Assembly (NCBI RefSeq): GCF_023702675.1
Contig: NZ_CP098478.1
Span: 1,302,001-1,366,000 of the forward strand
Direction: 5' to 3'
Origin: Acinetobacter sp. C26M
GTDB taxonomy: Bacteria; Pseudomonadota; Gammaproteobacteria; Pseudomonadales; Moraxellaceae
Length of the DNA: 64,000 nt
Below, piece after piece: positions 1 through 64,000 of the stretch. How positions within the stretch are numbered: position 1 is the first letter of the stretch; every line of letters begins with the position of its first letter. The notes beneath the pieces were generated by a model. It was given only the letters and a program-made list of their open reading frames with translations, did not search any database and was not told where the DNA came from. The position numbers were made by a program, and so were the translations under genes.

Positions 1-2
1 TG

Positions 3-182
3 CATGCGCAATCAACGTTTAAATTGCCTGGTGGTGTGTTTACTTGTTGGGTGGTGATTATCTTCTTCCTTGCAACGATTTACTTCCTTGCATTGGATGA
101 AACCACCTTAGAATCATTGAAGGTGAGTCCAATTTGGTTTGTTATCTTGGCAATTGGTTATTTCTTCTATAAGAAAAAGTAA
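3..182 (+). CDS. Amino-acid permease (APC family), C-terminal end only
   Basis: This is the 3' end of a gene that begins before the window; reading from base 3 gives 59 residues up to a TAA. The visible part has two hydrophobic segments (around VVIIFFLATIYFLAL and IWFVILAIGYFFY) separated by a short polar linker with DETTLESLK, and ends in a basic tail YKKK. This two-helix end with a lysine tail is typical of the last membrane segments of APC-family amino-acid transporters of the AroP/CycA/GabP kind, which import amino acids by proton symport at the inner membrane. Substrate cannot be told from the tail. It is followed by an intrinsic terminator, so it ends its own transcription unit. Family assignment is an inference from a short piece. 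Confidence 0.6.
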   Translation, partial: HAQSTFKLPGGVFTCWVVIIFFLATIYFLALDETTLESLKVSPIWFVILAIGYFFYKKK

Positions 183-205
183 CGATTGCACCAAGATGCT
201 CAGAA

Positions 206-232
206 CGTCGACCTTAAAGTCGGCGTTTTTTT
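206..232 (+). terminator. Intrinsic terminator after the permease gene
   Basis: A seven-pair stem (CGTCGAC at 206-212 against GTCGGCG at 219-225, one G-T wobble) with a six-base loop is followed directly by seven T residues. It separates the permease from the lptM-lysA-dapF unit. Confidence 0.8.
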
Positions 233-264
233 ATGGTTATTGTTTGATTCATTCAAGTTTAGAC

Positions 265-293
265 TTTAGCCAATCTGATGATCACGCTATACT
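265..293 (+). promoter_or_regulatory. Probable sigma-70 promoter for lptM-lysA-dapF
   Basis: TTTAGC (265-270) and TATACT (288-293) are spaced by 17 bases, 30 bases before the lptM start codon and after the preceding terminator. The -10 box matches the consensus in five of six positions; the -35 box is weak. Not confirmed by any transcript data. Confidence 0.5.
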
Positions 294-322
294 GCTCCGA
301 ATTGTAAAAGTTAGGTGCACAG

Positions 323-550
323 ATGCTTAAAGTCATTTGTTCTATCAGTGTATTGCTGAGCAGCGTTATTTTAACTGCATGTGGTCAGTCAGGCGCATTG
401 CAATTACCGTCTGATCAAAACCATGACAAACGCGCAAAATATCTGCTTTATAAAAATGAAGCGACACCATCTACAGTCAAAGCTGAAGAAGCTAAAGTAG
501 AAGATAAGGCAATATCATCCTCGACTCAATCACAGACCATCTCACCTTAA
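323..550 (+). CDS. lptM: LptM-type small lipoprotein (LPS translocon maturation chaperone)
   Basis: A 75-residue protein with a lipoprotein signal peptide: a hydrophobic stretch (SVLLSSVILTAC) ends in the lipobox LTAC, so the mature protein begins with a lipidated Cys20. Right after the Cys comes GQSGALQLP, which fits the short conserved CGxxGxLxxP segment of the LptM (YifL) family; the remainder is a low-complexity charged tail. In Escherichia coli LptM binds the LptDE translocon and helps LptD form its native disulfides. The gene sits just ahead of lysA-dapF, as yifL sits next to dapF in E. coli, which supports the call. The start ATG has AGGTG a few bases upstream. The tail is longer and unlike the enterobacterial one. 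Confidence 0.8.
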   Translation: MLKVICSISVLLSSVILTACGQSGALQLPSDQNHDKRAKYLLYKNEATPSTVKAEEAKVEDKAISSSTQSQTISP

Positions 551-572
551 GTTTGTAAATAAGGACATCTTC

Positions 573-1823
573 ATGAGTTTCACTCGCATTAATGGAGTAT
601 TGCACGCTGAGCAATGTTCACTGGATCAGCTCGCGCAGCAATACGGCACGCCTTTATATGTTTATTCAAAAGCAACTTTTGAAAAGCATTATTTGGATAT
701 GCACCGTGCTTTTGATTTTATTGATCATCAAATCTGTTTTGCAGTGAAGTCGAACTCAAATTTAGCTGTTCTGAGTGTATTGGCAAAGGTGGGTGCAGGT
801 TTTGATATCGTGACTGGTGGAGAGCTGGCACGTGTACTTGCAGCAGGTGGTGAACCTTCGAAAATCGTATTTTCTGGTTTAGGTAAATCTGAAGCAGATA
901 TTGAAAAAGCCTTAAATGTTGGGATTGCTTGTTTTAATGTCGAATCACATGCTGAATTAGATCGGATTCAAAAAGTTGCAGCAAAACTTGGTAAAAAAGC
1001 ACCAATTTCGTTACGTGTAAACCCAGATGTAGATGCCAAAACCCATCCTTATATCTCAACAGGTTTAAAGGAAAACAAGTTCGGTATTCCAAGCGATACA
1101 GTCGATGAAACTTATCAATATGCTGCTTCATTACCAAATCTTGAGATTGTTGGTATTGACTGTCATATTGGTTCGCAGTTGACAGAAACCAAGCCTTTTG
1201 TCGATGCACTTGATCGTGTGATCTTGATGATTGAGCAGTTGAAAAGCTTGGGCATCAACCTCAAACATATTGATATTGGTGGTGGTTTGGGTGTTCGTTA
1301 TAAAGATGAAACGCCGCCAAGTGTTGAGGAATATGCCAATTCGATGCGTCCAGCATTAGAAAAATTGGGTCTCAAAGTATATATGGAGCCGGGGCGTAGT
1401 ATTTCTGCCAATGCAGGTGCATTATTGACCAAGGTTGATCTATTAAAACCGACCAATCATCGTAACTTCGCCATTATTGATGCGGCAATGAATGACTTAA
1501 TTCGCCCTGCTTTATATGAAGCGTGGATGGATATTCAATCTGTTAATTCAAATACTGACGTTGAAGTGAAAACTTGGGATTTGGTCGGTGCCATTTGCGA
1601 AACTGGTGATTTCTTGGGTAAAGAACGTGATTTAGCGCTTCAAGAAAATGATGTATTGGCTGTGTTAGGTGCTGGTGCTTATGGTTTTGTAATGAGTTCT
1701 AACTACAATACCCGTGGTCGTGCTGCTGAAGTTATGGTCAGTGGTGATAAAGCCTATTTAATTCGTGAACGTGAAACCATAGAATCACTCTGGGAAAAAG
1801 AGCGTTTGTTGCCTGAGGAGTAA
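573..1823 (+). CDS. lysA: Diaminopimelate decarboxylase
   Basis: LysA converts meso-diaminopimelate to L-lysine and CO2, the last step of lysine synthesis, in the cytoplasm. The 416 residues match the family's usual length. The pyridoxal-phosphate lysine is visible as Lys59 in FAVKSN, followed by the TIM-barrel motifs HIGSQ, GGGLG and EPGR that bind cofactor phosphate and substrate, and CETGD with the catalytic cysteine in the C-terminal beta domain that completes the partner subunit's active site. The start is supported by an AAGGA sequence ahead of the ATG. It lies 22 bases after lptM and 6 bases before dapF, so the three genes very probably form one operon, in which substrate production (DapF) and use (LysA) are paired. 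Confidence 0.97.
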   Translation: MSFTRINGVLHAEQCSLDQLAQQYGTPLYVYSKATFEKHYLDMHRAFDFIDHQICFAVKSNSNLAVLSVLAKVGAGFDIVTGGELARVLAAGGEPSKIVFSGLGKSEADIEKALNVGIACFNVESHAELDRIQKVAAKLGKKAPISLRVNPDVDAKTHPYISTGLKENKFGIPSDTVDETYQYAASLPNLEIVGIDCHIGSQLTETKPFVDALDRVILMIEQLKSLGINLKHIDIGGGLGVRYKDETPPSVEEYANSMRPALEKLGLKVYMEPGRSISANAGALLTKVDLLKPTNHRNFAIIDAAMNDLIRPALYEAWMDIQSVNSNTDVEVKTWDLVGAICETGDFLGKERDLALQENDVLAVLGAGAYGFVMSSNYNTRGRAAEVMVSGDKAYLIRERETIESLWEKERLLPEE

Positions 1824-1829
1824 ATTAAG

Positions 1830-2684
1830 ATGTATTTAGAATTTACCAAAATGCATGGTTTGGGCAATGATTTTATGGTCGTTGACCTTGTGACCCAACG
1901 AGCTTATTTAGATACGGTCACGATTCAGCGTTTAGCGGATCGTCACTTTGGTGTCGGTTTTGATCAACTATTGATTGTTGAACCACCTGATTTACCAGAT
2001 GTTGATTTCAAATATCGTATTTTTAATGCGGATGGTTCTGAAGTAGAGCAGTGCGGTAATGGTGTGCGTTGTTTTGCTCGTTTTGTACATGAGCGTCAAT
2101 TGACCACCAAAACTAAAATTCGTGTGCAAACTAAAGCTGGGATTGTTGAGCCTGAGTTGGGTGCCAATGGTTGGGTACGTGTGAATATGGGACCACCGAA
2201 ATTTCTTCCAGAAGAAATTCCATTTGTGACCCAAGAGCATGAAGATATTGAAGGTTTATATGCACTGGAACTTGCAGATAATCATAGCATTAATATTGAT
2301 GTTGTGAATATGGGTAATCCGCATGCTGTGACCATCGTCCCTGATGTATTAACTGCTGATGTTGAGCGTATTGGTCCACAAGTGGAATCACATGCGCGTT
2401 TTCCTGCACGTGTGAATGCTGGATTTATGCAAATTCTGGATGAAAAGCATATTCGTTTACGTGTATTTGAGCGTGGTGTCGGTGAGACTTTGGCTTGTGG
2501 TACAGGTGCTTGTGCAGCAGCAGTCAGTGGTATGCGCCGTGGTTTGCTAGCAAATGAAGTTGAAGTTCAGCTTGCAGGTGGTAAGTTACATATCGCTTGG
2601 CGTGAAGGTGATGTGGTCTGGATGACAGGTCCAACCACGCATGTTTATGATGCCCGTTTGGATCTTAGATATTTTCAAGGCTGA
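1830..2684 (+). CDS. dapF: Diaminopimelate epimerase
   Basis: DapF interconverts LL- and meso-diaminopimelate without a cofactor, supplying both lysine and peptidoglycan synthesis. The two catalytic cysteines that act as acid and base are present: Cys75 in EQCGNGVRC and Cys223 in ACGTGACA, one in each half of the pseudo-symmetric fold. The N terminus ([10 protein letters not shown]) and the 284-residue length are standard. It follows lysA by six bases and ends just before a bidirectional terminator, so it is the last gene of the lptM-lysA-dapF unit. In E. coli dapF is followed by a DUF484 gene and xerC; here xerC is still close but a LysE-type exporter gene on the other strand occupies the gap. 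Confidence 0.97.
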
Positions 2685-2700
2685 TGATCTAAGATTTAAA

Positions 2701-2730
2701 AAAAGCGCGTTTTAATCAACGCGCTTTTTT
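2701..2730. terminator. Bidirectional intrinsic terminator (dapF / LysE exporter)
   Basis: The stem GCGCGT (2705-2710) with ACGCGC (2719-2724) is flanked by a run of A on the left and a run of T on the right, so it can stop transcription from dapF and from the convergent exporter gene. Confidence 0.85.
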
Positions 2731-2732
2731 AC

Positions 2733-3344
2733 TTATCTTTTACTCAATGCCAGTTTGAGTGCAAACAGAATAAAAATACTGCCTGTAATACGATCCATAT
2801 ATTTAATGAATTTTGGCTGCTTTAAATACCCTGAAATCGATTGCATCGCTGAGATCAGGAAGATTGACCAAATGAAGCCAATCACCACATGAATCATCAC
2901 CAGTCCCATGGTCCACACAACTGGAGAAGAAGACTGTGGAATAAACTGGGGCAAGAAAGAAATATAAAAAATACCAACTTTTGGATTCAGTAAATTGCCC
3001 CAAAAGCCTTTAATAAACCAGTTTTGAGTCGTGGTAGAATCATTTAAAGCCGCGAGCTGGCTACGCGGTTTTAAAATAAGATTTAAGCCTAACCATGCTA
3101 AATAAATTGCACCTATCCATTTCAAGGCATTGAAGGCGAGATCGGAGGTCATTAACAATGCACCTAATCCACAGGCCACTATCACGCCCCATACAATACA
3201 GCCGAGATTAATCCCCAATGCTGCTTGGAATGCTTTGGTTTTACCTTCCAAGGTCGCAGTGCGAATAATCAGCGTAGTATCTAGACCGGGAGTAATGGTC
3301 AAGAGAGTGATTGCGATGAGATAGGGAATAAGCATTGTTGCCAT
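2733..3344 (-). CDS. LysE/RhtB-family amino-acid exporter
   Basis: The protein (203 residues from the first ATG) carries the family's N-terminal signature: a first membrane segment followed by TPGLDTTLIIRTA, then GxxxAFQAALGINLG, and about five to six hydrophobic segments in all, including the conserved GFWGNLLNPK loop. LysE/RhtB proteins export lysine, arginine, threonine or homoserine through the inner membrane. The open frame extends six codons further to a TTG at 3362; I chose the ATG at 3344 because it is the first standard start, but neither has an ideal ribosome site. Placement beside lysA/dapF makes lysine export an attractive idea, but substrate cannot be read from sequence. Confidence 0.85.
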   Translation of the reverse strand: MATMLIPYLIAITLLTITPGLDTTLIIRTATLEGKTKAFQAALGINLGCIVWGVIVACGLGALLMTSDLAFNALKWIGAIYLAWLGLNLILKPRSQLAALNDSTTTQNWFIKGFWGNLLNPKVGIFYISFLPQFIPQSSSPVVWTMGLVMIHVVIGFIWSIFLISAMQSISGYLKQPKFIKYMDRITGSIFILFALKLALSKR

Positions 3345-3480
3345 GATGATAGCGCCACTCAAAACTTGAAATTTATTGTATTACACAAGCATCAATACTT
3401 CGATATTGGTTTAACGATAAATCGCAGTTAAAGTTTGTTAGACTGTAGCTGTTGGTATAGGCATAACACTGGAGAGCAAC

Positions 3481-4395
3481 TTGGAAAGCCCTGAAAAACT
3501 GCTGTCCATGTGGTTAAAAGAACGAACGATTCAAAATCAATCTGAACATACGATTGCCGCTTATCAACGCGATTTAACCGATTTTTTTAAGTTTTGTGAA
3601 TATAAACAATTACAACTCCAAGATATTGAAGCATCAGATTTGAGAGAGTATCTGGCTAGTCGGGTTGAACGAGATCAACTGAGTAGTAGTAGCTTGCAGC
3701 GTCATTTAACCTCGATTCGCCAATTTATGAAGTGGGCGGAACAAGGACAATATCTGGAGCAGAATCCATCCGAAGATTTTAGATTAAAGCGTCAGCCACG
3801 GCCATTACCGGGGATGATTGATATTGAAACAGTGCATCAGATCTTAGATCAAGCAGCGCCAGAAAAGCCGATCGAACAACAATTATGGTTACGTGATAAA
3901 GCCATGCTCGAATTGCTTTATTCCAGTGGTTTACGTTTGGCTGAATTACAAGGACTGAGTGTTAAAGATGTAGACTTTAACCGACAACTTTTACGTATTA
4001 CGGGTAAGGGCAATAAAACGCGTATTGTTCCTTTTGGCTTGAAGGCCAAAGACAGTTTGGTTGAATGGTTAAAAATCTATCGAATTTGGCAAGGTGGCTT
4101 TAATGCGGATTCATCAGTTTTTATCTCACAACGTGGTAATGCTTTAACACCGCGTCAAATTGAAAATCGAGTCAAATTGCAAGCACAGCGTGCAGGTGTA
4201 AATGTAGATTTACATCCACATTTATTAAGGCATTGTTTTGCCAGTCATATGTTATCTGCCAGTGGCGATTTGCGTTCTGTGCAGGAGATGTTGGGGCACA
4301 GTAATTTGTCGACCACTCAAATTTATACCCATGTTGACTTTGAACAACTGGCTAAAGTGTATGATCAAACTCACCCAAGAGCGCAAAAAAACTAA
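3481..4395 (+). CDS. xerC: Tyrosine recombinase XerC
   Basis: XerC works with XerD at the dif site to resolve chromosome dimers at cell division. All six catalytic residues of tyrosine recombinases can be placed: Arg152 (SSGLRLAE), Lys176 (TGKGNK), His247 and Arg250 (HPHLLRH), His273 (LGHSN) and the nucleophile Tyr282 (QIYTHV). Residues 1-105 form the SAM-like core-binding domain, the remainder the catalytic domain; 304 residues is the usual length. The start is a TTG preceded by GGAGAG with five-base spacing, better than any nearby ATG. Near dapF, as in many gammaproteobacteria. Confidence 0.95.
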   Translation: MESPEKLLSMWLKERTIQNQSEHTIAAYQRDLTDFFKFCEYKQLQLQDIEASDLREYLASRVERDQLSSSSLQRHLTSIRQFMKWAEQGQYLEQNPSEDFRLKRQPRPLPGMIDIETVHQILDQAAPEKPIEQQLWLRDKAMLELLYSSGLRLAELQGLSVKDVDFNRQLLRITGKGNKTRIVPFGLKAKDSLVEWLKIYRIWQGGFNADSSVFISQRGNALTPRQIENRVKLQAQRAGVNVDLHPHLLRHCFASHMLSASGDLRSVQEMLGHSNLSTTQIYTHVDFEQLAKVYDQTHPRAQKN

Positions 4396-4833
4396 ATTTT
4401 GATATATTATGTTGCAAAATTGAGCATTTAATCATCGATGACTTTTCCACTTTATTTATGAGATTTGTTGAATTGATGTTCTTACTTAATTGACGCATTT
4501 TTTTGAAAGTGAAAAGACATGTAAATTTATCAGAAACGATCCGTTACAGATCGTACTCATTTAAATCAAAAGGGCTGTTTTAGATCGTTGAATTTTATAA
4601 AATATTAAAAAAATCAAAGTTTAATATTCATCGCATTGATTAACTAAATTTGTTGCATCAATAACTATTTTCAATATGTGAACTGAGCGTTTCATCTTTT
4701 TTATGGCTGTAGCGGAAATTGTGACTTGACCGAAATGCCAAATACATTGCAAGATAGGGCACCTAAAAAGTTTCAATCGAAGAGTTAGAATGCTCTTCAT
4801 TACATTTACTTGCTTAGAACAGCCGAGGATTAC
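4396..4833. other. 438-base intergenic region upstream of etfBA
   Basis: An AT-rich stretch with no open frame that looks coding. It holds an inverted repeat ACGATC-7-GATCGT (4536-4554) and a second copy of AGATCGT about 27 bases further on, which together look like a possible operator. A TTGACC hexamer at 4726-4731 could be a -35 box for etfBA, but the matching -10 is poor. No hairpin followed by a T run is seen after xerC. The size of the gap suggests regulated transcription of etfBA; nothing more can be supported. Confidence 0.4.
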
Positions 4834-5583
4834 ATGAAGGCTCTTGTCGCTGTAAAACGTGTGGTTGATGCCAACGTTAAAGTTCGTGTTAAGCCGGACA
4901 ATAGTGGGGTTGACCTTACCAACGTTAAGATGTCAATCAACCCATTCTGTGAAATCGCAGTGGAAGAAGCGGTTCGCTTAAAAGAAAAAGGAACAGTTTC
5001 TGAAATCGTTGTTGTTTCAGTGGGTTCTAAAGACGCTCAAGAACAAATTCGTTCTGCAATGGCTTTAGGTGCTGACCGCGGTATTTTAGTTGAAACTGCT
5101 GATGAAGTTGGCGCTCTAGAAGTTGCTAAAATCTTGAAAGGCGTTGTTGATGCTGAGAAACCAGAACTTATTCTTCTTGGTAAACAAGCAATTGATGACG
5201 ACTCTAACCAAGTAGGTCAAATGCTTGGTGCTTTACTTGGTGCTGGTCAAGGTACTTTCGCATCTGAAGTTAAAGTTGATGGCGGTAAAGTTCAAGTAAC
5301 TCGTGAAGTTGACGGTGGTTTACAAACTGTTGAGCTTGCACTTCCTGCAATTATCACAACTGACTTACGTTTGAATGAGCCACGTTATGCTGCTCTTCCA
5401 AACATCATGAAAGCGCGTAAAAAACCGCTTGATACTAAGTCACCTGCTGATTATGGCGTTGCAACTGGTACTAAACTTAAAACAGTTAAAGTTGAAGCTC
5501 CTGCTGAACGTAAAGCTGGCGTACAAGTGAAGTCTGTAGACGAGCTTGTTGAAAAATTGAAAAACGAAGCGAAAGTGATCTAA
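4834..5583 (+). CDS. etfB: Electron transfer flavoprotein beta subunit
   Basis: EtfB and EtfA form the soluble FAD/AMP heterodimer that passes electrons from acyl-CoA and other dehydrogenases to ETF-ubiquinone oxidoreductase. The 249-residue product begins [19 protein letters not shown], the standard N terminus, and contains the AMP-binding region ([25 protein letters not shown]) and the [16 protein letters not shown] motif of the beta subunit. The frame stays open eight codons upstream to a TTG, but the ATG at 4834 has GAGGAT at proper spacing and fits the family start. etfA follows 17 bases later. Codon choice is strongly biased (GCT, GTT, GGT), as in highly expressed genes. Confidence 0.97.
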
Positions 5584-5600
5584 TACAGAAGGATAAAATC

Positions 5601-6536
5601 ATGAGTATTTTAGTTATCGCTGATCACAACAACCAGACACTTAACGGTGCAACTTTAAACGTTGTTGCGGCAGCTCAAAAAATCGGTGGTGATATTACTG
5701 TATTAGTTGCTGGTTCTGGTGCTCAAGCAGTTGCTGACGCTGCTGCTAAAGTTGCTGGTGTAAGCAAAGTATTACTTGCTGACAATGCTGCTTATGCAAA
5801 CCAATTGGCTGAAAACGTTGCTGGCTTAGTTGCTGACATCGCGAAAGGCGGATACAAATACGTATTAGCTGCATCTACAACTACTGGTAAGAACGTTCTT
5901 CCACGTGTTGCTGCGCTTCTTGACGTAAGCATGATCTCAGACATCATCGCTGTTGAATCTGCAAATACTTTCAAACGCCCAATCTATGCGGGTAATGCGA
6001 TCGCAACTGTACAATCTGATGAAGCAATCATCGTTGGTACAGTTCGTGGTACAGCGTTTGATGCGGTTGCTGCTGAAGGCGGTTCTGCTACAGTTGAAGC
6101 TGTTGCTGAAGCGAAAGATGCTGGTATTTCTAAGTTTGTAAGTGAAGAAATCGTGAAACTTGATCGTCCAGAGTTAACTGCTGCACGTATCGTTGTTTCT
6201 GGTGGTCGCGGTGTAGGTTCTGGTGAAAACTATCACAAAGTACTTGACCCATTAGCTGACAAGCTAGGTGCTGCTCAAGGTGCTTCACGTGCTGCAGTAG
6301 ATGCTGGCTTCGTACCAAACGATTTCCAAGTTGGTCAAACAGGTAAAATCGTTGCGCCAGATCTTTATATGGCGATTGGTATCTCTGGTGCGATTCAGCA
6401 CTTGGCAGGTATGAAAGATTCTAAAGTTATTGTTGCAATCAACAAAGACGAAGAAGCGCCAATCAACAGTGTTGCTGACTACTGGTTAGTTGGTGATTTG
6501 AACACTGTAGTACCTGAATTGGTATCTAAACTTTAA
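5601..6536 (+). CDS. etfA: Electron transfer flavoprotein alpha subunit
   Basis: EtfA holds the FAD of the heterodimer. The 311-residue protein has an N-terminal nucleotide-binding-like domain (to about residue 190) and the C-terminal FAD domain, recognised by GGRGVGSGEN, by QVGQTGKIVAPDLYMAIGIS and by SGAIQHLAGM, the ETF alpha signature. It lies 17 bases after etfB with AGAAGGA before the ATG, and is closed by an intrinsic terminator, giving a two-gene etfBA operon. Its codon bias matches etfB, indicating high expression; this fits the reliance of Acinetobacter on fatty-acid and amino-acid oxidation, although that link is general knowledge. Confidence 0.97.
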   Translation: MSILVIADHNNQTLNGATLNVVAAAQKIGGDITVLVAGSGAQAVADAAAKVAGVSKVLLADNAAYANQLAENVAGLVADIAKGGYKYVLAASTTTGKNVLPRVAALLDVSMISDIIAVESANTFKRPIYAGNAIATVQSDEAIIVGTVRGTAFDAVAAEGGSATVEAVAEAKDAGISKFVSEEIVKLDRPELTAARIVVSGGRGVGSGENYHKVLDPLADKLGAAQGASRAAVDAGFVPNDFQVGQTGKIVAPDLYMAIGISGAIQHLAGMKDSKVIVAINKDEEAPINSVADYWLVGDLNTVVPELVSKL

Positions 6537-6558
6537 TTCGCTCTGAATAAAAGTTGAA

Positions 6559-6586
6559 GAACGCTCCGAAAGGAGCGTTTTTTTTA
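6559..6586 (+). terminator. Intrinsic terminator after etfA
   Basis: AACGCTCC (6560-6567), a four-base loop and GGAGCGTT (6572-6579) make an eight-pair stem followed by a T run. The stop codon of the convergent unknown gene lies inside the T run. Confidence 0.9.
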
Positions 6587-7180
6587 TTGGGAGGATTTTA
6601 AAACAGGGAAGCAAAAGGATGTAACAACTAGACCATGTGTTAACTGCATAATTAATAAATGATATTTGTAGTAAGGTGAGGAAATTTCACATTTCCACGT
6701 TGGAAATTTGATACTCCAGTCATTATTCATAAAGGTAAGATTATCAGTCAGTTTCCATGAAATATATTCAATACCATATTGGAATATTTCTTCTAAATTT
6801 TCAGTTGATTGCAAGGTGTGTAATGTATTGGTGAGTTGTTTGGCAATATAGAGGTTAATTTCTGTTGATTCAAAGACTTCAAGATCCCATTGCAGTTCAT
6901 TTTTGTGTAAATGAGTGATGTGCTCTGCTGAAAGATCAGAATGTATATTATTGTAGAAATAATCTAAGTGATATGGGATAAGTACTTGTTTTAAGATGTC
7001 TATGTCGATTTTTCTATGTTTGTTTTTTATGGGGAAAATATTCTGAGAAAATACATTTGAAAATGGTGCGTTGCAGAGCATACGACCAATTCCAAATAGC
7101 ATATTATGATTTTCTTGATTGTAGTATTTAAACATGCGTTTTGAGATGCGGTAGCGATAATCTTGATTTGGTTTTGACAT
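6584..7180 (-). CDS. Protein of unknown function, AT-rich
   Basis: I do not recognise this family. From the ATG at 7180 the product is 198 residues; the frame continues 13 codons to a TTG at 7219, and no start has a convincing ribosome site. The protein is rich in Tyr, Asn, His and Ile with no signal peptide, no clear membrane segment and no familiar motif; several Trp and Tyr residues (SWKLTDNL, FPTWKCE) suggest a folded globular protein. Its base composition is more AT-rich than the flanking etfA and gyrA, as expected for a lineage-specific or acquired gene. It sits alone, converging on the etfA terminator and diverging from gyrA. Confidence 0.6.
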   Translation of the reverse strand: MSKPNQDYRYRISKRMFKYYNQENHNMLFGIGRMLCNAPFSNVFSQNIFPIKNKHRKIDIDILKQVLIPYHLDYFYNNIHSDLSAEHITHLHKNELQWDLEVFESTEINLYIAKQLTNTLHTLQSTENLEEIFQYGIEYISWKLTDNLTFMNNDWSIKFPTWKCEISSPYYKYHLLIMQLTHGLVVTSFCFPVLKSSQ

Positions 7181-7280
7181 ATTTTCAGAAATAAATTTTT
7201 GCTTAATAATTTTCCGCAAATTCTATATAAATAAAGAAAATACGACAATCTATTTGTATCAAAAACTCCCAGTCTGCGAG

Positions 7281-7295
7281 CATTTTATGCTATAA
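7281..7295 (+). promoter_or_regulatory. Probable extended -10 promoter of gyrA
   Basis: A perfect TATAAT (7290-7295) is preceded by TGC, giving an extended -10 element (TGn-TATAAT). No good -35 box stands at 16-18 bases, which is usual for this promoter class. It lies about 107 bases before the gyrA start. Confidence 0.6.
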
Positions 7296-7402
7296 TTTTT
7301 CGCTGTATTTTTTATTTTTAGTTCAAGCTCTTGAGCTAAAATTTTGCAAGATTGAAGACATAAAAACAGGTACAACTCTCTACCTGTAAACAAGGAGTAT
7401 GC

Positions 7403-10135
7403 ATGAGCGTATCGGAAATCAGACCGATTGCCATTGAGGACGAACTCAAGCATTCATATCTAGATTACGCGATGAGCGTAATTGTATCTCGTGCATTGCC
7501 AGATGTTAGAGACGGTCTAAAACCTGTTCATCGTCGCGTATTATATGCGATGCACGAATTGGGCAATGATTATAACAAAGCGTACAAAAAGTCTGCTCGT
7601 GTTGTCGGTGACGTGATCGGTAAATATCACCCTCATGGTGACAGTGCAGTATACGAAACTATTGTTCGTATGGCGCAGGACTTCAGCTTGCGTTACATGT
7701 TGGTTGATGGTCAGGGTAACTTCGGTTCGGTCGATGGGGATAGCGCGGCAGCAATGCGTTATACCGAAGTTCGTATGCAGAAACTAACCCATGAAATCTT
7801 GGCTGATCTAGAAAAAGATACGGTCGATTGGGAAGATAACTACGACGGTTCTGAACGTATTCCTCAGGTGATGCCAACGCGTATTCCAAATCTTTTGATT
7901 AATGGTACGACAGGTATTGCGGTGGGTATGGCGACCAATATGGCGCCACACAACATGACTGAGGTGGTCAATGCATGTTTGGCTTATGCCTATAACCCGA
8001 ATATTTCTATTGAAGGTTTGATGGAGCATATTACAGGCCCAGATTTCCCTACAGGCGGTATTATTTACGGTAAATCAGGCATTGTTGATGCTTACCGTAC
8101 AGGTAAAGGCCGTTTACATATTCGTGGTAAGTATCACTTTGAAGAAGACCAAAAAACTGGCCGTACTACGATTGTTTTTACTGAAATTCCTTATCAAGTC
8201 AACAAAGCAAAAACCATTGAGCGTATTGCTGAGTTAGTCAAAGAAAAGAAACTTGAAGGCATTTCTGAGCTTCGTGACGAATCTGATAAAGATGGTATGC
8301 GTATTGCCATCGATTTGAAGCGTGGTGAAAATGCTGAAGTTGCGGTGAATAATTTATTCTTGCATACGCAATTGCAAAATTCGTTCAGCATCAACATGGT
8401 CTGCCTAGACAATGGTCAGCCAAAGTTGATGAACCTGAAAGATATTATTGCAGCATTTATTCGTCATCGCCAAGAAGTAGTTACGCGCCGTACCATGTAC
8501 GAATTGCGTAAAGCACGCGAGCGTGGTCATATCTTAGAAGGTTTGACGGTTGCATTAGCCAATATTGATGCAATTATTGAAACCATCAAAACTTCTGCTA
8601 ACCCAGCTGAAGCGCGTGAGCGTTTACAAGCAGGTGAATGGGCAGGTGGTGGTGTCGTCGCTTTATTGGAAAAAGCGGGCGCGATTTCTGTTCGTCCAGA
8701 TGAGATCGAAGGCGAAGACCCAGCGCGTCCATTTGGTTTGTCTGGTGATGTCTATCGTTTGTCACCAACTCAAGTTGGCGCGATCTTAGAATTACGTCTA
8801 CACCGTTTAACGGGCTTAGAGCAAGACAAGTTACACGCTGAATATACTGAAATTTTGGGTCAAATTGCTGAATTAACTGCAATTCTAAATGACTTCAATT
8901 TGTTGATGAATGTGATTCGTGAAGAACTTGCGTTGATTTTGCAGCAATATGGTGATGGTCGCCGTACTGAAATTGTAGAGTCTGGTGTTGATTTCTGCCG
9001 TGAAGATTTGATTCCTGAAGAACAGGTTGTATTGACTGTTTCGCAAACAGGTTATGCAAAAACTCAACCACTTTCTGACTATCAAGCGCAACGTCGTGGT
9101 GGTCGTGGTAAGTCTGCAACAGCAATGAAAGATGATGACATCATCCAGCATTTAATTGTGGCATCAAACCATGCAACGGTACTGTGCTTTACCAATGTCG
9201 GTAAAGTCTATCGCTTGAGAGTGTTTGAAGTGCCGCAAGCTTCACGTGGTGCAAAAGGTCGTCCAATTATCAATTTGCTTCCACTAGATGCGAATGAAAC
9301 TGTAACTGCAATCTTGCCATTGACGGAATTCCCTGAGAATCACTATGTGTTTATGGCAACGGCATCGGGTACGGTAAAACGTGTTGAACTTGCACAATTT
9401 AGTAATGTGCGTTCAAACGGTTTACGTGCGATTGAGCTAAACGAAGAAGATACCTTGATTGGTGTTGCAATTACCGATGGTAATCAGCAGATCATGTTGT
9501 TCTCGAACGAAGGTAAGGCAATCCGTTTTGCTGAAACTGATGTCCGTGCGATGGGTCGTACTGCGAAAGGCGTACGCGGTATGCGCGTAAGCTTCGCAAG
9601 CAATACCATTGAAGCTGATGATGCTGACGTTGAAAATGATGATTCTGAAGATAATGATGATTCCTCGGATTCAAATGTGCTTAGCCGTATTGTTTCACTG
9701 GTGGTTGTACCTGAAACTGGCGAAGTGCTTTGTGCATGTGCGAATGGTTATGGTAAGCGTACACCGGTTGATGACTTCCCGACCAAGAAACGTGGTGGTA
9801 AGGGTGTGATTGCGATCAAGACCAGCGAACGTAATGGTGAGCTTGTGGGTGCGGTATCGATTGATGAAACCAAAGAACTCATGTTGATTTCTGATGGTGG
9901 TACATTGGTCCGTACCCGTGCTGCGGAAGTTGCAACTACAGGTCGTAATGCGCAAGGTGTCCGTTTGATTCGTTTAAGTGATGCTGAAACCTTAGTCGGT
10001 GTTGTTTCGATTGAAGCTGTAGAAGATGACGAAGAGTTGTTAGATTCGACAGAAGAAGTAGAAAATACTGAAGCCGAAGCAATCACTTCTGAAGAAGTGG
10101 CTGCTGAGCCGAAAGATGATACACCTGAAGCGTAA
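7403..10135 (+). CDS. gyrA: DNA gyrase subunit A
   Basis: GyrA is the DNA-breaking subunit of gyrase, which introduces negative supercoils with GyrB. The catalytic tyrosine is Tyr120 (AAMRYTEVR), and the quinolone-resistance region reads [10 protein letters not shown] with Ser81 and Glu85, so the usual resistance substitutions are absent. The C-terminal domain shows the GyrA box as QRRGGRGK and repeated beta-pinwheel blades. At 910 residues it is longer than the E. coli protein (875), partly because of an acidic insert near residues 738-755 ([15 protein letters not shown]) inside the pinwheel and an acidic C-terminal tail. Start ATG is preceded by AAGGAG. It ends at a bidirectional terminator. 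Confidence 0.98.
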
Positions 10136-10148
10136 ATACTCTGATCGT

Positions 10149-10178
10149 AAAAAAGGAAGCTAATTAGCTTCCTTTTTT
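10149..10178. terminator. Bidirectional terminator between gyrA and the export operon
   Basis: AAAAGGAAGC (10151-10160), loop TAATTA, then GCTTCCTTTTTT: a stem flanked by A and T runs that can act on both strands. The stop codon of the last export gene overlaps its left arm. Confidence 0.85.
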
Positions 10179-11272
10179 ATTGGTCTCATCATGACCAAGC
10201 GATAATAAGAAATTGCCAATAATATTGCAGCGACTGTCGCAAGATAAATTAGCTTCGGTACAACAATTGATGTTGGTACACCCATCTGATTGAGTTGAAC
10301 AAACATTTGTACACCATGGGTGGAAGGTAATGTCCATGCAAAGTATTGCATCCAATGCGGCATGGCCTCATGTGGCCATGCGGTACCTGTCAGTAAGAAC
10401 AAAGGCACAGAAGTCACTACAATCAAATGACCAACCCGCTCTGGCATATCAACCAGTGAACCCACCAACATACCCAAGCCAATCACGCAACTGACATAGA
10501 TCGGCACGGCAAGCAGCATGCCCCAAAAATTGCCACCATGGGGATATTCATATAGCCAGAAGGTAAAGCCAAATAGATACAGGCAGCCTAAACAACCTGT
10601 GGTAAAGATGGCTGCAAAAGTGGCCCAGAACTCTACGGGTTTTGCTACCCAGCCTTGTTCACGGTAACTGGCAATGAGCATCGCCAAGCCGAGCAGAATA
10701 GTCTGATGAATAATCAAACTGGCCACAGCAGGGAAGATGTAGCTGCCATAACCAGACATCGTGTTAAACAATGGAATTTGATGGATCGAAAGTTCTGGCT
10801 CAAACGCAGAGGCACTGCCAAACTTTTCGAGATGCTCTTTCAGGGTGTATTCAATAGAGCCAGCTAAACCAACACCCACCTCTTTGGTTCGGATGAAATA
10901 GGCGGTGCTCAAATACAGCCCAATGCCGCCCATTTCACCGCGTTTTAAGCTATTGGTCAGGTTTTCAGGAAGTAGCAAGATACCTTCAGCTTGCTGGTTT
11001 TTCACCATGCGCTGTGCTTCAAGAAAGTTATCTGTCACGGTGGTGATTTTGATGTGAGGACTATTGGATGCTTGGCTAATGATTTTTGAGGTCAAAATGC
11101 TCTGCTCTTCATCCACAATCACAATCGGAATATCTTCAGCGGTTTGTGCTTTATAGGCAGTTGGATAGAAAAAGCTATAGAGCAAGATCGCGGCAATGAG
11201 TGTGGTAAACACCGAGCTATTGGCAAAAATGTTTTTAAAGGTCTGTAGGTAATAGCCGAAAAATGCTTTCAT
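10160..11272 (-). CDS. ABC-2 type transporter permease (second of two)
   Basis: An inner-membrane permease of 370 residues in the ABC-2 / YhhJ-YbhR class. One N-terminal membrane segment is followed by a large periplasmic domain (about residues 45-175, containing IPIVIVDEEQS, the hallmark of this class), then five to six C-terminal membrane segments. The ATG at 11272 overlaps the upstream stop as ATGA and has CAGGAG at eight bases, so I prefer it to the ATG six bases earlier. Together with the preceding permease it would make the membrane part of an exporter coupled to the HlyD-like and TolC-like proteins encoded upstream. No ATPase gene is found in the operon, which is unusual for an ABC exporter. 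Confidence 0.85.
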   Translation of the reverse strand: MKAFFGYYLQTFKNIFANSSVFTTLIAAILLYSFFYPTAYKAQTAEDIPIVIVDEEQSILTSKIISQASNSPHIKITTVTDNFLEAQRMVKNQQAEGILLLPENLTNSLKRGEMGGIGLYLSTAYFIRTKEVGVGLAGSIEYTLKEHLEKFGSASAFEPELSIHQIPLFNTMSGYGSYIFPAVASLIIHQTILLGLAMLIASYREQGWVAKPVEFWATFAAIFTTGCLGCLYLFGFTFWLYEYPHGGNFWGMLLAVPIYVSCVIGLGMLVGSLVDMPERVGHLIVVTSVPLFLLTGTAWPHEAMPHWMQYFAWTLPSTHGVQMFVQLNQMGVPTSIVVPKLIYLATVAAILLAISYYRLVMMRPIKKEAN

Positions 11273-12399
11273 GAGCATAGCTCCTGAGTATTTTTCTTTA
11301 ACAGACGTACGCTCAAAGTAAAGAATAAACCTGCAAAGATCAACAATATCCCAAATGGAACCAGTGAAACATACAGATCACTGCCAATAATCCATTGCTC
11401 AGTTTGTAGTTTGGCATAAGGCGTGTAGGGAATAATCATTGACCAGAATTGAGTAAATGCGGGTGCATTATTCAAAGGCAGGGTAATCCCAGAAAAGCTT
11501 GGTGATGATCCACCGTAGAGTGCAATAAAACCAAAGGTTTTGGGTAAATTCTGTGTTGCCAAAACCACAGTGCTGCTAATCACGGCATAGGCAAAATACA
11601 GCAAAAACTGTGCAACAAGGATCAGTGTAAGTGAACCTGCGATAAAGTAACCACGAATATATGCGAGCCAGAACATCCAGCACCAAGTCCAGGCGCAGAA
11701 AATAAAGACATAGAGCAGGATTTTACCCAACAGGCTGGAAATTATTTGTTTTGATTGGACCCATGCACCAACAGTCTTGCGTTTAAATTCTTGACCGATG
11801 GCAAAAGCCACACAGCAACACAGTAATAAATGTAAGACTGCTGGCACCATAAAAGGTTCTAGAAACAGTTCATAACTCATGCTTGGATTATATAGGGTTG
11901 AGATCTTGATATGCGGTGTTGGCATATCTAAATAGGGAATGGTATTGGCTAAATAGCTTTGCCCCATATAATCGGCCATTCCATTTAAGGTACTAATCAA
12001 CATGGCAGAAGAAATGGTATTACCGATACTAAAAAAAGACTGGTTATAGGCAATACTGATCTGTGCATCTTGGGCTTTGACCAGGCGTTGCTCAGCCCCC
12101 TCAGGGATCATTACGAACCCCCAAGCATCGGTTTTATTGATGAGTCGTTCGGCTTCATCTTGGCTGGCAGTAATAGTTTTTACTTTTAAGGTATGATTGA
12201 TGCTGAGCGCATGAATCACTTTACGGCTCATCTCACTTTGATCTTGGTCAATCACGACAATGGGTAAATGTTCCGCTTTACCAGCGGAAAACATACTGCC
12301 AAATAGCAAAATTACCAACAAAGGGGCAATGACCGCCATAAACAAATCCACTTTATGGCGTTTTAAATAGCGCAATTCCCGCAGCATCACTGCAAACAT
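11269..12399 (-). CDS. ABC-2 type transporter permease (first of two)
   Basis: A 376-residue paralogue of the next gene, with the same layout: N-terminal membrane helix (DLFMAVIAPLLVILLFGSMF), a periplasmic domain with LPIVVIDQDQSEMSRK, and a block of hydrophobic segments from about residue 185 to the end. In characterised relatives two such permeases pair with a cytosolic ATPase and a HlyD-type adaptor to export drugs or other small hydrophobic molecules. It starts three bases after the hlyD-like gene and overlaps the following permease by four bases, so the genes are translationally linked. Substrate unknown. Confidence 0.85.
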   Translation of the reverse strand: MFAVMLRELRYLKRHKVDLFMAVIAPLLVILLFGSMFSAGKAEHLPIVVIDQDQSEMSRKVIHALSINHTLKVKTITASQDEAERLINKTDAWGFVMIPEGAEQRLVKAQDAQISIAYNQSFFSIGNTISSAMLISTLNGMADYMGQSYLANTIPYLDMPTPHIKISTLYNPSMSYELFLEPFMVPAVLHLLLCCCVAFAIGQEFKRKTVGAWVQSKQIISSLLGKILLYVFIFCAWTWCWMFWLAYIRGYFIAGSLTLILVAQFLLYFAYAVISSTVVLATQNLPKTFGFIALYGGSSPSFSGITLPLNNAPAFTQFWSMIIPYTPYAKLQTEQWIIGSDLYVSLVPFGILLIFAGLFFTLSVRLLKKNTQELCS

Positions 12400-12402
12400 C
12401 GC

Positions 12403-13560
12403 TTATTTTGCCTCTTCAATTTTAAACAACACACTCATGCCAACTTTTAAATCTGGAATGCTTTGTTCTGGTACAAGGTGAAATTTGAAACTACGAATAT
12501 CATAACCGCCTGTTTGACGCGTAGTTTTAATTGTCGCAAAGTCACCTTCAGCATCAATATTTTTGACTTTGAAAGTTTCTTTACGGTTCAGTGCAGGGAT
12601 AAACCCTTCAATCGTTTTCATTTTATAAACAGAGCTATACATGTCTTCGCGGACATTTAAGCTGACCCACAAATCATGGTCTTCGATAATACTGACCACA
12701 GGAACAGCTGTTGCAACCAGTTCGGTCGGTTTGCCATAGGTCTTAGATACTGTTCCATCTGTTGGTGAATAGAGTTTAGTTTCTTCAGTTAAGGCATTGG
12801 CTTCTTTCACTGCAGCTTGCGCCATAGCAACTTGTGCATCGGCAGTTGATTTTTGCTGTTCAGTACTACCTCGTTTGGCACGCGCATATTGTTGGTACGA
12901 TGCCTCTGCTGTTTCACGTGCAGAGGTTTGTGCTGCCAGCATTTCATCACGACGTTGGCGAGAAATCACGCCTTGTTGAAATAAGGTTTCACCACGCTTG
13001 TAGGTTGTTGCTGCTAATTCAGCTTGGGTTTTCATTGCTTGCCAATTGGCATAGAGCGTATCGATATTTTCTTGTTGTGCACCACGATACACGGTCGAAT
13101 GAAAAGCGGTTGCACTTTGTAAAGCGGCTTGTGCCTGTTCTTTTTTAGCCTCTAACTCAGGACTGACAAAACGAACTAAGGCCTGACCTTTTTTAACAGG
13201 CTGACCTTCAGATACATAAAACTCTTCAATACGGCTCGGTACTTTGGTGCTGATATGTACGGTTTCTGACTCAACCCGACCTTGTAATTCAATGGCTTGC
13301 GGCTGATAGGCTTTCCATAAACCAAAGGCAATCAGACCTAAAAGCAAAATTAAAATAATTAAGCCGATGATTTTTGCCTTACCTTTTTTTGCGGGCTCTG
13401 TAGGAGGCAATTGTTGATTTGAGGTCTCAGGTCTCGGTTGTTCTACTTTTTCTGCAGAGGTCACTTGTGCTTGAGGTGATTCAGAAGCTTGGGTCTCAGT
13501 TTTATTGTCCACTTGATCTGTATCGCGTTCTGAATTGGATGATGATTGATCTTGGCTCAT
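12403..13560 (-). CDS. HlyD/EmrA-type membrane fusion protein
   Basis: A periplasmic adaptor of 385 residues anchored by one membrane segment (about residues 65-85, IIGLIILILLLGLIAFGLW) after a long charged, Gln/Ser/Glu-rich cytoplasmic head. It then shows the biotinyl-lipoyl half-motif (VSEGQPVKKGQALVRF), a long coiled-coil hairpin rich in Ala/Gln, and the second half-motif plus beta barrel (LYSPTDGTV). Such proteins bridge the inner-membrane transporter and a TolC-type channel. The frame reaches a TTG at 13572, but the ATG at 13560 has GGAG at seven bases and is chosen. The cytoplasmic head of about 65 residues is longer than in most family members. Confidence 0.88.
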   Translation of the reverse strand: MSQDQSSSNSERDTDQVDNKTETQASESPQAQVTSAEKVEQPRPETSNQQLPPTEPAKKGKAKIIGLIILILLLGLIAFGLWKAYQPQAIELQGRVESETVHISTKVPSRIEEFYVSEGQPVKKGQALVRFVSPELEAKKEQAQAALQSATAFHSTVYRGAQQENIDTLYANWQAMKTQAELAATTYKRGETLFQQGVISRQRRDEMLAAQTSARETAEASYQQYARAKRGSTEQQKSTADAQVAMAQAAVKEANALTEETKLYSPTDGTVSKTYGKPTELVATAVPVVSIIEDHDLWVSLNVREDMYSSVYKMKTIEGFIPALNRKETFKVKNIDAEGDFATIKTTRQTGGYDIRSFKFHLVPEQSIPDLKVGMSVLFKIEEAK

Positions 13561-13572
13561 AAATTTCTCCAA

Positions 13573-15069
13573 TTAACGGATATAGTCTGTACGTGGTTGA
13601 TTAACATAAAGCTTGAACTCATCAATCGAACCATAGCTTTGTAATAAGGTGGCTAAAGATAAGATGTATTTATATGAATTTATCGCCATCTCACTTCTTA
13701 ATGCACTGAATGCATTTTGTGCATCAATCACTTGAGTCGCTGTGCCCATACCTTCTTTAAATGAAAGCTGTTGGATGCGTAAGTTTTCTTGTGCGGCTTT
13801 GGTGTTTTGGGTCAGCAGTTGGTGGCTAGTCTGAGACGCGTTTAATTCGCTATATGATTTGTAAAGCACATTTTCGACTTCTTGCTTGGTGCGTTCGGTC
13901 ATGAGCTCAGCAGCGTATTTTTTCAGTTCGGCAGCACGGATATTTTTGTTGTTATCAATACCTGAGAATAAATTGTATTTCGCCATCACGCCGACAATCC
14001 AATTCTCTTTATTGTCCAACCCATATTCACCAAAGGCAAAAACACTTGGTTTCTTCGCAGATTGTTGAACTTTGACATTTTCATTGGCAAGTTGGGTATC
14101 CATTTGCAGCTTTTTAATCAAACTGGAGTTTTGATCATAATTTGCAAGTAGTTTATCCAAAGAATGATTTTGTGCATTATTCACAAATAGTGGGGTGGTG
14201 AGGTTTAAGCCTTCTTTAGTCTGTAATAGGTTTTTTAGACTAAACTGGCTCGCTTGCAGATTCGACTGAGCATTTTGATAGGTGCGTTCTGCATTATTGC
14301 GCGCCACTTCAAATTGCATCCGTTGGCCTTTATTAATAAAACCTTGCTTCTCTAATTTAAGTGCATTGTTATAGTGTTCTTGCATTGCATTTAAATTAAA
14401 CAGGCTGGCATTGAGTAACTGTTGTTGTAATTGCACATTAAAATAGGATTGGATCATTTCAAAGCGTTGCGAATCTTGTTGTTGTTTTTCGCTGATATTT
14501 GAGCGTTGTGCTTGAATTGTTGCAATCTGTTTAGCACTGTTAATTTTACCGCCAGTATAGAGTGGCATTACCATTGAAATTGAAGTGCGCACATCATGGT
14601 CTTTCACCGTGACATCCAGATTATTGGGAACCTGATTTAAACCTTCTTGTACAGTTTGATCAAAACCTTGGCTGACTTGATCAATGACTTCTGTAGGAAG
14701 CACATTGCCCCATTGCGACAATTTATCATCAAAGCCCCGCGTGAGAGAGTTTTCAAGTCGGCGTTTACTCGATTCCAAAGGTACGCTGGTTTCACTATGA
14801 AATGAGTAAGCACGAGCATTTAAGTCGATACGTGGTAAACCTAAATGCTTCATGGCTTCCATTTCAAGCTGTGAGGCTTGTTGTAAAGCTTGTTGTGCTT
14901 GTGTCCCGTAAGCATTTTCCACAACATATTGTTCAGCTTGGCTATAACTTAATGTCTGTGCAGATAGTACCGTTGAAAATAGAGCACAGCTAATTAAGCT
15001 TATGCTCAAGCTTAACTTTTTAGGAAACCGTTTGACCTGAAAAATCGGTCGATCATGTCGTCTCAACAT
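13573..15069 (-). CDS. TolC-family outer membrane efflux protein
   Basis: First gene of the export operon, 498 residues from the ATG at 15069 (a TTG five codons earlier, with AGGA upstream, is an alternative). A basic N terminus and hydrophobic stretch ending LSAQT make a signal peptide of about 40 residues. Two repeats of the outer membrane efflux protein fold follow, seen as long Gln/Ala-rich amphipathic helices and beta-strand segments such as ISMVMPLYTGGK and VGVMAKYNLFSG at equivalent places in each half. TolC-type trimers form the outer-membrane channel and periplasmic tunnel. Twelve bases separate it from the hlyD-like gene, so channel and adaptor are made together. Confidence 0.88.
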   Translation of the reverse strand: MLRRHDRPIFQVKRFPKKLSLSISLISCALFSTVLSAQTLSYSQAEQYVVENAYGTQAQQALQQASQLEMEAMKHLGLPRIDLNARAYSFHSETSVPLESSKRRLENSLTRGFDDKLSQWGNVLPTEVIDQVSQGFDQTVQEGLNQVPNNLDVTVKDHDVRTSISMVMPLYTGGKINSAKQIATIQAQRSNISEKQQQDSQRFEMIQSYFNVQLQQQLLNASLFNLNAMQEHYNNALKLEKQGFINKGQRMQFEVARNNAERTYQNAQSNLQASQFSLKNLLQTKEGLNLTTPLFVNNAQNHSLDKLLANYDQNSSLIKKLQMDTQLANENVKVQQSAKKPSVFAFGEYGLDNKENWIVGVMAKYNLFSGIDNNKNIRAAELKKYAAELMTERTKQEVENVLYKSYSELNASQTSHQLLTQNTKAAQENLRIQQLSFKEGMGTATQVIDAQNAFSALRSEMAINSYKYILSLATLLQSYGSIDEFKLYVNQPRTDYIR

Positions 15070-15417
15070 TAGGGTAGGTCGCAATTTAATAATATCCTGA
15101 GTTAGTCTAAATTCTTTTTATAAAATTAAAATAATATGTTTTTAATTAAATAGTTATATCTCTAGGATTGGTGTAGTGAAATTGTAAAAAGTAGAGTTTT
15201 TAATCTAATTAAAACTGGTGAAATTCGGGTTGATTAAATCAGAAAATAGACCTTTGCATTGACGCTTAAAATAAATGTAATGACAAAGGCATGATGGAAA
15301 AATTAGTACTATTTTCTCAATCAAATTGAAATATTTACTGGATAAGCTGCTGCAAGCTTCGCCAATCTATGGTTAAATTCCCATTCCAATTTGTTCCACT
15401 TTAACAAGGGAAAACTC
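15070..15417. other. Divergent intergenic region between the export operon and serC
   Basis: About 350 very AT-rich bases that must contain the divergent promoters. A TTGACG at 15259-15264 is the best isolated -35-like hexamer, but I find no matching -10 at 16-18 bases. No regulator gene adjoins the export operon and I see no strong palindrome. No coding frame is supported. Confidence 0.35.
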
Positions 15418-16497
15418 ATGCGTGCTTATAATTTCTGCGCTGGTCCTGCTGCATTACCTACTGCCGTTTTAGAAAAAGCTCAACAAGAATTGTTGAATTG
15501 GCAAGGCAAAGGTCTGTCGATCATGGAAATGAGTCATCGTAGCAATGACTATGTTGCTGTGGCAGAGAAGGCTGAAGCTGATTTACGTAAGCTCATGAAC
15601 ATTCCTGAGAACTATAAAGTCTTATTTTTACAAGGTGGTGCATCGCTACAATTTTCAGCGATCCCCCTGAATTTATTGGGTAAAAATAACAAGGCCGATT
15701 ATATCGATACAGGTATTTGGTCTGAGAAAGCGCTAAAAGAAGCAAAGCGCTATGGCGACATCAATGTGGTTAAAGCAGGTACTTTAATTGATGGTAAGCA
15801 TGGCATCACAGCACAAAGTACTTGGAACCTTTCTAATGATGCAGCTTATGTGCATTATGCTGATAATGAAACTATTGGTGGGTTGCAATTTGCGAGCATT
15901 CCAGAAGTGGATGCACCTTTAGTCTGTGATTATTCATCTAGTATCCTGTCTGCACCTTTAGATGTCAGCAAGTTTGGTCTGATCTATGCGGGTGCGCAAA
16001 AGAATATTGGCCCAGCAGGTTTAACCATTGTCATTATTCGTGATGATTTGTTGGATCAAGCGAAACCTGAAATTCCAAGCATCTTAAAATATGCAGATCA
16101 GGCTAAAAATGGATCAATGGTGAATACTCCTGCGACTTATGCGTGGTATTTATCTGGTCTGGTATTTGAGTGGTTGCTTGAGCAGGGTGGGGTAGATGCG
16201 ATCTATAAAGTGAATCAAGAGAAAGCAAAACTGCTTTATGGTTATATTGATTCAAGCGATTTTTATAACAACCCAATTGCCATTCCAAACCGTTCAATGA
16301 TGAACGTTCCATTCACTTTGGCAGATGAAGCGCTTGAAAAAACCTTCTTAAAAGAAGCAGAGCAAAACCATTTGTTAAACTTAGCAGGTCATCGCTCAGT
16401 TGGTGGTATGCGTGCAAGTATTTACAATGCTGTACCATTGGAAGGGGTTCAAGCATTGGTGAGCTTTATGGATGAGTTTGCGAAACGTCATGGTTAA
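15418..16497 (+). CDS. serC: Phosphoserine aminotransferase
   Basis: SerC transfers an amino group from glutamate to 3-phosphohydroxypyruvate (serine synthesis) and also acts in pyridoxal phosphate synthesis. The 359-residue class V aminotransferase begins MRAYNFCAGPAALP, the conserved start, and the cofactor lysine is Lys195 in YAGAQKNIGPAG. The phosphate-binding GGAS and the C-terminal GHRSVGGMRAS motif are present. The frame is open nine codons upstream to an ATG at 15391, but the family start and an AAGGGA box select 15418. It is followed by its own terminator and appears monocistronic. Confidence 0.97.
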   Translation: MRAYNFCAGPAALPTAVLEKAQQELLNWQGKGLSIMEMSHRSNDYVAVAEKAEADLRKLMNIPENYKVLFLQGGASLQFSAIPLNLLGKNNKADYIDTGIWSEKALKEAKRYGDINVVKAGTLIDGKHGITAQSTWNLSNDAAYVHYADNETIGGLQFASIPEVDAPLVCDYSSSILSAPLDVSKFGLIYAGAQKNIGPAGLTIVIIRDDLLDQAKPEIPSILKYADQAKNGSMVNTPATYAWYLSGLVFEWLLEQGGVDAIYKVNQEKAKLLYGYIDSSDFYNNPIAIPNRSMMNVPFTLADEALEKTFLKEAEQNHLLNLAGHRSVGGMRASIYNAVPLEGVQALVSFMDEFAKRHG

Positions 16498-16518
16498 GCA
16501 ATAGAGTGTTGCTAATAA

Positions 16519-16547
16519 TAAAAGCCCTCAACATTGAGGGCTTTTAT
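16519..16547. terminator. Terminator after serC
   Basis: AAAGCCCTCA (16521-16530) pairs with TGAGGGCTTT (16535-16544) around a four-base loop, with T-rich sequence after it and A-rich sequence before it. It may serve both serC and the leftward gene pair beyond. Confidence 0.85.
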
Positions 16548-16574
16548 TTGCGAATAGGGTAGTGGTCAAAAAGT

Positions 16575-16718
16575 TTAAAAAAAGCCAATTCGATGAAACA
16601 TGAGTGCTGCTAAAAACATACCAAGTAAAAAAAAGCAAAAAGCACCAACATCAAGTTTAAGACCTTGATCACTCGAATGAATCAGACTGGTGGTCGTTTG
16701 TTCTGGTATAATTTTCAT
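16575..16718 (-). CDS. Small membrane protein, 47 residues, unknown function
   Basis: A short open frame below the usual 60-codon cut-off. It starts with ATG at 16718 behind TTTAGG (about seven-base spacing) and ends TAA at 16575. A polar N-terminal half (MKIIPEQTTTSLIHSSDQG) is followed by one strongly hydrophobic segment (VGAFCFFLLGMFLAALM, residues 24-40) and a short basic end FHRIGFF, which fits a single-pass inner-membrane peptide. It begins 36 bases after the stop of the unknown gene upstream on the same strand and ends just before the serC terminator region, so the two may be cotranscribed. I do not recognise the family; coding status is an inference from the start site, hydrophobicity pattern and position. 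Confidence 0.5.
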   Translation of the reverse strand: MKIIPEQTTTSLIHSSDQGLKLDVGAFCFFLLGMFLAALMFHRIGFF

Positions 16719-16754
16719 TAGAACGCCTAAAAATGCCATTTATGTGATTTTTTG

Positions 16755-17693
16755 TCACTTAAGTGCAGTTTTAGCATAAATATTCGCCTGAATCCATAGG
16801 TTACCGCGAATATATTGACCAATGTTAAAGTTTTTATACAATTCATTTTTAGTTGCAATACGAATCAGGATTGCAGGCAAATCATCTTCTAATACCAGCG
16901 TCACATCATAAAGGGTATATTCGTCCTGCATAAACTGCATTGACGTTTTACCTACGATATTACCTTGGAACCAAGCTTCATCTTCTTGGCCTAATGTCTC
17001 ACCAAATAAGTAAGCCACCATTTTAGAAAAGTCGACTGTAACAGGTTCTTGATCTTCTGGAGTTTTTGGCTGCCAGTCATTAATCAATTCTTGTAAATTA
17101 TCTGGGGCAACACCATTATGTTCTGTCAAAATTGCATTTAATGCACGGTGGTGTTTTATTGAAGCGGGATCATCAACAATGATTTTTTCATCGGCCGAAA
17201 CAGTTTCTAATTCATATGCCCAAGCATTAAATTGAACTTGATAGGTGTGATTTTTGTCATATTGGCAACTATTTACGCTGAATAAATTATCGAAGGCATA
17301 AATAATGGTATTTTTATTTAAATTTAAACGTAATACTGCTTGAGTCGAAGAATCACAGGTAATAATTCGCTCGATTTGCGCATCATATTTATAAGGGCTT
17401 TCAAAACTTGGAAATGCAGTTTTTAATGCGCGTGGTTTTTGATCTTCAACCGCAATAATTTGATTAATCGAAACAGCTTCGCCACTCGGACCTTGAATCA
17501 ACCAGAATGATTGATCCATTTCATGTTCATCCTGACAAAGACCCATCGGCATTACTGGTGCATCAAGAGCCAATCCTAACCATTTGGGAACATCCGTTTC
17601 GGGAGTATCTGTCAATAAGTTCCAATGCTCGACATGATTACCGAAATTTTGATCTTGAATTTTAATGATTTCTGGACTGTTTTGATTTTTCAT
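16755..17693 (-). CDS. Conserved-looking protein of unknown function
   Basis: I do not recognise this family. From the ATG at 17693 it is 312 residues; the frame continues 21 codons to a TTG at 17756, and the ribosome site is weak for both. It is acidic, without signal peptide or membrane segment, and has a regular mix of hydrophobic strands and charged residues (for example GKTSMQFMQDEYTLYDVTLVLEDD near the end), suggesting a soluble cytoplasmic protein rich in beta strands. It is transcribed away from the UPF0178 gene and is followed by the small membrane peptide gene. Full-length and intact, codon use like its neighbours. Confidence 0.75.
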   Translation of the reverse strand: MKNQNSPEIIKIQDQNFGNHVEHWNLLTDTPETDVPKWLGLALDAPVMPMGLCQDEHEMDQSFWLIQGPSGEAVSINQIIAVEDQKPRALKTAFPSFESPYKYDAQIERIITCDSSTQAVLRLNLNKNTIIYAFDNLFSVNSCQYDKNHTYQVQFNAWAYELETVSADEKIIVDDPASIKHHRALNAILTEHNGVAPDNLQELINDWQPKTPEDQEPVTVDFSKMVAYLFGETLGQEDEAWFQGNIVGKTSMQFMQDEYTLYDVTLVLEDDLPAILIRIATKNELYKNFNIGQYIRGNLWIQANIYAKTALK

Positions 17694-17926
17694 AAAGCGT
17701 AATGCTAAAAAGATTGAACTTACCCTATTAAATCGAGGGTAACTGGTATTTTTCAAGTCTGAATCTGTAATTCTCTACAAATTAATTTATTTTTTAGCGT
17801 GTAATATCAATATGCTGTTCGGACAAGATAAAAAGAAACAACTGCTCTGATTGCATGAAGGATCTTCATTCTACTTTTACCGTAATCTGTTACACTATAT
17901 TTTTCTTTTCATGAGCTTTTGCTAAC

Positions 17927-18397
17927 GTGCTGCCATTTAAATTGTGGGTGGATGCTGATGCTTTGCCTAAAATTTTACGTGATGTGATTCTGCGAGCATC
18001 TGATCGTTATCAACTCGAAGTTACTTTTGTTGCCAATCAGAATGTTGGTATTACACCGTCAATGAGGATTAACTCCATTCAAGTGATGAGTGGGGCCGAT
18101 CAAGCTGATCAAGAAATTGTTGACCGTATGCAAGAGAATGATATTGTCATTACACAAGATATTCCTCTTGCAGCACAAGTGATTGAAAAAGGTGGTATTG
18201 CGATTCATCCGCGTGGTGAGATCTATACCACTGCAAATGTGAAAGCGCGTCTGCATTTGCGAGATTTTATGGATACTTTACGTGGTGCAGGTGTGCAAAC
18301 TGGCGGACCTCCTCCGATCTCAGAACGAGACAAGCGAGAGTTTTCAAGTTCACTCGATCAGACCATTTTAAAACAGAAACGTAAAACAGCTTCTTGA
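17927..18397 (+). CDS. yaiI: UPF0178 / YaiI-family protein
   Basis: A 156-residue protein of the DUF188 (YaiI/YqxD) family, recognised by the N-terminal [10 protein letters not shown], by the [15 protein letters not shown] segment and by [19 protein letters not shown] at the end. The family has a PIN-like nuclease fold with conserved aspartates, but its biological role is not established. The start is a GTG at 17927; a TTG five codons later would also give the conserved core. Seven bases separate it from the EamA transporter, so the two may be cotranscribed. Confidence 0.88.
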
Positions 18398-18404
18398 GTT
18401 TAGT

Positions 18405-19298
18405 ATGCCATCTCGCATTAACTTAATGTTCACTTATGGATTATTGGTATTCATATGGGCAACCACGCCTTTAGCCATTGTGTGGAGTGTTTCTGATTTA
18501 CATCCCATGTGGGCACTGTTGATTCGTTTCTTTATTGCCTTACCTTTGGCTGCCACAGTTTTGTTGCTGTTAAAAGTAAAATTCCCAACCCATAAAATTG
18601 CATTATTAAGTTACGCTGCAGGCTCATTAAGTCTAATCGGTTCACAAATCTTTACTTATGCGGCAACTGCTTATCTTAGTTCTGGATTGATTGCGTTAAT
18701 GTTTGGTTTGGCGCCTATTATGGCTGGCCTAATTGGTAGATTTGGCTTCCAGCAAAAACTGGCTGGTTTACAGTGGTTAGGTATGGCGACATCGATTGTC
18801 GGATTAGCGATGATCTGCCTCAGTGGTAGTCAGAAACACGTACAACCGTTGGGTATTGTTTTAATGCTGATCAGTGTTTTTTCATACTCTCTATCAATTT
18901 TTCTGGTGAAAAAGATTAATGCTGATTTACCTGTTATGGCACAAGCGACAGGTTCAATTTTAGTTTCAACGATATTGGCAAGTATGTTGTTACCTTGGAT
19001 TTGGCAATATGCACCCACTCATATCCCATCTGCTAAATCACTATTGGCTTTAACCTATACTATTGTTATGGCGTCGCTGATCGCCATGTTTTGCTACTTT
19101 AAATTGGTTCAAAATCTCAAGGCAACCACATTATCATTAACAACGGTTATGACACCGATGCTGGCGATCTTGATTGGGGCATACCTGAATCATGAACAAT
19201 TGTCTGCTCAGGTATTTATTGGTGCAAGTATTATTTTATTTGGCTTACTACTTTATTTCTTTAGAGATTTAAGAGCATATCGCCGTTTAAAAATATAA
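18405..19298 (+). CDS. EamA/DMT-family transporter
   Basis: An inner-membrane protein of 297 residues with about ten hydrophobic segments arranged as two EamA repeats of five, the layout of the drug/metabolite transporter superfamily (RhaT/YdcZ/RarD-like exporters). The first repeat starts FTYGLLVFIWATTPLAIVWS and the second after about residue 150 at VLMLISVFSYSLSIFLVKK. Members move small metabolites or amino acids; the substrate here is unknown. It lies seven bases after yaiI and converges on the PilZ gene with only 14 bases between stops and no terminator. Confidence 0.88.
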   Translation: MPSRINLMFTYGLLVFIWATTPLAIVWSVSDLHPMWALLIRFFIALPLAATVLLLLKVKFPTHKIALLSYAAGSLSLIGSQIFTYAATAYLSSGLIALMFGLAPIMAGLIGRFGFQQKLAGLQWLGMATSIVGLAMICLSGSQKHVQPLGIVLMLISVFSYSLSIFLVKKINADLPVMAQATGSILVSTILASMLLPWIWQYAPTHIPSAKSLLALTYTIVMASLIAMFCYFKLVQNLKATTLSLTTVMTPMLAILIGAYLNHEQLSAQVFIGASIILFGLLLYFFRDLRAYRRLKI

Positions 19299-19312
19299 TG
19301 AAAGTCTGTGAA

Positions 19313-19894
19313 TTAAGTACTTTCTGTTTGTTGGCTTTGTTGAACGCTAGCTGCTAATTTGGCTCGATCTTGTGGGTTCAAGGTAATGAAATAGGCGCCA
19401 ATACGGAACTTGCCTTGTTCATCTGCCGTACTATGTGCCACTTGCGCTGTGGCCGCGATATGGAAGAAATTCTCTGGGTGGCTCAGGGTAATATGGATAT
19501 AAGTGCCTTCAATAATATCTTGTGAACTATAAAAGCTTAAACCATTTTCCGAAAAATTCACTTGTTCTGGAACGGGTAACAAAGATTGCACGATATTGTC
19601 GTAAAAAGAGCCCGTAATCAGATTCAATTTCTGGTTAAAAAGGGATAAGATGCGAGCAATTTGTTGATCTTTTTCATTTAATTGTTCTAATTCGTAGCGA
19701 AACGCGTGATCAAATTGATCTAATTCTGCAAGTAGTAGAAAATAGCGCGGTAATACGAAATGAGAGTCATAAGGATCATTCAGCGCAACATCATCTGGAA
19801 TGATTTGATAGTTGATTCTCAACACGGCATCAATACGAGACATCACTCGACGTTCAGTGTTGTCGTCAACAAGATGATGTTGTGAATTTTCCAT
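19313..19894 (-). CDS. PilZ-type c-di-GMP-binding protein
   Basis: A 193-residue soluble protein in which both parts of the PilZ c-di-GMP site can be placed: RxxxR at Arg16-Arg20 (RRVMSR) and the NxSxxG motif at 113-118 (NFSENG). About 90 residues lie between them, much more than in simple PilZ domains, and form a probably helical insert (LAELDQFDHAFRYELEQLNEK). The second half reads as beta strands (YIHITLSHP, IAATAQVAHS, RIGAYFITL). It would act as a c-di-GMP effector; its target is unknown. Its start is only 25 bases from the divergent lolC start, with AGGTGA as ribosome site, so promoters of the two genes must overlap each other's coding regions. Confidence 0.75.
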   Translation of the reverse strand: MENSQHHLVDDNTERRVMSRIDAVLRINYQIIPDDVALNDPYDSHFVLPRYFLLLAELDQFDHAFRYELEQLNEKDQQIARILSLFNQKLNLITGSFYDNIVQSLLPVPEQVNFSENGLSFYSSQDIIEGTYIHITLSHPENFFHIAATAQVAHSTADEQGKFRIGAYFITLNPQDRAKLAASVQQSQQTEST

Positions 19895-19919
19895 AATAAA
19901 TCACCTCGGACTAGATGGT

Positions 19920-21155
19920 ATGTTTAAGCCAATTTCGCTGTATATAGGGTTGAGATACACTCGTGCTAGGCGGAGTAATCATTTTATTTCTTTTATCGCC
20001 TTGGTTTCCATGATTGGTTTAACCCTTGGCGTTGCTGTCCTCATTACAGTGTTATCTGTCATGAATGGTTTTGATCGCGAATTAAAAACTCGTGTTCTTG
20101 GAATGGTTCCACAAGCCACTGTTTCTTCTACTCAAATTCTAACAGATTGGCCTGAGCTTGTAAAAAAAGTTGAACACCATCCACATGTCACTGGGGTTGC
20201 ACCATTTACCCAATTGCAAGGGATGTTAACTGCACAGGGTCAAGTCGCTGGTATTATGGTGACAGGTATTGAACCTGAATATGAAAAGAAGGTCTCAATC
20301 ATCCAAAATCACATGGTCTCAGGTGATCTAAATGCTTTGAAGAAAGGTGAATTTGGTATTGTTCTAGGCAAGGACATGACCGATGCACTAGGCTTGGGCT
20401 TAAATGATAATGTGACTTTAGTGTTACCTGAGGCAACACCTTCTCCAGCGGGTGTAGTACCGCGTTTTAAACGTTTTAAAATCGTCGGTATTTTCAGTGT
20501 CGGTGCAGAAGTGGATTCAATGGTGGGTTATATCGCCCTAAATGATGCTTCTACTTTGTTGCGCTTACCTGATGGTGCGCAAGGTGTACGTTTGAAATTG
20601 GATGATATTTTTGCTGCGCCAAAAGTGGCTAATGATATTGTCAGCCAGTTGCCAAGTAATTTCTATGCATCGAACTGGACTTATACCCACGGTAATTTGT
20701 TTAATGCGATTCAAATGGAAAAAACCTTAGTTGGCTTATTACTGGTGCTGATTATTGTCGTAGCTGCATTTAATATTGTTTCCTCATTAGTCATGGTGGT
20801 GACCGATAAAAAGTCTGATATTGCAATCCTTCGCACCTTGGGTGCTTCGCCTTCGATGATTACCAAAATTTTCATGGTACAAGGAACTGTAATTGGCGTA
20901 ATTGGGACCATTGCAGGTACGATTTTAGGTGTTACGCTGGCACTTACGATCAGCGATATCATTTCTTGGTTTAATACAGTCTTAGGTTTGAATCTGTTTG
21001 ATGCTTACTTTGTTCATTACTTGCCTTCATATCTCAGATGGCAAGACGTGGTTGTGATTGTAACGGTATCTTTGTTATTGAGTTTCTTGGCAACAGTTTA
21101 CCCTGCATTGCGTGCAGCGAAAGTTCAACCTGCTGAGGCGTTACGTTATGAGTAA
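19920..21155 (+). CDS. lolC: Lipoprotein-releasing ABC transporter permease (LolC/LolE family, LolF-like)
   Basis: The membrane subunit of the Lol exporter, which extracts mature lipoproteins from the inner membrane and hands them to LolA. The 411 residues have one N-terminal membrane helix (ISFIALVSMIGLTLGVAVLITVLSV), a large periplasmic domain (about residues 50-265) and three C-terminal helices with the FtsX/MacB-type coupling region DKKSDIAILRTLGAS. It overlaps lolD by eight bases. Only one permease gene precedes lolD and none follows, whereas E. coli has lolC and lolE flanking lolD; some gammaproteobacteria use a single LolF in their place, which may be the case here. The symbol lolC is used for the family only. 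Confidence 0.9.
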   Translation: MFKPISLYIGLRYTRARRSNHFISFIALVSMIGLTLGVAVLITVLSVMNGFDRELKTRVLGMVPQATVSSTQILTDWPELVKKVEHHPHVTGVAPFTQLQGMLTAQGQVAGIMVTGIEPEYEKKVSIIQNHMVSGDLNALKKGEFGIVLGKDMTDALGLGLNDNVTLVLPEATPSPAGVVPRFKRFKIVGIFSVGAEVDSMVGYIALNDASTLLRLPDGAQGVRLKLDDIFAAPKVANDIVSQLPSNFYASNWTYTHGNLFNAIQMEKTLVGLLLVLIIVVAAFNIVSSLVMVVTDKKSDIAILRTLGASPSMITKIFMVQGTVIGVIGTIAGTILGVTLALTISDIISWFNTVLGLNLFDAYFVHYLPSYLRWQDVVVIVTVSLLLSFLATVYPALRAAKVQPAEALRYE

Positions 21156-21831
21156 GATTGTCTTAGAAGCAAAAGATATCTACAAACATTTTGATGATGG
21201 TAGAAGCAAAGTTGAAGTGATTAAAGGTTTATCACTTCAAGTAAAAGCAGGTGAGTTTGTCTCGATTGTCGGTTCAAGTGGTTCGGGTAAAAGTACACTA
21301 CTGCATGCGTTGGGCGGTTTAGAGCAACCTTCACAAGGGCAAGTGTTTTTACAAGGACAGCGGTTTGATAATTTAGGTGAAGCTGAACGTGGCTATAAAC
21401 GTAACCAGTATTTAGGTTTTGTTTACCAGTTCCATCATTTATTGCCTGAGTTTTCAGCACTTGAAAATGTGGCAATGCCGCTAATGATTCGTGGTGAAAG
21501 CAATTTCAAAGATGTGAAAAAACAGGTGGAATATTTACTGGATCGTGTTGGTTTATCGCATCGTATGGATCACAAACCAGGTGAATTGTCTGGTGGTGAG
21601 CGTCAGCGTGTGGCATTGGCACGTGCGTTGGTGACTCGGCCTGCAGTTGTTTTAGCAGATGAACCGACTGGTAATTTAGATCGTAAAACAGCACTCAGTA
21701 TTTTCGAATTACTGACAGATTTGAAAAAAGAGCTGAACATGGCGATGTTAATTGTGACGCATGATGAGCAATTGGCACAGTCGGCTGACTCTATTTTGCA
21801 TATGCAAGATGGCTTATGGCTTGATCAATAA
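21148..21831 (+). CDS. lolD: Lipoprotein-releasing ABC transporter ATPase
   Basis: LolD powers the Lol lipoprotein exporter. In 227 residues it shows Walker A GSSGSGKST, the Q loop in VYQFHHLLPEFSALENV (the LolD-typical Q-loop surroundings), the signature LSGGERQR, Walker B VVLADEPTGNLD and the switch histidine in IVTHD. The frame is open 12 codons upstream within lolC; the start MSKIVLEAKDIYK at 21148 fits the family, with GAGG upstream, and gives an eight-base overlap with lolC that points to coupled translation. It is followed by a terminator. Confidence 0.95.
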   Translation: MSKIVLEAKDIYKHFDDGRSKVEVIKGLSLQVKAGEFVSIVGSSGSGKSTLLHALGGLEQPSQGQVFLQGQRFDNLGEAERGYKRNQYLGFVYQFHHLLPEFSALENVAMPLMIRGESNFKDVKKQVEYLLDRVGLSHRMDHKPGELSGGERQRVALARALVTRPAVVLADEPTGNLDRKTALSIFELLTDLKKELNMAMLIVTHDEQLAQSADSILHMQDGLWLDQ

Positions 21832-21856
21832 TAAATATTTTAAATAAGCTCTTGTT

Positions 21857-21886
21857 AAAGCCCTGAAAACGGGCTTTAATTTTGTC
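21857..21886 (+). terminator. Terminator after lolD
   Basis: AAAGCCC (21857-21863) pairs with GGGCTTT (21871-21877), then AATTTTGTCTTT. The T run is interrupted, so strength is uncertain. Confidence 0.65.
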
Positions 21887-21917
21887 TTTAGAATAATTAA
21901 AAAATTAATTTATTAAA

Positions 21918-24347
21918 ATGTTAAAAATTGCTTTATTGGGTTGGATTGCAGGGATTGCCTTTATGGGGTTGGACCTTCCTTTTGTGGCTACCACATGGTG
22001 GATGTGGTTAGTTCTAGCAATTGCAGTCTTTGCGTATGGGTTTTATGACAAACGACTATATTCCAATAATCCTATTTATAAAGCGCTTATTTTAATCAGT
22101 GTTAGTTGGGCGTTATTTTGTACTGGCTTTCATTATGCTGATACAGCCTTAGAACAACGGTTGAAGCTTAGAGAGGTAGAAACGCAGCCATTTGAAGCAA
22201 TTGTTTATATTAAAAAAATAGATGAATTAAGCGATGCAGGACAAAAACAAATTGCCGAGGTACTCAATCGACATACTCCGCCTGTCAATTGGGTGTTCTA
22301 TGAAAGAAAAACTCAAGTGGAATTGGGGCAACCCGCTGAGCGACTACGATTAGGTCACTATTATCGAATTGATGGAGCTATCAAACCTGCACATAGTTAT
22401 GCAGTCGCAGGTGTATTTGATCAAGAAAAATGGTTCTTACAGCAGAATGTGATGTCGGCATTTTCAGTAAGACATATTCAGCCTCTAAGTCGTGATGAAA
22501 TCTATCGCCTAGGTTATCAGCAGCATCTCAAGCAGCAACAAAGGCTTCAAGCAAGATTCTTATTAAAAATTGAGACTATGCGGCTGTCATTTCGAAACAT
22601 GTTTCAAACTTCGGAATTTCAACATAAAGGGCTACTTCTCGCATTGCTGACAGGGGATGAAAGTCTTTTATCGAATCGTTTAAAGCAGCAATTTCAGCAG
22701 TTGGGAATTTCACATCTATTGGCGATTTCAGGGCCCCATGTGCTGATTTTTGCATTGCTGCTGACATGGTTATTGAAAAGTATTCTGCAACGTTACTGCC
22801 CAAAATTATATTTATGGCAACCGCGACAGATATTACTGTTATTTCCCTTTGTACTCAGTGTATTGCTTTATGTCGTCTTTGTTGGTTTTGAAATTCCAGC
22901 GATAAGGACGTTATTAACCGTCATTATTGCGAGTCTTTTTCTATTATTTCGTCAGTCGATTCTACCCTTATCACTCTTGGTTTATAGTGCCAGTTTGTTA
23001 CTCATCTATGATCCATTTAGCATTCTATCCGCTGCATTTTGGCTGTCTTATGGAGCGTGTTTTATTTTGCTGAGGATTTATCAAACTTTAGCGCAACTTC
23101 CAAAAGATCATGTGTTGACCGCTGCTCAACAAATGATCTTTGGTGCAAAAATTTTAATTGAATCACAATGGAAGATTTTTGTTGCTCTATTACCTTTGAT
23201 TTTAATTTTCTTCCAGCAAGTTTCATGGCTTGCACCATTGGGCAATCTTATTGCAATTCCATTATTGAGTGGGGTGATTGTACCTTTGAATATCATCGCA
23301 GCATGTGTTTGGTTAATTATTCCTGTGTGTGGACAAGTGCTTTTTCAATTCAATGACAGACTATTATCTGTATTGATGTGGATGCTAAATAGCTTAAAGC
23401 CGATTTCTCCAGACTTATATGGCGTCAGTTTTACCCCTGTGATGATACTGAGTTTAATATTAGGTCTGATCATTCTCTTTATGCCTAGAGGAACAATCCC
23501 AAAGATGTGGGCTGGGATTTGTTTATTGCCAATCGTGTTAGGAGTAAAAACCCAGCCTACCATCTTGAATATCCTTGATGTAGGGCAAGGGCAATCGATC
23601 TTTTTACAGCATCCGCAGCAGACTTTAATGTTCGATACAGGCGGCTCTTATGATGAAGCCAAATTTAATTTAGGTGAGCGGGTGGTGATTCCGTTTTTAA
23701 GGCAGCAAGGCATCCGCACATTGGATCACGTCATTTTGTCCCATTTAGATCAAGACCATAGCGGTGCATTTCCTTCCATTCAAAATGCGTTTGATATTAC
23801 TCAGGTTCAATCTAATGAACGTAGCGATACAGTGCCTTTCAAAGATAATTTTTCATTATGTCAGCAAGGGCAAAATTGGTCTTATTCAAATCTAAAAATA
23901 CAAATTCTATCACCCGATCTGGATGGTTTAGCGCTTACAAAACATCAGAAAAATGAGCAATCCTGCGTGGTATATCTTCAATTCTTAAATGCTCAACCTT
24001 ATCAAAACTTCTTGATTATGGGGGATGCGGGTTGGGAAACCGAATATAAGCTATTACAGCAATATCCTGATTTAAAAGTAGATGTTTTGGTACTTGGTCA
24101 TCATGGAAGCAAAAATAGTTCTGCATATGATTTTTTAGCAGTATTAAAACCTAAACTAGCGATTGCCTCAGCTGGGTTTGAGAATCGTTATGGTCATCCA
24201 AGCCAAGAATTACAAAGTCGTCTTCGAGCTTTAAATATTCCTTTGCTGAACACCGCGCAGACAGGCAGTCTGAGTTTTGTCTTTGAGCATGACACCGTAG
24301 CGTTAAAACAACATAGACAACAATTGAAGTGGTTGAGAAGAGAATAG
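21918..24347 (+). CDS. comEC: ComEC/Rec2 DNA-uptake channel
   Basis: ComEC is the inner-membrane channel for single-stranded DNA during natural transformation, a well-known trait of Acinetobacter. The 809-residue product has the three usual parts: an N-terminal soluble OB-like region between the first helices and about residue 225, the multi-helix Competence domain starting at HKGLLLALLTGDESLL, and a C-terminal metallo-beta-lactamase domain from about residue 540, with the metal motif SHLDQDHSG and later GHHGSKNSS. The metal ligands are therefore kept, unlike in some relatives. Ribosome site is weak (AT-rich leader). Its stop is one base from that of the convergent acyltransferase gene, with no terminator between them. 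Confidence 0.93.
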   Translation: MLKIALLGWIAGIAFMGLDLPFVATTWWMWLVLAIAVFAYGFYDKRLYSNNPIYKALILISVSWALFCTGFHYADTALEQRLKLREVETQPFEAIVYIKKIDELSDAGQKQIAEVLNRHTPPVNWVFYERKTQVELGQPAERLRLGHYYRIDGAIKPAHSYAVAGVFDQEKWFLQQNVMSAFSVRHIQPLSRDEIYRLGYQQHLKQQQRLQARFLLKIETMRLSFRNMFQTSEFQHKGLLLALLTGDESLLSNRLKQQFQQLGISHLLAISGPHVLIFALLLTWLLKSILQRYCPKLYLWQPRQILLLFPFVLSVLLYVVFVGFEIPAIRTLLTVIIASLFLLFRQSILPLSLLVYSASLLLIYDPFSILSAAFWLSYGACFILLRIYQTLAQLPKDHVLTAAQQMIFGAKILIESQWKIFVALLPLILIFFQQVSWLAPLGNLIAIPLLSGVIVPLNIIAACVWLIIPVCGQVLFQFNDRLLSVLMWMLNSLKPISPDLYGVSFTPVMILSLILGLIILFMPRGTIPKMWAGICLLPIVLGVKTQPTILNILDVGQGQSIFLQHPQQTLMFDTGGSYDEAKFNLGERVVIPFLRQQGIRTLDHVILSHLDQDHSGAFPSIQNAFDITQVQSNERSDTVPFKDNFSLCQQGQNWSYSNLKIQILSPDLDGLALTKHQKNEQSCVVYLQFLNAQPYQNFLIMGDAGWETEYKLLQQYPDLKVDVLVLGHHGSKNSSAYDFLAVLKPKLAIASAGFENRYGHPSQELQSRLRALNIPLLNTAQTGSLSFVFEHDTVALKQHRQQLKWLRRE

Positions 24348-24348
24348 C

Positions 24349-25305
24349 CTAAGTATTCTCTTTTTGTTGCGTTTGTAGACGAATTTCAGCAACTTTTGCG
24401 AGTGCTTCTTTTTCATCAATATCATAAATTTTCTTTAAAGCGGGATTTGCACGAAAACGTTTGTAGCTCCAGTGATAATGTTCTGGGTAGCGTCGAATTA
24501 GCTGTTCCAAAGTTTGGTGAACAATCAGGGTTCCATCTTCAGCATTACCTTCATAGATTTCAGGATTGATCGGTTCGATATACATATCAAAACCATCTTG
24601 ATTATTTCTGATAGCATAAAATAATAAAGCTCGAGCTTTGGTTTTTTGGATGAGCTTGGCACTGAGACTACTCGATGCCAGCGGAATACCGAAATAATCG
24701 ACCATATCTCCACCATGATCTGGGGTATGGTCTGGAAGAATAACAGTAGTACCACCTTGTTTTAATGCTTTAAAAATCTGTCGTACCCCACTTTCATCGG
24801 TAGGGACTAAATTTGCCTGATTGCGGCTACGTGCATCACGAACAAAACGATCAGCATCAGGATTTTTGACAGGTTTGTATAAAATGGTCATTTGCGTATG
24901 TTGCGCTAACCATGCGTTCATCACTTCCCAAGTCCCCAAATGAGGCATAATCAAGACTACGCCTTTTTTTTCTGCCAAAGCTTCAAGGAAATAATGCTCA
25001 CCGTGAATATTGTGGATTCTCTGAATGTTTTTCGCATCTGTTGAGCCCCAAATACTGAAAAACTCAAAATAAGAAATCAGTTCATTTCGAATAGCTTGTT
25101 TGGTGAGTTGTTGTCTATGTTGCTGATCCATTGCTGGAAACGCGATTTGTATATTTAAACTAATCGTTTTGGAAAGCTTGGAAAGCGGAAGGGTAGTGAC
25201 CAAGGCCGCAACCATACGTGCAAAGAAGCGCCCTAATTGAATTGGTTGGCGACTAACAAACTGAATAAGACGGTAACTTGTGCTGCTTGATTTAGGCTGA
25301 GTCAT
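24349..25305 (-). CDS. LpxL/LpxM-family lipid A acyltransferase
   Basis: A 318-residue inner-membrane-associated acyltransferase of the HtrB/LpxL/LpxM family, which adds secondary acyl chains (lauroyl or myristoyl) to lipid A precursors from acyl-ACP. The HX4E catalytic motif is His122-Glu127 in PHLGTWE, and other family blocks are visible: LPDHTPDHGG with the conserved acidic residues, and YHWSYKRFR at the end, which reads HWSYKRF as in most members. Acinetobacter carries at least two paralogues (LpxL and LpxM types) and I cannot tell which one this is, so no symbol is given. It is monocistronic and divergent from sppA. Confidence 0.88.
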   Translation of the reverse strand: MTQPKSSSTSYRLIQFVSRQPIQLGRFFARMVAALVTTLPLSKLSKTISLNIQIAFPAMDQQHRQQLTKQAIRNELISYFEFFSIWGSTDAKNIQRIHNIHGEHYFLEALAEKKGVVLIMPHLGTWEVMNAWLAQHTQMTILYKPVKNPDADRFVRDARSRNQANLVPTDESGVRQIFKALKQGGTTVILPDHTPDHGGDMVDYFGIPLASSSLSAKLIQKTKARALLFYAIRNNQDGFDMYIEPINPEIYEGNAEDGTLIVHQTLEQLIRRYPEHYHWSYKRFRANPALKKIYDIDEKEALAKVAEIRLQTQQKENT

Positions 25306-25403
25306 GTATCAATAATTAGAAAAAATTACAAAGGGAAGTATAAAGCAAAAAATAATTATAAGTTAAGACAAGTTATTTAAACAGTTTTGCCCAAATCCAC
25401 GTA

Positions 25404-25409
25404 TATAAT
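25404..25409 (+). promoter_or_regulatory. Possible -10 box of the sppA promoter
   Basis: A perfect TATAAT stands 35 bases before the sppA start; the candidate -35 at 17-18 bases upstream (AACAGT) is poor. Short AT-rich matches can arise by chance here. Confidence 0.4.
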
Positions 25410-25443
25410 AAAGCCACTTTAAAATATATTGGATTGGAATCTT

Positions 25444-26466
25444 ATGTCCGATTGGCCACCAAAACCACAAAATGAATCTACAAATAGTAATAATGTAACA
25501 GGCAAAGAATGGCAGATTTTAGAAAAAGCTGTTCTTGCTTCTGTTGAAGAACAACGCCGTAGCCGTCGTTGGGGTATTTTCTTCAAATGTTTGGGCTTTG
25601 CATATTTGCTGATTGTATTATTGGCAATGACCAAGAGCTGTACCACCTCATCAGATAAATCAACCACAAGTATTAGTAGTAATCACTTGGCTGTGGTTGA
25701 TATTGTGGGCACTATCGATTCATCTGCAGGACAGTCTACAGTGAATAGTGAAGATACCAACAAAGCTTTAAAACGTGCATTTGAGGCGAGTGGAAGTAAG
25801 GCAATCGCTTTGAATATTAATTCACCAGGTGGTTCACCAGTACAGTCTGATGAAATCTGGCAAGAAATTCGATATTTAAAAAAGCAGCATCCAGATAAAA
25901 AAGTTTATGCGGTGATTGGTGATATGGGTGCATCAGGTGCGTACTATATTGCTTCTGCAGCGGATGAAATTATTGTGAACCCATCAAGCCTAGTGGGTTC
26001 AATTGGTGTGATCATGCCGAATTATGGCCTAAGTGGCTTAGCTCAAAAATTAGGTATTGAAGACCGTACGCTTACTGCGGGTAGCAATAAAGATATTTTA
26101 AGTATGACCAAACCGCTTGACCCAGCACAGAAACAACATGTGCAGTCAGTACTTGATAATGTGCATACTCACTTTATTAATGCAGTGAAAGAAGGTCGTG
26201 GTAAACGTTTGAAGTCAAACGACCCTGCTATTTTCTCAGGTCTATTCTGGACAGGTGAGCAAGCGGTTGCTTTAGGTGTGGCTGATCGTAATGGCAGTCT
26301 GACGACGTTGATGCGTGATCTAAAAATTGAACAAAAAGTGGACTATACGGTGCAACGCAATCCGTTGGAGTCTATCTTGGGACGTATGGGGGCGCAGCTT
26401 GGAGCAGGTATTAGTAGTTCGCTTGCAGCACAACTAGAAACTCAGCAGAACGCGAAAATACAATAA
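25444..26466 (+). CDS. sppA: S49-family signal peptide peptidase (SppA-like, single-domain)
   Basis: A membrane serine peptidase of 340 residues that degrades signal peptides and other membrane peptides. A cytoplasmic N terminus precedes one membrane segment (about residues 43-60, CLGFAYLLIVLLAM), then the S49 domain with LNINSPGGSPVQSD, the nucleophile region GDMGASGAYYIASAADEI (the serine in ASGAYY) and SLVGSIGVIMPNYGLSGL, followed by the likely general-base lysine near AGSNKD. It is the short, single-repeat form, about half the size of E. coli SppA. The frame opens five codons earlier at a TTG, but the ATG at 25444 has TGGA at proper spacing. A strong terminator follows. Confidence 0.9.
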   Translation: MSDWPPKPQNESTNSNNVTGKEWQILEKAVLASVEEQRRSRRWGIFFKCLGFAYLLIVLLAMTKSCTTSSDKSTTSISSNHLAVVDIVGTIDSSAGQSTVNSEDTNKALKRAFEASGSKAIALNINSPGGSPVQSDEIWQEIRYLKKQHPDKKVYAVIGDMGASGAYYIASAADEIIVNPSSLVGSIGVIMPNYGLSGLAQKLGIEDRTLTAGSNKDILSMTKPLDPAQKQHVQSVLDNVHTHFINAVKEGRGKRLKSNDPAIFSGLFWTGEQAVALGVADRNGSLTTLMRDLKIEQKVDYTVQRNPLESILGRMGAQLGAGISSSLAAQLETQQNAKIQ

Positions 26467-26472
26467 TATTTC

Positions 26473-26508
26473 AAAAAAGGGTTGTGTTGATCACAACCCT
26501 TTTTTTAT
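26473..26508 (+). terminator. Intrinsic terminator after sppA
   Basis: GGGTTGTG (26479-26486) pairs with CACAACCC (26492-26499), preceded by an A run and followed by eight T residues. Confidence 0.9.
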
Positions 26509-26599
26509 TCTAAAAATAACTGGACAGTTATCCTTTTAATTTGCAATACCTATGTAGAGTAGGATAATTGACCAATCAGTGAAAATAAAAGACAAGCTT

Positions 26600-27391
26600 A
26601 TGAAACCTTTGATTCATTTTGCCCATGCCAATGGCGTTCCATCTAAAGTTTATCAAAAGCTGTTTGATCAATTAAAAGATCAATACGACATTATTTATGT
26701 GGCAGAAATTGGAAACGATAAACGCTATCCAATTACCCACGGCTGGACGCATTTGGTCGATCAGATTATTGATAGCATTGTGCAGCAAGCACAAGGGCGT
26801 AAAGTGATTGGCTTGGGGCATTCATTGGGTTCAGTATTAACACTGATGGCTGCTTATCGTCGTCCAGACTTATTTTCACAAGTCATCATGTTGGACCCAC
26901 CTTTGATCATTGGTAAGGCTTCTTTTGTTTTTCATCTTGCTAAAATCTTTAAGCCTAAACTCGTGGACAAGATTACCCCAGCTGGTTTGTCAGTACGTCG
27001 TCGTGATCATTGGGAGTCGCGTGAACAAGCTGCTGAGTTATTAGGTTCCAGAGGTTTTTATCAATACTTTGATAAAGATTGTTTCCAAGCCTATATTGAT
27101 CATGCTTTGACTGATGATCCACAAAATGGTGGTGTAACACTCACCATACCTAAAGATGATGAAGTGGCAATGTTTAGAACTACGCCATCCATGTGGTGGC
27201 TGCCAATGCCAAAACCACCAGTACCGGTGCATTTGGTTGTAGGTCGTGACAGTATTTTCTTAAAGGAAAAGTTTCCGCAAGTGGCGAAAAAGAAATTAGG
27301 TATTCCTTTCTCTATTATGGATGGTGGACATATGTTTCCGTTAGAGCATCCGATGGAAACAGTAGAAAAAATTAAAAGTTTAGTTGTTTAA
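26600..27391 (+). CDS. Alpha/beta hydrolase
   Basis: A soluble hydrolase of 263 residues with the alpha/beta-hydrolase fold: an oxyanion-strand region near the start (LIHFAHANGVPS), the nucleophile elbow GLGHSLGS with the catalytic serine, the acid region in HLVVGRDSIF and a final histidine in DGGHMFPLEHP. The substrate cannot be told; relatives are esterases and acylglycerol- or ester-cleaving enzymes. The frame begins at a GTG at 26579, seven codons before; I prefer the ATG at 26600 because homologous hydrolases commonly start MKPLIHFAHANG-like. It converges on purN through a shared terminator. Confidence 0.85.
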   Translation: MKPLIHFAHANGVPSKVYQKLFDQLKDQYDIIYVAEIGNDKRYPITHGWTHLVDQIIDSIVQQAQGRKVIGLGHSLGSVLTLMAAYRRPDLFSQVIMLDPPLIIGKASFVFHLAKIFKPKLVDKITPAGLSVRRRDHWESREQAAELLGSRGFYQYFDKDCFQAYIDHALTDDPQNGGVTLTIPKDDEVAMFRTTPSMWWLPMPKPPVPVHLVVGRDSIFLKEKFPQVAKKKLGIPFSIMDGGHMFPLEHPMETVEKIKSLVV

Positions 27392-27398
27392 ATTAATG

Positions 27399-27430
27399 AA
27401 AAACGCATCCTTAGATGCGTTTTATTTTTA
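27399..27430. terminator. Bidirectional terminator (hydrolase / purN)
   Basis: AAACGCATC (27401-27409) pairs with GATGCGTTT (27414-27422), with A-rich sequence to the left and T-rich to the right. The purN stop codon lies at its right edge. Confidence 0.85.
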
Positions 27431-28054
27431 GAATTGTGCAAACTGAATTGGCCGTTCTAAAGGTTTCTGATTGAAATAGGCTTGACCGTTTTGCCAAGTT
27501 AATTGACCTGTACAAAACCATTGTGCAACTTGAGGATAGATAAAATGCTCAAGTTCATGCACACGTTGCGCCAAGCTAGTTACAGAATCATGCAAACCAA
27601 CTTGAATTGCCGATTGGGCAATGCTTTGTCCTGCATCGAGTTCGGCGGTGACAAAATGAACTGTACAGCCATGCAAACGATCTCCTGTATTTAATACTCG
27701 TTGATGTGTATTAATACCTTTATAGAAAGGCAGGAGAGATGGGTGAATATTTAACATTTTGCCTTGCCATTTGCTAACAAAACTTGGTGTTAAAATTCGC
27801 ATGAACCCAGCCAGAATAACTAGATCTACTTGCCATGCTAACAATTGTTGATGCATAGCGTCGTCAAAGCTTTCTCGACTAGGGTAATCTTTATGAGAAA
27901 TAACAGCGGTCGCAATATTGGTATCCTCGGCACGTCGCAATGCGTAGGCATCAGCTTTATTTGAGAGTACACCAATGATTTGCCCCGACAGATTTGCATC
28001 TATCAGGGCTTGTAAGTTGCTACCGTTGCCAGAGACAAGGACAGCAATTCTCAT
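27428..28054 (-). CDS. purN: Phosphoribosylglycinamide formyltransferase 1
   Basis: PurN transfers a formyl group from 10-formyltetrahydrofolate to GAR, the third step of purine synthesis. The 208-residue protein starts [19 protein letters not shown] (phosphate-binding loop), has the folate-site ILAGFMRIL segment and the catalytic Asn-His in NIHPSLLP, and the conserved Asp region in VTAELDAGQ. Its start overlaps the purM stop by one base (TAATG), the classic purMN arrangement with coupled translation. Confidence 0.96.
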   Translation of the reverse strand: MRIAVLVSGNGSNLQALIDANLSGQIIGVLSNKADAYALRRAEDTNIATAVISHKDYPSRESFDDAMHQQLLAWQVDLVILAGFMRILTPSFVSKWQGKMLNIHPSLLPFYKGINTHQRVLNTGDRLHGCTVHFVTAELDAGQSIAQSAIQVGLHDSVTSLAQRVHELEHFIYPQVAQWFCTGQLTWQNGQAYFNQKPLERPIQFAQF

Positions 28055-29124
28055 TATGCAAAGATCACACGAATTTTTTCGTCTGCACCTTCAACTGATT
28101 CAGCATTTTCTTGGATATAACCAATTTTCCATGCTTTTTCGCCTTGGGCATTTAAGAGGTCAATGGCTTTGTCTGCTTCACTTGCATCAACTGCAATCAC
28201 CATACCAACGCCACAGTTAAATGTACGATACATTTCAAAGCGTTCTACATTGCCTTCACGTTGTAGCAATTGGAATAATTCAGACCATTCCCAGCTAGAT
28301 TCATCAATAACCGCTTGTGCGCCATTCGGAAGTACACGTGGTAAGTTACCAGGTAAACCACCACCAGTGATGTGAGCCATGGCATGGACATCAACTTGTT
28401 TGCAAAGTTCTAATACTGGTTTTACATAAATACGTGTTGGTTCCATTGCGACGTCTGCAAGTGGGCGACCATCAACGATTTGAGTTAAGTCTACATTCTT
28501 AACATCTAAGATTTTGCGCAGTAATGAGTAACCATTTGAGTGGGCACCACTTGACGCAACACCAAGAAGTACGTCACCAGACTTTACTTTAGTCCCATCA
28601 ATAATTTTGCTGTGCTCAACCACACCAACTGCGAAACCAGCTAGATCGTAATCTTCACCTTCATACATGCCTGGCATTTCAGCAGTTTCACCGCCAACTA
28701 ATGCACAACCAGCAAGTTCACAACCCTTACCAATACCTGTCACTACATCTGCAGCAACATCAACATTCAAATGACCCGTAGCGTAATAGTCAAGGAAGAA
28801 TAATGGTTCTGCACCACAAACGAGTAAGTCGTTCACGCACATTGCAACCAGATCTTGACCGATAGTGTCATGGCGATTGAGGTTTAACGCTAGACGTAAT
28901 TTGGTACCTACGCCATCTGTTCCTGAAACTAATACAGGCTCTTCATAACCTTTTGGGATTTTGCATAGTGCACCAAAACCACCAAGACCGCCCATAACTT
29001 CAGGACGAGTGGTGCGTTTAGCGACAGATTTGATACGATCGACTAGTGCGTCGCCCGCTTCAATGTCGACGCCAGCATCTTTATAGCTTAAACCAGTATT
29101 TGGGGTAGAAGTTGAGTTGCTCAT
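28054..29124 (-). CDS. purM: Phosphoribosylformylglycinamidine cyclo-ligase
   Basis: PurM closes the imidazole ring of AIR from FGAM with ATP (fifth step of purine synthesis). The 356-residue protein begins with the family's [20 protein letters not shown] and has [21 protein letters not shown], the metal/phosphate loop [12 protein letters not shown] and [16 protein letters not shown]. It is first in the purMN operon and divergent from the perM-like gene, with 134 bases between the starts. purL, the preceding enzyme's gene, is 20 kb away in the same window. Confidence 0.97.
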
Positions 29125-29258
29125 AGTGAAGTCTCCGCAGTGGCGGCAGATTATAACCTGAATATACGAAACTCTTATGTTATTTATGCTCGAAAATGCT
29201 ATCTTTAATTAAAATTTTTTCCCATTTATAACGATTACACGAAAAAAGGCTAGATTTT

Positions 29259-30452
29259 ATGCAAGATCAGGTACTACGTCGTATCTTTATCCTCGCTGGG
29301 CTCGCATTACTTCTTTGGGTGCTCTATCTATTGAAACCCATTGTAATTCCTTTTGTCGGTGCTTTTTTTATCGCCTACTTGTTTAGTCCACTTGTCGATG
29401 TTCTTGTTAAAATAAAACTACCGCGTTGGCTCGCAATTAGTATCGTGTTTATTGGCATTGGTGTGACTTTGACCATGGTTTTATGGTTTCTAGTGCCGCT
29501 GATCTGGAAACAATTGATGTATGCGCGGGATAGCATTCCTGCTGGTATTCATTGGGTTAATGCAACTTTCTTACCTTGGGTGTCACATACCTTTAATGTT
29601 GTGCCAATGGAAATTGATACGGAGCAGATTACCAAAGCATTGATGGATTATATTCAGACTAACTACAGTGCGGATAGCATTCAAACGATGGCGTTAAGAG
29701 TTGCCCAATCTGGGTTGAACTTTATTCAAATTGGCGGGGTAGTCATCCTTATTCCAATTATCTCTTTCTACTTCCTGCTTGACTGGGAAAGAATGCTGGA
29801 AAGTTTTAGACGTTTAATTCCACGCCCTTATGAAGCTTCAACTTTAAGAATTGTCCGTGAATGTCATAGCGTGTTGGGTGCATTTGTCAAAGGTCAATTC
29901 TTGGTGATGCTTTTATTAGGTATTGTTTATGCTGTTGGATTGCAACTGATTGGTTTAGAAGTTGGTTTAATCATTGGTATGATTGCGGGCTTGGCAAGTA
30001 TTATTCCTTATTTAGGTTTTGGTGTCGGGATTATTGCTGCGGTGATCGCAACACTGTTCCAGTTTGGGTTAGATTGGACGCAGCTGCTTCTGGTTGGTGT
30101 TGTATTTATGATCGGTCAAATGGTTGAGGGGTATATTCTTCAGCCATTCTTATTAGGAGATAAAATTGGTTTATCTCCAGTAGCGGTTGTTTTTGCTGTA
30201 TTGGCAGGCGCGCAGTTGGGTGGTTTCCTCGGTATGTTGATTGCTTTACCTGTGGCAGCCGTCATTGTTGTATTGTTAAAACATGCACGTGATAACTATG
30301 AAAAAAGCCGCTTATATGGATTACCAACAGAAGTTGTATTGGCACAAGGTGAAACTCAACATATAAATGTTGAAACAGGTCATGTAGAGCTTGATATTCA
30401 AATTAAAAACTCTCAAGATACAGAGACTTCAAACTCGAATGACTTAAAGTAA
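29259..30452 (+). CDS. AI-2E family transporter (PerM-like)
   Basis: An inner-membrane protein of 397 residues in the AI-2E / PerM / YdiK family (PF01594). About seven to eight hydrophobic segments are seen: two near the N terminus (FILAGLALLLWVLYLLKPIVIPFVGAFFIAYLF), one around residue 70, a soluble stretch, then four or five from about residue 160, including the family's PYLGFGVGIIAAVIATLFQFG and VAVVFAVLAGAQLGGFLGMLIALP. The C-terminal 50 residues are soluble. Family members have been tied to AI-2 or sodium/proton export and to a permease role, but no function is secure here. It is 20 bases before hda, a pairing also found in other gammaproteobacteria. Confidence 0.9.
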   Translation: MQDQVLRRIFILAGLALLLWVLYLLKPIVIPFVGAFFIAYLFSPLVDVLVKIKLPRWLAISIVFIGIGVTLTMVLWFLVPLIWKQLMYARDSIPAGIHWVNATFLPWVSHTFNVVPMEIDTEQITKALMDYIQTNYSADSIQTMALRVAQSGLNFIQIGGVVILIPIISFYFLLDWERMLESFRRLIPRPYEASTLRIVRECHSVLGAFVKGQFLVMLLLGIVYAVGLQLIGLEVGLIIGMIAGLASIIPYLGFGVGIIAAVIATLFQFGLDWTQLLLVGVVFMIGQMVEGYILQPFLLGDKIGLSPVAVVFAVLAGAQLGGFLGMLIALPVAAVIVVLLKHARDNYEKSRLYGLPTEVVLAQGETQHINVETGHVELDIQIKNSQDTETSNSNDLK

Positions 30453-30472
30453 TTGAGGAACAAATTAAGTAT

Positions 30473-31171
30473 ATGCGTCAACTACAACTGGATATAGAAC
30501 CTCAACTCGATGCTCGAATTAGTGATTTTTCGGGGCCGGGTTGGGGACCTGTGGTTGATGCAGTTAGACAGTTACATGCAGGCTTAGTCAGTCGTTTTTA
30601 TGTCTATGGTGGTGCTGGTACGGGTAAGAGTCATCTACTTTCAGCGATCTGTGATTCATATTTAGAATTGGGTCGACCTGCAATCAAAGTTTCTTTATTG
30701 GAATTATTAGATGCCCCAATTGAAGCAATTACCTCTTTAGAATTTTATGATTTAGTTGCGCTAGATGATATTGATTCGATTAGTGGAGTTCCGCATTGGC
30801 AGAAAGCGGTTTTTCATTTGATGAATAATCATGAAGGGCAATTGGTATTTTCATCTCGTGTTGCACCAATTGAGCTCAAGCTTGAATTACCAGATTTACA
30901 GTCAAGATTGACCCAGGCAGTCAGTGTCAAAGTACCTAATGGAAGCTCGTATATTGATCGGCAAGCCTTATTACAATCGGTGATGACGCGGCGTGGTATT
31001 CATTTTGATCAACAGATTGTTGATTATCTTTTAAGTAACGGACCACATCAGGCATCAATTTTATTACAAACACTTGCTCAGCTCGAAAAAATGTTAAAGG
31101 GCGAGAAAACTAAGCTTTCAAATACAACACTTAAGCAAATTTATGCGCTGATTGATGAATATCGCCAATAG
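30473..31171 (+). CDS. hda: DnaA regulatory inactivator Hda
   Basis: Hda is a DnaA-related AAA+ protein that, bound to the DNA-loaded sliding clamp, stimulates ATP hydrolysis by DnaA after initiation. In 232 residues it shows an N-terminal clamp-binding-like peptide (RQLQLDI), Walker A GGAGTGKSHLL, a Walker B-like LVALDDIDSI and the AAA+ lid region with ELPDLQSRLTQAV, while the DNA-binding domain of DnaA is absent. Length and neighbours agree: in E. coli hda also lies close to purMN. The start ATG has TTGAGGA about 20 bases upstream and AAGT closer; the family start supports it. Confidence 0.92.
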   Translation: MRQLQLDIEPQLDARISDFSGPGWGPVVDAVRQLHAGLVSRFYVYGGAGTGKSHLLSAICDSYLELGRPAIKVSLLELLDAPIEAITSLEFYDLVALDDIDSISGVPHWQKAVFHLMNNHEGQLVFSSRVAPIELKLELPDLQSRLTQAVSVKVPNGSSYIDRQALLQSVMTRRGIHFDQQIVDYLLSNGPHQASILLQTLAQLEKMLKGEKTKLSNTTLKQIYALIDEYRQ

Positions 31172-31229
31172 TATAAAATTTCTTGAGTAATTTCGAGAGC
31201 TATGACAAAGTACGCACAAAGGAATGTGG

Positions 31230-31250
31230 TTGCAAACACTGAGTTTGCAA
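31230..31250 (+). promoter_or_regulatory. Hairpin in the leader of the CSLREA gene pair
   Basis: TTGCAAAC (31230-31237) and GTTTGCAA (31243-31250) form a perfect eight-pair stem with a five-base loop, 35 bases before the start of the first CSLREA gene. No T run follows, so it is not a standard terminator. It could be an operator palindrome or a leader RNA hairpin. Confidence 0.45.
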
Positions 31251-31284
31251 TACGAAGAAAAATGAAAAATAGAAGGAGATCGGT

Positions 31285-33180
31285 ATGCTCAAACGGACGC
31301 TTGCCTGCGCTTTATTTGCGATTACTGGACATGCATATTCTGCGGATATTCAAGTCACAACATTGGTTGATGAAGACAAAGATGATGCCGTTTGTTCATT
31401 ACGAGAAGCTGTTGAGTTTTTAAATAAAAGAAGCCAAAAAGAATTCGAAAATGGTTATCACGGATGTGGTAATAAAGATGCAAGCGCTAATATTCTTTTA
31501 AAGCGTGATCAAACCTATCAACTCAATTCTGCATTAAATATTAAAGCAGCTACAACAATTAGGACAGCAAGTAGTGACGACTTTAATGATAATAAGCGAG
31601 GACTAAATAATGCAACCATTAAAATGCAGGGTTCTGATCGCCTTTTTGTAATTGATGATGGTAGTGTTGAGAATGCTGTACTTTCTGTAAACTTTATTGA
31701 ATTAAACTTGCAAGGTGCTTCAGCTAAAATAAATGATGGTGGTTTAATTTTAAATCGAGAAGCTCTCATTATACAATATTCTCGTTTATCTGGTGGGTTT
31801 GCTAATAAAGGTGGGGCAATTTATAGTGCAGGTTTAATCTCTAATAGTCAGCCAACAGCTAGTTCAGTCACGATTAATAATAGTCTCTTGCAAAATAATA
31901 AAGCTGATCAAGGTGCTGTTATTTATACTGAGATGCCGTTGTATAATATTACTCAATCTGTTATTCGTGATAATGAAGGCGTGGCTGGTGAAAGTGGCGC
32001 ATTATTTTATGTTCAAACAGGTTTTCAAGATCCAACAATCGGTTCAAATATTTTAAAAAGTGGTGTTGCAGGGATTAAAAATAGTACAATTTTTCATAAT
32101 AAGGGTGGGTATGTTGCCAATATTCGCGAAGGTATGTTCTTCAATAATGTGACAGTGATTAAAAATGCGGCAGGATTGTATTTACAATCTCCGAAGTGGA
32201 AGGCTACAACCACTAATAATGGAGTGAGCACAGTAACCGAGGCTGTAAGTTCTTATATTTCAAATAGTATTATTGTTGCGAATGAGAAAAAAAATTGTAG
32301 CGCTGCTACAAATGATGAAACGGTCGTACAAAGTAATTTAACTGAACCTGAATGTGATCGGAATGCAAAAGACTCATTACCTAATTTTATGTTGGGGAAT
32401 AATAAATTAATAGTTGGTAATGTGGATGAAAAGCAGACGTGTGAGCTTCCATCGGCAGACGGTTTGTTGTGCCCTTACTATACACCAAAGGATCAAATGT
32501 TAGGCTTTTTTAAGCCACGCCTATTGATATCTTATAATAAATTATCTGACTCTTTAATTGTGAATAAAGGGCGAATTTATAGTGATGGCTCAACCTTTAG
32601 TTCAGCTAGCTGTGAGTCTGCTGATCAGCGTGGGAAAAGCCGAAGTGGTTATGACGAGCTTTGTGATCTGGGAGCATTAGAACTTATGGTTGACCGTAGT
32701 GATATTCAAATTGCTGGTCAAGATATTCTTTATGGGCAAATCGCAAAGTTTAGTATTGCGGCTAATCTACAAGATGGTGAATTATTAGATCCTGAATCAT
32801 GTAAGGTCATTTTAAAAAGAGAAACAAATTCAAAAGGACAACCATGGCAGCCAGGTTGTTTGGAGATAGTCCAAACACAAACCCCTTCTAAAGGTAAGCT
32901 AACAATTGATCAGGATGGCAATGTTACTTATGTACCAGATGGGGATTGGCATGGCGCGGATAAGTTTAATCTTAGAATAATGACGACAACCACTCGTTTC
33001 AATGATGAATCTAATTATTACATTACGGTTCCAACAACAATTGTTCAAGACCCACCAAATAATTTTCCAAGTAAAACCGTAAAGGTAAGTGGTGGAAGCC
33101 TTGGTGCTGGTGCAATTTTTGTATTACTCGGCTTGGTAAGATTGCGTCGCTTTAAATCAAAATTAGGGATGATGAGATGA
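31285..33180 (+). CDS. CSLREA-domain, GlyGly-CTERM surface protein (rhombotarget-type), first of two
   Basis: A predicted secreted protein of 631 residues. A signal peptide (residues 1-20, ending HAYSA) is followed by a CSLREA N-terminal domain (DDAVCSLREAVEFL), a long region with the alternating short hydrophobic and Asn/Gly pattern of a right-handed beta helix, the block SADQRGKSRS...CDLGALEL typical of such proteins, and a cadherin-like segment (VTYVPDGDWHGADKFNLRI). The end reads SGGSLGAGAIFVLLGLVRLRRFK: a Gly-rich site, one membrane helix and a basic cluster, the GlyGly-CTERM signal cut by rhombosortase before or during type II secretion. A strong ribosome site (GAAGGAGA) precedes the ATG. 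It overlaps the next gene by four bases. Known family: rhombotarget proteins of Acinetobacter; function unknown. Confidence 0.82.
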   Translation: MLKRTLACALFAITGHAYSADIQVTTLVDEDKDDAVCSLREAVEFLNKRSQKEFENGYHGCGNKDASANILLKRDQTYQLNSALNIKAATTIRTASSDDFNDNKRGLNNATIKMQGSDRLFVIDDGSVENAVLSVNFIELNLQGASAKINDGGLILNREALIIQYSRLSGGFANKGGAIYSAGLISNSQPTASSVTINNSLLQNNKADQGAVIYTEMPLYNITQSVIRDNEGVAGESGALFYVQTGFQDPTIGSNILKSGVAGIKNSTIFHNKGGYVANIREGMFFNNVTVIKNAAGLYLQSPKWKATTTNNGVSTVTEAVSSYISNSIIVANEKKNCSAATNDETVVQSNLTEPECDRNAKDSLPNFMLGNNKLIVGNVDEKQTCELPSADGLLCPYYTPKDQMLGFFKPRLLISYNKLSDSLIVNKGRIYSDGSTFSSASCESADQRGKSRSGYDELCDLGALELMVDRSDIQIAGQDILYGQIAKFSIAANLQDGELLDPESCKVILKRETNSKGQPWQPGCLEIVQTQTPSKGKLTIDQDGNVTYVPDGDWHGADKFNLRIMTTTTRFNDESNYYITVPTTIVQDPPNNFPSKTVKVSGGSLGAGAIFVLLGLVRLRRFKSKLGMMR

Positions 33181-35612
33181 AAAATTATAAAAAGACATTA
33201 TTGGCAACGATGGTTCTAGCAACAATGCCATTGATGGCAGCTGGAACGAGTGGTACACCAATTAAGGTTACAACGTTTGCTGATGAAGATAATGAGAATA
33301 TGAATGCCTGCTCGCTACGCGAGGCATTAATAACAGCTGAAACACGCAAATCATATGGTGGGTGTAGTGTTACAGATACGCTATCAACATCAAAAAAAGT
33401 TATTCAATTGGAGGCTGGTGTTTATACCTTAAAAAAAGAGTTAACACCGAATGTTGATGTTGCTATTTTAGGAGCAAGTCCATTAGATTGGCAGGAAAAG
33501 AGTGTTTTAACAAATGATGTTGTAATGCAATACCCAGCGCAAACAGCATTAAAAACAACCATTAAAGCAGAAAATTCACGTATTTTTAATACTACCTTTG
33601 GGGCAAAGGAATTATCTCTGAATAGCTTAATTTTATCAGGTGGGAACACTGCAGATCGAGGTGGGGCAATCTATGCAGGGGCGAATTTATTATTACAAAA
33701 TACACAGATTTTAAACTCAAAAGCAAAAGAAGGTGGGGCAATCTTTTTAGCAGGACCTTCAGCCTCTTTAACATTAACCAATAGTTTAATTCAAGGGAAT
33801 CAGGCTGAAATTGGTAGTGTATTATCAATGAGCTGTAAGAATGATTTAAGTTATTCGAAACGTGAGATCAATATTACAGCGAATAGCTTTATTGGCAATG
33901 GGGCTGATAGCTCAAGAAGTATGTTGGAGTTCTGTGGTGAGCCAAATGTAACTATGAGCGCAAATACAATTGCTAAGAATAGTGCAAATATAGCGTTTGG
34001 TAATTTAATTAAGTTTTCTGGTGATACTAGAGCAGGAACAGAACCTAATATTGATTCAAGTGTTTTAAGTAAGCTTAGTAGTTTAACGTTAACTAGTAAT
34101 ACAATTGTTGAAAATCAGTCATTTACAACGGTTTTATATGATAAATTAGGTACGAAAAAATTATACTTTAATGTTTTAGCATATAATGGTGATAATAATA
34201 CCTACGCTTGTCGTTATTTGTTAGGGGCTGCTGAGAAGCAGGAAAAGGTTAATTTAACAATCCAAAATAATGCTATTTCACGAACAGGTAGTAATAAATG
34301 TGATTTACCTGAAGAGTCATTAAAGGATAATACAACGAATATTGATGTAGGAGGAGTTTCTTTTGGGACATTGTTAGGCCCACTTCAAACTCCCTCAGCC
34401 TATACCGTTTTTTTACCAATCTATTATCCTAAGAACAATCACACAAAAACAGATTTAGTTGATATCGATAAACCAGGATGTACTCCTACAGATCAGCGTG
34501 GTTTGGCGAGGATCACAGAAGGGACACTCTTTTTCGATCCTGATGCACGTAATAGTTGTGATATTGGTGCCATAGAGTTGATGAAGTTTACAGCGGGCGA
34601 TATACAGGATTTAAGGAATACTTCGCTTAAGAAGTTGATTTCAGAATATCAAGCACAGTATGATTTCTATGACGATTTGGTGAAAAACCCGAATGATCCT
34701 GATTTGGTAACGTATTATAAATCTCGTGTAGCGCAATATAAGAGATTATTGGAAGGGACGAAAGCAAATTTCAAATATCGTGCTATTTATCTCGACCTAA
34801 GTACAATACCATTGCCTGAAGAAATAGAGCAGGCTGATGGATCACATAAGCTAAAGTTTTTTAATCAGGATGATTATAATATTAAGGTTGAAGCGTTAGG
34901 GACGGGTTTAATCAGTGACTCAGTGATGCATATTCAACCAGATGAAGGCCTAGTATGTAATTGGAACTCAAATTTACAGCAGGTCATTATTTATCGTAAA
35001 GATGATAAGATTACACAGGCTGGTGACCAAAGTTTCTGTAAATACACGCTTACATCTAAATTGGATTCTAATGTCACCTCATCGGGGTTGTTGAGCGCAA
35101 CTTTTGTCAATATTGCACCTGTAGCAACAGACACATCTATAACGTTTAAATATCGCGAGAAACAGAGATTAAGCCTTAATTTGTTGAGTTTTGCTAATGA
35201 TGCTGGCGATACTGGTGAGGGTGGTTCTGGGCCAGAAAAAAATCCTAATAAACCTCAGTTTTGGAAAAATAAAGATGGTGTAGAATTGCCGATCCGTTTA
35301 ACGAATGTACCTAGAGATCTGACTATCTCTGCTGATCGCCAAGGAGCCTGTCCTGAACCTAACGAAAAAGAAACATGTTACGGTGGGAATATCTACGTTC
35401 AGGAATTAAATGCTTTTAACCCATTTAATTTCGATTTTAAATATCAAGTTTATGATGCAGATGCAGAGTCATCAAATGTGGCAACAGTCAGAACAATTAA
35501 TACGGCTACAACCACTGATGATACTCGTCCTGCCGGTGGTGGTGGTAGCTTAGGTTTTTATTCTATATTTGGTTTATTGGGGTTACTGGCTTATCGTCGT
35601 TTTAAAAAATAA
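33177..35612 (+). CDS. CSLREA-domain, GlyGly-CTERM surface protein (rhombotarget-type), second of two
   Basis: A larger paralogue of the gene before it, 811 residues, sharing an ATGA overlap with it. It has a signal peptide (to about residue 22, MPLMAAG), the CSLREA motif in NACSLREALITAE, a beta-helix region rich in TLTNSLI / AGANLLLQNTQIL repeats, the block TDQRGLARI...CDIGAIELM, and then a C-terminal part of about 330 residues with a coiled-coil-like helical stretch (LKKLISEYQAQYDFYDD). It ends in AGGGGSLGFYSIFGLLGLLAYRRFKK, a textbook GlyGly-CTERM: Gly-rich site, helix, basic end. The tail should be removed by a rhombosortase; the matching protease gene is not in this window. Likely surface-exposed or released; adhesion or binding roles are only a guess. 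Confidence 0.85.
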   Translation: MKNYKKTLLATMVLATMPLMAAGTSGTPIKVTTFADEDNENMNACSLREALITAETRKSYGGCSVTDTLSTSKKVIQLEAGVYTLKKELTPNVDVAILGASPLDWQEKSVLTNDVVMQYPAQTALKTTIKAENSRIFNTTFGAKELSLNSLILSGGNTADRGGAIYAGANLLLQNTQILNSKAKEGGAIFLAGPSASLTLTNSLIQGNQAEIGSVLSMSCKNDLSYSKREINITANSFIGNGADSSRSMLEFCGEPNVTMSANTIAKNSANIAFGNLIKFSGDTRAGTEPNIDSSVLSKLSSLTLTSNTIVENQSFTTVLYDKLGTKKLYFNVLAYNGDNNTYACRYLLGAAEKQEKVNLTIQNNAISRTGSNKCDLPEESLKDNTTNIDVGGVSFGTLLGPLQTPSAYTVFLPIYYPKNNHTKTDLVDIDKPGCTPTDQRGLARITEGTLFFDPDARNSCDIGAIELMKFTAGDIQDLRNTSLKKLISEYQAQYDFYDDLVKNPNDPDLVTYYKSRVAQYKRLLEGTKANFKYRAIYLDLSTIPLPEEIEQADGSHKLKFFNQDDYNIKVEALGTGLISDSVMHIQPDEGLVCNWNSNLQQVIIYRKDDKITQAGDQSFCKYTLTSKLDSNVTSSGLLSATFVNIAPVATDTSITFKYREKQRLSLNLLSFANDAGDTGEGGSGPEKNPNKPQFWKNKDGVELPIRLTNVPRDLTISADRQGACPEPNEKETCYGGNIYVQELNAFNPFNFDFKYQVYDADAESSNVATVRTINTATTTDDTRPAGGGGSLGFYSIFGLLGLLAYRRFKK

Positions 35613-35626
35613 GTAGACCAAAGAGA

Positions 35627-35657
35627 AAATAGCGCCTAAAAGGCGCTATTTTTTTAT
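35627..35657. terminator. Bidirectional terminator after the CSLREA genes
   Basis: AATAGCGCC (35628-35636) pairs with GGCGCTATT (35642-35650), with A residues before and eight T residues after. It separates the CSLREA pair from the convergent sigma-factor operon. Confidence 0.9.
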
Positions 35658-35673
35658 TCTTATAAGAGTAAAA

Positions 35674-36063
35674 TTAATGTTCAGCATATTTGCTGAGATA
35701 TTCTTCTCTAATGTTTACACGTTCTTCAGTGCTAGCATTGAGCATACGTTTACGTAAAGTATTGCGTTCTTGAGTACTCATTTTTTGCCAAACATCACGC
35801 ATTTTCTGCTTTTCGTCTTCAGGCAGTTGTGTAAACCATTCCATCCGTTGTTGTAGTTGTGAGCTCTGATTGGTCGGAATTTCCTTCAATGTCTGATAGC
35901 GTTTAATTAAAACGCGTTGCTCTTCTGGTGATAAGTCATCCCAAGCTTCTTCTGTTGCCGCTTTATTTGGTTTGGAGAATACCCAAAAGCGTTCTGAACC
36001 TGCAAAACTTGTTTGTAATAAGCCGAGTGTACACACAACAAGTGCTAATTTTTTAGCTGCCAT
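35674..36063 (-). CDS. DUF3106-type periplasmic protein of the sigma operon
   Basis: Third gene of the sigma-factor operon. From the ATG at 36063 the product is 129 residues with a signal peptide (MAAKKLALVVCTLGLLQTSFAG) and a charged helical mature part with repeats of the type W..LSPEEQRVL..RY, W..TQLPEDEKQKMRDVW and STQERNTLRKRM, which is the DUF3106 pattern and recalls CpxP/Spy-like helical periplasmic sensors. A GTG six codons upstream is possible. It overlaps the previous gene by 11 bases. A role in sensing or in holding the membrane anti-sigma protein is a reasonable inference; I recall that an Acinetobacter-specific sigma factor (SigAb) has two downstream anti-sigma genes (aabA, aabB), and this would be the second. 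Confidence 0.75.
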   Translation of the reverse strand: MAAKKLALVVCTLGLLQTSFAGSERFWVFSKPNKAATEEAWDDLSPEEQRVLIKRYQTLKEIPTNQSSQLQQRMEWFTQLPEDEKQKMRDVWQKMSTQERNTLRKRMLNASTEERVNIREEYLSKYAEH

Positions 36064-36376
36064 GTGGAACTTTATCCTCACCTAAGACCAATAACATTTC
36101 CATATCTTCAACCATTTGTGGCGAAAGTTTTGGATTCACGACAACTTGGTTCTGTGGTTGATCAGCCAATTGCAGAGAGCTAGGCAGAACAACAATTCCC
36201 ATAATTGCGGCAGCGAAGGCAAAACCTGTCATTTTCCAAATACTGTAATAAGAAGTTGGCTTCTTTTGGACAGTATCAAGAACATGATTCATCACTAACA
36301 TTTTATTGCGATGTTGTTCTTTCGCAAGCTGGTCAAGTTTGGAAGTCACATGTTTAGTGAACTCATCTTTTTTCAT
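36053..36376 (-). CDS. Single-pass membrane protein, probable anti-sigma factor
   Basis: A 107-residue protein with a charged cytoplasmic N-terminal half (MKKDEFTKHVTSKLDQLAKEQ), one membrane helix (about residues 47-66, WKMTGFAFAAAIMGIVVLPSS) and a short periplasmic end. It resembles the DUF3619 type. This layout, and its position directly after an ECF sigma gene with a 14-base overlap, is that of a membrane anti-sigma factor that holds the sigma protein at the inner membrane until a signal arrives. It lacks an obvious zinc-binding (ZAS) cysteine motif. Ribosome site GGAGGA is excellent. Function inferred from context. Confidence 0.72.
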   Translation of the reverse strand: MKKDEFTKHVTSKLDQLAKEQHRNKMLVMNHVLDTVQKKPTSYYSIWKMTGFAFAAAIMGIVVLPSSLQLADQPQNQVVVNPKLSPQMVEDMEMLLVLGEDKVPHGS

Positions 36377-37001
36377 CTGATGATCCTCCTGTATGTGGGT
36401 TTAAATGCTCTAGAGCAATTCTGAGCCCCTGAATTGCGCGGTGGTAATGTGTTTTAACACTGCCTTCACTGCAATCCATAATTTGTGCTGTAGTCATTGT
36501 GTCAAAACCCTCCCACGCTCTTAGCATAAATGCTTGTTGTTGGCGGACGGGTAATTGATTAATTGCAGCTTGAATTTCCTCCATAGTGACTTCTTGATTA
36601 AGAAACTCAAACGGATTAGGAGTTGATTCATCGACAACATCAATAATTTGTTCATCATCATCTAAACTAATTTTTTTAAATAATGAAAATGGATTGGCAC
36701 GACGGGCTTCTTTGCGTCGCCAGTCCTGAAGTTTATTATTTAAGATTGTATAGAACAGGGGATACCATTCTTCTGTGCTTTTATCAGCATATGACTTATG
36801 CAATGAAATAAATGCTTCTTGCACTAAATCCATGGCAATGCCTTGTTGTCCCTGAGTGGCGCTTTCCATCATAACCAAGGCACGACCTGTTACGTCTTGC
36901 ATAAAAAAACGCAGACGTTGTTCAACAGTACTACGATCGGTACTGTTTTCAGTTCGAGCCTGTTTCGGTGCTAAATCCATAGAGATGGAAAATCCTGTCA
37001 T
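36363..37001 (-). CDS. ECF-type RNA polymerase sigma factor (SigAb-like)
   Basis: A 212-residue sigma-70 family protein with the two domains of ECF sigma factors: region 2 at about residues 30-97 (DLVQEAFISLHKSY is the 2.2 core-binding helix; LDDWRR-like LQDWRRKEARR is 2.4) and region 4 at about 148-205 (INQLPVRQQQAFMLRAWEGFDTMTTAQIMDCSEGSVKTHYHRA, a clear helix-turn-helix). The N terminus is extended by about 25 residues. It heads a three-gene operon with a membrane protein and a DUF3106 protein. The layout matches the Acinetobacter-specific SigAb module as I remember it, where the sigma factor is toxic if not restrained. Start ATG has GGTGGG five bases upstream. Confidence 0.88.
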   Translation of the reverse strand: MTGFSISMDLAPKQARTENSTDRSTVEQRLRFFMQDVTGRALVMMESATQGQQGIAMDLVQEAFISLHKSYADKSTEEWYPLFYTILNNKLQDWRRKEARRANPFSLFKKISLDDDEQIIDVVDESTPNPFEFLNQEVTMEEIQAAINQLPVRQQQAFMLRAWEGFDTMTTAQIMDCSEGSVKTHYHRAIQGLRIALEHLNPHTGGSSDEKR

Positions 37002-37139
37002 GGATACCCACCATTAATTCCAATTCATTAATCATATAACGTTGAAAATGGTGGGCGCGTTGACAACTTAAGCAATTATTTTTAGTAGTGTAATTGATTT
37101 TCTCAGTAAAAAAATCGTATTTAAAATAATTTAACGTTT

Positions 37140-37916
37140 TTACTGACGTTGGCGAACCATTTCAAAGAAGCAAACTGATCCAGCAATCGCGACATTGAGT
37201 GACTCTTGCCCACCAGGTTGAGGGATCGCCACTGCCTGAGCATGTTCAAGAGCATAGTCACTTGCACCTTGACCTTCGTTGCCTAAAATCCAGACGCAGG
37301 CTTGAGTTAAATCTTTGCTATATAAACTGGTTGAACGATGTGAACTGGTCACAAAAACTGGGATTTCAAATTTTGGAAGAATATCTGTGAGCTGGAAATT
37401 TTCAAAACATTGCAGACTAAAATGGGCACCCATACCAGCCCTGAGTACGCGTGGAGACCAAAGTGCAGCTGAACCTTGTGTACAAATAATCTGTTTGATG
37501 TTTGCAGCAGCAGCAGAGCGAAGCAATGTACCTACATTTCCAGGATCTTGAACATTTTCTAGAATTAAAGTATCGGCCTTAAAATCAATGGTGGCAGCGG
37601 TTTTGGGTAGATCAACAATCGCTAGACAAGGCAGGGTTGTGCCTAAGGTGCTTAAATCCTTATATAGGACTTCACTAATCACGAAGATATGACCTTGATG
37701 AAGTTCAATCACTTCTTGTAAATCTGGATGTTCTAATGCTTGTTCAGTGGTAAATAAAGAAAAGATTTTTTTCTGCTGTTGCAACCAAACCAAGCACAGA
37801 TGTGTACCTTCTAGAACGGTTTGCTGATGTTTTTTTCGAGCACTGTTGAGTTCGATCAGACCACGCAAATGTTTGATTTTTGCATTGTCTTTTGATTCTA
37901 GAAAAATAACCGCCAT
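37140..37916 (-). CDS. TrmH/SpoU-family RNA 2'-O-methyltransferase
   Basis: A 258-residue SPOUT methyltransferase that methylates ribose 2'-OH of tRNA or rRNA with S-adenosylmethionine. An N-terminal RNA substrate-binding domain (about residues 1-95, KIKHLRGLIELNSARKKHQQTVLEG) precedes the trefoil-knot domain with the three SpoU motifs: LILENVQDPGNVGTLLRSA, WILGNEGQGAS and IPQPGGQESLNVAIAGS. Target RNA is not evident, so no symbol is given. The frame begins five codons earlier at a TTG, but the ATG at 37916 has GGAT upstream. It lies after fbp on the same strand, but a terminator hairpin stands between them. Confidence 0.9.
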   Translation of the reverse strand: MAVIFLESKDNAKIKHLRGLIELNSARKKHQQTVLEGTHLCLVWLQQQKKIFSLFTTEQALEHPDLQEVIELHQGHIFVISEVLYKDLSTLGTTLPCLAIVDLPKTAATIDFKADTLILENVQDPGNVGTLLRSAAAANIKQIICTQGSAALWSPRVLRAGMGAHFSLQCFENFQLTDILPKFEIPVFVTSSHRSTSLYSKDLTQACVWILGNEGQGASDYALEHAQAVAIPQPGGQESLNVAIAGSVCFFEMVRQRQ

Positions 37917-37929
37917 AAGATAAACATCC

Positions 37930-37957
37930 AAAAGGGCATTATAGATTTATAATGCCC
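37930..37957 (-). terminator. Intrinsic terminator after fbp
   Basis: GGGCATTATA (37934-37943) and TATAATGCCC (37948-37957) form a perfect ten-pair stem with a four-base loop; read on the minus strand it is followed by TTTT. The ribosome site of the downstream methyltransferase lies immediately after it, so some read-through may feed that gene. Confidence 0.75.
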
Positions 37958-37972
37958 TGATTATAAAAGTAA

Positions 37973-38944
37973 TTAGTGATAACTTGTTACGCGTTCGACT
38001 TCATTTTTCGAACCAATAATCACTGGAACACGTTGGTGTAATTCAGTTGGTTGAATGTCTAGAATACGAACGCGACCTGTAGTAGACGCACCTCCAGCCT
38101 GTTCGATCAACATACTCATTGGGTTTGCTTCATACATCAGACGTAAACGACCTGCCTTTTTAGGGTCTTTTAGATCGTAAGGATAAAGGAAAATACCACC
38201 ACGACATAAGATACGGTGGATGTCACCTACCATACAAGCAACCCAACGCATATTGAAATCTTTTTCACGTACTGATGTTTTACCCGCTAAAAGCTCATCA
38301 ATATAACGTTTTACAGGGTTTTCCCAATGACGTTGGTTTGAAGAGTTAATCGCAAATTCTTGTGTATCTGCTGTAACTTGTACTTGCTCAGTAGTCAGTA
38401 AGAAGCTTTGTGTGGTTGGATCAAAAGTAAAGAAGGCAACACCTGCGCCCACGGTAAGCGCTAACATGGTTGATGGGCCGTAAAGGACATAGCCTGCAGC
38501 AACTTGTTCTGTCCCTGCTTGCATGAAGTCCGCAGATTGAGTGACTGTATTTTTCGCAGGTAGGATAGAGAAAATCGTACCGACACACATGTTAATATCG
38601 ATATTGCTTGAACCATCCAAAGGATCGAACAAAACTAAATATTTACCATTTTCTTGGGCAGGGGTGAAGTCATCTAATTCTTCTGAAGCTAAACCACCCA
38701 CTTGAGGGTGTACTTTTAAAGCATCAATCAGGTAATCATTAGATATAACATCTAATTTTTTTTGTGTTTCGCCTTGAACGTTTTCATTGCCTGCACTGCC
38801 CAAAATATCGGCTAAAGCACCTTTTTGAAGTGCTTGATCAATGGTTTGGCATGTCGCAGCAATTGTTTCGATGACTTGTGCCAACTCTGGAGTCAAATTC
38901 CCATTTTGTTGTTCTAGGTATTGGGTCAAAGTAAGGTTTGACAT
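37973..38944 (-). CDS. fbp: Fructose-1,6-bisphosphatase class 1
   Basis: The gluconeogenic phosphatase that makes fructose 6-phosphate, essential for growth on organic acids, the usual diet of Acinetobacter. The 323-residue protein shows the metal-binding [22 protein letters not shown] motif, the GGLASEE block and the C-terminal active-site segment with [28 protein letters not shown] and IEQAGG. Length and motifs are those of the class 1 enzyme. It is monocistronic or weakly linked to the methyltransferase gene downstream. Confidence 0.97.
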
Positions 38945-39121
38945 ATTGAATAGCTCCGATTTGGCCGTGTCAAAAATTGATAAAAAAGAATGTGGGTATT
39001 CTAGATGAGATCGTGCAAAAATAAAAATTATCTTACTTTATTTATGTTGCTTTTATGATTACAAGTACAGCATTACATGCTATGTTGCATAGATACTAAA
39101 CAGGATGTTTGGAGGCTAACG

Positions 39122-39307
39122 ATGTCAACCAAGAATTTTGAGGCAACTCCCACGCCGAGTGAGCCAATTAGCTTAGATACGATTTCTAAAGAAAATGTGA
39201 AGGATGCATGGAAAGAGTATGAAGCGAAACCAGAATACAAAGAGTTTAATAAGCATGATTTGATTGAGTCGATGCAAAACAAGTCTGACTCTCCATCTTC
39301 TTCTTAA
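39122..39307 (+). CDS. Small acidic protein of unknown function
   Basis: A 61-residue soluble protein starting at the ATG at 39122, which has a strong TGGAGG site at eight bases; the frame is open 15 codons upstream, but that part precedes the ribosome site. The sequence is hydrophilic, with a Pro/Thr-rich start and a helical part ENVKDAWKEYEAKPEYKEFNKHDLIESM. I do not recognise a family. It is a separate transcription unit with its own terminator, and its good translation signals suggest a real, well-expressed small protein. Confidence 0.75.
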   Translation: MSTKNFEATPTPSEPISLDTISKENVKDAWKEYEAKPEYKEFNKHDLIESMQNKSDSPSSS

Positions 39308-39316
39308 TCGATAAAT

Positions 39317-39350
39317 AAAAATGCTCACCTGAAGTGAGCATTTTTATTTA
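39317..39350. terminator. Terminator between the small protein gene and pal
   Basis: ATGCTCAC (39321-39328) pairs with GTGAGCAT (39334-39341), with an A-rich left flank and TTTTATTTA on the right; it can serve the small protein gene and the convergent tol-pal operon. Confidence 0.85.
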
Positions 39351-39358
39351 TCGTGAAA

Positions 39359-39380
39359 CCACTATTATTTTAATAGTGGT
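39359..39380 (-). other. Hairpin overlapping the pal stop codon
   Basis: CCACTATTA (39360-39368) and TAATAGTGG (39372-39380) form a nine-pair inverted repeat that includes the last codons and stop of pal. On the minus strand it lacks a T run; the true terminator lies 10-40 bases further. It may protect the 3' end of the abundant pal message. Confidence 0.5.
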
Positions 39381-39931
39381 GGAACCGCTTCGTAGTTGAT
39401 TTCTACACGACGGTTTTCTTTCCACGCAGCTTCATCATGTCCAGCATTCACTGGTGACTCTTTACCGTAACTAACAGCTTCGAGTTGTTGTGGATTAACG
39501 CCATTGGTAATCAAGAAGCTTTCAACCGCTTTTGCACGACGTTCGCCAAGTGCCATATTGTATTCACGTGTACCACGTTCATCTGTGTGGCCAGTAAGGG
39601 CAACACGAGAGTTAGCATTGGCAACTAGGAATTGAGCATGTGCTTGTAGGGTCTGATAATCTTCGTTAGATAAATCGCTGCTATCAAAGTTGAAGTGTAC
39701 AACGCGCTTAGCTAAGAATGCTTTGTTTGCGGCCGTTACGCCCTTAGAAGATGCACCTGCCAAGTTTTGTGCATTTAAAGCTGCATCTTCGCTTAAACCA
39801 TCTGTACTTACAGTGGTTGAGCCATTTGGTGTATTACCCGCAGTGATATCAGTTGCTGGTTTGCGACTTGCACAACCAGTGAAAACTAAAGTTGCAGCAA
39901 TCAGTGGAAGCGTTAGATATTTAATGTTCAT
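39365..39931 (-). CDS. pal: Peptidoglycan-associated lipoprotein
   Basis: Pal is an outer-membrane lipoprotein that binds peptidoglycan and works with TolQRAB in outer-membrane constriction during division. From the ATG at 39931 (GGAG seven bases upstream) the 188 residues have a lipoprotein signal with lipobox VFTGC, a linker, and an OmpA C-terminal domain with VHFNFDSSDL, LTGHTDERGTREYNMALGERRA and the diaminopimelate-binding residues of that block, ending RRVEINYE. The frame opens 19 codons earlier, but that start lacks both the ribosome site and a proper signal peptide. Last gene of the tol operon, 22 bases after tolB. Confidence 0.96.
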   Translation of the reverse strand: MNIKYLTLPLIAATLVFTGCASRKPATDITAGNTPNGSTTVSTDGLSEDAALNAQNLAGASSKGVTAANKAFLAKRVVHFNFDSSDLSNEDYQTLQAHAQFLVANANSRVALTGHTDERGTREYNMALGERRAKAVESFLITNGVNPQQLEAVSYGKESPVNAGHDEAAWKENRRVEINYEAVPPLLK

Positions 39932-39953
39932 ATGATTCTCCAATCGATTAAAC

Positions 39954-41237
39954 TTATTTTGGTGCCCAAGCTGGTTCACGAACTTCACCTTGCTCGCTTG
40001 GTAAATTCATGCGGAAACGACCATCAGTCGACATGACTGATAACAAACCACGATTACCTTCACGCGTTGCATACACCACCATTTGTCCATTTGGTGAGAA
40101 GCTTGGTGATTCATCTAAACTGGTCGGGGTCAGAATATTGGTGATACCAGTATTGATATCTTGGATTGCAACTTTGTAGTTGCTGCCGCTTGGACGATGT
40201 ACTAACGCAATCTTTTTACCATCAGCACTCAAAGTCCCGCGTGCATTAAACGCGCCTTTGAAGGTCAAACGTTTTACCGAACTATCATCAAAGCTGTAGC
40301 GGTAAATCTGTGGTGAACCACCACGATCAGAAGTAAAAATAAATGACTTACCATCTGGTGAGTAACGTGCTTCAGTATCAATCGCAGAGTCATTGGTCAT
40401 GCGCTGTACTTGACGTGTGCTTAAATCCATTTGATAAACTTCAGGATTACCATGCATGGATGCAGTAAACAACATCGATTTACCATCTGGTGAGAAACTT
40501 GGCGCACCATTTAAACCACGGAAGCTTGCTAAAACTTCACGTTGGCCAGTGGCTAAGTCTTGCAGATAAATCGCAGGGCGTTTGGTTTCAAATGATACAT
40601 AAGCAATTTTCTTAGCATCAGGTGTCCAAGCAGGAGAGAGGATTGGATCACGTGACGACAGTACAGTTTTAGGTTGCTCACCATCAGTATCTGCAATTTG
40701 TAAGGTATAGCGTTGAGCAGGTGTCGCCTGATTACGCAGTACATAAGCAATACGACCACTAAAGTCACCTGCAATACCAGTCAAAGCCTGATAAATCGTA
40801 TCACTGATTAGGTGACCCGCTTGGCGTACTCGTGAACTTGGTACAGTCAGAACTTCATTGAGCAAATATTGTTGTTTCTGTACATCATATAACTGGTAGT
40901 GAATCTCAAAAGTATTGGCATCAACCGCTTTTAATTGTCCAACGACAACATACGGCACACCTGCATTTTGCCAGTCACTCGCTTGAATCTGATTCAAACT
41001 TGCTGTAGCTGGTAAATTTTGAGATGCACTGGTAAATCGACCTGAACGGTTCAAGTCGCTTTCCACAATTGGATAGATCGCATTGTCATTTGCAAATGGG
41101 ATAATCGCAATTTTAGGTGCTTGTTCAGGTGCTTTAGCAATTTCGAGATGTAATTGTGCAAAAGTTGCTGTTGGAACAACTGTGCTAATTGCAGCGAAAA
41201 CTGCCAACGAGAGGAGGTGTTTACGAGTCTTGTCCAT
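39954..41237 (-). CDS. tolB: Tol-Pal system protein TolB
   Basis: Periplasmic TolB links Pal and TolA. The 427-residue protein has a signal peptide (cut after about residue 27, TATFAQ), an N-terminal alpha/beta domain with IAIIPFANDN, and a six-bladed WD40-like propeller seen as repeats of PSFSPDGK / ARYSPDGKSFIFTSDRGG. These carry the usual SPDGKxxxFxSxRxG pattern. It follows tolA after 99 bases that hold a long hairpin, and precedes pal by 22 bases. Confidence 0.97.
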   Translation of the reverse strand: MDKTRKHLLSLAVFAAISTVVPTATFAQLHLEIAKAPEQAPKIAIIPFANDNAIYPIVESDLNRSGRFTSASQNLPATASLNQIQASDWQNAGVPYVVVGQLKAVDANTFEIHYQLYDVQKQQYLLNEVLTVPSSRVRQAGHLISDTIYQALTGIAGDFSGRIAYVLRNQATPAQRYTLQIADTDGEQPKTVLSSRDPILSPAWTPDAKKIAYVSFETKRPAIYLQDLATGQREVLASFRGLNGAPSFSPDGKSMLFTASMHGNPEVYQMDLSTRQVQRMTNDSAIDTEARYSPDGKSFIFTSDRGGSPQIYRYSFDDSSVKRLTFKGAFNARGTLSADGKKIALVHRPSGSNYKVAIQDINTGITNILTPTSLDESPSFSPNGQMVVYATREGNRGLLSVMSTDGRFRMNLPSEQGEVREPAWAPK

Positions 41238-41288
41238 AGTTACAATTACTTGCGTTCGTATTTTTGTGGCTGTTGATTGTTTAACATA

Positions 41289-41321
41289 GTTACAGGCTTT
41301 GTGCTATTAAAAGCCTGTAAC
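41289..41321 (-). other. Twelve-pair hairpin between tolA and tolB
   Basis: GTTACAGGCTTT (41289-41300) and AAAGCCTGTAAC (41310-41321) are a perfect inverted repeat with a nine-base loop. Read on the minus strand no T run follows, so it is not a classic terminator. It may partly separate tolQRA from tolB-pal expression or protect an mRNA end. Confidence 0.6.
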
Positions 41322-41336
41322 GTTAACTATTCATTA

Positions 41337-42752
41337 CTATTTTGCAGTAAAACTTGAAGTAAAGCTTCTTGCTTCACGACGGGCGGTTGGATCATCTGGC
41401 ATTGGGTAGGGGGCAGCAGCTCGCACTGCAGCTTCTACACTCGCCTTAACGTCAGGGTCACTCGCTGTTACAACGACAGAAAGTACAGCACCACTATCAC
41501 TTAAAGTCACACGAGCACTTGCACGCTGACCTGATGAGCCTGATGGCATGTTCCAAGCACGATAGATTTTTTGTTCGAAATCACGTTTCGCAGTTGAAGC
41601 AACTCGTTTTGCATCCGCCTTTTTCTGTGCGGCTTCCTGCTCAGCTTTTTTAGCAGCTGCAGCTTTGGCATCTGCTTCAGCCTCAGCTTTACGTTTCGCG
41701 TCTGCATCAGCTTTTGCTTTCGCATCGGCCTCAGCTTTACGTTTCGCGTCTGCATCAGCTTTTGCCTTGGCATCAGCATTTGCTTTACGTTTTGCATCTG
41801 CGTCAGCTTTTGCTTTCGCATCGGCCTCAGCTTTACGTTTCGCGTCAGCATCAGCTTTTGCCTTGGCATCAGCATTTGCTTTACGTTTTGCATCTGCGTC
41901 AGCTTTTGCCTTTGCATCGGCCTCGGCTTTGCGTTTTGCATCAGCATTTGCTTTACGTTTTGCATCTGCGTCAGCTTTTGCCTTCGCATCGGCCTCGGCT
42001 TTGCGTTTCGCATCAGCATCAGCTTTTGCCTTCGCATCTGCTTCGGCTTTACGCTTCGAATCCGCGTTGGCTTTTGCTCTCGCATCTGCCTCGGCGCGTG
42101 TCTTTGCATCTGCCTCAGCTTTGCGTTTCGCATCCTGTTGCGCTTGAAGTTTTGCATTTTCGGCAGCTTTTTGCTGTCTTAATTTCGCATCTTGTTCAGC
42201 TTTTTGACGTGCTTTGGCTTCAGCCTCGGCTTTAGCATTTTGTTCAGCTCTACGCTTCGCATCAGCCTCAGTCCTCGCTTTTGCCTCAGCTTGGCGTTTA
42301 GCTTCAGCGTCTGTACGTTGTTTTTGTGCTTGAGCCTCTGCAAGTTTGCGTTGTTCTTCAACTTGTTGAGCTCGAGCAGCTTCATCCGCTTTGCGTTTTT
42401 GCTCAGCAAGCTTGGCTTGTTGTGCTTGTTCAATTTTTTGCTTTTCGGCAGCAAGCTGTTGTGCAGTTGGTGGTGGAGGCGCTACTGGAATATTCTCAGG
42501 GAGCGTTTTATCCACAACTGGGCTTTGCACTTCCTCCGCCTGATGCTCTGCAGAGACTTGTTGTTCGGGATTTTGTAAAGATTGTGGTAAATCTTCTGGC
42601 TTCACCAAAATGGTGGTCAGTTTTTTAGGTTCTTCAGGTGGTTTACTCAAGCCTAAAAACAGTAAGCCAACAATTGCGATCGCATGGACACCGAGTGTGA
42701 AACCCAGCGCAATCGCATTTTGTTTAAAAGGCGGCTCTTGAAATTTTTTCAT
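41337..42752 (-). CDS. tolA: Cell envelope protein TolA
   Basis: TolA spans the periplasm between TolQR and TolB/Pal. The 471 residues have a membrane helix at 13-35 (AIALGFTLGVHAIAIVGLLFL), a Pro/Glu-rich linker, a very long Ala/Lys/Glu helical domain II (about residues 100-370) and a C-terminal domain III (about 380-471) with IYRAWNMP and AAPYPMPDDP. Domain II holds near-perfect 16-residue repeats of the form KRKAEADAKAKADADA / KRKANADAKAKADADA. It is four bases after tolR. Length is set by repeat number and probably varies between strains. Confidence 0.96.
   Translation of the reverse strand: MKKFQEPPFKQNAIALGFTLGVHAIAIVGLLFLGLSKPPEEPKKLTTILVKPEDLPQSLQNPEQQVSAEHQAEEVQSPVVDKTLPENIPVAPPPPTAQQLAAEKQKIEQAQQAKLAEQKRKADEAARAQQVEEQRKLAEAQAQKQRTDAEAKRQAEAKARTEADAKRRAEQNAKAEAEAKARQKAEQDAKLRQQKAAENAKLQAQQDAKRKAEADAKTRAEADARAKANADSKRKAEADAKAKADADAKRKAEADAKAKADADAKRKANADAKRKAEADAKAKADADAKRKANADAKAKADADAKRKAEADAKAKADADAKRKANADAKAKADADAKRKAEADAKAKADADAKRKAEAEADAKAAAAKKAEQEAAQKKADAKRVASTAKRDFEQKIYRAWNMPSGSSGQRASARVTLSDSGAVLSVVVTASDPDVKASVEAAVRAAAPYPMPDDPTARREARSFTSSFTAK
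41690..42070. repeat. 48-bp tandem repeats inside tolA
   Basis: The part of tolA coding the 16-residue units consists of about seven 48-bp copies, alternating between two versions (E-type AEADA and N-type ANADA units), so a 96-bp higher-order period can be seen at 41701-41892. One copy is cut to 24 bp near 41940. Copies differ mostly at third codon positions. Confidence 0.85.
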
Positions 42753-42755
42753 AGC

Positions 42756-43208
42756 TTATTTTAACGGCTCTGTCAGTAAGCCAACTTGAGTCAGGCCAGC
42801 TTCTTGTAGACTCGCCATGAGTGAAACGACTTCACCGTAAGGACGAGATTTATCACCATTTACTAGAACAGTCAGTTGTTTATTTTCTTGCTCAGCTTGC
42901 GTTTGAGCTTCGCTTAAAAGAGTTTCAAGCTGTGCAAGTGATAGCGGTTCACTACCTTTGTGTTCTTGATATTGCAAAAAGATATTACCATCTTTACCAA
43001 TGGTGACCATCGCTGGCATATCTTTTGATTCAATAGGATGATTATTGGCCTGAGGTAAATCAACTTTGATACCACTGGTAATCATAGGTGCAGTGACCAT
43101 AAAAATGACCAAAAGTACCAACATCACATCGATATAAGGAACGACGTTCATATCGCTTTTCAGTGGTTTTTTAATCCGCTCAAAACGTCCAGATCGTTGA
43201 ATCGCCAT
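42756..43208 (-). CDS. tolR: Tol-Pal system protein TolR
   Basis: TolR forms with TolQ the proton-driven motor that energises TolA. It is an ExbD-like protein of 150 residues: a short cytoplasmic start, a single membrane helix at about 22-44 (VVPYIDVMLVLLVIFMVTAPMI) with the essential aspartate in YIDVMLVLL, and a periplasmic domain. Its start overlaps the tolQ stop by one base (TAATG), and tolA follows four bases after, giving tightly coupled translation. Confidence 0.96.
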   Translation of the reverse strand: MAIQRSGRFERIKKPLKSDMNVVPYIDVMLVLLVIFMVTAPMITSGIKVDLPQANNHPIESKDMPAMVTIGKDGNIFLQYQEHKGSEPLSLAQLETLLSEAQTQAEQENKQLTVLVNGDKSRPYGEVVSLMASLQEAGLTQVGLLTEPLK

Positions 43209-43906
43209 TATGCATCATCCTGTGTCGTTCCAATCGCTTGACGCTGTAAAAGGGCAACCATTTCTTCTGCAAATAAAGCACGGTCTGAATAGGTTGATTC
43301 ACCTTTAGCCGTAAAGTGGTTAAATGCAAGTACAGCAGGAATTGCGGCAAACAAACCAATTGCGGTTGCAATCAGAGCTTCTGCAATACCAGGTGCAACG
43401 GTAGCTAAGGTGACTTGATCAACTGCTGCAAGGCCAATAAAAGCATTCATGATGCCCCAAACTGTACCAAATAAACCGATATAAGGCGCAACTGAACCAA
43501 TGCTGGCAAGAGCTCCCAAGCCGACTTCTAAACCACCTTGATCACGACTTAAACCTACACGAAGGATACGCTCTGTCCCTTCGATGGTTTGATTGGCGTC
43601 TGCTTTGCGCTTTTGCAGCTTGAAGAACTCGCCCAGACCTTGGTAGAAAATATCTTCTAAACCGCGACGTTTAGAGTTGAGTTGAGCATTATTGTAAAGC
43701 GTATTTAATTCGGCACCTGACCAGAACATTTTTTGAAAATGCTCATCCTCTTGTCCAGATTTTTTAAAGCCCATATATAATTTGGCAATCAAATACCAGC
43801 TATAAATTGAAGAGAGTAGAAGGATCAGCATGACCAGTTGTACAACAGGACTTGCTTGTAAAATTAGGTCAGAAATATGCAGGGAAGATTCTAAGTTAGT
43901 TGCCAT
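43208..43906 (-). CDS. tolQ: Tol-Pal system protein TolQ
   Basis: TolQ is the MotA/ExbB-type subunit of the TolQR motor. The 232-residue protein has three membrane helices: one near residues 18-40 (ASPVVQLVMLILLLSSIYSWYLI), and two in the C-terminal half (LGALASIGSVAPYIGLFGTVWGIMNAF and GIAEALIATAIGLFAAIPAVLAFNHF), with the conserved polar Thr residues in the last two that line the proton path. It lies 24 bases after ybgC. Confidence 0.97.
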   Translation of the reverse strand: MATNLESSLHISDLILQASPVVQLVMLILLLSSIYSWYLIAKLYMGFKKSGQEDEHFQKMFWSGAELNTLYNNAQLNSKRRGLEDIFYQGLGEFFKLQKRKADANQTIEGTERILRVGLSRDQGGLEVGLGALASIGSVAPYIGLFGTVWGIMNAFIGLAAVDQVTLATVAPGIAEALIATAIGLFAAIPAVLAFNHFTAKGESTYSDRALFAEEMVALLQRQAIGTTQDDA

Positions 43907-43930
43907 AAGTTGCTGTGCCGAAAGTTTATT

Positions 43931-44338
43931 TTAGTCCTGTGCTAATTCTTTTTGAATCAGATCACGAATTTCATCAGGAAGTCTACGTGGCATTAACTCT
44001 TTGTTTAAACATGCCAACACAACCTCACCTGAAGCCAGCAAGATTTCACCACGATAAATATTTTGTTGCAACACAAAAGATGCGGCTTTACACGAAATAA
44101 CACGTGCTGTAACGGTAATTAAATCATCCATTAATATTGGGCGTACATATTTCACTTGAATTTGATGTACCACGAAGTTGTAATCTTTCTGGTGCCAGTA
44201 GTGGTCTACACCTGCTGCACGTAACCATTCGGTACGAGCACGCTCCATAAAACGGATATGATTGGCATGGTAAACGATACCGCCTGCATCTGTATCTTCA
44301 ATATAAACGCGAATGTTGAACTCAAAATGATTTGCCAT
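43931..44338 (-). CDS. ybgC: Tol-Pal-associated acyl-CoA thioesterase YbgC
   Basis: A hot-dog-fold thioesterase of 135 residues that heads the tol-pal operon, as in most gammaproteobacteria. The catalytic aspartate stands in EDTDAGGIVYHANHI, the family signature, followed by FMERARTEWLR. It hydrolyses short-chain or acyl-ACP-linked thioesters in vitro in relatives, and has been tied to phospholipid metabolism; its link to Tol function remains loose. The promoter of the tol operon should lie in the 130 bases upstream. Confidence 0.94.
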   Translation of the reverse strand: MANHFEFNIRVYIEDTDAGGIVYHANHIRFMERARTEWLRAAGVDHYWHQKDYNFVVHQIQVKYVRPILMDDLITVTARVISCKAASFVLQQNIYRGEILLASGEVVLACLNKELMPRRLPDEIRDLIQKELAQD

Positions 44339-44434
44339 GTCTATTACCTATTTTTGCGTACTGTCAGCAATCAGGAATGATATTGCCTCAAAAGAGTTAA
44401 GGAAATAGTAATAAATAACATATTGTTGACCTAG

Positions 44435-44469
44435 ATAAAAAAGAGGCCCTTAGATAGGGCCTGTTTTTT
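44435..44469 (-). terminator. Terminator after the lipoprotein gene
   Basis: AGGCCC (44444-44449) pairs with GGGCCT (44457-44462); on the minus strand the stem is followed by CTTTTTTA. The other flank also has a T run on the plus strand. Confidence 0.8.
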
Positions 44470-45376
44470 AATAGTTTAGTTCTTCCCAAGCGACGACTTT
44501 AGGGAAGCCTGTGACGGTAACGCCATTAGCATAGGCGCGCATTAACGCTTTATAGTCAGTAGTTCTGGTGATATTAATTGAATTTTTATTGTTGTTGGTG
44601 TCTTCAATAAAAATTTCTGCAAAGTTTGGATAAAAAGCCAAAGCATCTTCGACACTTCCAAATTTGATTTGATTGTCAAAATTCACAGAGAATTCTTTAT
44701 TATTGTTTATCCCAACTAGACGTCCTTTGGTAATTGATCCAGTAGACCATGGTTCAAAACTATAGTTCGTGAGTTTGTAGGTTTCTATATGTTTTTTATC
44801 GGACCAGGTGAAATCCATTTGGCTGATATCATATTTAAATGGATAAATATTAGGGTCATATGCTTGGCTGCTTTTGCTACCATTATAGGTGGTTGTTTCA
44901 TTATCTACTTCTACTTTAAATTGGTTCAGTGTCGTATCAATTTTAAAGTTATTCTGGAACCAATATCCTCGTGTGCTAATGGTTCCGGATATAAGAAGTG
45001 GCTTCTCTAAAATTAGATGAGCTTTATTGTCTTCGATAACTTGTAGATAGCAATTGTTTAATGTAACGCTATGATTATTTCTGGATATAGTTCCATCTTT
45101 ATTTTGACAAGAAGCTTTATAACTTGTGCTTTGTTCATTTTGGACTAAATAAAAGATGGATTCAGCAAGCGTAATCGTATCAATGAGTTGATTTTCATTA
45201 ATGCTTGATAAATTGATAATTGGTGCATAAATCAATTCAAGATTTTCTGGTTTGCTATAATCTAGTTTTTCTTTGCCTTGAAATGAATTGCCGTTATTTG
45301 CATTATCACCTCCACCCCCGCAGGCTGTTAAAAATAAGCTACTCAAAAATACGGAAGTTAAAGTTTTATTTTTCAT
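44468..45376 (-). CDS. Lipoprotein of unknown function
   Basis: From the ATG at 45376 (AGGG five bases upstream) the product is 302 residues with a lipoprotein signal peptide: KNK start, hydrophobic core and lipobox LTAC, then GGGGDNANNGN, a flexible Gly/Asn linker. The mature part has many short beta-strand-like segments rich in Asn, Thr, Tyr and Ser, and two Cys pairs (for example ASCQNKDG and LNNCYLQV) that could form a disulfide. I do not recognise the family. The frame is open 13 codons further up, but that part would spoil the signal peptide. Alone between tol-pal and ruvB. Confidence 0.8.
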   Translation of the reverse strand: MKNKTLTSVFLSSLFLTACGGGGDNANNGNSFQGKEKLDYSKPENLELIYAPIINLSSINENQLIDTITLAESIFYLVQNEQSTSYKASCQNKDGTISRNNHSVTLNNCYLQVIEDNKAHLILEKPLLISGTISTRGYWFQNNFKIDTTLNQFKVEVDNETTTYNGSKSSQAYDPNIYPFKYDISQMDFTWSDKKHIETYKLTNYSFEPWSTGSITKGRLVGINNNKEFSVNFDNQIKFGSVEDALAFYPNFAEIFIEDTNNNKNSINITRTTDYKALMRAYANGVTVTGFPKVVAWEELNY

Positions 45377-45464
45377 TGTTACCCTAAACATAATGAGACG
45401 ATTAAAATCAGGCATATCCTATTCTAATCGCCTCATTATAAGAAGCATTAAGTTGAAAATATTT

Positions 45465-46463
45465 TTATGATTCAGGCGGTGTCATACCAAACTGTAAATA
45501 CGCCATATTGGTTGCAATTCGGCCACGTGCTGTACGCATCACATAACCTTGCTGAATCAAATACGGTTCAATCACATCTTCAAGTGTTCCACTATCTTCA
45601 GCCATTGCAGCAGCCAAAGCTTCAACACCTGTTGGTCGCCCTTCAAAGCGTTCCAGCAACATACTGAGATAACGACGATCGAGCGTATCTAAACCTGCTT
45701 TATCCACGTTAAGCATGTCCAAAGCACGTTGTGCCATGTCTTGAGTCACTTCGCCCGTGCCTTTGACTTGGGCATAGTCACGAACACGACGTAATAAGCG
45801 GTTGGCAATACGTGGTGTGCCGCGAGCACGACGGGCGATTTCAGTCGAACCTTCTTTGGTAATCGGAACATCCATTAAATTGGCAGAACGTGTCACGATA
45901 TGGGTCAAATCTTCAACTGAATAAAACTCTAAGCGCTGCACAATCCCAAAACGATCACGTAAAGGAGAGGTGAGTAAGCCAGCTCTTGTTGTTGCAGCAA
46001 CTAAAGTAAAGGGTGGCAAATCGAGCTTAATTGAACGAGCCGCAGGACCTTCACCAATCATAATATCTAATTGGTAATCTTCCATTGCAGGATAAAGAAT
46101 TTCTTCAATCACGGGTGAAAGACGGTGAATTTCGTCAATAAACAGAACATCACCTTCTTCTAAATTGGTCAGCATGGCAGCCAAATCGCCAGCACGTTCC
46201 AATACAGGACCAGAAGTAGACTTTAAATTACCACCCATTTCTCTTGCGATAATATTGGCAAGGGTTGTTTTACCTAAACCTGGTGGACCAAAAATCAAGG
46301 TATGATCAAGTGCTTCACCGCGGCCACGCGCTGCACCAATGAAGATTTCCATTTGCTCGCGTACGACAGGTTGACCAATATAGTCCACCAATGAGGTAGG
46401 ACGAATCGCACGATCAAATTGATCTTCAGGTTTTTCTGTTCCGCTTATAAGACGATCTTGCAT
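45465..46463 (-). CDS. ruvB: Holliday junction helicase motor RuvB
   Basis: RuvB is the AAA+ motor that, loaded by RuvA, drives branch migration of Holliday junctions. The 332 residues show [13 protein letters not shown], Walker [12 protein letters not shown], Walker [10 protein letters not shown], sensor 1 VAATTRAG, the arginine finger region LRDRFG, and the C-terminal winged-helix part. It is seven bases after ruvA. Confidence 0.98.
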
Positions 46464-46470
46464 ATATCTA

Positions 46471-47076
46471 TTACTTCATCATTGATTTAAGCGCAGCACG
46501 AATAATGTCAGCAGATTCAGTATAGTCTGCTTTAACTGCCGCCACGGCTTTTTGTGCTTCTGCTGGTTTATAACCAAGAGATTGTAATGCGGCTTCTGCT
46601 TCTGCAACAGGTGAATTTGACATAAATTGGATTTGCGTTGCTGCTGTAGTGCTTATACTGCCAGTTGATTGTGCTAAGGCTTTGAAACGATCTCGTAATT
46701 CAATCATTAAACGTTCAGCAGTTTTCTTGCCCACACCTGGAACTTTAATCAGGGTATTAATATCATCATGTTCAATGGTATGAATCAGCAATTCAATACT
46801 TAAGGTAGACAGGATACCTAAAGCCATTTTAGGGCCTACACCATTTACTTTAAGTAAAGTACGGAAAATAGTTTTTTCTTGAGCATCGCTAAAGCCATAA
46901 AGTTGTTGAGCATCTTCACGAACGACTAAGTGGGTCCATAAAGTAACTTTCTGTCCTTTTTGTAATTGGCAAAATGTCGAAAGTGGTGTGTCTATTTCAT
47001 AACCCACACCATTCACATTGAGTAATACGGTTGGGGCTTCTAGGGCAAACACTTCGCCAATTAAACATCCGATCAT
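46471..47076 (-). CDS. ruvA: Holliday junction DNA-binding protein RuvA
   Basis: RuvA binds the four-way junction and recruits RuvB. The 201-residue protein starts MIGCLIGEV with the OB-fold domain I, has two helix-hairpin-helix motifs ([16 protein letters not shown] and [19 protein letters not shown]), and a C-terminal UBA-like domain ([21 protein letters not shown]) that contacts RuvB. ruvC is not adjacent, as in many non-enteric gammaproteobacteria. Confidence 0.97.
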
Positions 47077-47144
47077 GAGTTAAATTTCACTATTTTAAAA
47101 AATTTAGTTTGAGCTTGAAAAAAGTCTTGGTCTAATTTCAACTG

Positions 47145-48485
47145 TTAAAAGAATCCAATTTTATTGCCTTGCAGCTCTTGCGCCAAGCTATAGGCTTGGT
47201 GGTCAGAAAACTTACTAATAATATCCAAGACTTGCATAATATTATTATAGTGGTTGTTTTGCAGATTTACCCCTGAATGTTGCAAAATCGACATTAAACG
47301 CTGTTCTTTAAAGCTTAATGTCTTATGCGGCATGGTTAAAGGGATAAAAGCATCTAATATAGTTTGCAAACTTTGATGCGCAATAATCTCTAAACCTGAT
47401 TTTTGTGGATGCTCAAAAATACGGTCTCTGGCCAGATTTTTCGCCGTTTGAATGCCAGCTTCAATATCGGGTGAGCAATATTGCAATAGGCTGCCTTTGA
47501 GCTGACCAGTTAAAATTTCATACTGATGTTTGGCAAACGCCGTGGTCACTTCATCGACTAAACGCTTCATTACACGGCCACGTAGGGCAGCTATTTTTTG
47601 TTGCCATGTGGTATGCGATAAATGTAATTCTTCTGGATAGCCGTAATCCGCGATTAGATTCAGAAAGATCGGCTCAACTTCGGCATAGTTCAGCATATTA
47701 AGAATAATGCCATCTTCTAAATCAATTAGCGCATAGCAAATATCATCTGCTGCTTCCAATAAATAGGTCAGTGGGTGGCGACAATAGTGATAGTCACCGA
47801 GCTGAATAAGACCGAGTTGTTCTGCTAACTGTTTTAAAATTTCTTTTTCAGATTGATAACAACCAAACTTTGCCCGTTGATGGGATGGCATATCGCCTTG
47901 TTCTTCGATGGTTTTGGATAACCATGGATATTTTAAATAAGCACCGAGTGTTGCACAGGTAAGACGCATGCCACCATCATCGGGATGGTAATCAATACGG
48001 CTGAGTAGGCGAAGTCCTTGCGCATTGCCTTCAAACTGGCGCACATCGGCAGCTTCTTCTGGTGTGAGTTTAGTCAAGAAATCACGATGCGATGCATCAT
48101 CAAACCATTCTCGAATCGCATATTCGCCAGCATGACCAAATGGGGGATTCCCAATATCATGCGCCAGACAGGCGGCTTGGATAATCGCACCGACATCTGC
48201 TGGGGAAATCCACATTGGTAATTCATCTTTGATTTTTTCTGCGGCTAACATGCCGAGCGAACGCCCAATACAAGAGACTTCAAGCGAGTGGGTTAAGCGA
48301 GTATGAATGCCATCATGTTGAGTCAGTGGGTGAACCTGTGTTTTTCTATTTAATTGACGGAAGCTTTGAGAAAATATAATTCTGTCATAATCTTTGTGGA
48401 ATGGGCTTCGAGCCAATTCAGTACTGCTTTTTTTACTACCTAAACGAATTGCAGATAGCAATTCTACCCAACGCATTTGTTCCAT
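47145..48485 (-). CDS. dgt: dGTP triphosphohydrolase-like protein
   Basis: An HD-domain nucleotide triphosphohydrolase of 446 residues that releases triphosphate from dGTP or other dNTPs and helps control dNTP pools. The metal site reads RLTHSLEV (His), then the HD pair in CLAHDIGNPPFGHAGE, and a later Asp in LLEAADDICYALIDLEDG. The start MEQMRWVEL may also be at the fourth codon. It lies upstream of ruvAB on the same strand, 68 bases from ruvA, so cotranscription is likely but unproven. Confidence 0.92.
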   Translation of the reverse strand: MEQMRWVELLSAIRLGSKKSSTELARSPFHKDYDRIIFSQSFRQLNRKTQVHPLTQHDGIHTRLTHSLEVSCIGRSLGMLAAEKIKDELPMWISPADVGAIIQAACLAHDIGNPPFGHAGEYAIREWFDDASHRDFLTKLTPEEAADVRQFEGNAQGLRLLSRIDYHPDDGGMRLTCATLGAYLKYPWLSKTIEEQGDMPSHQRAKFGCYQSEKEILKQLAEQLGLIQLGDYHYCRHPLTYLLEAADDICYALIDLEDGIILNMLNYAEVEPIFLNLIADYGYPEELHLSHTTWQQKIAALRGRVMKRLVDEVTTAFAKHQYEILTGQLKGSLLQYCSPDIEAGIQTAKNLARDRIFEHPQKSGLEIIAHQSLQTILDAFIPLTMPHKTLSFKEQRLMSILQHSGVNLQNNHYNNIMQVLDIISKFSDHQAYSLAQELQGNKIGFF

Positions 48486-48696
48486 TCATCATTATTCACT
48501 ATGAGTTCAGGATCATCATGCCAAAAAAAAGATTAAAGCACTAGAGTAGGGCGACATAAGTTGTCTTAATTCATTTAGCCACTTAATTTCAAAAGCGTTG
48601 ATTTGTCTTTTTTGACCATTACAAAAGGTTAAAGGGCGATATAGCTATTAATATACACATGTTATTTTATGCGCTATTTCATCACGCGATACTAAA

Positions 48697-49206
48697 ATGA
48701 AAAATTCAATTAATTACTTAAATGACAAGATAAAAAACTATACTCAGACTCAATCCAACACGGTATTGATTGCCTATCATGCATTAAAAAAAATACCAGG
48801 GGGATTAACTGTACTTTCAAGAGTCATTAGTCGAGTCGCACCATACTTTCGGACAGTTGATCCTGTTATTACAAAGCTAGAGGTAGGTTTATGCCAAGCA
48901 TCTATGGCTAAGTGTAGAGCAGTTGAAAATCACATCGGAACAGTACATGTGATTGCAATCTGTAATGGTTTGGAATTTGTGATGGGCGTTGCTGTAGAGG
49001 CGTCAATTCCATCCCATCTTCGATGGTTGCCCAAAGGGATGCATGTTGATTATGTCTCTAAAGCAAATTCTGATATTCAATTGATCGCAAAGATTAACGA
49101 CGATTGGAATGTGGGTGATATGCAGGTAGAAGTCATCGCTAAACGAAATGATGGACAGCCCGTTGTAAAAGGTTACATCACGCTTTGGGTAACTGAAAAA
49201 AAATAA
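48697..49206 (+). CDS. DUF4442 hot-dog-fold protein
   Basis: A 169-residue soluble protein of the DUF4442 family, which shares the hot-dog fold of acyl-CoA thioesterases. The visible blocks are RVAPYFRTVDPVITKLEVG near residue 45, NHIGTVHVIAICNGLEF with the central helix region, PKGMHVDYVSKANSDIQL and a final VVKGYITLWVTEKK strand. A thioesterase-type role is inferred from fold only. The start ATG lacks an obvious ribosome site. It is divergent from dgt and stands alone before purL. Confidence 0.85.
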   Translation: MKNSINYLNDKIKNYTQTQSNTVLIAYHALKKIPGGLTVLSRVISRVAPYFRTVDPVITKLEVGLCQASMAKCRAVENHIGTVHVIAICNGLEFVMGVAVEASIPSHLRWLPKGMHVDYVSKANSDIQLIAKINDDWNVGDMQVEVIAKRNDGQPVVKGYITLWVTEKK

Positions 49207-49456
49207 TCAAGTCTCGAAAACATAGAGAAAAGGAAGCTAAATTGAACATATGGCTTATTTATATTAATTAAATGAATTGTTACGAATAAAGTAAAATGGA
49301 TAAAGCTACAAGAAATTAAGCCATTTGCTGTAGAAAACTCTGATTTTTAAGATGGATATAGCTAGCTGAAATGAGCCTTTCACAGTAGAATATGCGCTCT
49401 TTCATAAGTCACATTGTGGTAGGTTCGTTAGACCCACCCGTGGAGCCAAAGTCAAC

Positions 49457-52400
49457 ATGTTTATCGTGGCCGGTGCATCAGCACATTCTTCTTTCAAGAA
49501 AGCTCAACTCTTAAACCGATTAACGTCAATGAGTTCTGTTCAATCTTTTGACAGCCAGTGGGTTTATTTGTTTGATCAAGCGCTCAACGAGCAGCAACAT
49601 CAATCGGCATTACAACTTTTAAACGATGGTCAATCTTTCGAACTTCGCCAAGCTGCAAGTGATGAAATCCAGATTTTAGTGACACCACGTGTGGGAACAA
49701 TTTCTCCGTGGTCATCTAAAGCAACCGATATTTTCCAAAACTGTAATACGCCCATTCACCGTTTAGAGCGTGGTCTGTTATTTACACTGAAAGGTGTGAA
49801 AGAGATTTCGAACGAAGTGAAATTGGCCTTGCATGACCGCATGACAGAGAGTGTTTTTGCTCAAATTGATGATGCAAAAGCTTTATTCTCAGAAACAGCA
49901 CCGAAGCCATTGAACTCAATTGATATCTTGGGTCAAGGAAAAGAAGCGTTAGTTAAAGCCAACAATGAGTTTGGCTTTGCTTTATCTGAGCAAGAAATTG
50001 ATTACTTAACCGAAGCATTTACCAAGCTGGGTCGTAATCCAAATGACATCGAATTGATGATGTTTGCACAAGCAAACTCTGAACATTGTCGTCATAAAAT
50101 CTTTGGTTCTGAATGGACAATTGATGGTGAAAAACAGCCATTATCATTGTTCCAAATGATTAAAAATACTTATAAAGAATCTCCAACAGATGTGTTATCA
50201 GCATATAAAGATAACGCCTCTGTCATTGTGGGTTATGACACGATGCGTTTTTATCCGAAAGCGGATGAAAATGGTCACTTCGTTTATAAATATAAGAGCC
50301 AAGCTGCTCATATTTTAATGAAGGTTGAAACACACAACCACCCAACTGCAATTGCTCCATTTGCAGGTGCTGCAACAGGTTCGGGCGGTGAAATCCGTGA
50401 TGAAGGTGCAACAGGCCGTGGTGGTAAACCAAAAGCAGGTTTAACTGGTTTTACTGTTTCAAACCTAAATATTCCTGGTTTTGAACAACCTTGGGAAGAT
50501 AACTACGGTAAACCTTCACGTATGGCATCGCCATTACAAATCATGATCGAAGGCCCATTGGGTGGTGCTGCGTTTAACAACGAGTTTGGTCGCCCAGCTT
50601 TAAATGGTTATTTCCGTACTTTTGAACAGAATGTAAATGGTGATGTGAAAGGCTTCCATAAGCCAATCATGATTGCTGGTGGTTACGGTAACATTCGTCC
50701 TGACCATGTTGAAAAAGATGCGATTCAACCAGGTGACTTGCTCATTGTATTGGGTGGCCCTGCAATGTTGATCGGTCTTGGCGGTGGTGCAGCATCTTCT
50801 GTAGACAGCGGTACTATGGGTGAGAGCTTAGACTTTGCTTCGGTACAACGTGAAAACCCAGAAATGGAACGCCGTTGCCAAGAAGTCATCGATACCTGCT
50901 GGCGTTTAGAAGACTTTAACCCAATCGTGTCTGTACATGATGTGGGTGCAGGTGGTGTATCTAATGCGATGCCTGAACTTGTGAATGATCATGAGTTGGG
51001 TGCAGTGCTTAACCTACGTAAAATTCCATCATTAGAGCCAGGTATGAGCCCGATGGAAATCTGGTCAAATGAAGCGCAAGAACGTTATGTGCTTGCGATT
51101 CGTCCAGAGTCTTTAGAACAGTTTGAAGAAATTTGTGCACGTGAGCGTTGTCCGTTTGCAGTACTTGGTGAGGCGACTGAAGCGCGTCATTTAACTGTTG
51201 AAGATCCTTTGTTTGAGAACAAACCTGTCGATATCCCAATGCAGGTGATTTTAGGCGGTACACCGCGTATGCAACGTTCGTATGAAACGATTGAGCGTAC
51301 AGGTAATGACTTTGATGCAGCAAAAGTTGATTTAAAAGATGCGATTTTCCGCGTATTGAAAAATCCAACAGTTGCGTCTAAATCATTCTTGATCACTATT
51401 GGTGACCGTTCGATTACTGGTATGGTTGCACGTGATCAAATGGTGGGTCGCTGGCAGGTTCCTGTTGCAGATGCTGCTGTAACCACCACGAGTTTGCAAG
51501 GCTTCACAGGTGAAGCAATGGCAATGGGTGAACGTCCACCAGTTGCATTATTGAATCCTGCTGCATCTGCACGTTTAGCTGTTGCTGAAGCAATCACCAA
51601 TATTGCTTGTGCCAACATTGAACAAATCAGTGATATCAAACTTTCTGCAAACTGGATGGCAGCGGCAGGTCAAAAAGGTGAAGACCAAGCTCTGTTCGAA
51701 GGTGTGAAAGCGATTGGTATGGAAATGTGTCCTGCATTGGGTATCGCAATTCCAGTTGGTAAAGATTCACTTTCAATGCGTACCACTTGGAACGATGGTG
51801 AAGACAAAGCAGTGACTTCGCCAATGACAGGTGTGATCACTGCATTTGCTCCAGTGTTAGATGTACGTAAAACCTTAACGCCTGAATTGAAGAACTTAGC
51901 AGATTCTGTATTGGTTCGTATTGACCTATCTAAAGGTCAATTCCGCCTAGGTGGTTCGATCCTTGCGCAGGTGTATAAAGCGATTGGTTCAGTGACGCCT
52001 GATGTCGATAGTTTTGATGACTTCAAAGCATTCTTTGCCTTGATTCAAGACTGGAACAATCGTGGTGTGATTAAGGCTTACCATGATATCGGTGATGGCG
52101 GTTTATTGGCGACTGTTGCTGAAATGATGTTTGCTTCACGTTTAGGTGTTGCATTAGAAAATCAAAGCACTGAAAGCTTATTTGCAGAAGAAATTGGTGC
52201 TGTATTACAAATCACAGCAGCTGATTGGGCGCAATTGCAAGTTGAAGTTGCAGCATCAAGCCTGAAAGATGCAATCGCAGTTGTGGGCCGTGTTAATACA
52301 GCTGATCAATTGGCTGTGAATGGTTTGACTTTAGAACGTGCTGAATTACAACAAGCATGGGCAGAAGTATCACACCAGATCCAGCGTTTACGTGACAACG

Positions 52401-53287
52401 TTGAAACGGCTGATCAAGAATTTGCATTGATTGCGGATAAAAATCACAAAGGTTTAATTGCACAAGCAACCTATGATTTAAATGAGCCAGTTGAAGCGCC
52501 GTTTATCAATACACGTCGTCCAAACATGGCCATCTTGCGTGAGCAGGGTGTTAACGGTCATGTTGAAATGGCCGCTGCTTTTGACAAAGTCGGCTTTAAT
52601 ACCATCGACGTACACATGAGTGACTTGCTTGCAGGTCGTGTTAGCTTGAGCGACTTCGAAGGTTTAGTGGCGTGTGGTGGTTTCTCATACGGTGACGTGA
52701 TGGGTGCTGGTGGTGGCTGGGCGAAATCAGTATTGTTCAATGCGAAATTACGTGACCAGTTTGAGCAGTTCTTCCATCGTCAAAATACATTCAGCTTAGG
52801 CGTATGTAATGGCTGTCAAATGATGTCGCAACTTGCACCACTGATTCCTGGTGCAGAGCATTGGGGTCGTTTCCACCGCAATACATCAGAAGTATTTGAA
52901 GCGCGTGCCGTGAACGTTCGCGTAGAAAAATCAGTTTCTGTATTGCTTGAAGATATGCAAGGTTCGATTTTACCAATCGCTGTTGCGCATGGTGAAGGTC
53001 GTCTGGTTGCAACTGAACAGCAAATTGCTGCTTTAAATGCTGAGAACCAAGTGATCTTGCGTTATGTGGATAGTTTGGGTAATCCAACTCAACACTATCC
53101 GTTGAACCCGAACGGTTCACCTGAAGCGATTACAGGTTTAACCTCTAAAGATGGCCGTGCAACAGTGATGATGCCGCACCCAGAGCGTAACTTCCGTGCT
53201 TTACAGCATTCTTGGAAGCCAGAAGACTGGGCTGAAGATGGTGCTTGGTTGCGTATGTTCCGTAACGCACGTAAATTTATTGGTTAA
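49457..53287 (+). CDS. purL: Phosphoribosylformylglycinamidine synthase
   Basis: The large single-chain FGAM synthase (1276 residues) of proteobacteria, which makes FGAM from FGAR, glutamine and ATP in the fourth step of purine synthesis. It shows in order the N-terminal PurS-like domain, the linker, two FGAM synthetase (AIRS-like) halves with [35 protein letters not shown] in the first and [11 protein letters not shown] / [14 protein letters not shown] in the second, and the C-terminal class I glutaminase with CGGFSYGD and the nucleophile cysteine in [10 protein letters not shown], then HGEGR and [15 protein letters not shown] stands about eleven bases before the ATG. A terminator follows the stop. 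Confidence 0.98.
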
Positions 53288-53297
53288 TTAAACCCAT

Positions 53298-53328
53298 GAA
53301 ATAAGCCACCGTCAGGTGGCTTATTTAA
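53298..53328 (+). terminator. Intrinsic terminator after purL
   Basis: AATAAGCCACC (53300-53310) pairs with GGTGGCTTATT (53315-53325) around GTCA; the T run after it is short (TTTAATT). Confidence 0.75.
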
Positions 53329-53362
53329 TTCAATATAAAATAATGATCAATGGACAAGAACA

Positions 53363-54574
53363 ATGAAATCAAAAATCCATTTCCGCGAATTTGCTCTGCT
53401 GATGGCATTACTCATGTCTATCGTTTCATTTTCAATTGATGCTGTTTTACCTGCACTGGGTGAAATTGGTCGTGTTTTTACTTTGCAAAATAATAATCAG
53501 GCGCAATGGGTCATCATTAGTATTTTTTCAGGAATGACCATCGGTCAATTGATTGCAGGACCATTGTCTGATGCGATCGGACGAAAACGAATTTTATTCA
53601 CTGGCATCGTGATCTACTTTTTAGGCAGTTTATTATGCTATTCCACCCAAAGTTTTGAATGGTTTCTGCTGGGTCGTTTTATTCAGGGTGTCGGTGTTTC
53701 AGGACCTTATGTGGCTTCGATTTCCATTGTTCGGGATAAATACAGTGGTGCCCAAATGGCGCGGATCATGTCTCTGATCATGATGGTGTTTATGGTTGCA
53801 CCTGCAGTTGCACCGAGCTTGGGGCAGTTGATCATACATTTCTTTGGCTGGCGCGATATTTTTGTATTGTATATGGTCTATGCCATCGCTGTTGGAGCTT
53901 GGGTCGCTTTACGATTGGAGGAAACGCTGATTCCTGAAAATCGGTTGCCGATGCGAGTACAAGCATTTAAGGATGGCTTTAAGGAAGTGGTGAGCAATAA
54001 AACCACCATGAGCTATTTACTATGTGCAGGTTTCTGTTTTGGCGGCTTTATTGGATACCTTGGAACGTCACAGCAAATCTTTATGCAGCAATTCGGTAAA
54101 ACAGGACAGGAATTCAGTGCCTACTTTGCTTTATTAGCAGGTGTGATGGGGATTGCATCTTTTACCAATTCTCGAATTGTCATGAAGTTTGGCATGCGTC
54201 CAATCTGTATTTATGGCTTTCTTGGCCTGTGTTTAATTTCATTGGTATTTCTGATTATTCAGCTAGTGGGTGTACCAGTTTCGTTCTGGATGTTTATGCT
54301 ATATGCCTGCATCTTGTTTTTATTGTTTGGAACACTGTTTGGAAATCTGAATGCGATTGCAATGGAACCGATGGGGCATGTGGCAGGTATGGCATCTGCG
54401 ATTATTGGTGCATCGTCTTCAGTATTGTCTTTGATTTTAGCTTCGATCATTGGGCAGTTATATAACGGTACTTTGATTCCGATGACCAGTGGTTTTGTGA
54501 TTTTATGTGGTTTGGCTTTTGCGATGACACAGTATGAAAAAAGATATTTAAAAACTTTAAATACTGGTAGTTAA
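53363..54574 (+). CDS. Bcr/CflA-family MFS drug efflux transporter
   Basis: An inner-membrane proton antiporter of 403 residues with twelve hydrophobic segments. The DHA1 signatures are visible: the motif in loop 1 (SIDAVLPALGEIGRVF), the loop 2-3 motif GPLSDAIGRKRIL, and the motif C region in helix 5 (MVFMVAPAVAPSLGQLI), as in Bcr (bicyclomycin/sulfonamide export). The substrate is not known. No regulator adjoins it. The NUDIX gene follows after 55 bases on the same strand and may share the transcript, since no terminator is seen between them. Confidence 0.9.
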   Translation: MKSKIHFREFALLMALLMSIVSFSIDAVLPALGEIGRVFTLQNNNQAQWVIISIFSGMTIGQLIAGPLSDAIGRKRILFTGIVIYFLGSLLCYSTQSFEWFLLGRFIQGVGVSGPYVASISIVRDKYSGAQMARIMSLIMMVFMVAPAVAPSLGQLIIHFFGWRDIFVLYMVYAIAVGAWVALRLEETLIPENRLPMRVQAFKDGFKEVVSNKTTMSYLLCAGFCFGGFIGYLGTSQQIFMQQFGKTGQEFSAYFALLAGVMGIASFTNSRIVMKFGMRPICIYGFLGLCLISLVFLIIQLVGVPVSFWMFMLYACILFLLFGTLFGNLNAIAMEPMGHVAGMASAIIGASSSVLSLILASIIGQLYNGTLIPMTSGFVILCGLAFAMTQYEKRYLKTLNTGS

Positions 54575-54629
54575 GTAGAGAAGAGAGGGCGTAGGTGCTT
54601 CTCTTTTTAGACTTAGAAGATAATAAAAT

Positions 54630-55037
54630 ATGAAAAAAGTCGTTCCTGTAATTTTGCGGCAGCAAAATCAAGTTTTAGAAATATTAGCTTTTCAACATCC
54701 GCTCGCAGGGAGCCAGTTGGTTAAAGGGACGATAGAACTCTATGAAAAATATGATGAAGCTGCAATCCGTGAGTTATCTGAAGAATCGGGGGTAATTGCA
54801 GAGCCAAATCCCAAGTTTATTGGAAATTTTACACTTAAATCTAATCAGCAAAACTGGTATTTCTATTTATGTGAGCTAAGAACAGATTTAGCCGAAACTT
54901 GGATACATCATTGTCAGGATGGCGGTGGCTTAGATTTTAAGTTCTTTTGGTATCCCTTAAATCAAAAGCCAAATGAGAGCTGGCATGGAAGCTTTCAGGA
55001 AGCATTGGCATTTTTGAGAGATAAGCTAATCATGTAA
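54630..55037 (+). CDS. NUDIX hydrolase
   Basis: A small (135-residue) NUDIX-fold hydrolase. The complete Nudix box is present from Gly33 on, GTIELYEKYDE...REL SEESGV, matching GX5EX7REUXEEXGU. Substrate nucleotide or pyrophosphate compound unknown. It begins MKKVVPVILRQQN and ends in a short helix (WHGSFQEALAFLRDKLIM). One base separates its stop from the start of the next small gene, so the two are translated in a coupled way. Confidence 0.9.
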   Translation: MKKVVPVILRQQNQVLEILAFQHPLAGSQLVKGTIELYEKYDEAAIRELSEESGVIAEPNPKFIGNFTLKSNQQNWYFYLCELRTDLAETWIHHCQDGGGLDFKFFWYPLNQKPNESWHGSFQEALAFLRDKLIM

Positions 55038-55038
55038 T

Positions 55039-55272
55039 ATGATTAGAGTATCCTTTCATTATATTGGCATTACATCTTTTGTAATTGGCTCAATTCTTGC
55101 TACTTATATTTCAACAATGAATAAGATATGCGAGAGTAGCATGATGAAAAATGAAAACTATTTGAGAGCAAGCTATTCAAAAGACAAAGGTTGGTTTTGG
55201 TTTGGCTTAACTGTGCTCATTCAACTGCTTTTTATCGTCGTGAGTTATTTCATTATCAACATTTCTCTTTGA
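55039..55272 (+). CDS. Small two-helix membrane protein, unknown function
   Basis: A 77-residue protein with two membrane segments (about residues 6-26, FHYIGITSFVIGSILATYIS, and 51-76, WFWFGLTVLIQLLFIVVSYFII) joined by a polar loop with several Lys, Ser and Asn residues. It starts two bases after the NUDIX stop codon begins a new frame (TAATATG), which points to translational coupling. No recognised family. Confidence 0.65.
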   Translation: MIRVSFHYIGITSFVIGSILATYISTMNKICESSMMKNENYLRASYSKDKGWFWFGLTVLIQLLFIVVSYFIINISL

Positions 55273-55334
55273 TTGTTCAGCTTTTATAACGTTATGATTG
55301 AAGTCTCATTGATTTCGATTTGAGCCATTTTACG

Positions 55335-55649
55335 ATGCTGAAACTGATTTATTACGTGCCGGAATCTCATCTGGAAGCTACCAAACAAGCGGTTTTTGGA
55401 GCAGGTGCGGGTGGTATTGGTAATTACGAGCACTGTGCTTGGCAAGTCAAAGGCATTGGGCAATTTAAGCCCGTTAAAGGTGCAAATCCTTTCTTAGGGC
55501 AATTAGATGAATTAGAGCAACTCGAAGAATGGCGAGTTGAAACTATTGTCTCTGAAAAAAAGGCCAGTGCTGTGGCAAAAGCTTTAAAGGCAAGCCATCC
55601 CTATGAAGAGCCTGCTTTTGAGTTTATACAGATTTTAGATATTCAATAA
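55335..55649 (+). CDS. NIF3/YqfO-like small protein
   Basis: A 104-residue protein matching the inserted CutA-like domain of NIF3/YqfO proteins but standing on its own: LIYYVPESHLEATKQAVFGAGAGGIGNYEHC, then FKPVKGANPFLG, VETIVSEKKA and the end ASHPYEEPAFE. Family members are structurally like PII/CutA proteins and bind metals or small ligands; the function is not settled. The frame begins at a TTG five codons before; the ATG at 55335 gives the usual MLKLIYYVP start. Its stop is three bases from that of the convergent glycerate kinase gene. Confidence 0.8.
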   Translation: MLKLIYYVPESHLEATKQAVFGAGAGGIGNYEHCAWQVKGIGQFKPVKGANPFLGQLDELEQLEEWRVETIVSEKKASAVAKALKASHPYEEPAFEFIQILDIQ

Positions 55650-55652
55650 ACT

Positions 55653-56798
55653 TTATTCTTTTCTAAGCATGCTGCTTTGAATCAACCGTGCGATATCTGT
55701 TGTCCGTGCACGAATCAGCTCTGCTGCATTTTGACAGGCTGCTTCTAGGCTGGTCGGGCCTGAAGTTAAAGAAAAAGCAGCACTAATACCATGTGAGTAA
55801 AGTGCTTGATAATTCTCTCCAAGCGTTCCTGCTATCACGATGACGGGTACATTGGCAGCTTGTGCAATTTTGGCGACGCCAAAAGGTGTTTTTCCATTTA
55901 AAGTCTGCTCATCAAACTTTCCTTCACCTGTAATCACCCAATCCGCCCCTTGGATTTTGGCAGTAAGCTGATTTAGCTCTGCAATGACTTCGACTCCAGA
56001 TCGAAACTCAGCCTTTAAGAATGTTTTTGCGGCAAAACCAAGCCCGCCTGCGGCTCCTGCACCAGCCTCATTGCGTTGGTCAAAACCAAAGTATTGAGCA
56101 GTAACATCGGCAAAATGGGCGAGGGCTTGATCTAACTCCAACACTTGATGAGGTGAAGCCCCTTTTTGTGGTCCAAAAATATGTGAAGCACCATTTGGTC
56201 CACATAAAGGATTGGTCACATCGGCAGCCAATAAAAATTTAGTCTGTTGAATTCGTGAATCAAAATTTTGCAGATCGATCTGTACTAAGTTTAGCAGGGC
56301 AAGACCACCAGCAGGCAAGACTCGATGATCTGCATCTAGAAATTTAGCACCTAATGCATTGAGTAAACCTGTACCTGCATCATTGGTTGCGCTACCGCCA
56401 ATCGTCAGAATGATTTGCTTAGCACCTGCATCTAGTGCTGCGAGAATCAGTTGTCCAGTGCCATAAGTACTGCTATGACATGCATCGCGTTGTGATGGTT
56501 GAAGCAGTTGAATACCACTGGCTTGAGCCATTTCAATGATGGCAATCTTTTTAGCATCTAACCAGCCCCATTTTGCTAGTACAGGTTCACCAAGTGGGCC
56601 TTGTACCATCTGCTCACGCCATTGCCCCGAACAAACTTCTAATACTGCTTCGATAGAACCTTCACCACCATCCGCCATAGGGCATTGAATGATTTCTGCA
56701 TCAGGAAAGACTTGTTGCCAACCTAAAGCAATTGCTTGAGCAATGCCATGTGCAGATAGGCTGTCCTTAAATGAGTCTGGGGCAATCACAACTTTCAT
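55653..56798 (-). CDS. glxK: Glycerate kinase
   Basis: A GarK/GlxK-type glycerate 2- or 3-kinase of 381 residues that phosphorylates D-glycerate for entry into lower glycolysis. It begins MKVVIAPDSFKDSLSA, the family start, and has CPMADGGEG, the ILTIGGSATNDAGTGLL block and ADWVITGEGKFDEQTLNGK near the end, all characteristic. No other glyoxylate or glucarate pathway gene is near. Monocistronic. Confidence 0.92.
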   Translation of the reverse strand: MKVVIAPDSFKDSLSAHGIAQAIALGWQQVFPDAEIIQCPMADGGEGSIEAVLEVCSGQWREQMVQGPLGEPVLAKWGWLDAKKIAIIEMAQASGIQLLQPSQRDACHSSTYGTGQLILAALDAGAKQIILTIGGSATNDAGTGLLNALGAKFLDADHRVLPAGGLALLNLVQIDLQNFDSRIQQTKFLLAADVTNPLCGPNGASHIFGPQKGASPHQVLELDQALAHFADVTAQYFGFDQRNEAGAGAAGGLGFAAKTFLKAEFRSGVEVIAELNQLTAKIQGADWVITGEGKFDEQTLNGKTPFGVAKIAQAANVPVIVIAGTLGENYQALYSHGISAAFSLTSGPTSLEAACQNAAELIRARTTDIARLIQSSMLRKE

Positions 56799-56873
56799 AA
56801 ATTCTTTGTAATCTAATTTTAATCTAACTTGAGCTTAGTCTGTCCGATGTTGAATATCTAGATAAATGACAAA

Positions 56874-56912
56874 AATAAAAAAGCCACTAAGTTGAGCAAC
56901 TTAGTGGCTTGG
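56874..56912 (-). terminator. Intrinsic terminator after the enoyl-CoA hydratase gene
   Basis: AAGCCACTAAGTTG (56881-56894) pairs with CAACTTAGTGGCTT (56897-56910 region) around a very short loop; on the minus strand it is followed by TTTTTATTTTTG. A long, strong stem. Confidence 0.88.
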
Positions 56913-56932
56913 TTTAATCAACGACTAGCGCA

Positions 56933-57733
56933 TTAATTAAACTGAGAAAAATCAGGTTTACGCTTTTGCATAAAGGCTTGAACAGCTTCCATCATTTCAG
57001 GAGAACGCACACGTTGCATAAAGATTTCAGCTTCATCATCTACACAAGCGATGATTTCAGCCAAGTCTTGTTTCATCAAAGCCTTACTTTGTTTGATTGA
57101 AGCCAATGGCAATGCAGCTAAATGTTGAGCTGTTTGTTGTGCAGTTGCATAGACATCTTCAACCACATCATTTACCAGATTTGCTTTAACAGCAGTTGCT
57201 GCATCAAATTTCTTCGCAGTAAATAGCAACTCAGCTGCTTTTTGATAACCTGCTTGTTTAACCAATAAACGACTTGCAGCACCTTCTGGAGACAGACCAA
57301 GGCTGACAAATGGAATTTGGAACAGGGCAGTATTATCTGCGAAAACGAGGTCAGCATGTAATAGCAGCGTTACACCAATACCAATTGCGACACCTTTGAC
57401 CGCAATGATCAATGGCTTAGAAAAACGTGCAGCAGCTTTTAACAATACAAATGGAGGTTGATCGCCAGCTTTACCTTCATGTGGCTTTTGGATAAAGCCC
57501 ATAAAGTCTTTCATGTCATTACCCGCAGTAAAGTCTTGTTCTGCACCACGGAAGATCACCACACGAACGTTTTTATCGGCATCGGCTTCATCCAAAGCTT
57601 TTGCAATCCAAAGATAAAGTTCGCCATAGAGTGCATTTTTTGCTTCTGAACGGTTAATGGCTAAGGTGAGTACGCCATCTTCTAAATTTGCTTGCAAATG
57701 TTGATGAGGTTGTTGAATACAGCTAAGTGTCAT
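56933..57733 (-). CDS. Enoyl-CoA hydratase/isomerase family protein
   Basis: A crotonase-superfamily enzyme of 266 residues. The first oxyanion-hole region reads NRSEAKNALYGELY and FTAGNDMKDF, the second AVKGVAIGIGVTLLLHADLVFAD, followed by FQIPFVSLGLSPEGAASRLL. The glutamate of classic hydratases (in the second region) is not evident, and the Gly-Asn-Asp variation in AGNDM is seen in isomerases and in enzymes with other chemistry, so the exact reaction is open. Likely part of acyl-CoA breakdown. It is divergent from the NMN adenylyltransferase gene. Confidence 0.85.
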   Translation of the reverse strand: MTLSCIQQPHQHLQANLEDGVLTLAINRSEAKNALYGELYLWIAKALDEADADKNVRVVIFRGAEQDFTAGNDMKDFMGFIQKPHEGKAGDQPPFVLLKAAARFSKPLIIAVKGVAIGIGVTLLLHADLVFADNTALFQIPFVSLGLSPEGAASRLLVKQAGYQKAAELLFTAKKFDAATAVKANLVNDVVEDVYATAQQTAQHLAALPLASIKQSKALMKQDLAEIIACVDDEAEIFMQRVRSPEMMEAVQAFMQKRKPDFSQFN

Positions 57734-57840
57734 CGTACTATCCTTGCTTTAATCCAGATTGATTTTTAAGTGCCCTCATTATGTCGCATATTTATCTGAA
57801 TGACACAACTGATGAGTTCACAAAAAGTGAAATTACGCCT

Positions 57841-58413
57841 ATGTACACATTTGACTATCTTGTTTTTATTGGACGCTTCCAGCCATTTCATCTGGCGCAT
57901 ATGCAAACCATTGAAATTGCATTACAGCAAAGTCAGAACGTGATCTTGGCTTTGGGCTCGGCTCAATCTGAACGGAATATCAAAAATCCCTTTTTAGCCA
58001 CTGAACGTGAACAGATGATTTTGTCGAATTTTTCTGCACAAGATCAAAAACGGATTCATTTTGTTCATGTTGTAGATGTGTATAACGATGAAAAATGGGT
58101 TAAACAAGTTAAAGATTTGGTCAATACTGTTATTCAATCTAATGTGAAAGTGGGTTTAATCGGTCATTTCAAGGATGAATCTTCGTATTATTTACGTTTA
58201 TTCCCAGAATGGCAGATGGTGGAACTGGATAGTTTGAAAGATTCAATTTCAGCAACGCCAATGCGTGAAGCTTATTATCGGGGAGAGATTCAAACTGAAT
58301 TTTTTCCTGAAGGGACAATCCAGTTTCTGAGAGAATTTCAAAAATCAGAGATATATCAACAATTACAGCAAAAATTTAAGCACAATGATCGCTCCAATAT
58401 CGATGAGTCTTAA
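57841..58413 (+). CDS. nadM: Nicotinamide-nucleotide adenylyltransferase (NadM-type)
   Basis: A nucleotidyltransferase of 190 residues that joins NMN and ATP to NAD. It has the HxxH motif in FIGRFQPFHLAH and the C-terminal ISATPMR motif that binds ATP, both as in the archaeal-type NadM proteins and the N-terminal half of NadM-Nudix fusions. Here the Nudix half is absent and the protein ends with a short charged tail. The frame runs 20 codons further to an ATG at 57781; I chose the second ATG, where similarity to NadM (YTFDYLVFIGRFQPFH) begins, but neither has a clear ribosome site. A salvage role in NAD synthesis is implied. Confidence 0.85.
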   Translation: MYTFDYLVFIGRFQPFHLAHMQTIEIALQQSQNVILALGSAQSERNIKNPFLATEREQMILSNFSAQDQKRIHFVHVVDVYNDEKWVKQVKDLVNTVIQSNVKVGLIGHFKDESSYYLRLFPEWQMVELDSLKDSISATPMREAYYRGEIQTEFFPEGTIQFLREFQKSEIYQQLQQKFKHNDRSNIDES

Positions 58414-58426
58414 TACAAATGGAAGA

Positions 58427-58789
58427 TTAGGCATCTTCCCAAAAGATAATTCGATTTGAAAATGGATCGGTGATACTCAGTTCCAATGTTTCCCAGTCCG
58501 TTTTCTCAATTTGAGGTTTGGCAAATTTATAATCTTTTGCATCCAATTCTGCATGAAGCAAACTGAGATTCTCCCAATAAATACGAATCGCACTATGCGG
58601 GCTAGCATCACCGAAATGTTCAGATAAATGAATGATGCAATCATCTTTGGAAATCTGTAGATAAATAGGGAAGTTATCCCCAAAAGTATGTTGCCAATCG
58701 AGCTGGAAGCCTAAGTAGTCAAGGTAAAATGATTGGGCGAGTTTTATATCGAAAATACGTAGAATCGGTGTAATTGAGCCAGATTGCAT
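58427..58789 (-). CDS. VOC / glyoxalase-superfamily protein
   Basis: A 120-residue protein with the beta-alpha-beta-beta-beta repeat of the vicinal-oxygen-chelate fold: start SITPILRIFDIKLAQSFYLDYLGFQLDW, middle CIIHLSEHFGDASP, and end LELSITDPFSNRIIFWE. It resembles bleomycin-resistance (Ble) and glyoxalase-like proteins that bind small ligands or metals. Substrate unknown. It lies 12 bases after the CAP-domain lipoprotein gene, on the same strand, so the two may be cotranscribed. Confidence 0.85.
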   Translation of the reverse strand: MQSGSITPILRIFDIKLAQSFYLDYLGFQLDWQHTFGDNFPIYLQISKDDCIIHLSEHFGDASPHSAIRIYWENLSLLHAELDAKDYKFAKPQIEKTDWETLELSITDPFSNRIIFWEDA

Positions 58790-58801
58790 GCTTATTCCTT
58801 G

Positions 58802-59371
58802 TTATCGGACACCAAATTGTTGAGTCCAATAACTCTTTTGCTTGGTTGATGTATCGACTGTACAGGCTAGCGCATAATCTGTAAATTTTGGATGCATTAA
58901 ATTGCGACAATGCACTGGACTGGCTAGCCATGTAGCCATCACATCATTTAAGTTTTTTTGCCCACGTGCAACGTTTTCACCACCGCCTCGACCTTTAAAT
59001 TGTGTTTGTTTTAAACGGGTTCTAAAATCCTGACCTGTGCTACTCACATGTCCAAGCACACTGTACTGTGCCATGTCTTCAGCATGAGCATAGGCACTTT
59101 GATATAAGTGATTGTTCCATCTAAGTGGTGCAACTGCGGGAAAATGCTGTCCACCACATTGACGTGGATGTTGTCGAATTTCATTAATTGCATTCAGAAT
59201 GACCTGTTGATAGGCAGGGTTTTGTAGGTCTTGGCAGCGTATTTCGGTCGCTGATTTTTGAATTTGTGTGACTAAGGGGAGAGAGTCTTGAAAAGTGGTC
59301 GGTGCATTGGAGTTACATGCCGCTAGAAAAAATAACAAGGATAGGGGCAAAAAAGCATTGAGATGAGTCAT
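58802..59371 (-). CDS. CAP-domain (SCP/PR1) lipoprotein
   Basis: A 189-residue lipoprotein: signal peptide with lipobox LAAC, then a CAP domain, recognised by LNAINEIRQHPRQCGG, RWNNHLYQSAYAHAEDMA, the GHVSSTG histidine segment, GENVARGQ and ATWLASPVHCRNLMHPKFTDYALAC. The His and Glu residues of the CAP cavity are present. Cysteines near QCGG and VHCRNL suggest a disulfide, so the domain sits in the periplasm or at the surface. Function unknown in bacteria. Confidence 0.88.
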   Translation of the reverse strand: MTHLNAFLPLSLLFFLAACNSNAPTTFQDSLPLVTQIQKSATEIRCQDLQNPAYQQVILNAINEIRQHPRQCGGQHFPAVAPLRWNNHLYQSAYAHAEDMAQYSVLGHVSSTGQDFRTRLKQTQFKGRGGGENVARGQKNLNDVMATWLASPVHCRNLMHPKFTDYALACTVDTSTKQKSYWTQQFGVR

Positions 59372-59448
59372 TTTAAATGTCTTTCATTTAATTATTTTAA
59401 TCTATTCATCATACGTCAAGCGCGAAGCTGACAGCAATTTGCTTGAAT

Positions 59449-59479
59449 AAAAAAAGCGAGTCTTTAACTCGCTTTTTTG
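59449..59479 (-). terminator. Intrinsic terminator after the peroxiredoxin gene
   Basis: GCGAGT (59456-59461) pairs with ACTCGC (59467-59472), with an A run on the left that reads as T residues on the minus strand; it can also act in the other direction. Confidence 0.85.
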
Positions 59480-59492
59480 TTACTCAACATGA

Positions 59493-59954
59493 TTATGCCG
59501 ATTGTAATGCTTTTAAGTCTTCAAGCACTTGCTCAGCATGTCCTGCAGCTTTGACTTTACGATAGCTTTTCACCAACTGTTTATTATGGAAAATAAAAGT
59601 TGAGCGCTCAATGCCCATCACCTGTTTGCCATACATATTTTTTTCTTTAATCACATCGAAATGCTTGCACAGTACTTCTTCTTTGTCACTGATTAGATCA
59701 ATTGTCAGCGCTTGTTTTTCAGTAAAGTTCTGATGTGTTTTAACTGAATCGCGTGATACACCAATAATTTGACAGTTTAATGCATCAAATTGATCTTTTA
59801 AGCAAGAAAAACCTACCGCCTGAGTAGTACAACCAGGAGTTGAATCTTTTGGATAGAAATAAAGCACCAACCATTCACTGCTAGTCTCAGCCAGATTGAT
59901 TTCACCTTGTGTGGTTGGGAAAGTGTGATTCGGTAATTGAATATTCTCAGACAT
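59493..59954 (-). CDS. bcp: Thioredoxin-dependent peroxiredoxin (Bcp/PrxQ family)
   Basis: A cytoplasmic peroxidase of 153 residues that reduces H2O2 and organic peroxides with thioredoxin. The peroxidatic Cys42 stands in DSTPGCTTQAVGF, with the family segments YFYPKDSTPGC, IIGVSRDSVKTHQNF and IERSTFIF. In E. coli Bcp a resolving cysteine sits five residues after the peroxidatic one; here that position is Val47, and the nearest other cysteine is Cys51. It may act as a one-cysteine type or use Cys51. Confidence 0.9.
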   Translation of the reverse strand: MSENIQLPNHTFPTTQGEINLAETSSEWLVLYFYPKDSTPGCTTQAVGFSCLKDQFDALNCQIIGVSRDSVKTHQNFTEKQALTIDLISDKEEVLCKHFDVIKEKNMYGKQVMGIERSTFIFHNKQLVKSYRKVKAAGHAEQVLEDLKALQSA

Positions 59955-59973
59955 TGTTCATCCTTCGATAAAA

Positions 59974-60681
59974 TTAATTTTGTTCAAACTCAAGCGGTAA
60001 AAAAGCATATTCCTCATGATAAACAATATCGCCACGACGTACAGGAATAGCTTTGTTAAAAATTGGTCCATCAATCACAGTGGTGTGGAATTCTCCACCT
60101 TCACCACATGGGTCAATGCCACGATTTTCTAATTCTTGGATATAGTCTAGGGTTAAAATTTTACCCAGATCCTCAGCTTGCATACCAAGCTTTAGGTTGA
60201 CTGTCACAATGACACTTTTGAATCCCAGATTAATAAATTCTTCGACCACTTCACGGTGGGGGCGTAACCAAAGTGGCATGCCCAATTTTAGTCCCACTTG
60301 CTGAGTCACTTGATCATGCCAACAGCCATGTTCAGGCATATCTAGATCACCTGTTACCAGTACTTCAGCACCTTGTAGTTTGGCTTGATTGAGTAGCGCA
60401 ATAAACTTTGTTTCATAATCAGCCCAACTCGATGACGTCATATACACAGGTAAACCAATTGAATCTGCTTGTGCACGGATAATATCCAGCGGCATCGCGT
60501 GTGACCGAGAACGTTGACCCTGTTCTTCCAGCATCACAATCAGCCCGATCACAGTACCTGTCTGCATAGCATGGTATAAGGCGAGGGAACTGTCTTTGCC
60601 ACCACTAAAAGAGACGATTGATCGCCTTTGATCCGCATTGGTTTTCCATTGGTCTTGCATGGTGTTATTCAACTTATTCAT
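59974..60681 (-). CDS. Diphthine-ammonia-ligase-like PP-loop ATP pyrophosphatase
   Basis: A 235-residue member of the Dph6/MJ0570 family of PP-loop ATP pyrophosphatases. The PP-loop reads FSGGKDSSLALY, and the family end block is GIDPCGEGGEFHTTVIDGP. Eukaryal relatives amidate diphthine on elongation factor 2, a modification bacteria lack, so the bacterial substrate is unknown; an amidation or thiolation type reaction with adenylated substrate is plausible. A second ATG seven codons in is also possible. It lies after a terminator from the queE-queC-hypothetical run on the same strand. Confidence 0.82.
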   Translation of the reverse strand: MNKLNNTMQDQWKTNADQRRSIVSFSGGKDSSLALYHAMQTGTVIGLIVMLEEQGQRSRSHAMPLDIIRAQADSIGLPVYMTSSSWADYETKFIALLNQAKLQGAEVLVTGDLDMPEHGCWHDQVTQQVGLKLGMPLWLRPHREVVEEFINLGFKSVIVTVNLKLGMQAEDLGKILTLDYIQELENRGIDPCGEGGEFHTTVIDGPIFNKAIPVRRGDIVYHEEYAFLPLEFEQN

Positions 60682-60707
60682 GATAAAAAGATTTTAACAA
60701 ACCCTAT

Positions 60708-60738
60708 AAAAAAGCCTGCATAAATGCAGGCTTTGTTC
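60708..60738 (-). terminator. Intrinsic terminator after the small secreted protein gene
   Basis: AAAGCCTGCA (60711-60720) and TGCAGGCTTT (60725-60734) make a ten-pair stem with a four-base loop; on the minus strand it is followed by TTTTATAGGG. Confidence 0.85.
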
Positions 60739-60752
60739 TGAGCAAGACAAGC

Positions 60753-61175
60753 TTATTTTTTTGGCGCTTGTTGCTGCTGTTGAGCAGCTTTCATTGCTTC
60801 TTCAGTTAGCTTTTCAAGCTTAGTTACAAGCGGTGCACCTAGGCAAGCTTGTAAGTCTTTATTTTGCTGTTGTACAAAACCTAAAGAACTTGGGCTTTTC
60901 TTCGCGTTGATTGCGCTCTGGATTTCCCATTTTTGCGCTTCAGTTACTTTACCTTGTGCATCAATTTGGCATCCACAGAACTTACTTACTTCTGCCGCTG
61001 TTAATTTGCCGCCTTTCGCAGTTTGGTCTTTACATACATTGACCAACGCTGCTTTTACATTGGTACTTTTATACGCAGTTTGTAATGGATTATCAGCTGC
61101 GTGAGTTGCTGTTGCAAATAATGCAGCAGCTGACATCATTGTAGAAAGAATAAGATTTGATTTAGAAAACTTCAT
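60753..61175 (-). CDS. Small secreted protein of unknown function
   Basis: A 140-residue exported protein with a clear Sec signal peptide (MKFSKSNLILSTMMSAAALFATATHAADNP; cut after HAA). The mature protein has four cysteines (VNVCKDQ, KFCGCQ, LQACLG), the pattern of a small disulfide-bonded periplasmic domain, and a Gln-rich C-terminal tail. I do not recognise the family. It follows queC on the same strand after 31 bases. Confidence 0.75.
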   Translation of the reverse strand: MKFSKSNLILSTMMSAAALFATATHAADNPLQTAYKSTNVKAALVNVCKDQTAKGGKLTAAEVSKFCGCQIDAQGKVTEAQKWEIQSAINAKKSPSSLGFVQQQNKDLQACLGAPLVTKLEKLTEEAMKAAQQQQQAPKK

Positions 61176-61206
61176 ATAATGTACCTAATTTTTTACCCTA
61201 TATCGG

Positions 61207-61887
61207 TTATTCAGCGTAACGCGTTGGATCCGCAATACCTGCTTCGATAAAACCTTGTTGACGTAAACGACAGCTGTCGCATTTGCCACATGCACGTCCT
61301 TGAGCATCTGCCTGATAGCAGGATACCGTTTGACTATAGTCTACGCCATGTTCAATACCTAAGCGTATAATATTCGCTTTGGATAAATGTAACAGAGGTG
61401 TTTCAATTTTAAGGGGTTTTCCTTCAACGCCAGCTTTTGTTGCAAGACGAGCCAAATTGGCAAAAGCGTCAATAAATTCAGGACGACAGTCTGGATACCC
61501 TGAATAATCAACAGCATTGACTCCAATGACAATGGCTTCAGCGTCAAAAACTTCTGCTGCTGCAAGGGCATAAGACAAGAAAATTGTGTTACGTGCTGGA
61601 ACATAAGTTACAGGAATGCCTTCTTGTAATTGTTCTGGGACTTCAATGTTATGATCTGTAAGCGCTGAACCGCCTAAATTGCCTAAATCAATATTAATGA
61701 CACGATGTTCAACACCTGCACGTTGTGCAAGCGCCTTTGCTGCATCAAGCTCAGTCGTCGAACGTTGACCGTACATAAAACTTAAAGCAATACATTCATA
61801 GTTTGCTTGTGCCCAGGCAAGACACGTTGTTGAGTCTAAGCCACCAGACAATAATACGATGGCACGAGAACGCATATTATTTTCCAT
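61207..61887 (-). CDS. queC: 7-cyano-7-deazaguanine synthase QueC
   Basis: QueC turns 7-carboxy-7-deazaguanine into preQ0 with ammonia and ATP in queuosine synthesis. The 226 residues show the PP-loop [29 protein letters not shown], and the C-terminal zinc cysteines in [18 protein letters not shown]. Start codon could also be the ATG four codons later. It follows queE on the same strand; queD and queF are not in the window. Confidence 0.97.
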
Positions 61888-61951
61888 GATTCAACCTAAA
61901 AATAAATTTGAAAAAGCCGATCGATGTTGCAGAACGGTCTTTGTGAGCTTT

Positions 61952-62662
61952 TTAACGACCAGATTCATCATTCCATAACAGCTTATGTAACTGTAGTTGG
62001 AAACGAACAGGGAGATGGTCTTCTAAAATCCATTGAGCTAAGTCACGCGCCAAAGCAGGCAGGGCGACAGCACCTTTTTCAATTGCAAAAGCAGGTGAGA
62101 ACCATACAGTACTCACTTTATCTTGCAACTGGAATTGTTCAAGTTGTTGTTTAGACCACTCATAATCCGCACGATTACAAATCACAAATTTAATCTGATC
62201 ATGGGGTGTTAAATAGTCAAGATTACTGTATAGATTTCGATGATCTTCTTTAGAGGTCGGTGTTTTTAAATCAAGCACTTTAGAAACACGTGGGTCGACT
62301 TTAGACACATCTAAGGCGCCACTGGTTTCTAGGGAAACTTCAAACCCGAGGTCACACAGACGCTGTAATAAAATCAGGCAATTTGGCTGAGCAAGCGGCT
62401 CGCCGCCAGTGACACAAATATAGGGGGTTTTATGCTGACTTGCAGTTTCGATAATGTGTTCAAGCGATAAACGCTCACCGCCTTCAAAAGAGTAGGTGGT
62501 ATCGCAATAACTACAGCGTAAAGGGCAACCTGTTAAACGAATAAAAACAGTCGGTAGACCAAACGTATTCGCTTCGCCTTGCAAAGAGTAAAAGATCTCC
62601 GTGATGCGCAAACCAGCCGCAGGATCAGAGACAGGAATTGCAGAAGAACGTAAGGAAGCCAT
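61952..62662 (-). CDS. queE: 7-carboxy-7-deazaguanine synthase QueE
   Basis: QueE is a radical SAM enzyme that makes 7-carboxy-7-deazaguanine from carboxytetrahydropterin. The iron-sulfur cysteines lie in GCPLRCSYCDTTY (CxxxCxxC), the SAM-binding part in VTGGEPLAQ, and the family start reads ITEIFYSLQGEANTFGLPTVFIRLTGC. The 236-residue length is usual. Upstream of queC by 64 bases on the same strand. Confidence 0.96.
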   Translation of the reverse strand: MASLRSSAIPVSDPAAGLRITEIFYSLQGEANTFGLPTVFIRLTGCPLRCSYCDTTYSFEGGERLSLEHIIETASQHKTPYICVTGGEPLAQPNCLILLQRLCDLGFEVSLETSGALDVSKVDPRVSKVLDLKTPTSKEDHRNLYSNLDYLTPHDQIKFVICNRADYEWSKQQLEQFQLQDKVSTVWFSPAFAIEKGAVALPALARDLAQWILEDHLPVRFQLQLHKLLWNDESGR

Positions 62663-62705
62663 AAACAGTTACCACAAACAGGTGCTACACAAGCAGCATG
62701 CTACA

Positions 62706-62746
62706 TAAAAAACAAAATCTCTACGACCATGACTGATCGTAGAGAC
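62706..62746 (-). terminator. Intrinsic terminator after dapD
   Basis: TCTCTACGA (62718-62726) and TCGTAGAGA (62737-62745) form a nine-pair stem with a ten-base loop; read on the minus strand it is followed by TTTTGTTTTTTA. It separates dapD from queE. Confidence 0.8.
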
Positions 62747-62781
62747 AGGGAACGATCAAGTTCCGCAATAAATATTAGAAA

Positions 62782-63603
62782 TTAGTCAGCGCGTAATAAA
62801 TCGTTTAGGCTAGTTTTTGCACGTGTTTTTGCATCAACTTTTTTCACGATGATAGCAGCGTAAAGGCTATAAGTACCGCATTTAGATGGAAGGCTACCCG
62901 CAACAACCACAGAACCTGCTGGAACGCGACCGTAGTGAACTTCACCAGTTTCACGATCAAAGATCTTAGTTGATTGACCAATGAAAACACCCATTGAGAT
63001 TACAGAACCTTCTTCAACAATCACGCCTTCAACGATTTCAGAACGTGCACCGATGAAGCAGTTATCTTCAATAATCGTCGGGTTTGCTTGTAATGGCTCT
63101 AAAACACCACCGATCCCAACACCACCAGATAAGTGAACATTTTTGCCGATTTGTGCACATGAACCTACAGTTGCCCATGTATCAACCATTGTACCTTCAT
63201 CTACATAGGCACCAATGTTGACATATGAAGGCATTAAAATCACATTCTTCGCTTGGAAACTACCACGACGAGCTACAGCTGGCGGTACAACACGTACACC
63301 CGCAGCTTTGAATTGTTCTTCAGTCCAACTTGCGTATTTAGTATCTACTTTGTCATAGAAACGAAGATCACAAGCTTCGATTGGCTTGTTGTCATTGAGT
63401 TTGAATGAAAGTAAAACTGCCTTTTTTAACCATTGGTGAACAACCCATTCACCATCGATTTTTTCCGCAACACGAAGTGTGCCGTTGTCTAAAGCAGTCA
63501 ATGCTTCTTCTACAGCTTGGCGAATTTCTGTTGGGCAGTCCGTTGCGCTATAGTTGGCACGGTCTTCAAATGCTTGCTCAATGATTGTAGAAAGCTGAGA
63601 CAT
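62782..63603 (-). CDS. dapD: Tetrahydrodipicolinate N-succinyltransferase
   Basis: DapD succinylates tetrahydrodipicolinate in the succinylase branch of diaminopimelate synthesis. The 273-residue protein has an N-terminal helical domain (to about residue 100) and a left-handed beta-helix seen as hexapeptide repeats ([61 protein letters not shown]). Single gene unit with its own terminator, the third DAP-pathway gene in this window after lysA and dapF. Confidence 0.97.
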
Positions 63604-63899
63604 GATCTTCGTTCTTCCAAAAAAATTTTCAAGATTTTACACTAATTTTCGGTAAGAATCTTTGAAAAAAGTAGTTACAATATATTGTTTTAAATTTGCG
63701 CAACAAAACTGTAATAAAAATGGAGTTCATTGTTTTTTATCTATAATTTGCAAATACATAATTCATTCGAATTTGTATCAAAAAATAACAAAAAGTAATC
63801 AGTTTCTGTATAAAAAGTTAGCGATCATTCTTTTATGCTTATTCCACAAGCAACAATTATATATTTATTTAAATAAAAGCGTTTTGTGAGGAGACTTCA
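63604..63899. other. Divergent intergenic region between dapD and the CarO-like gene
   Basis: About 296 bases, extremely AT-rich, between divergent starts. It should hold the dapD promoter and a probably strong promoter and leader of the outer-membrane protein gene. A 75-codon open frame at 63662-63889 has no ribosome site or coding character and is not called. No clear palindrome stands out. Confidence 0.4.
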
Positions 63900-64000
63900 A
63901 TGAAAGCTTTGCGTGTTATGTTAGCAGCAGGTGCTTTAACAGCGATTGCAGGTACTGCATTTGCAGCAGATGAGCAAGTTGTGAAGGAATCAGTTTATGC
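63900..64000 (+). CDS. CarO-like outer membrane protein, N-terminal fragment
   Basis: The gene starts with ATG at 63900 behind GAGGAG and runs off the window after 33 codons. The visible part is a signal peptide MKALRVMLAAGALTAIAGTAFA, cut before ADEQVVKESVYA. This start resembles that of CarO, the Acinetobacter outer-membrane channel linked to carbapenem susceptibility and ornithine uptake (which begins MKVLRVL...ADEAVVHDSYAF, from memory). The match is over a short stretch of signal peptide and mature start, so it is a guess worth testing on the adjoining sequence. Confidence 0.5.
   Translation, partial: MKALRVMLAAGALTAIAGTAFAADEQVVKESVY

Follow-up and report, generated by a model that had tools for sequence, protein, structure and literature searches.

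Among the described systems closest to the locus analysed here is the VesB/RssP system of Vibrio cholerae, in which rhombosortase cleavage exposes the second Gly of the GlyGly-CTERM tail of VesB, and this residue is joined to a glycerophosphoethanolamine-containing moiety before export by the type II secretion system (T2SS) (PMC6219818). This and the other papers cited by PMC number were available as excerpts, to which all statements on their content refer. Haft and Varghese (2011, PMC3237569) counted two GlyGly proteins per genome in five Acinetobacter genomes and stated that no target adjoins the enzyme in genomes with multiple targets, except in Comamonas testosteroni and Cupriavidus metallidurans. 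Their table also gives two GlyGly proteins for Acinetobacter sp. ADP1. In Acinetobacter baumannii, rhombotarget A (RbtA; PDB 9CDU and 9CDV) has been crystallised as a design target with no function given there, and no activity is reported in the literature passages on RbtA (PMC12643943). Another T2SS-dependent surface protein of the same genus, InvL of A. baumannii, differs in having a predicted N-terminal lipoprotein signal, and a GlyGly tail is not mentioned for it in the text searched (PMC9245377).

The window, i.e. the whole 64-kb stretch of DNA that was analysed, contains two overlapping genes on the plus strand, here called A and B, and protein names in the database searches place the locus in Acinetobacter. 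The first-pass annotation had described the two genes as overlapping, and both ORFs, at exactly 31285-33180 and 33177-35612, are confirmed and share ATGA. The anatomy that it ascribed to the two products, namely an N-terminal hydrophobic signal, a CSLREA domain, a beta-helix, a DQRG...CDxGAxEL block and a Gly-rich site followed by a helix and a basic end, is likewise present in both (Table 1). The CSLREA domains score above the TIGR04214 cut-off of 25 (39.8 bits in A and 39.6 bits in B), and the DQRG blocks give a weak choice-of-anchor Q match of 19.1 bits each, which is below the cut-off of 25. We consider it likely that the locus is the RbtA pair typical of the genus, the products of which would be processed by a distantly encoded rhombosortase, exported by the T2SS and displayed on the surface and on vesicles.

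Table 1. Features of the A/B locus, in window coordinates.
Feature	Position	Strand	Basis or remark
Upstream neighbour, presumed Hda-like gene	30473..31171	+	flanks the pair on the left; seen in 99 of 99 loci fetched
Gene A, rhombotarget A (RbtA), 631 aa	31285..33180	+	TIGR04212 match
CSLREA domain of A	31348..31425	+	residues 22-47
DQRG...CDLGALEL block of A	32623..32685	+	translation; end of beta-helix domain
GlyGly-CTERM tail of A (GGS, helix, RRF)	33088..33153	+	TIGR03501
KLGMMR, six extra C-terminal codons of A	33160..33177	+	past the RRFKS* end of relatives; create the overlap
AGGGA, Shine-Dalgarno-like site of B	33165..33169	+	within the 3' end of A here
ATGA overlap, A stop and B start, 4 bases	33177..33180	+	
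Gene B, CSLREA-domain protein, RbtA paralogue, 811 aa	33177..35612	+	
CSLREA domain of B	33261..33338	+	residues 29-54
DQRG...CDIGAIEL block of B	34491..34580	+	translation
GlyGly-CTERM tail of B (GGGS, helix, RRF)	35538..35603	+	TIGR03501
Intrinsic-terminator-like hairpin after B	35623..35655	+	15 pairs and T run

Gene A is a member of the named family RbtA, for which crystal structures are already known. Its product matches TIGR04212 at full length (945.3 bits against a cut-off of 295, model positions 1-605 of 605), and residues 19-468 match PDB entries 9cdu and 9cdv (Rhombotarget A, A. baumannii) with 484.6 bits, which relates the N-terminal domains to each other. From the N- to the C-terminus, the protein consists of a signal peptide, the CSLREA domain, the beta-helix, an Ig/cadherin-like C-terminal domain and the GlyGly-CTERM tail, with a Big_9 match at residues 527-565 (24.4 bits, cut-off 23.6). 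Our structure model of A, based on an alignment of 37 close sequences, has a mean pLDDT of 67.7 with values under 50 for residues 360-472, and a PDB search with it gained little over 9cdu and 9cdv. A carries six extra C-terminal residues, which overlap B and are specific to its lineage.

Judged by its sequence, gene B is a paralogue of RbtA and not RbtA itself, having the same beta-helix fold, other C-terminal domains and a GlyGly-CTERM tail of its own. TIGR04212 gives only 70 bits on B (cut-off 295), with the best part N-terminal, which falls short of a full-length RbtA match, and no NCBIfam equivalog scores above its cut-off on B. BLASTP aligns the two proteins at 31% over 208 columns in the N-terminal part and finds 15 of 22 tail residues identical, whereas profile comparison of B 27-461 with A 20-469 (probability 99.6%, E 2e-23) reveals that the homology spans the beta-helix. 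In B, the signal peptide and the beta-helix (about 27-470) are followed by a helical hairpin (484-530), and the C-terminal half contains two beta-sandwich (Ig-like) domains (about 537-776) ahead of the tail. B belongs to the proteins that NCBI labels as CSLREA proteins adjoining rbtA; homologues are present in 99 of the 119 genus genomes, and B lies beside RbtA in all 98 fetched loci that contain it. This tandem paralogue is hardly mentioned in the excerpted literature on RbtA. Two B-like proteins (P0200 and P0217; locus tags GAK29_04927 and GAK29_04929) of a metagenome-assembled genome of A. bereziniae suggest a local duplication of B.

A and B both have the look of GlyGly-CTERM targets, each with a Gly-rich site, a hydrophobic helix (predicted at 607-628 in A, where the pLDDT is under 50, and at 794-810 in B) and a basic end. 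When the whole genome is scanned at E<=10, the GlyGly-CTERM model matches only twice, in the tails of A (16.0 bits) and B (22.1 bits), both above the TIGR03501 cut-off of 15.5; in control genomes the same scan gives matches in 11 of 14, one of them over the cut-off. As far as this model sees, A and B are the only two GlyGly-CTERM substrates in the genome. At E<=0.001 the scan of the same genome returns no match, which is not evidence of absence; A and B themselves appear at E<=10. Across the genus, with 98 readable tails of each protein, the combination of Gly-Gly and a basic end occurs in 94 A tails and 97 B tails; these counts leave out A of G069, which ends prematurely, and B of G019, which runs off its contig. 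VGS replaces Gly-Gly in four of the 98 A tails (G003, G010, G027 and G079; loci L036, L043, L057 and L102); in G086, the end of B lies out of frame. B keeps GGG in the four genomes with VGS-tailed A, of which G010 is placed separately from the rest on the tree.

The search for a rhombosortase in the whole genome returned three matches, of which a single one passes the cut-off (146 bits against 84). It is located at C1:450180-450629, about 0.88 Mb from A, in an ORF of 193 aa containing AYAGLSGVLHG and TEAHLIGAIGG, the GLSG and TEAHL motifs of which agree with the sequence around Ser102 and His160 in RssP of V. cholerae, as translated from primers (PMC6219818). The type II secretin GspD, from which the presence of the T2SS was judged, scores 546.1 bits (cut-off 351.35). 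The first-pass annotation had proposed a route through rhombosortase and T2SS that the absence of the enzyme from the genome would overturn. With both found, this objection fails, and the route is likely in view of the two scores and of the T2SS dependence of orthologues (PMC4713064, PMC9245377, PMC5861075). It had also noted correctly that the 64 kb hold no rhombosortase, as none of the three genome-wide matches falls there, but its view that a missing neighbour is unusual does not stand. RbtA and the enzyme share a contig in 32 of the 98 genomes with both genes placed, always at a distance of at least 405 kb (measured along the contig, and in 11 of the 32 also as circles, including those where wrap-around could matter). 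Since the statement in PMC3237569 agrees and no rhombosortase match occurs in the fetched pair loci, a distant enzyme looks like the normal arrangement in the genus, and we rejected the idea that its absence from the neighbourhood marks an unusual processing route.

Studies on relatives provide evidence on the fate of both proteins. M215_02250 and M215_02255 are part of the T2SS-dependent secretome of A. nosocomialis M2, where they are labelled 'GlyGly-CTERM and rhombosortase' (PMC4713064), and a review includes rhombotarget A and 'rhombosortase' among the T2SS substrates (PMC5861075). It is more likely that the two M2 proteins are the A/B pair than a target and its enzyme, because the enzyme adjoins no target in the genomes checked and because an RbtA cluster carries the name 'Rhombosortase'. 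This UniRef name (cluster P0304) is probably a misannotation that entered the secretome papers. A CSLREA protein is reduced in the supernatant of a gspD mutant of UPAB1 (PMC9245377). In vesicles of ATCC 19606 without LOS, RbtA (HMPREF0010_02134, log2 -3.99) and HMPREF0010_02135 (log2 -3.36) are two of the 17 proteins that fall (PMC11395390). The adjacent locus tag and the old label of HMPREF0010_02135 suggest that it is B. This label is also borne by an RbtA homologue (P0291), and we take it to be the old name of the GlyGly model.

The weakness of the A tail, which reaches only 11.0 bits by hmmscan of the proteins with TIGR03501 when B reaches 15.7 (cut-off 15.5), and its greater length in the window lineage than in relatives might indicate that the tails are left unprocessed and that A and B remain inner-membrane anchored. 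We regard this as very improbable, given that orthologues are found in T2SS-dependent secretomes and in vesicles and that the genome encodes a rhombosortase with the Ser and His motifs.

Comparison with V. cholerae indicates how processing might proceed. The tail design and the family of the Ser/His-motif enzyme are the same here, and an Ig-fold domain ahead of the tail and the T2SS route are shared as well; VesB, however, is a serine protease and V. cholerae has six such proteins, whereas the present genome has, according to the model, two, both of the beta-helix type (PMC6219818). By analogy, A and B would pass through Sec and then be held in the inner membrane by the C-terminal helix, where one rhombosortase, encoded elsewhere in the chromosome, would cut both at the Gly-Gly site. 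The new C-terminus would then probably be transferred to an ethanolamine lipid, as for VesB, and A and B would cross the outer membrane via the type II system and remain on the surface and on vesicles. Cleavage and lipid attachment in this scheme are taken from V. cholerae, T2SS dependence and vesicle location from papers on closer relatives, and we would extend processing and surface display, presumably with a lipid anchor at the surface, to A and B. Because A and B are the only two substrates seen by the GlyGly-CTERM model, pair, enzyme and secretion system may behave as one module.

The distribution of these genes in the genus was analysed in 119 genomes, where RbtA is present in 101, B in 99, rhombosortase in 100 and GspD over its cut-off in 106. 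Three genomes were dropped for low completeness: G030 (65%) has a piece of A at a contig end and lacks B and the enzyme, G110 (64%) has A and B but lacks the enzyme, and G113 (80%) has everything. Among the 116 that remain, the pair was scored absent in G117 (A fragment, no B) and present in G069, G086 and G115 (broken A or B). Pair, enzyme and GspD are all present in 96 genomes and all absent in 12; five have GspD alone, two (G093 and G117) have the enzyme and GspD without the pair, and one (G115) has the pair, with RbtA in pieces, and the enzyme without GspD over the cut-off. Pair and rhombosortase thus occur together in 97 genomes, both are missing from 17, and the enzyme occurs alone in two. 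The pair is never found without rhombosortase among the 116 genomes, which is new in this analysis, and of the 13 genomes without GspD over the cut-off only G115 keeps it. Retention and loss thus concern the pair, the remote enzyme and the T2SS almost as a block.

Fisher's test on pair and enzyme gives 1.7e-18 with kinship ignored. On a tree built from three neighbouring proteins, at least 8 changes are required for the pair, 6 for the enzyme and 5 for GspD; six independent pairs of genomes differ the same way in four cases, the opposite way in none and not at all in two (p 0.125), so that the association of pair and enzyme, although strong by count, is no more than suggestive once kinship is corrected for. 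At the family level (149 genomes from 16 genera), the RbtA model at E<=1e-6 matches 60 genomes, 40 of them over the cut-off, in 11 genera, and rhombosortase is found in 60 genomes and 10 genera. The two sets of genomes largely coincide, with exceptions in either direction, among them G125 (99% complete), which has RbtA over the cut-off and no enzyme, and G121, which has the enzyme and no RbtA. The complete single-contig genome G093 encodes rhombosortase (C1:488131-488571, L174) and GspD but neither A nor B. Within 6 kb of this enzyme, seven ORFs reach 100 aa or more, and inspection by eye revealed no GlyGly-type tail among them; the enzyme may be an orphan or may have targets elsewhere in the genome. 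In G115 (L130), the only genome with pair and rhombosortase in which GspD is under the cut-off, the pieces of RbtA are as expected from decay after loss of the exporter.

The block-like keeping and loss of pair, enzyme and T2SS offers a small two-client model for rhombosortase processing. Tentatively, the rhombosortase might be a two-client enzyme kept only for A and B, which would form one surface unit, C-terminally lipid-anchored on the outer leaflet, retained in a LOS-dependent manner and lost with the enzyme or the T2SS. If this speculative reading is true, RbtA, which has been investigated only by itself to date, would make up one half of a system, and the A/B locus would offer easy genetic access to the acceptor lipid of rhombosortases. 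RbtA belongs to the surface proteins of a genus that is a major hospital pathogen, and with its crystal structure it already serves as a target for design. In the literature searched, as excerpted, we found neither an Acinetobacter rhombosortase mutant nor the A-B pair described as a complex.

Such a complex was suggested by the overlap of the two genes, from which the first-pass annotation had derived a fixed ratio through translational coupling. A and B might indeed assemble obligately into a heteromeric surface complex, with its ratio fixed in this way: besides the ATGA of the window, the spacing is tight (gaps of 3-27 nt in 96 of 99 genomes), no intact gene occurs without a piece of the other in the 119 genomes except in the incomplete G030 and for the A fragment of G117, and both proteins fall together in LOS-deficient vesicles (PMC11395390). 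However, among the 99 genomes with A and B (the window included; G069 could not be measured owing to the stop inside A), the overlap is present in only two, the window and G101. In seven close relatives A ends with ...RRFKS* 14-16 nt ahead of B, whereas the A frame of the window runs six codons further, through the AGGGA site of B, and leaves 9 residues after the last RR, the longest such end among 92 A tails with RR. The overlap therefore looks like the result of a recent loss of A's stop in this lineage and not like an ancestral trait; a fixed ratio from coupling is unsupported, and the ATGA was rejected as a conserved coupling device.

An SD-like site of its own precedes B in all 99 genomes, counted as a trimer 5-16 nt upstream (background 0.31 per position in the pair region of the window), and a stricter four-base test is positive in 54 of 99. 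By a simple test, 75 of 98 genomes have a terminator-like hairpin 3' of B, and a promoter scan (22 sites against 17.7 expected) is given no weight. From the separate SD-like sites, the gaps and the hairpin we infer that A and B probably share one transcript in which each has its own start, an arrangement from which a fixed ratio does not follow. Nor does the co-loss of adjacent genes require a complex. The hydrophobic patch of A. baumannii RbtA, known from macrocycle design (PMC12643943), was rejected as a conserved A-B interface, as its conservation of 0.29 across 97 sequences is lower than the average of 0.58. An obligate complex is thus doubtful in our view, and a genus-typical pair of separately initiated, exported surface proteins is the reading that we follow.

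As to the role of these surface proteins, our guess is binding, with A and B most likely forming beta-helix stalks that bind glycans or mediate adhesion and less likely being enzymes. Among the structures that neighbour the beta-helix in the PDB are lyases and epimerases and also an adhesin, a list that leaves room for further families. The lyases and epimerases raise the possibility that A and B are surface enzymes whose beta-helices cut or modify surface polysaccharide. Yet a shared fold proves no function, the beta-helix of B has no invariant His or Lys in 67 sequences, and the excerpted passages on RbtA are silent on any activity; an enzymatic role thus appears unlikely.

The neighbourhood of the pair was compared in about 8 kb fetched from 99 other genomes. 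An AI-2E-permease-like gene, hda and A are found in the same order in all 99 loci (A being a fragment in G117), B in 98 and purM in 98, one contig ending before purM; the names of these flanking genes are in part our assumption. RbtA and B are both lacking in 18 genomes, of which 16 still have AI-2E and hda next to purM; the pair has thus been lost from, or never entered, a site that is otherwise conserved. Broken copies, with relatives intact, are seen in G069 (L093, stop in A), G086 (L109, shifted end of B) and G117 (L132, A fragment without B). Together with the RbtA pieces of G115, these might be taken as signs of a decaying or horizontally acquired locus without function. The conservation of the locus contradicts this, with the flanks the same in 99 of 99 fetched loci (purM 98), an A of intact length in 97 of 99 and RbtA-model matches in most genera of the family, and we find such an explanation hardly credible. 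On the minus strand at 35674-37001, the window contains what we take to be a sigma-factor-like gene and two small genes, by their look an anti-sigma/periplasmic set, and these genes converge on the A/B pair.
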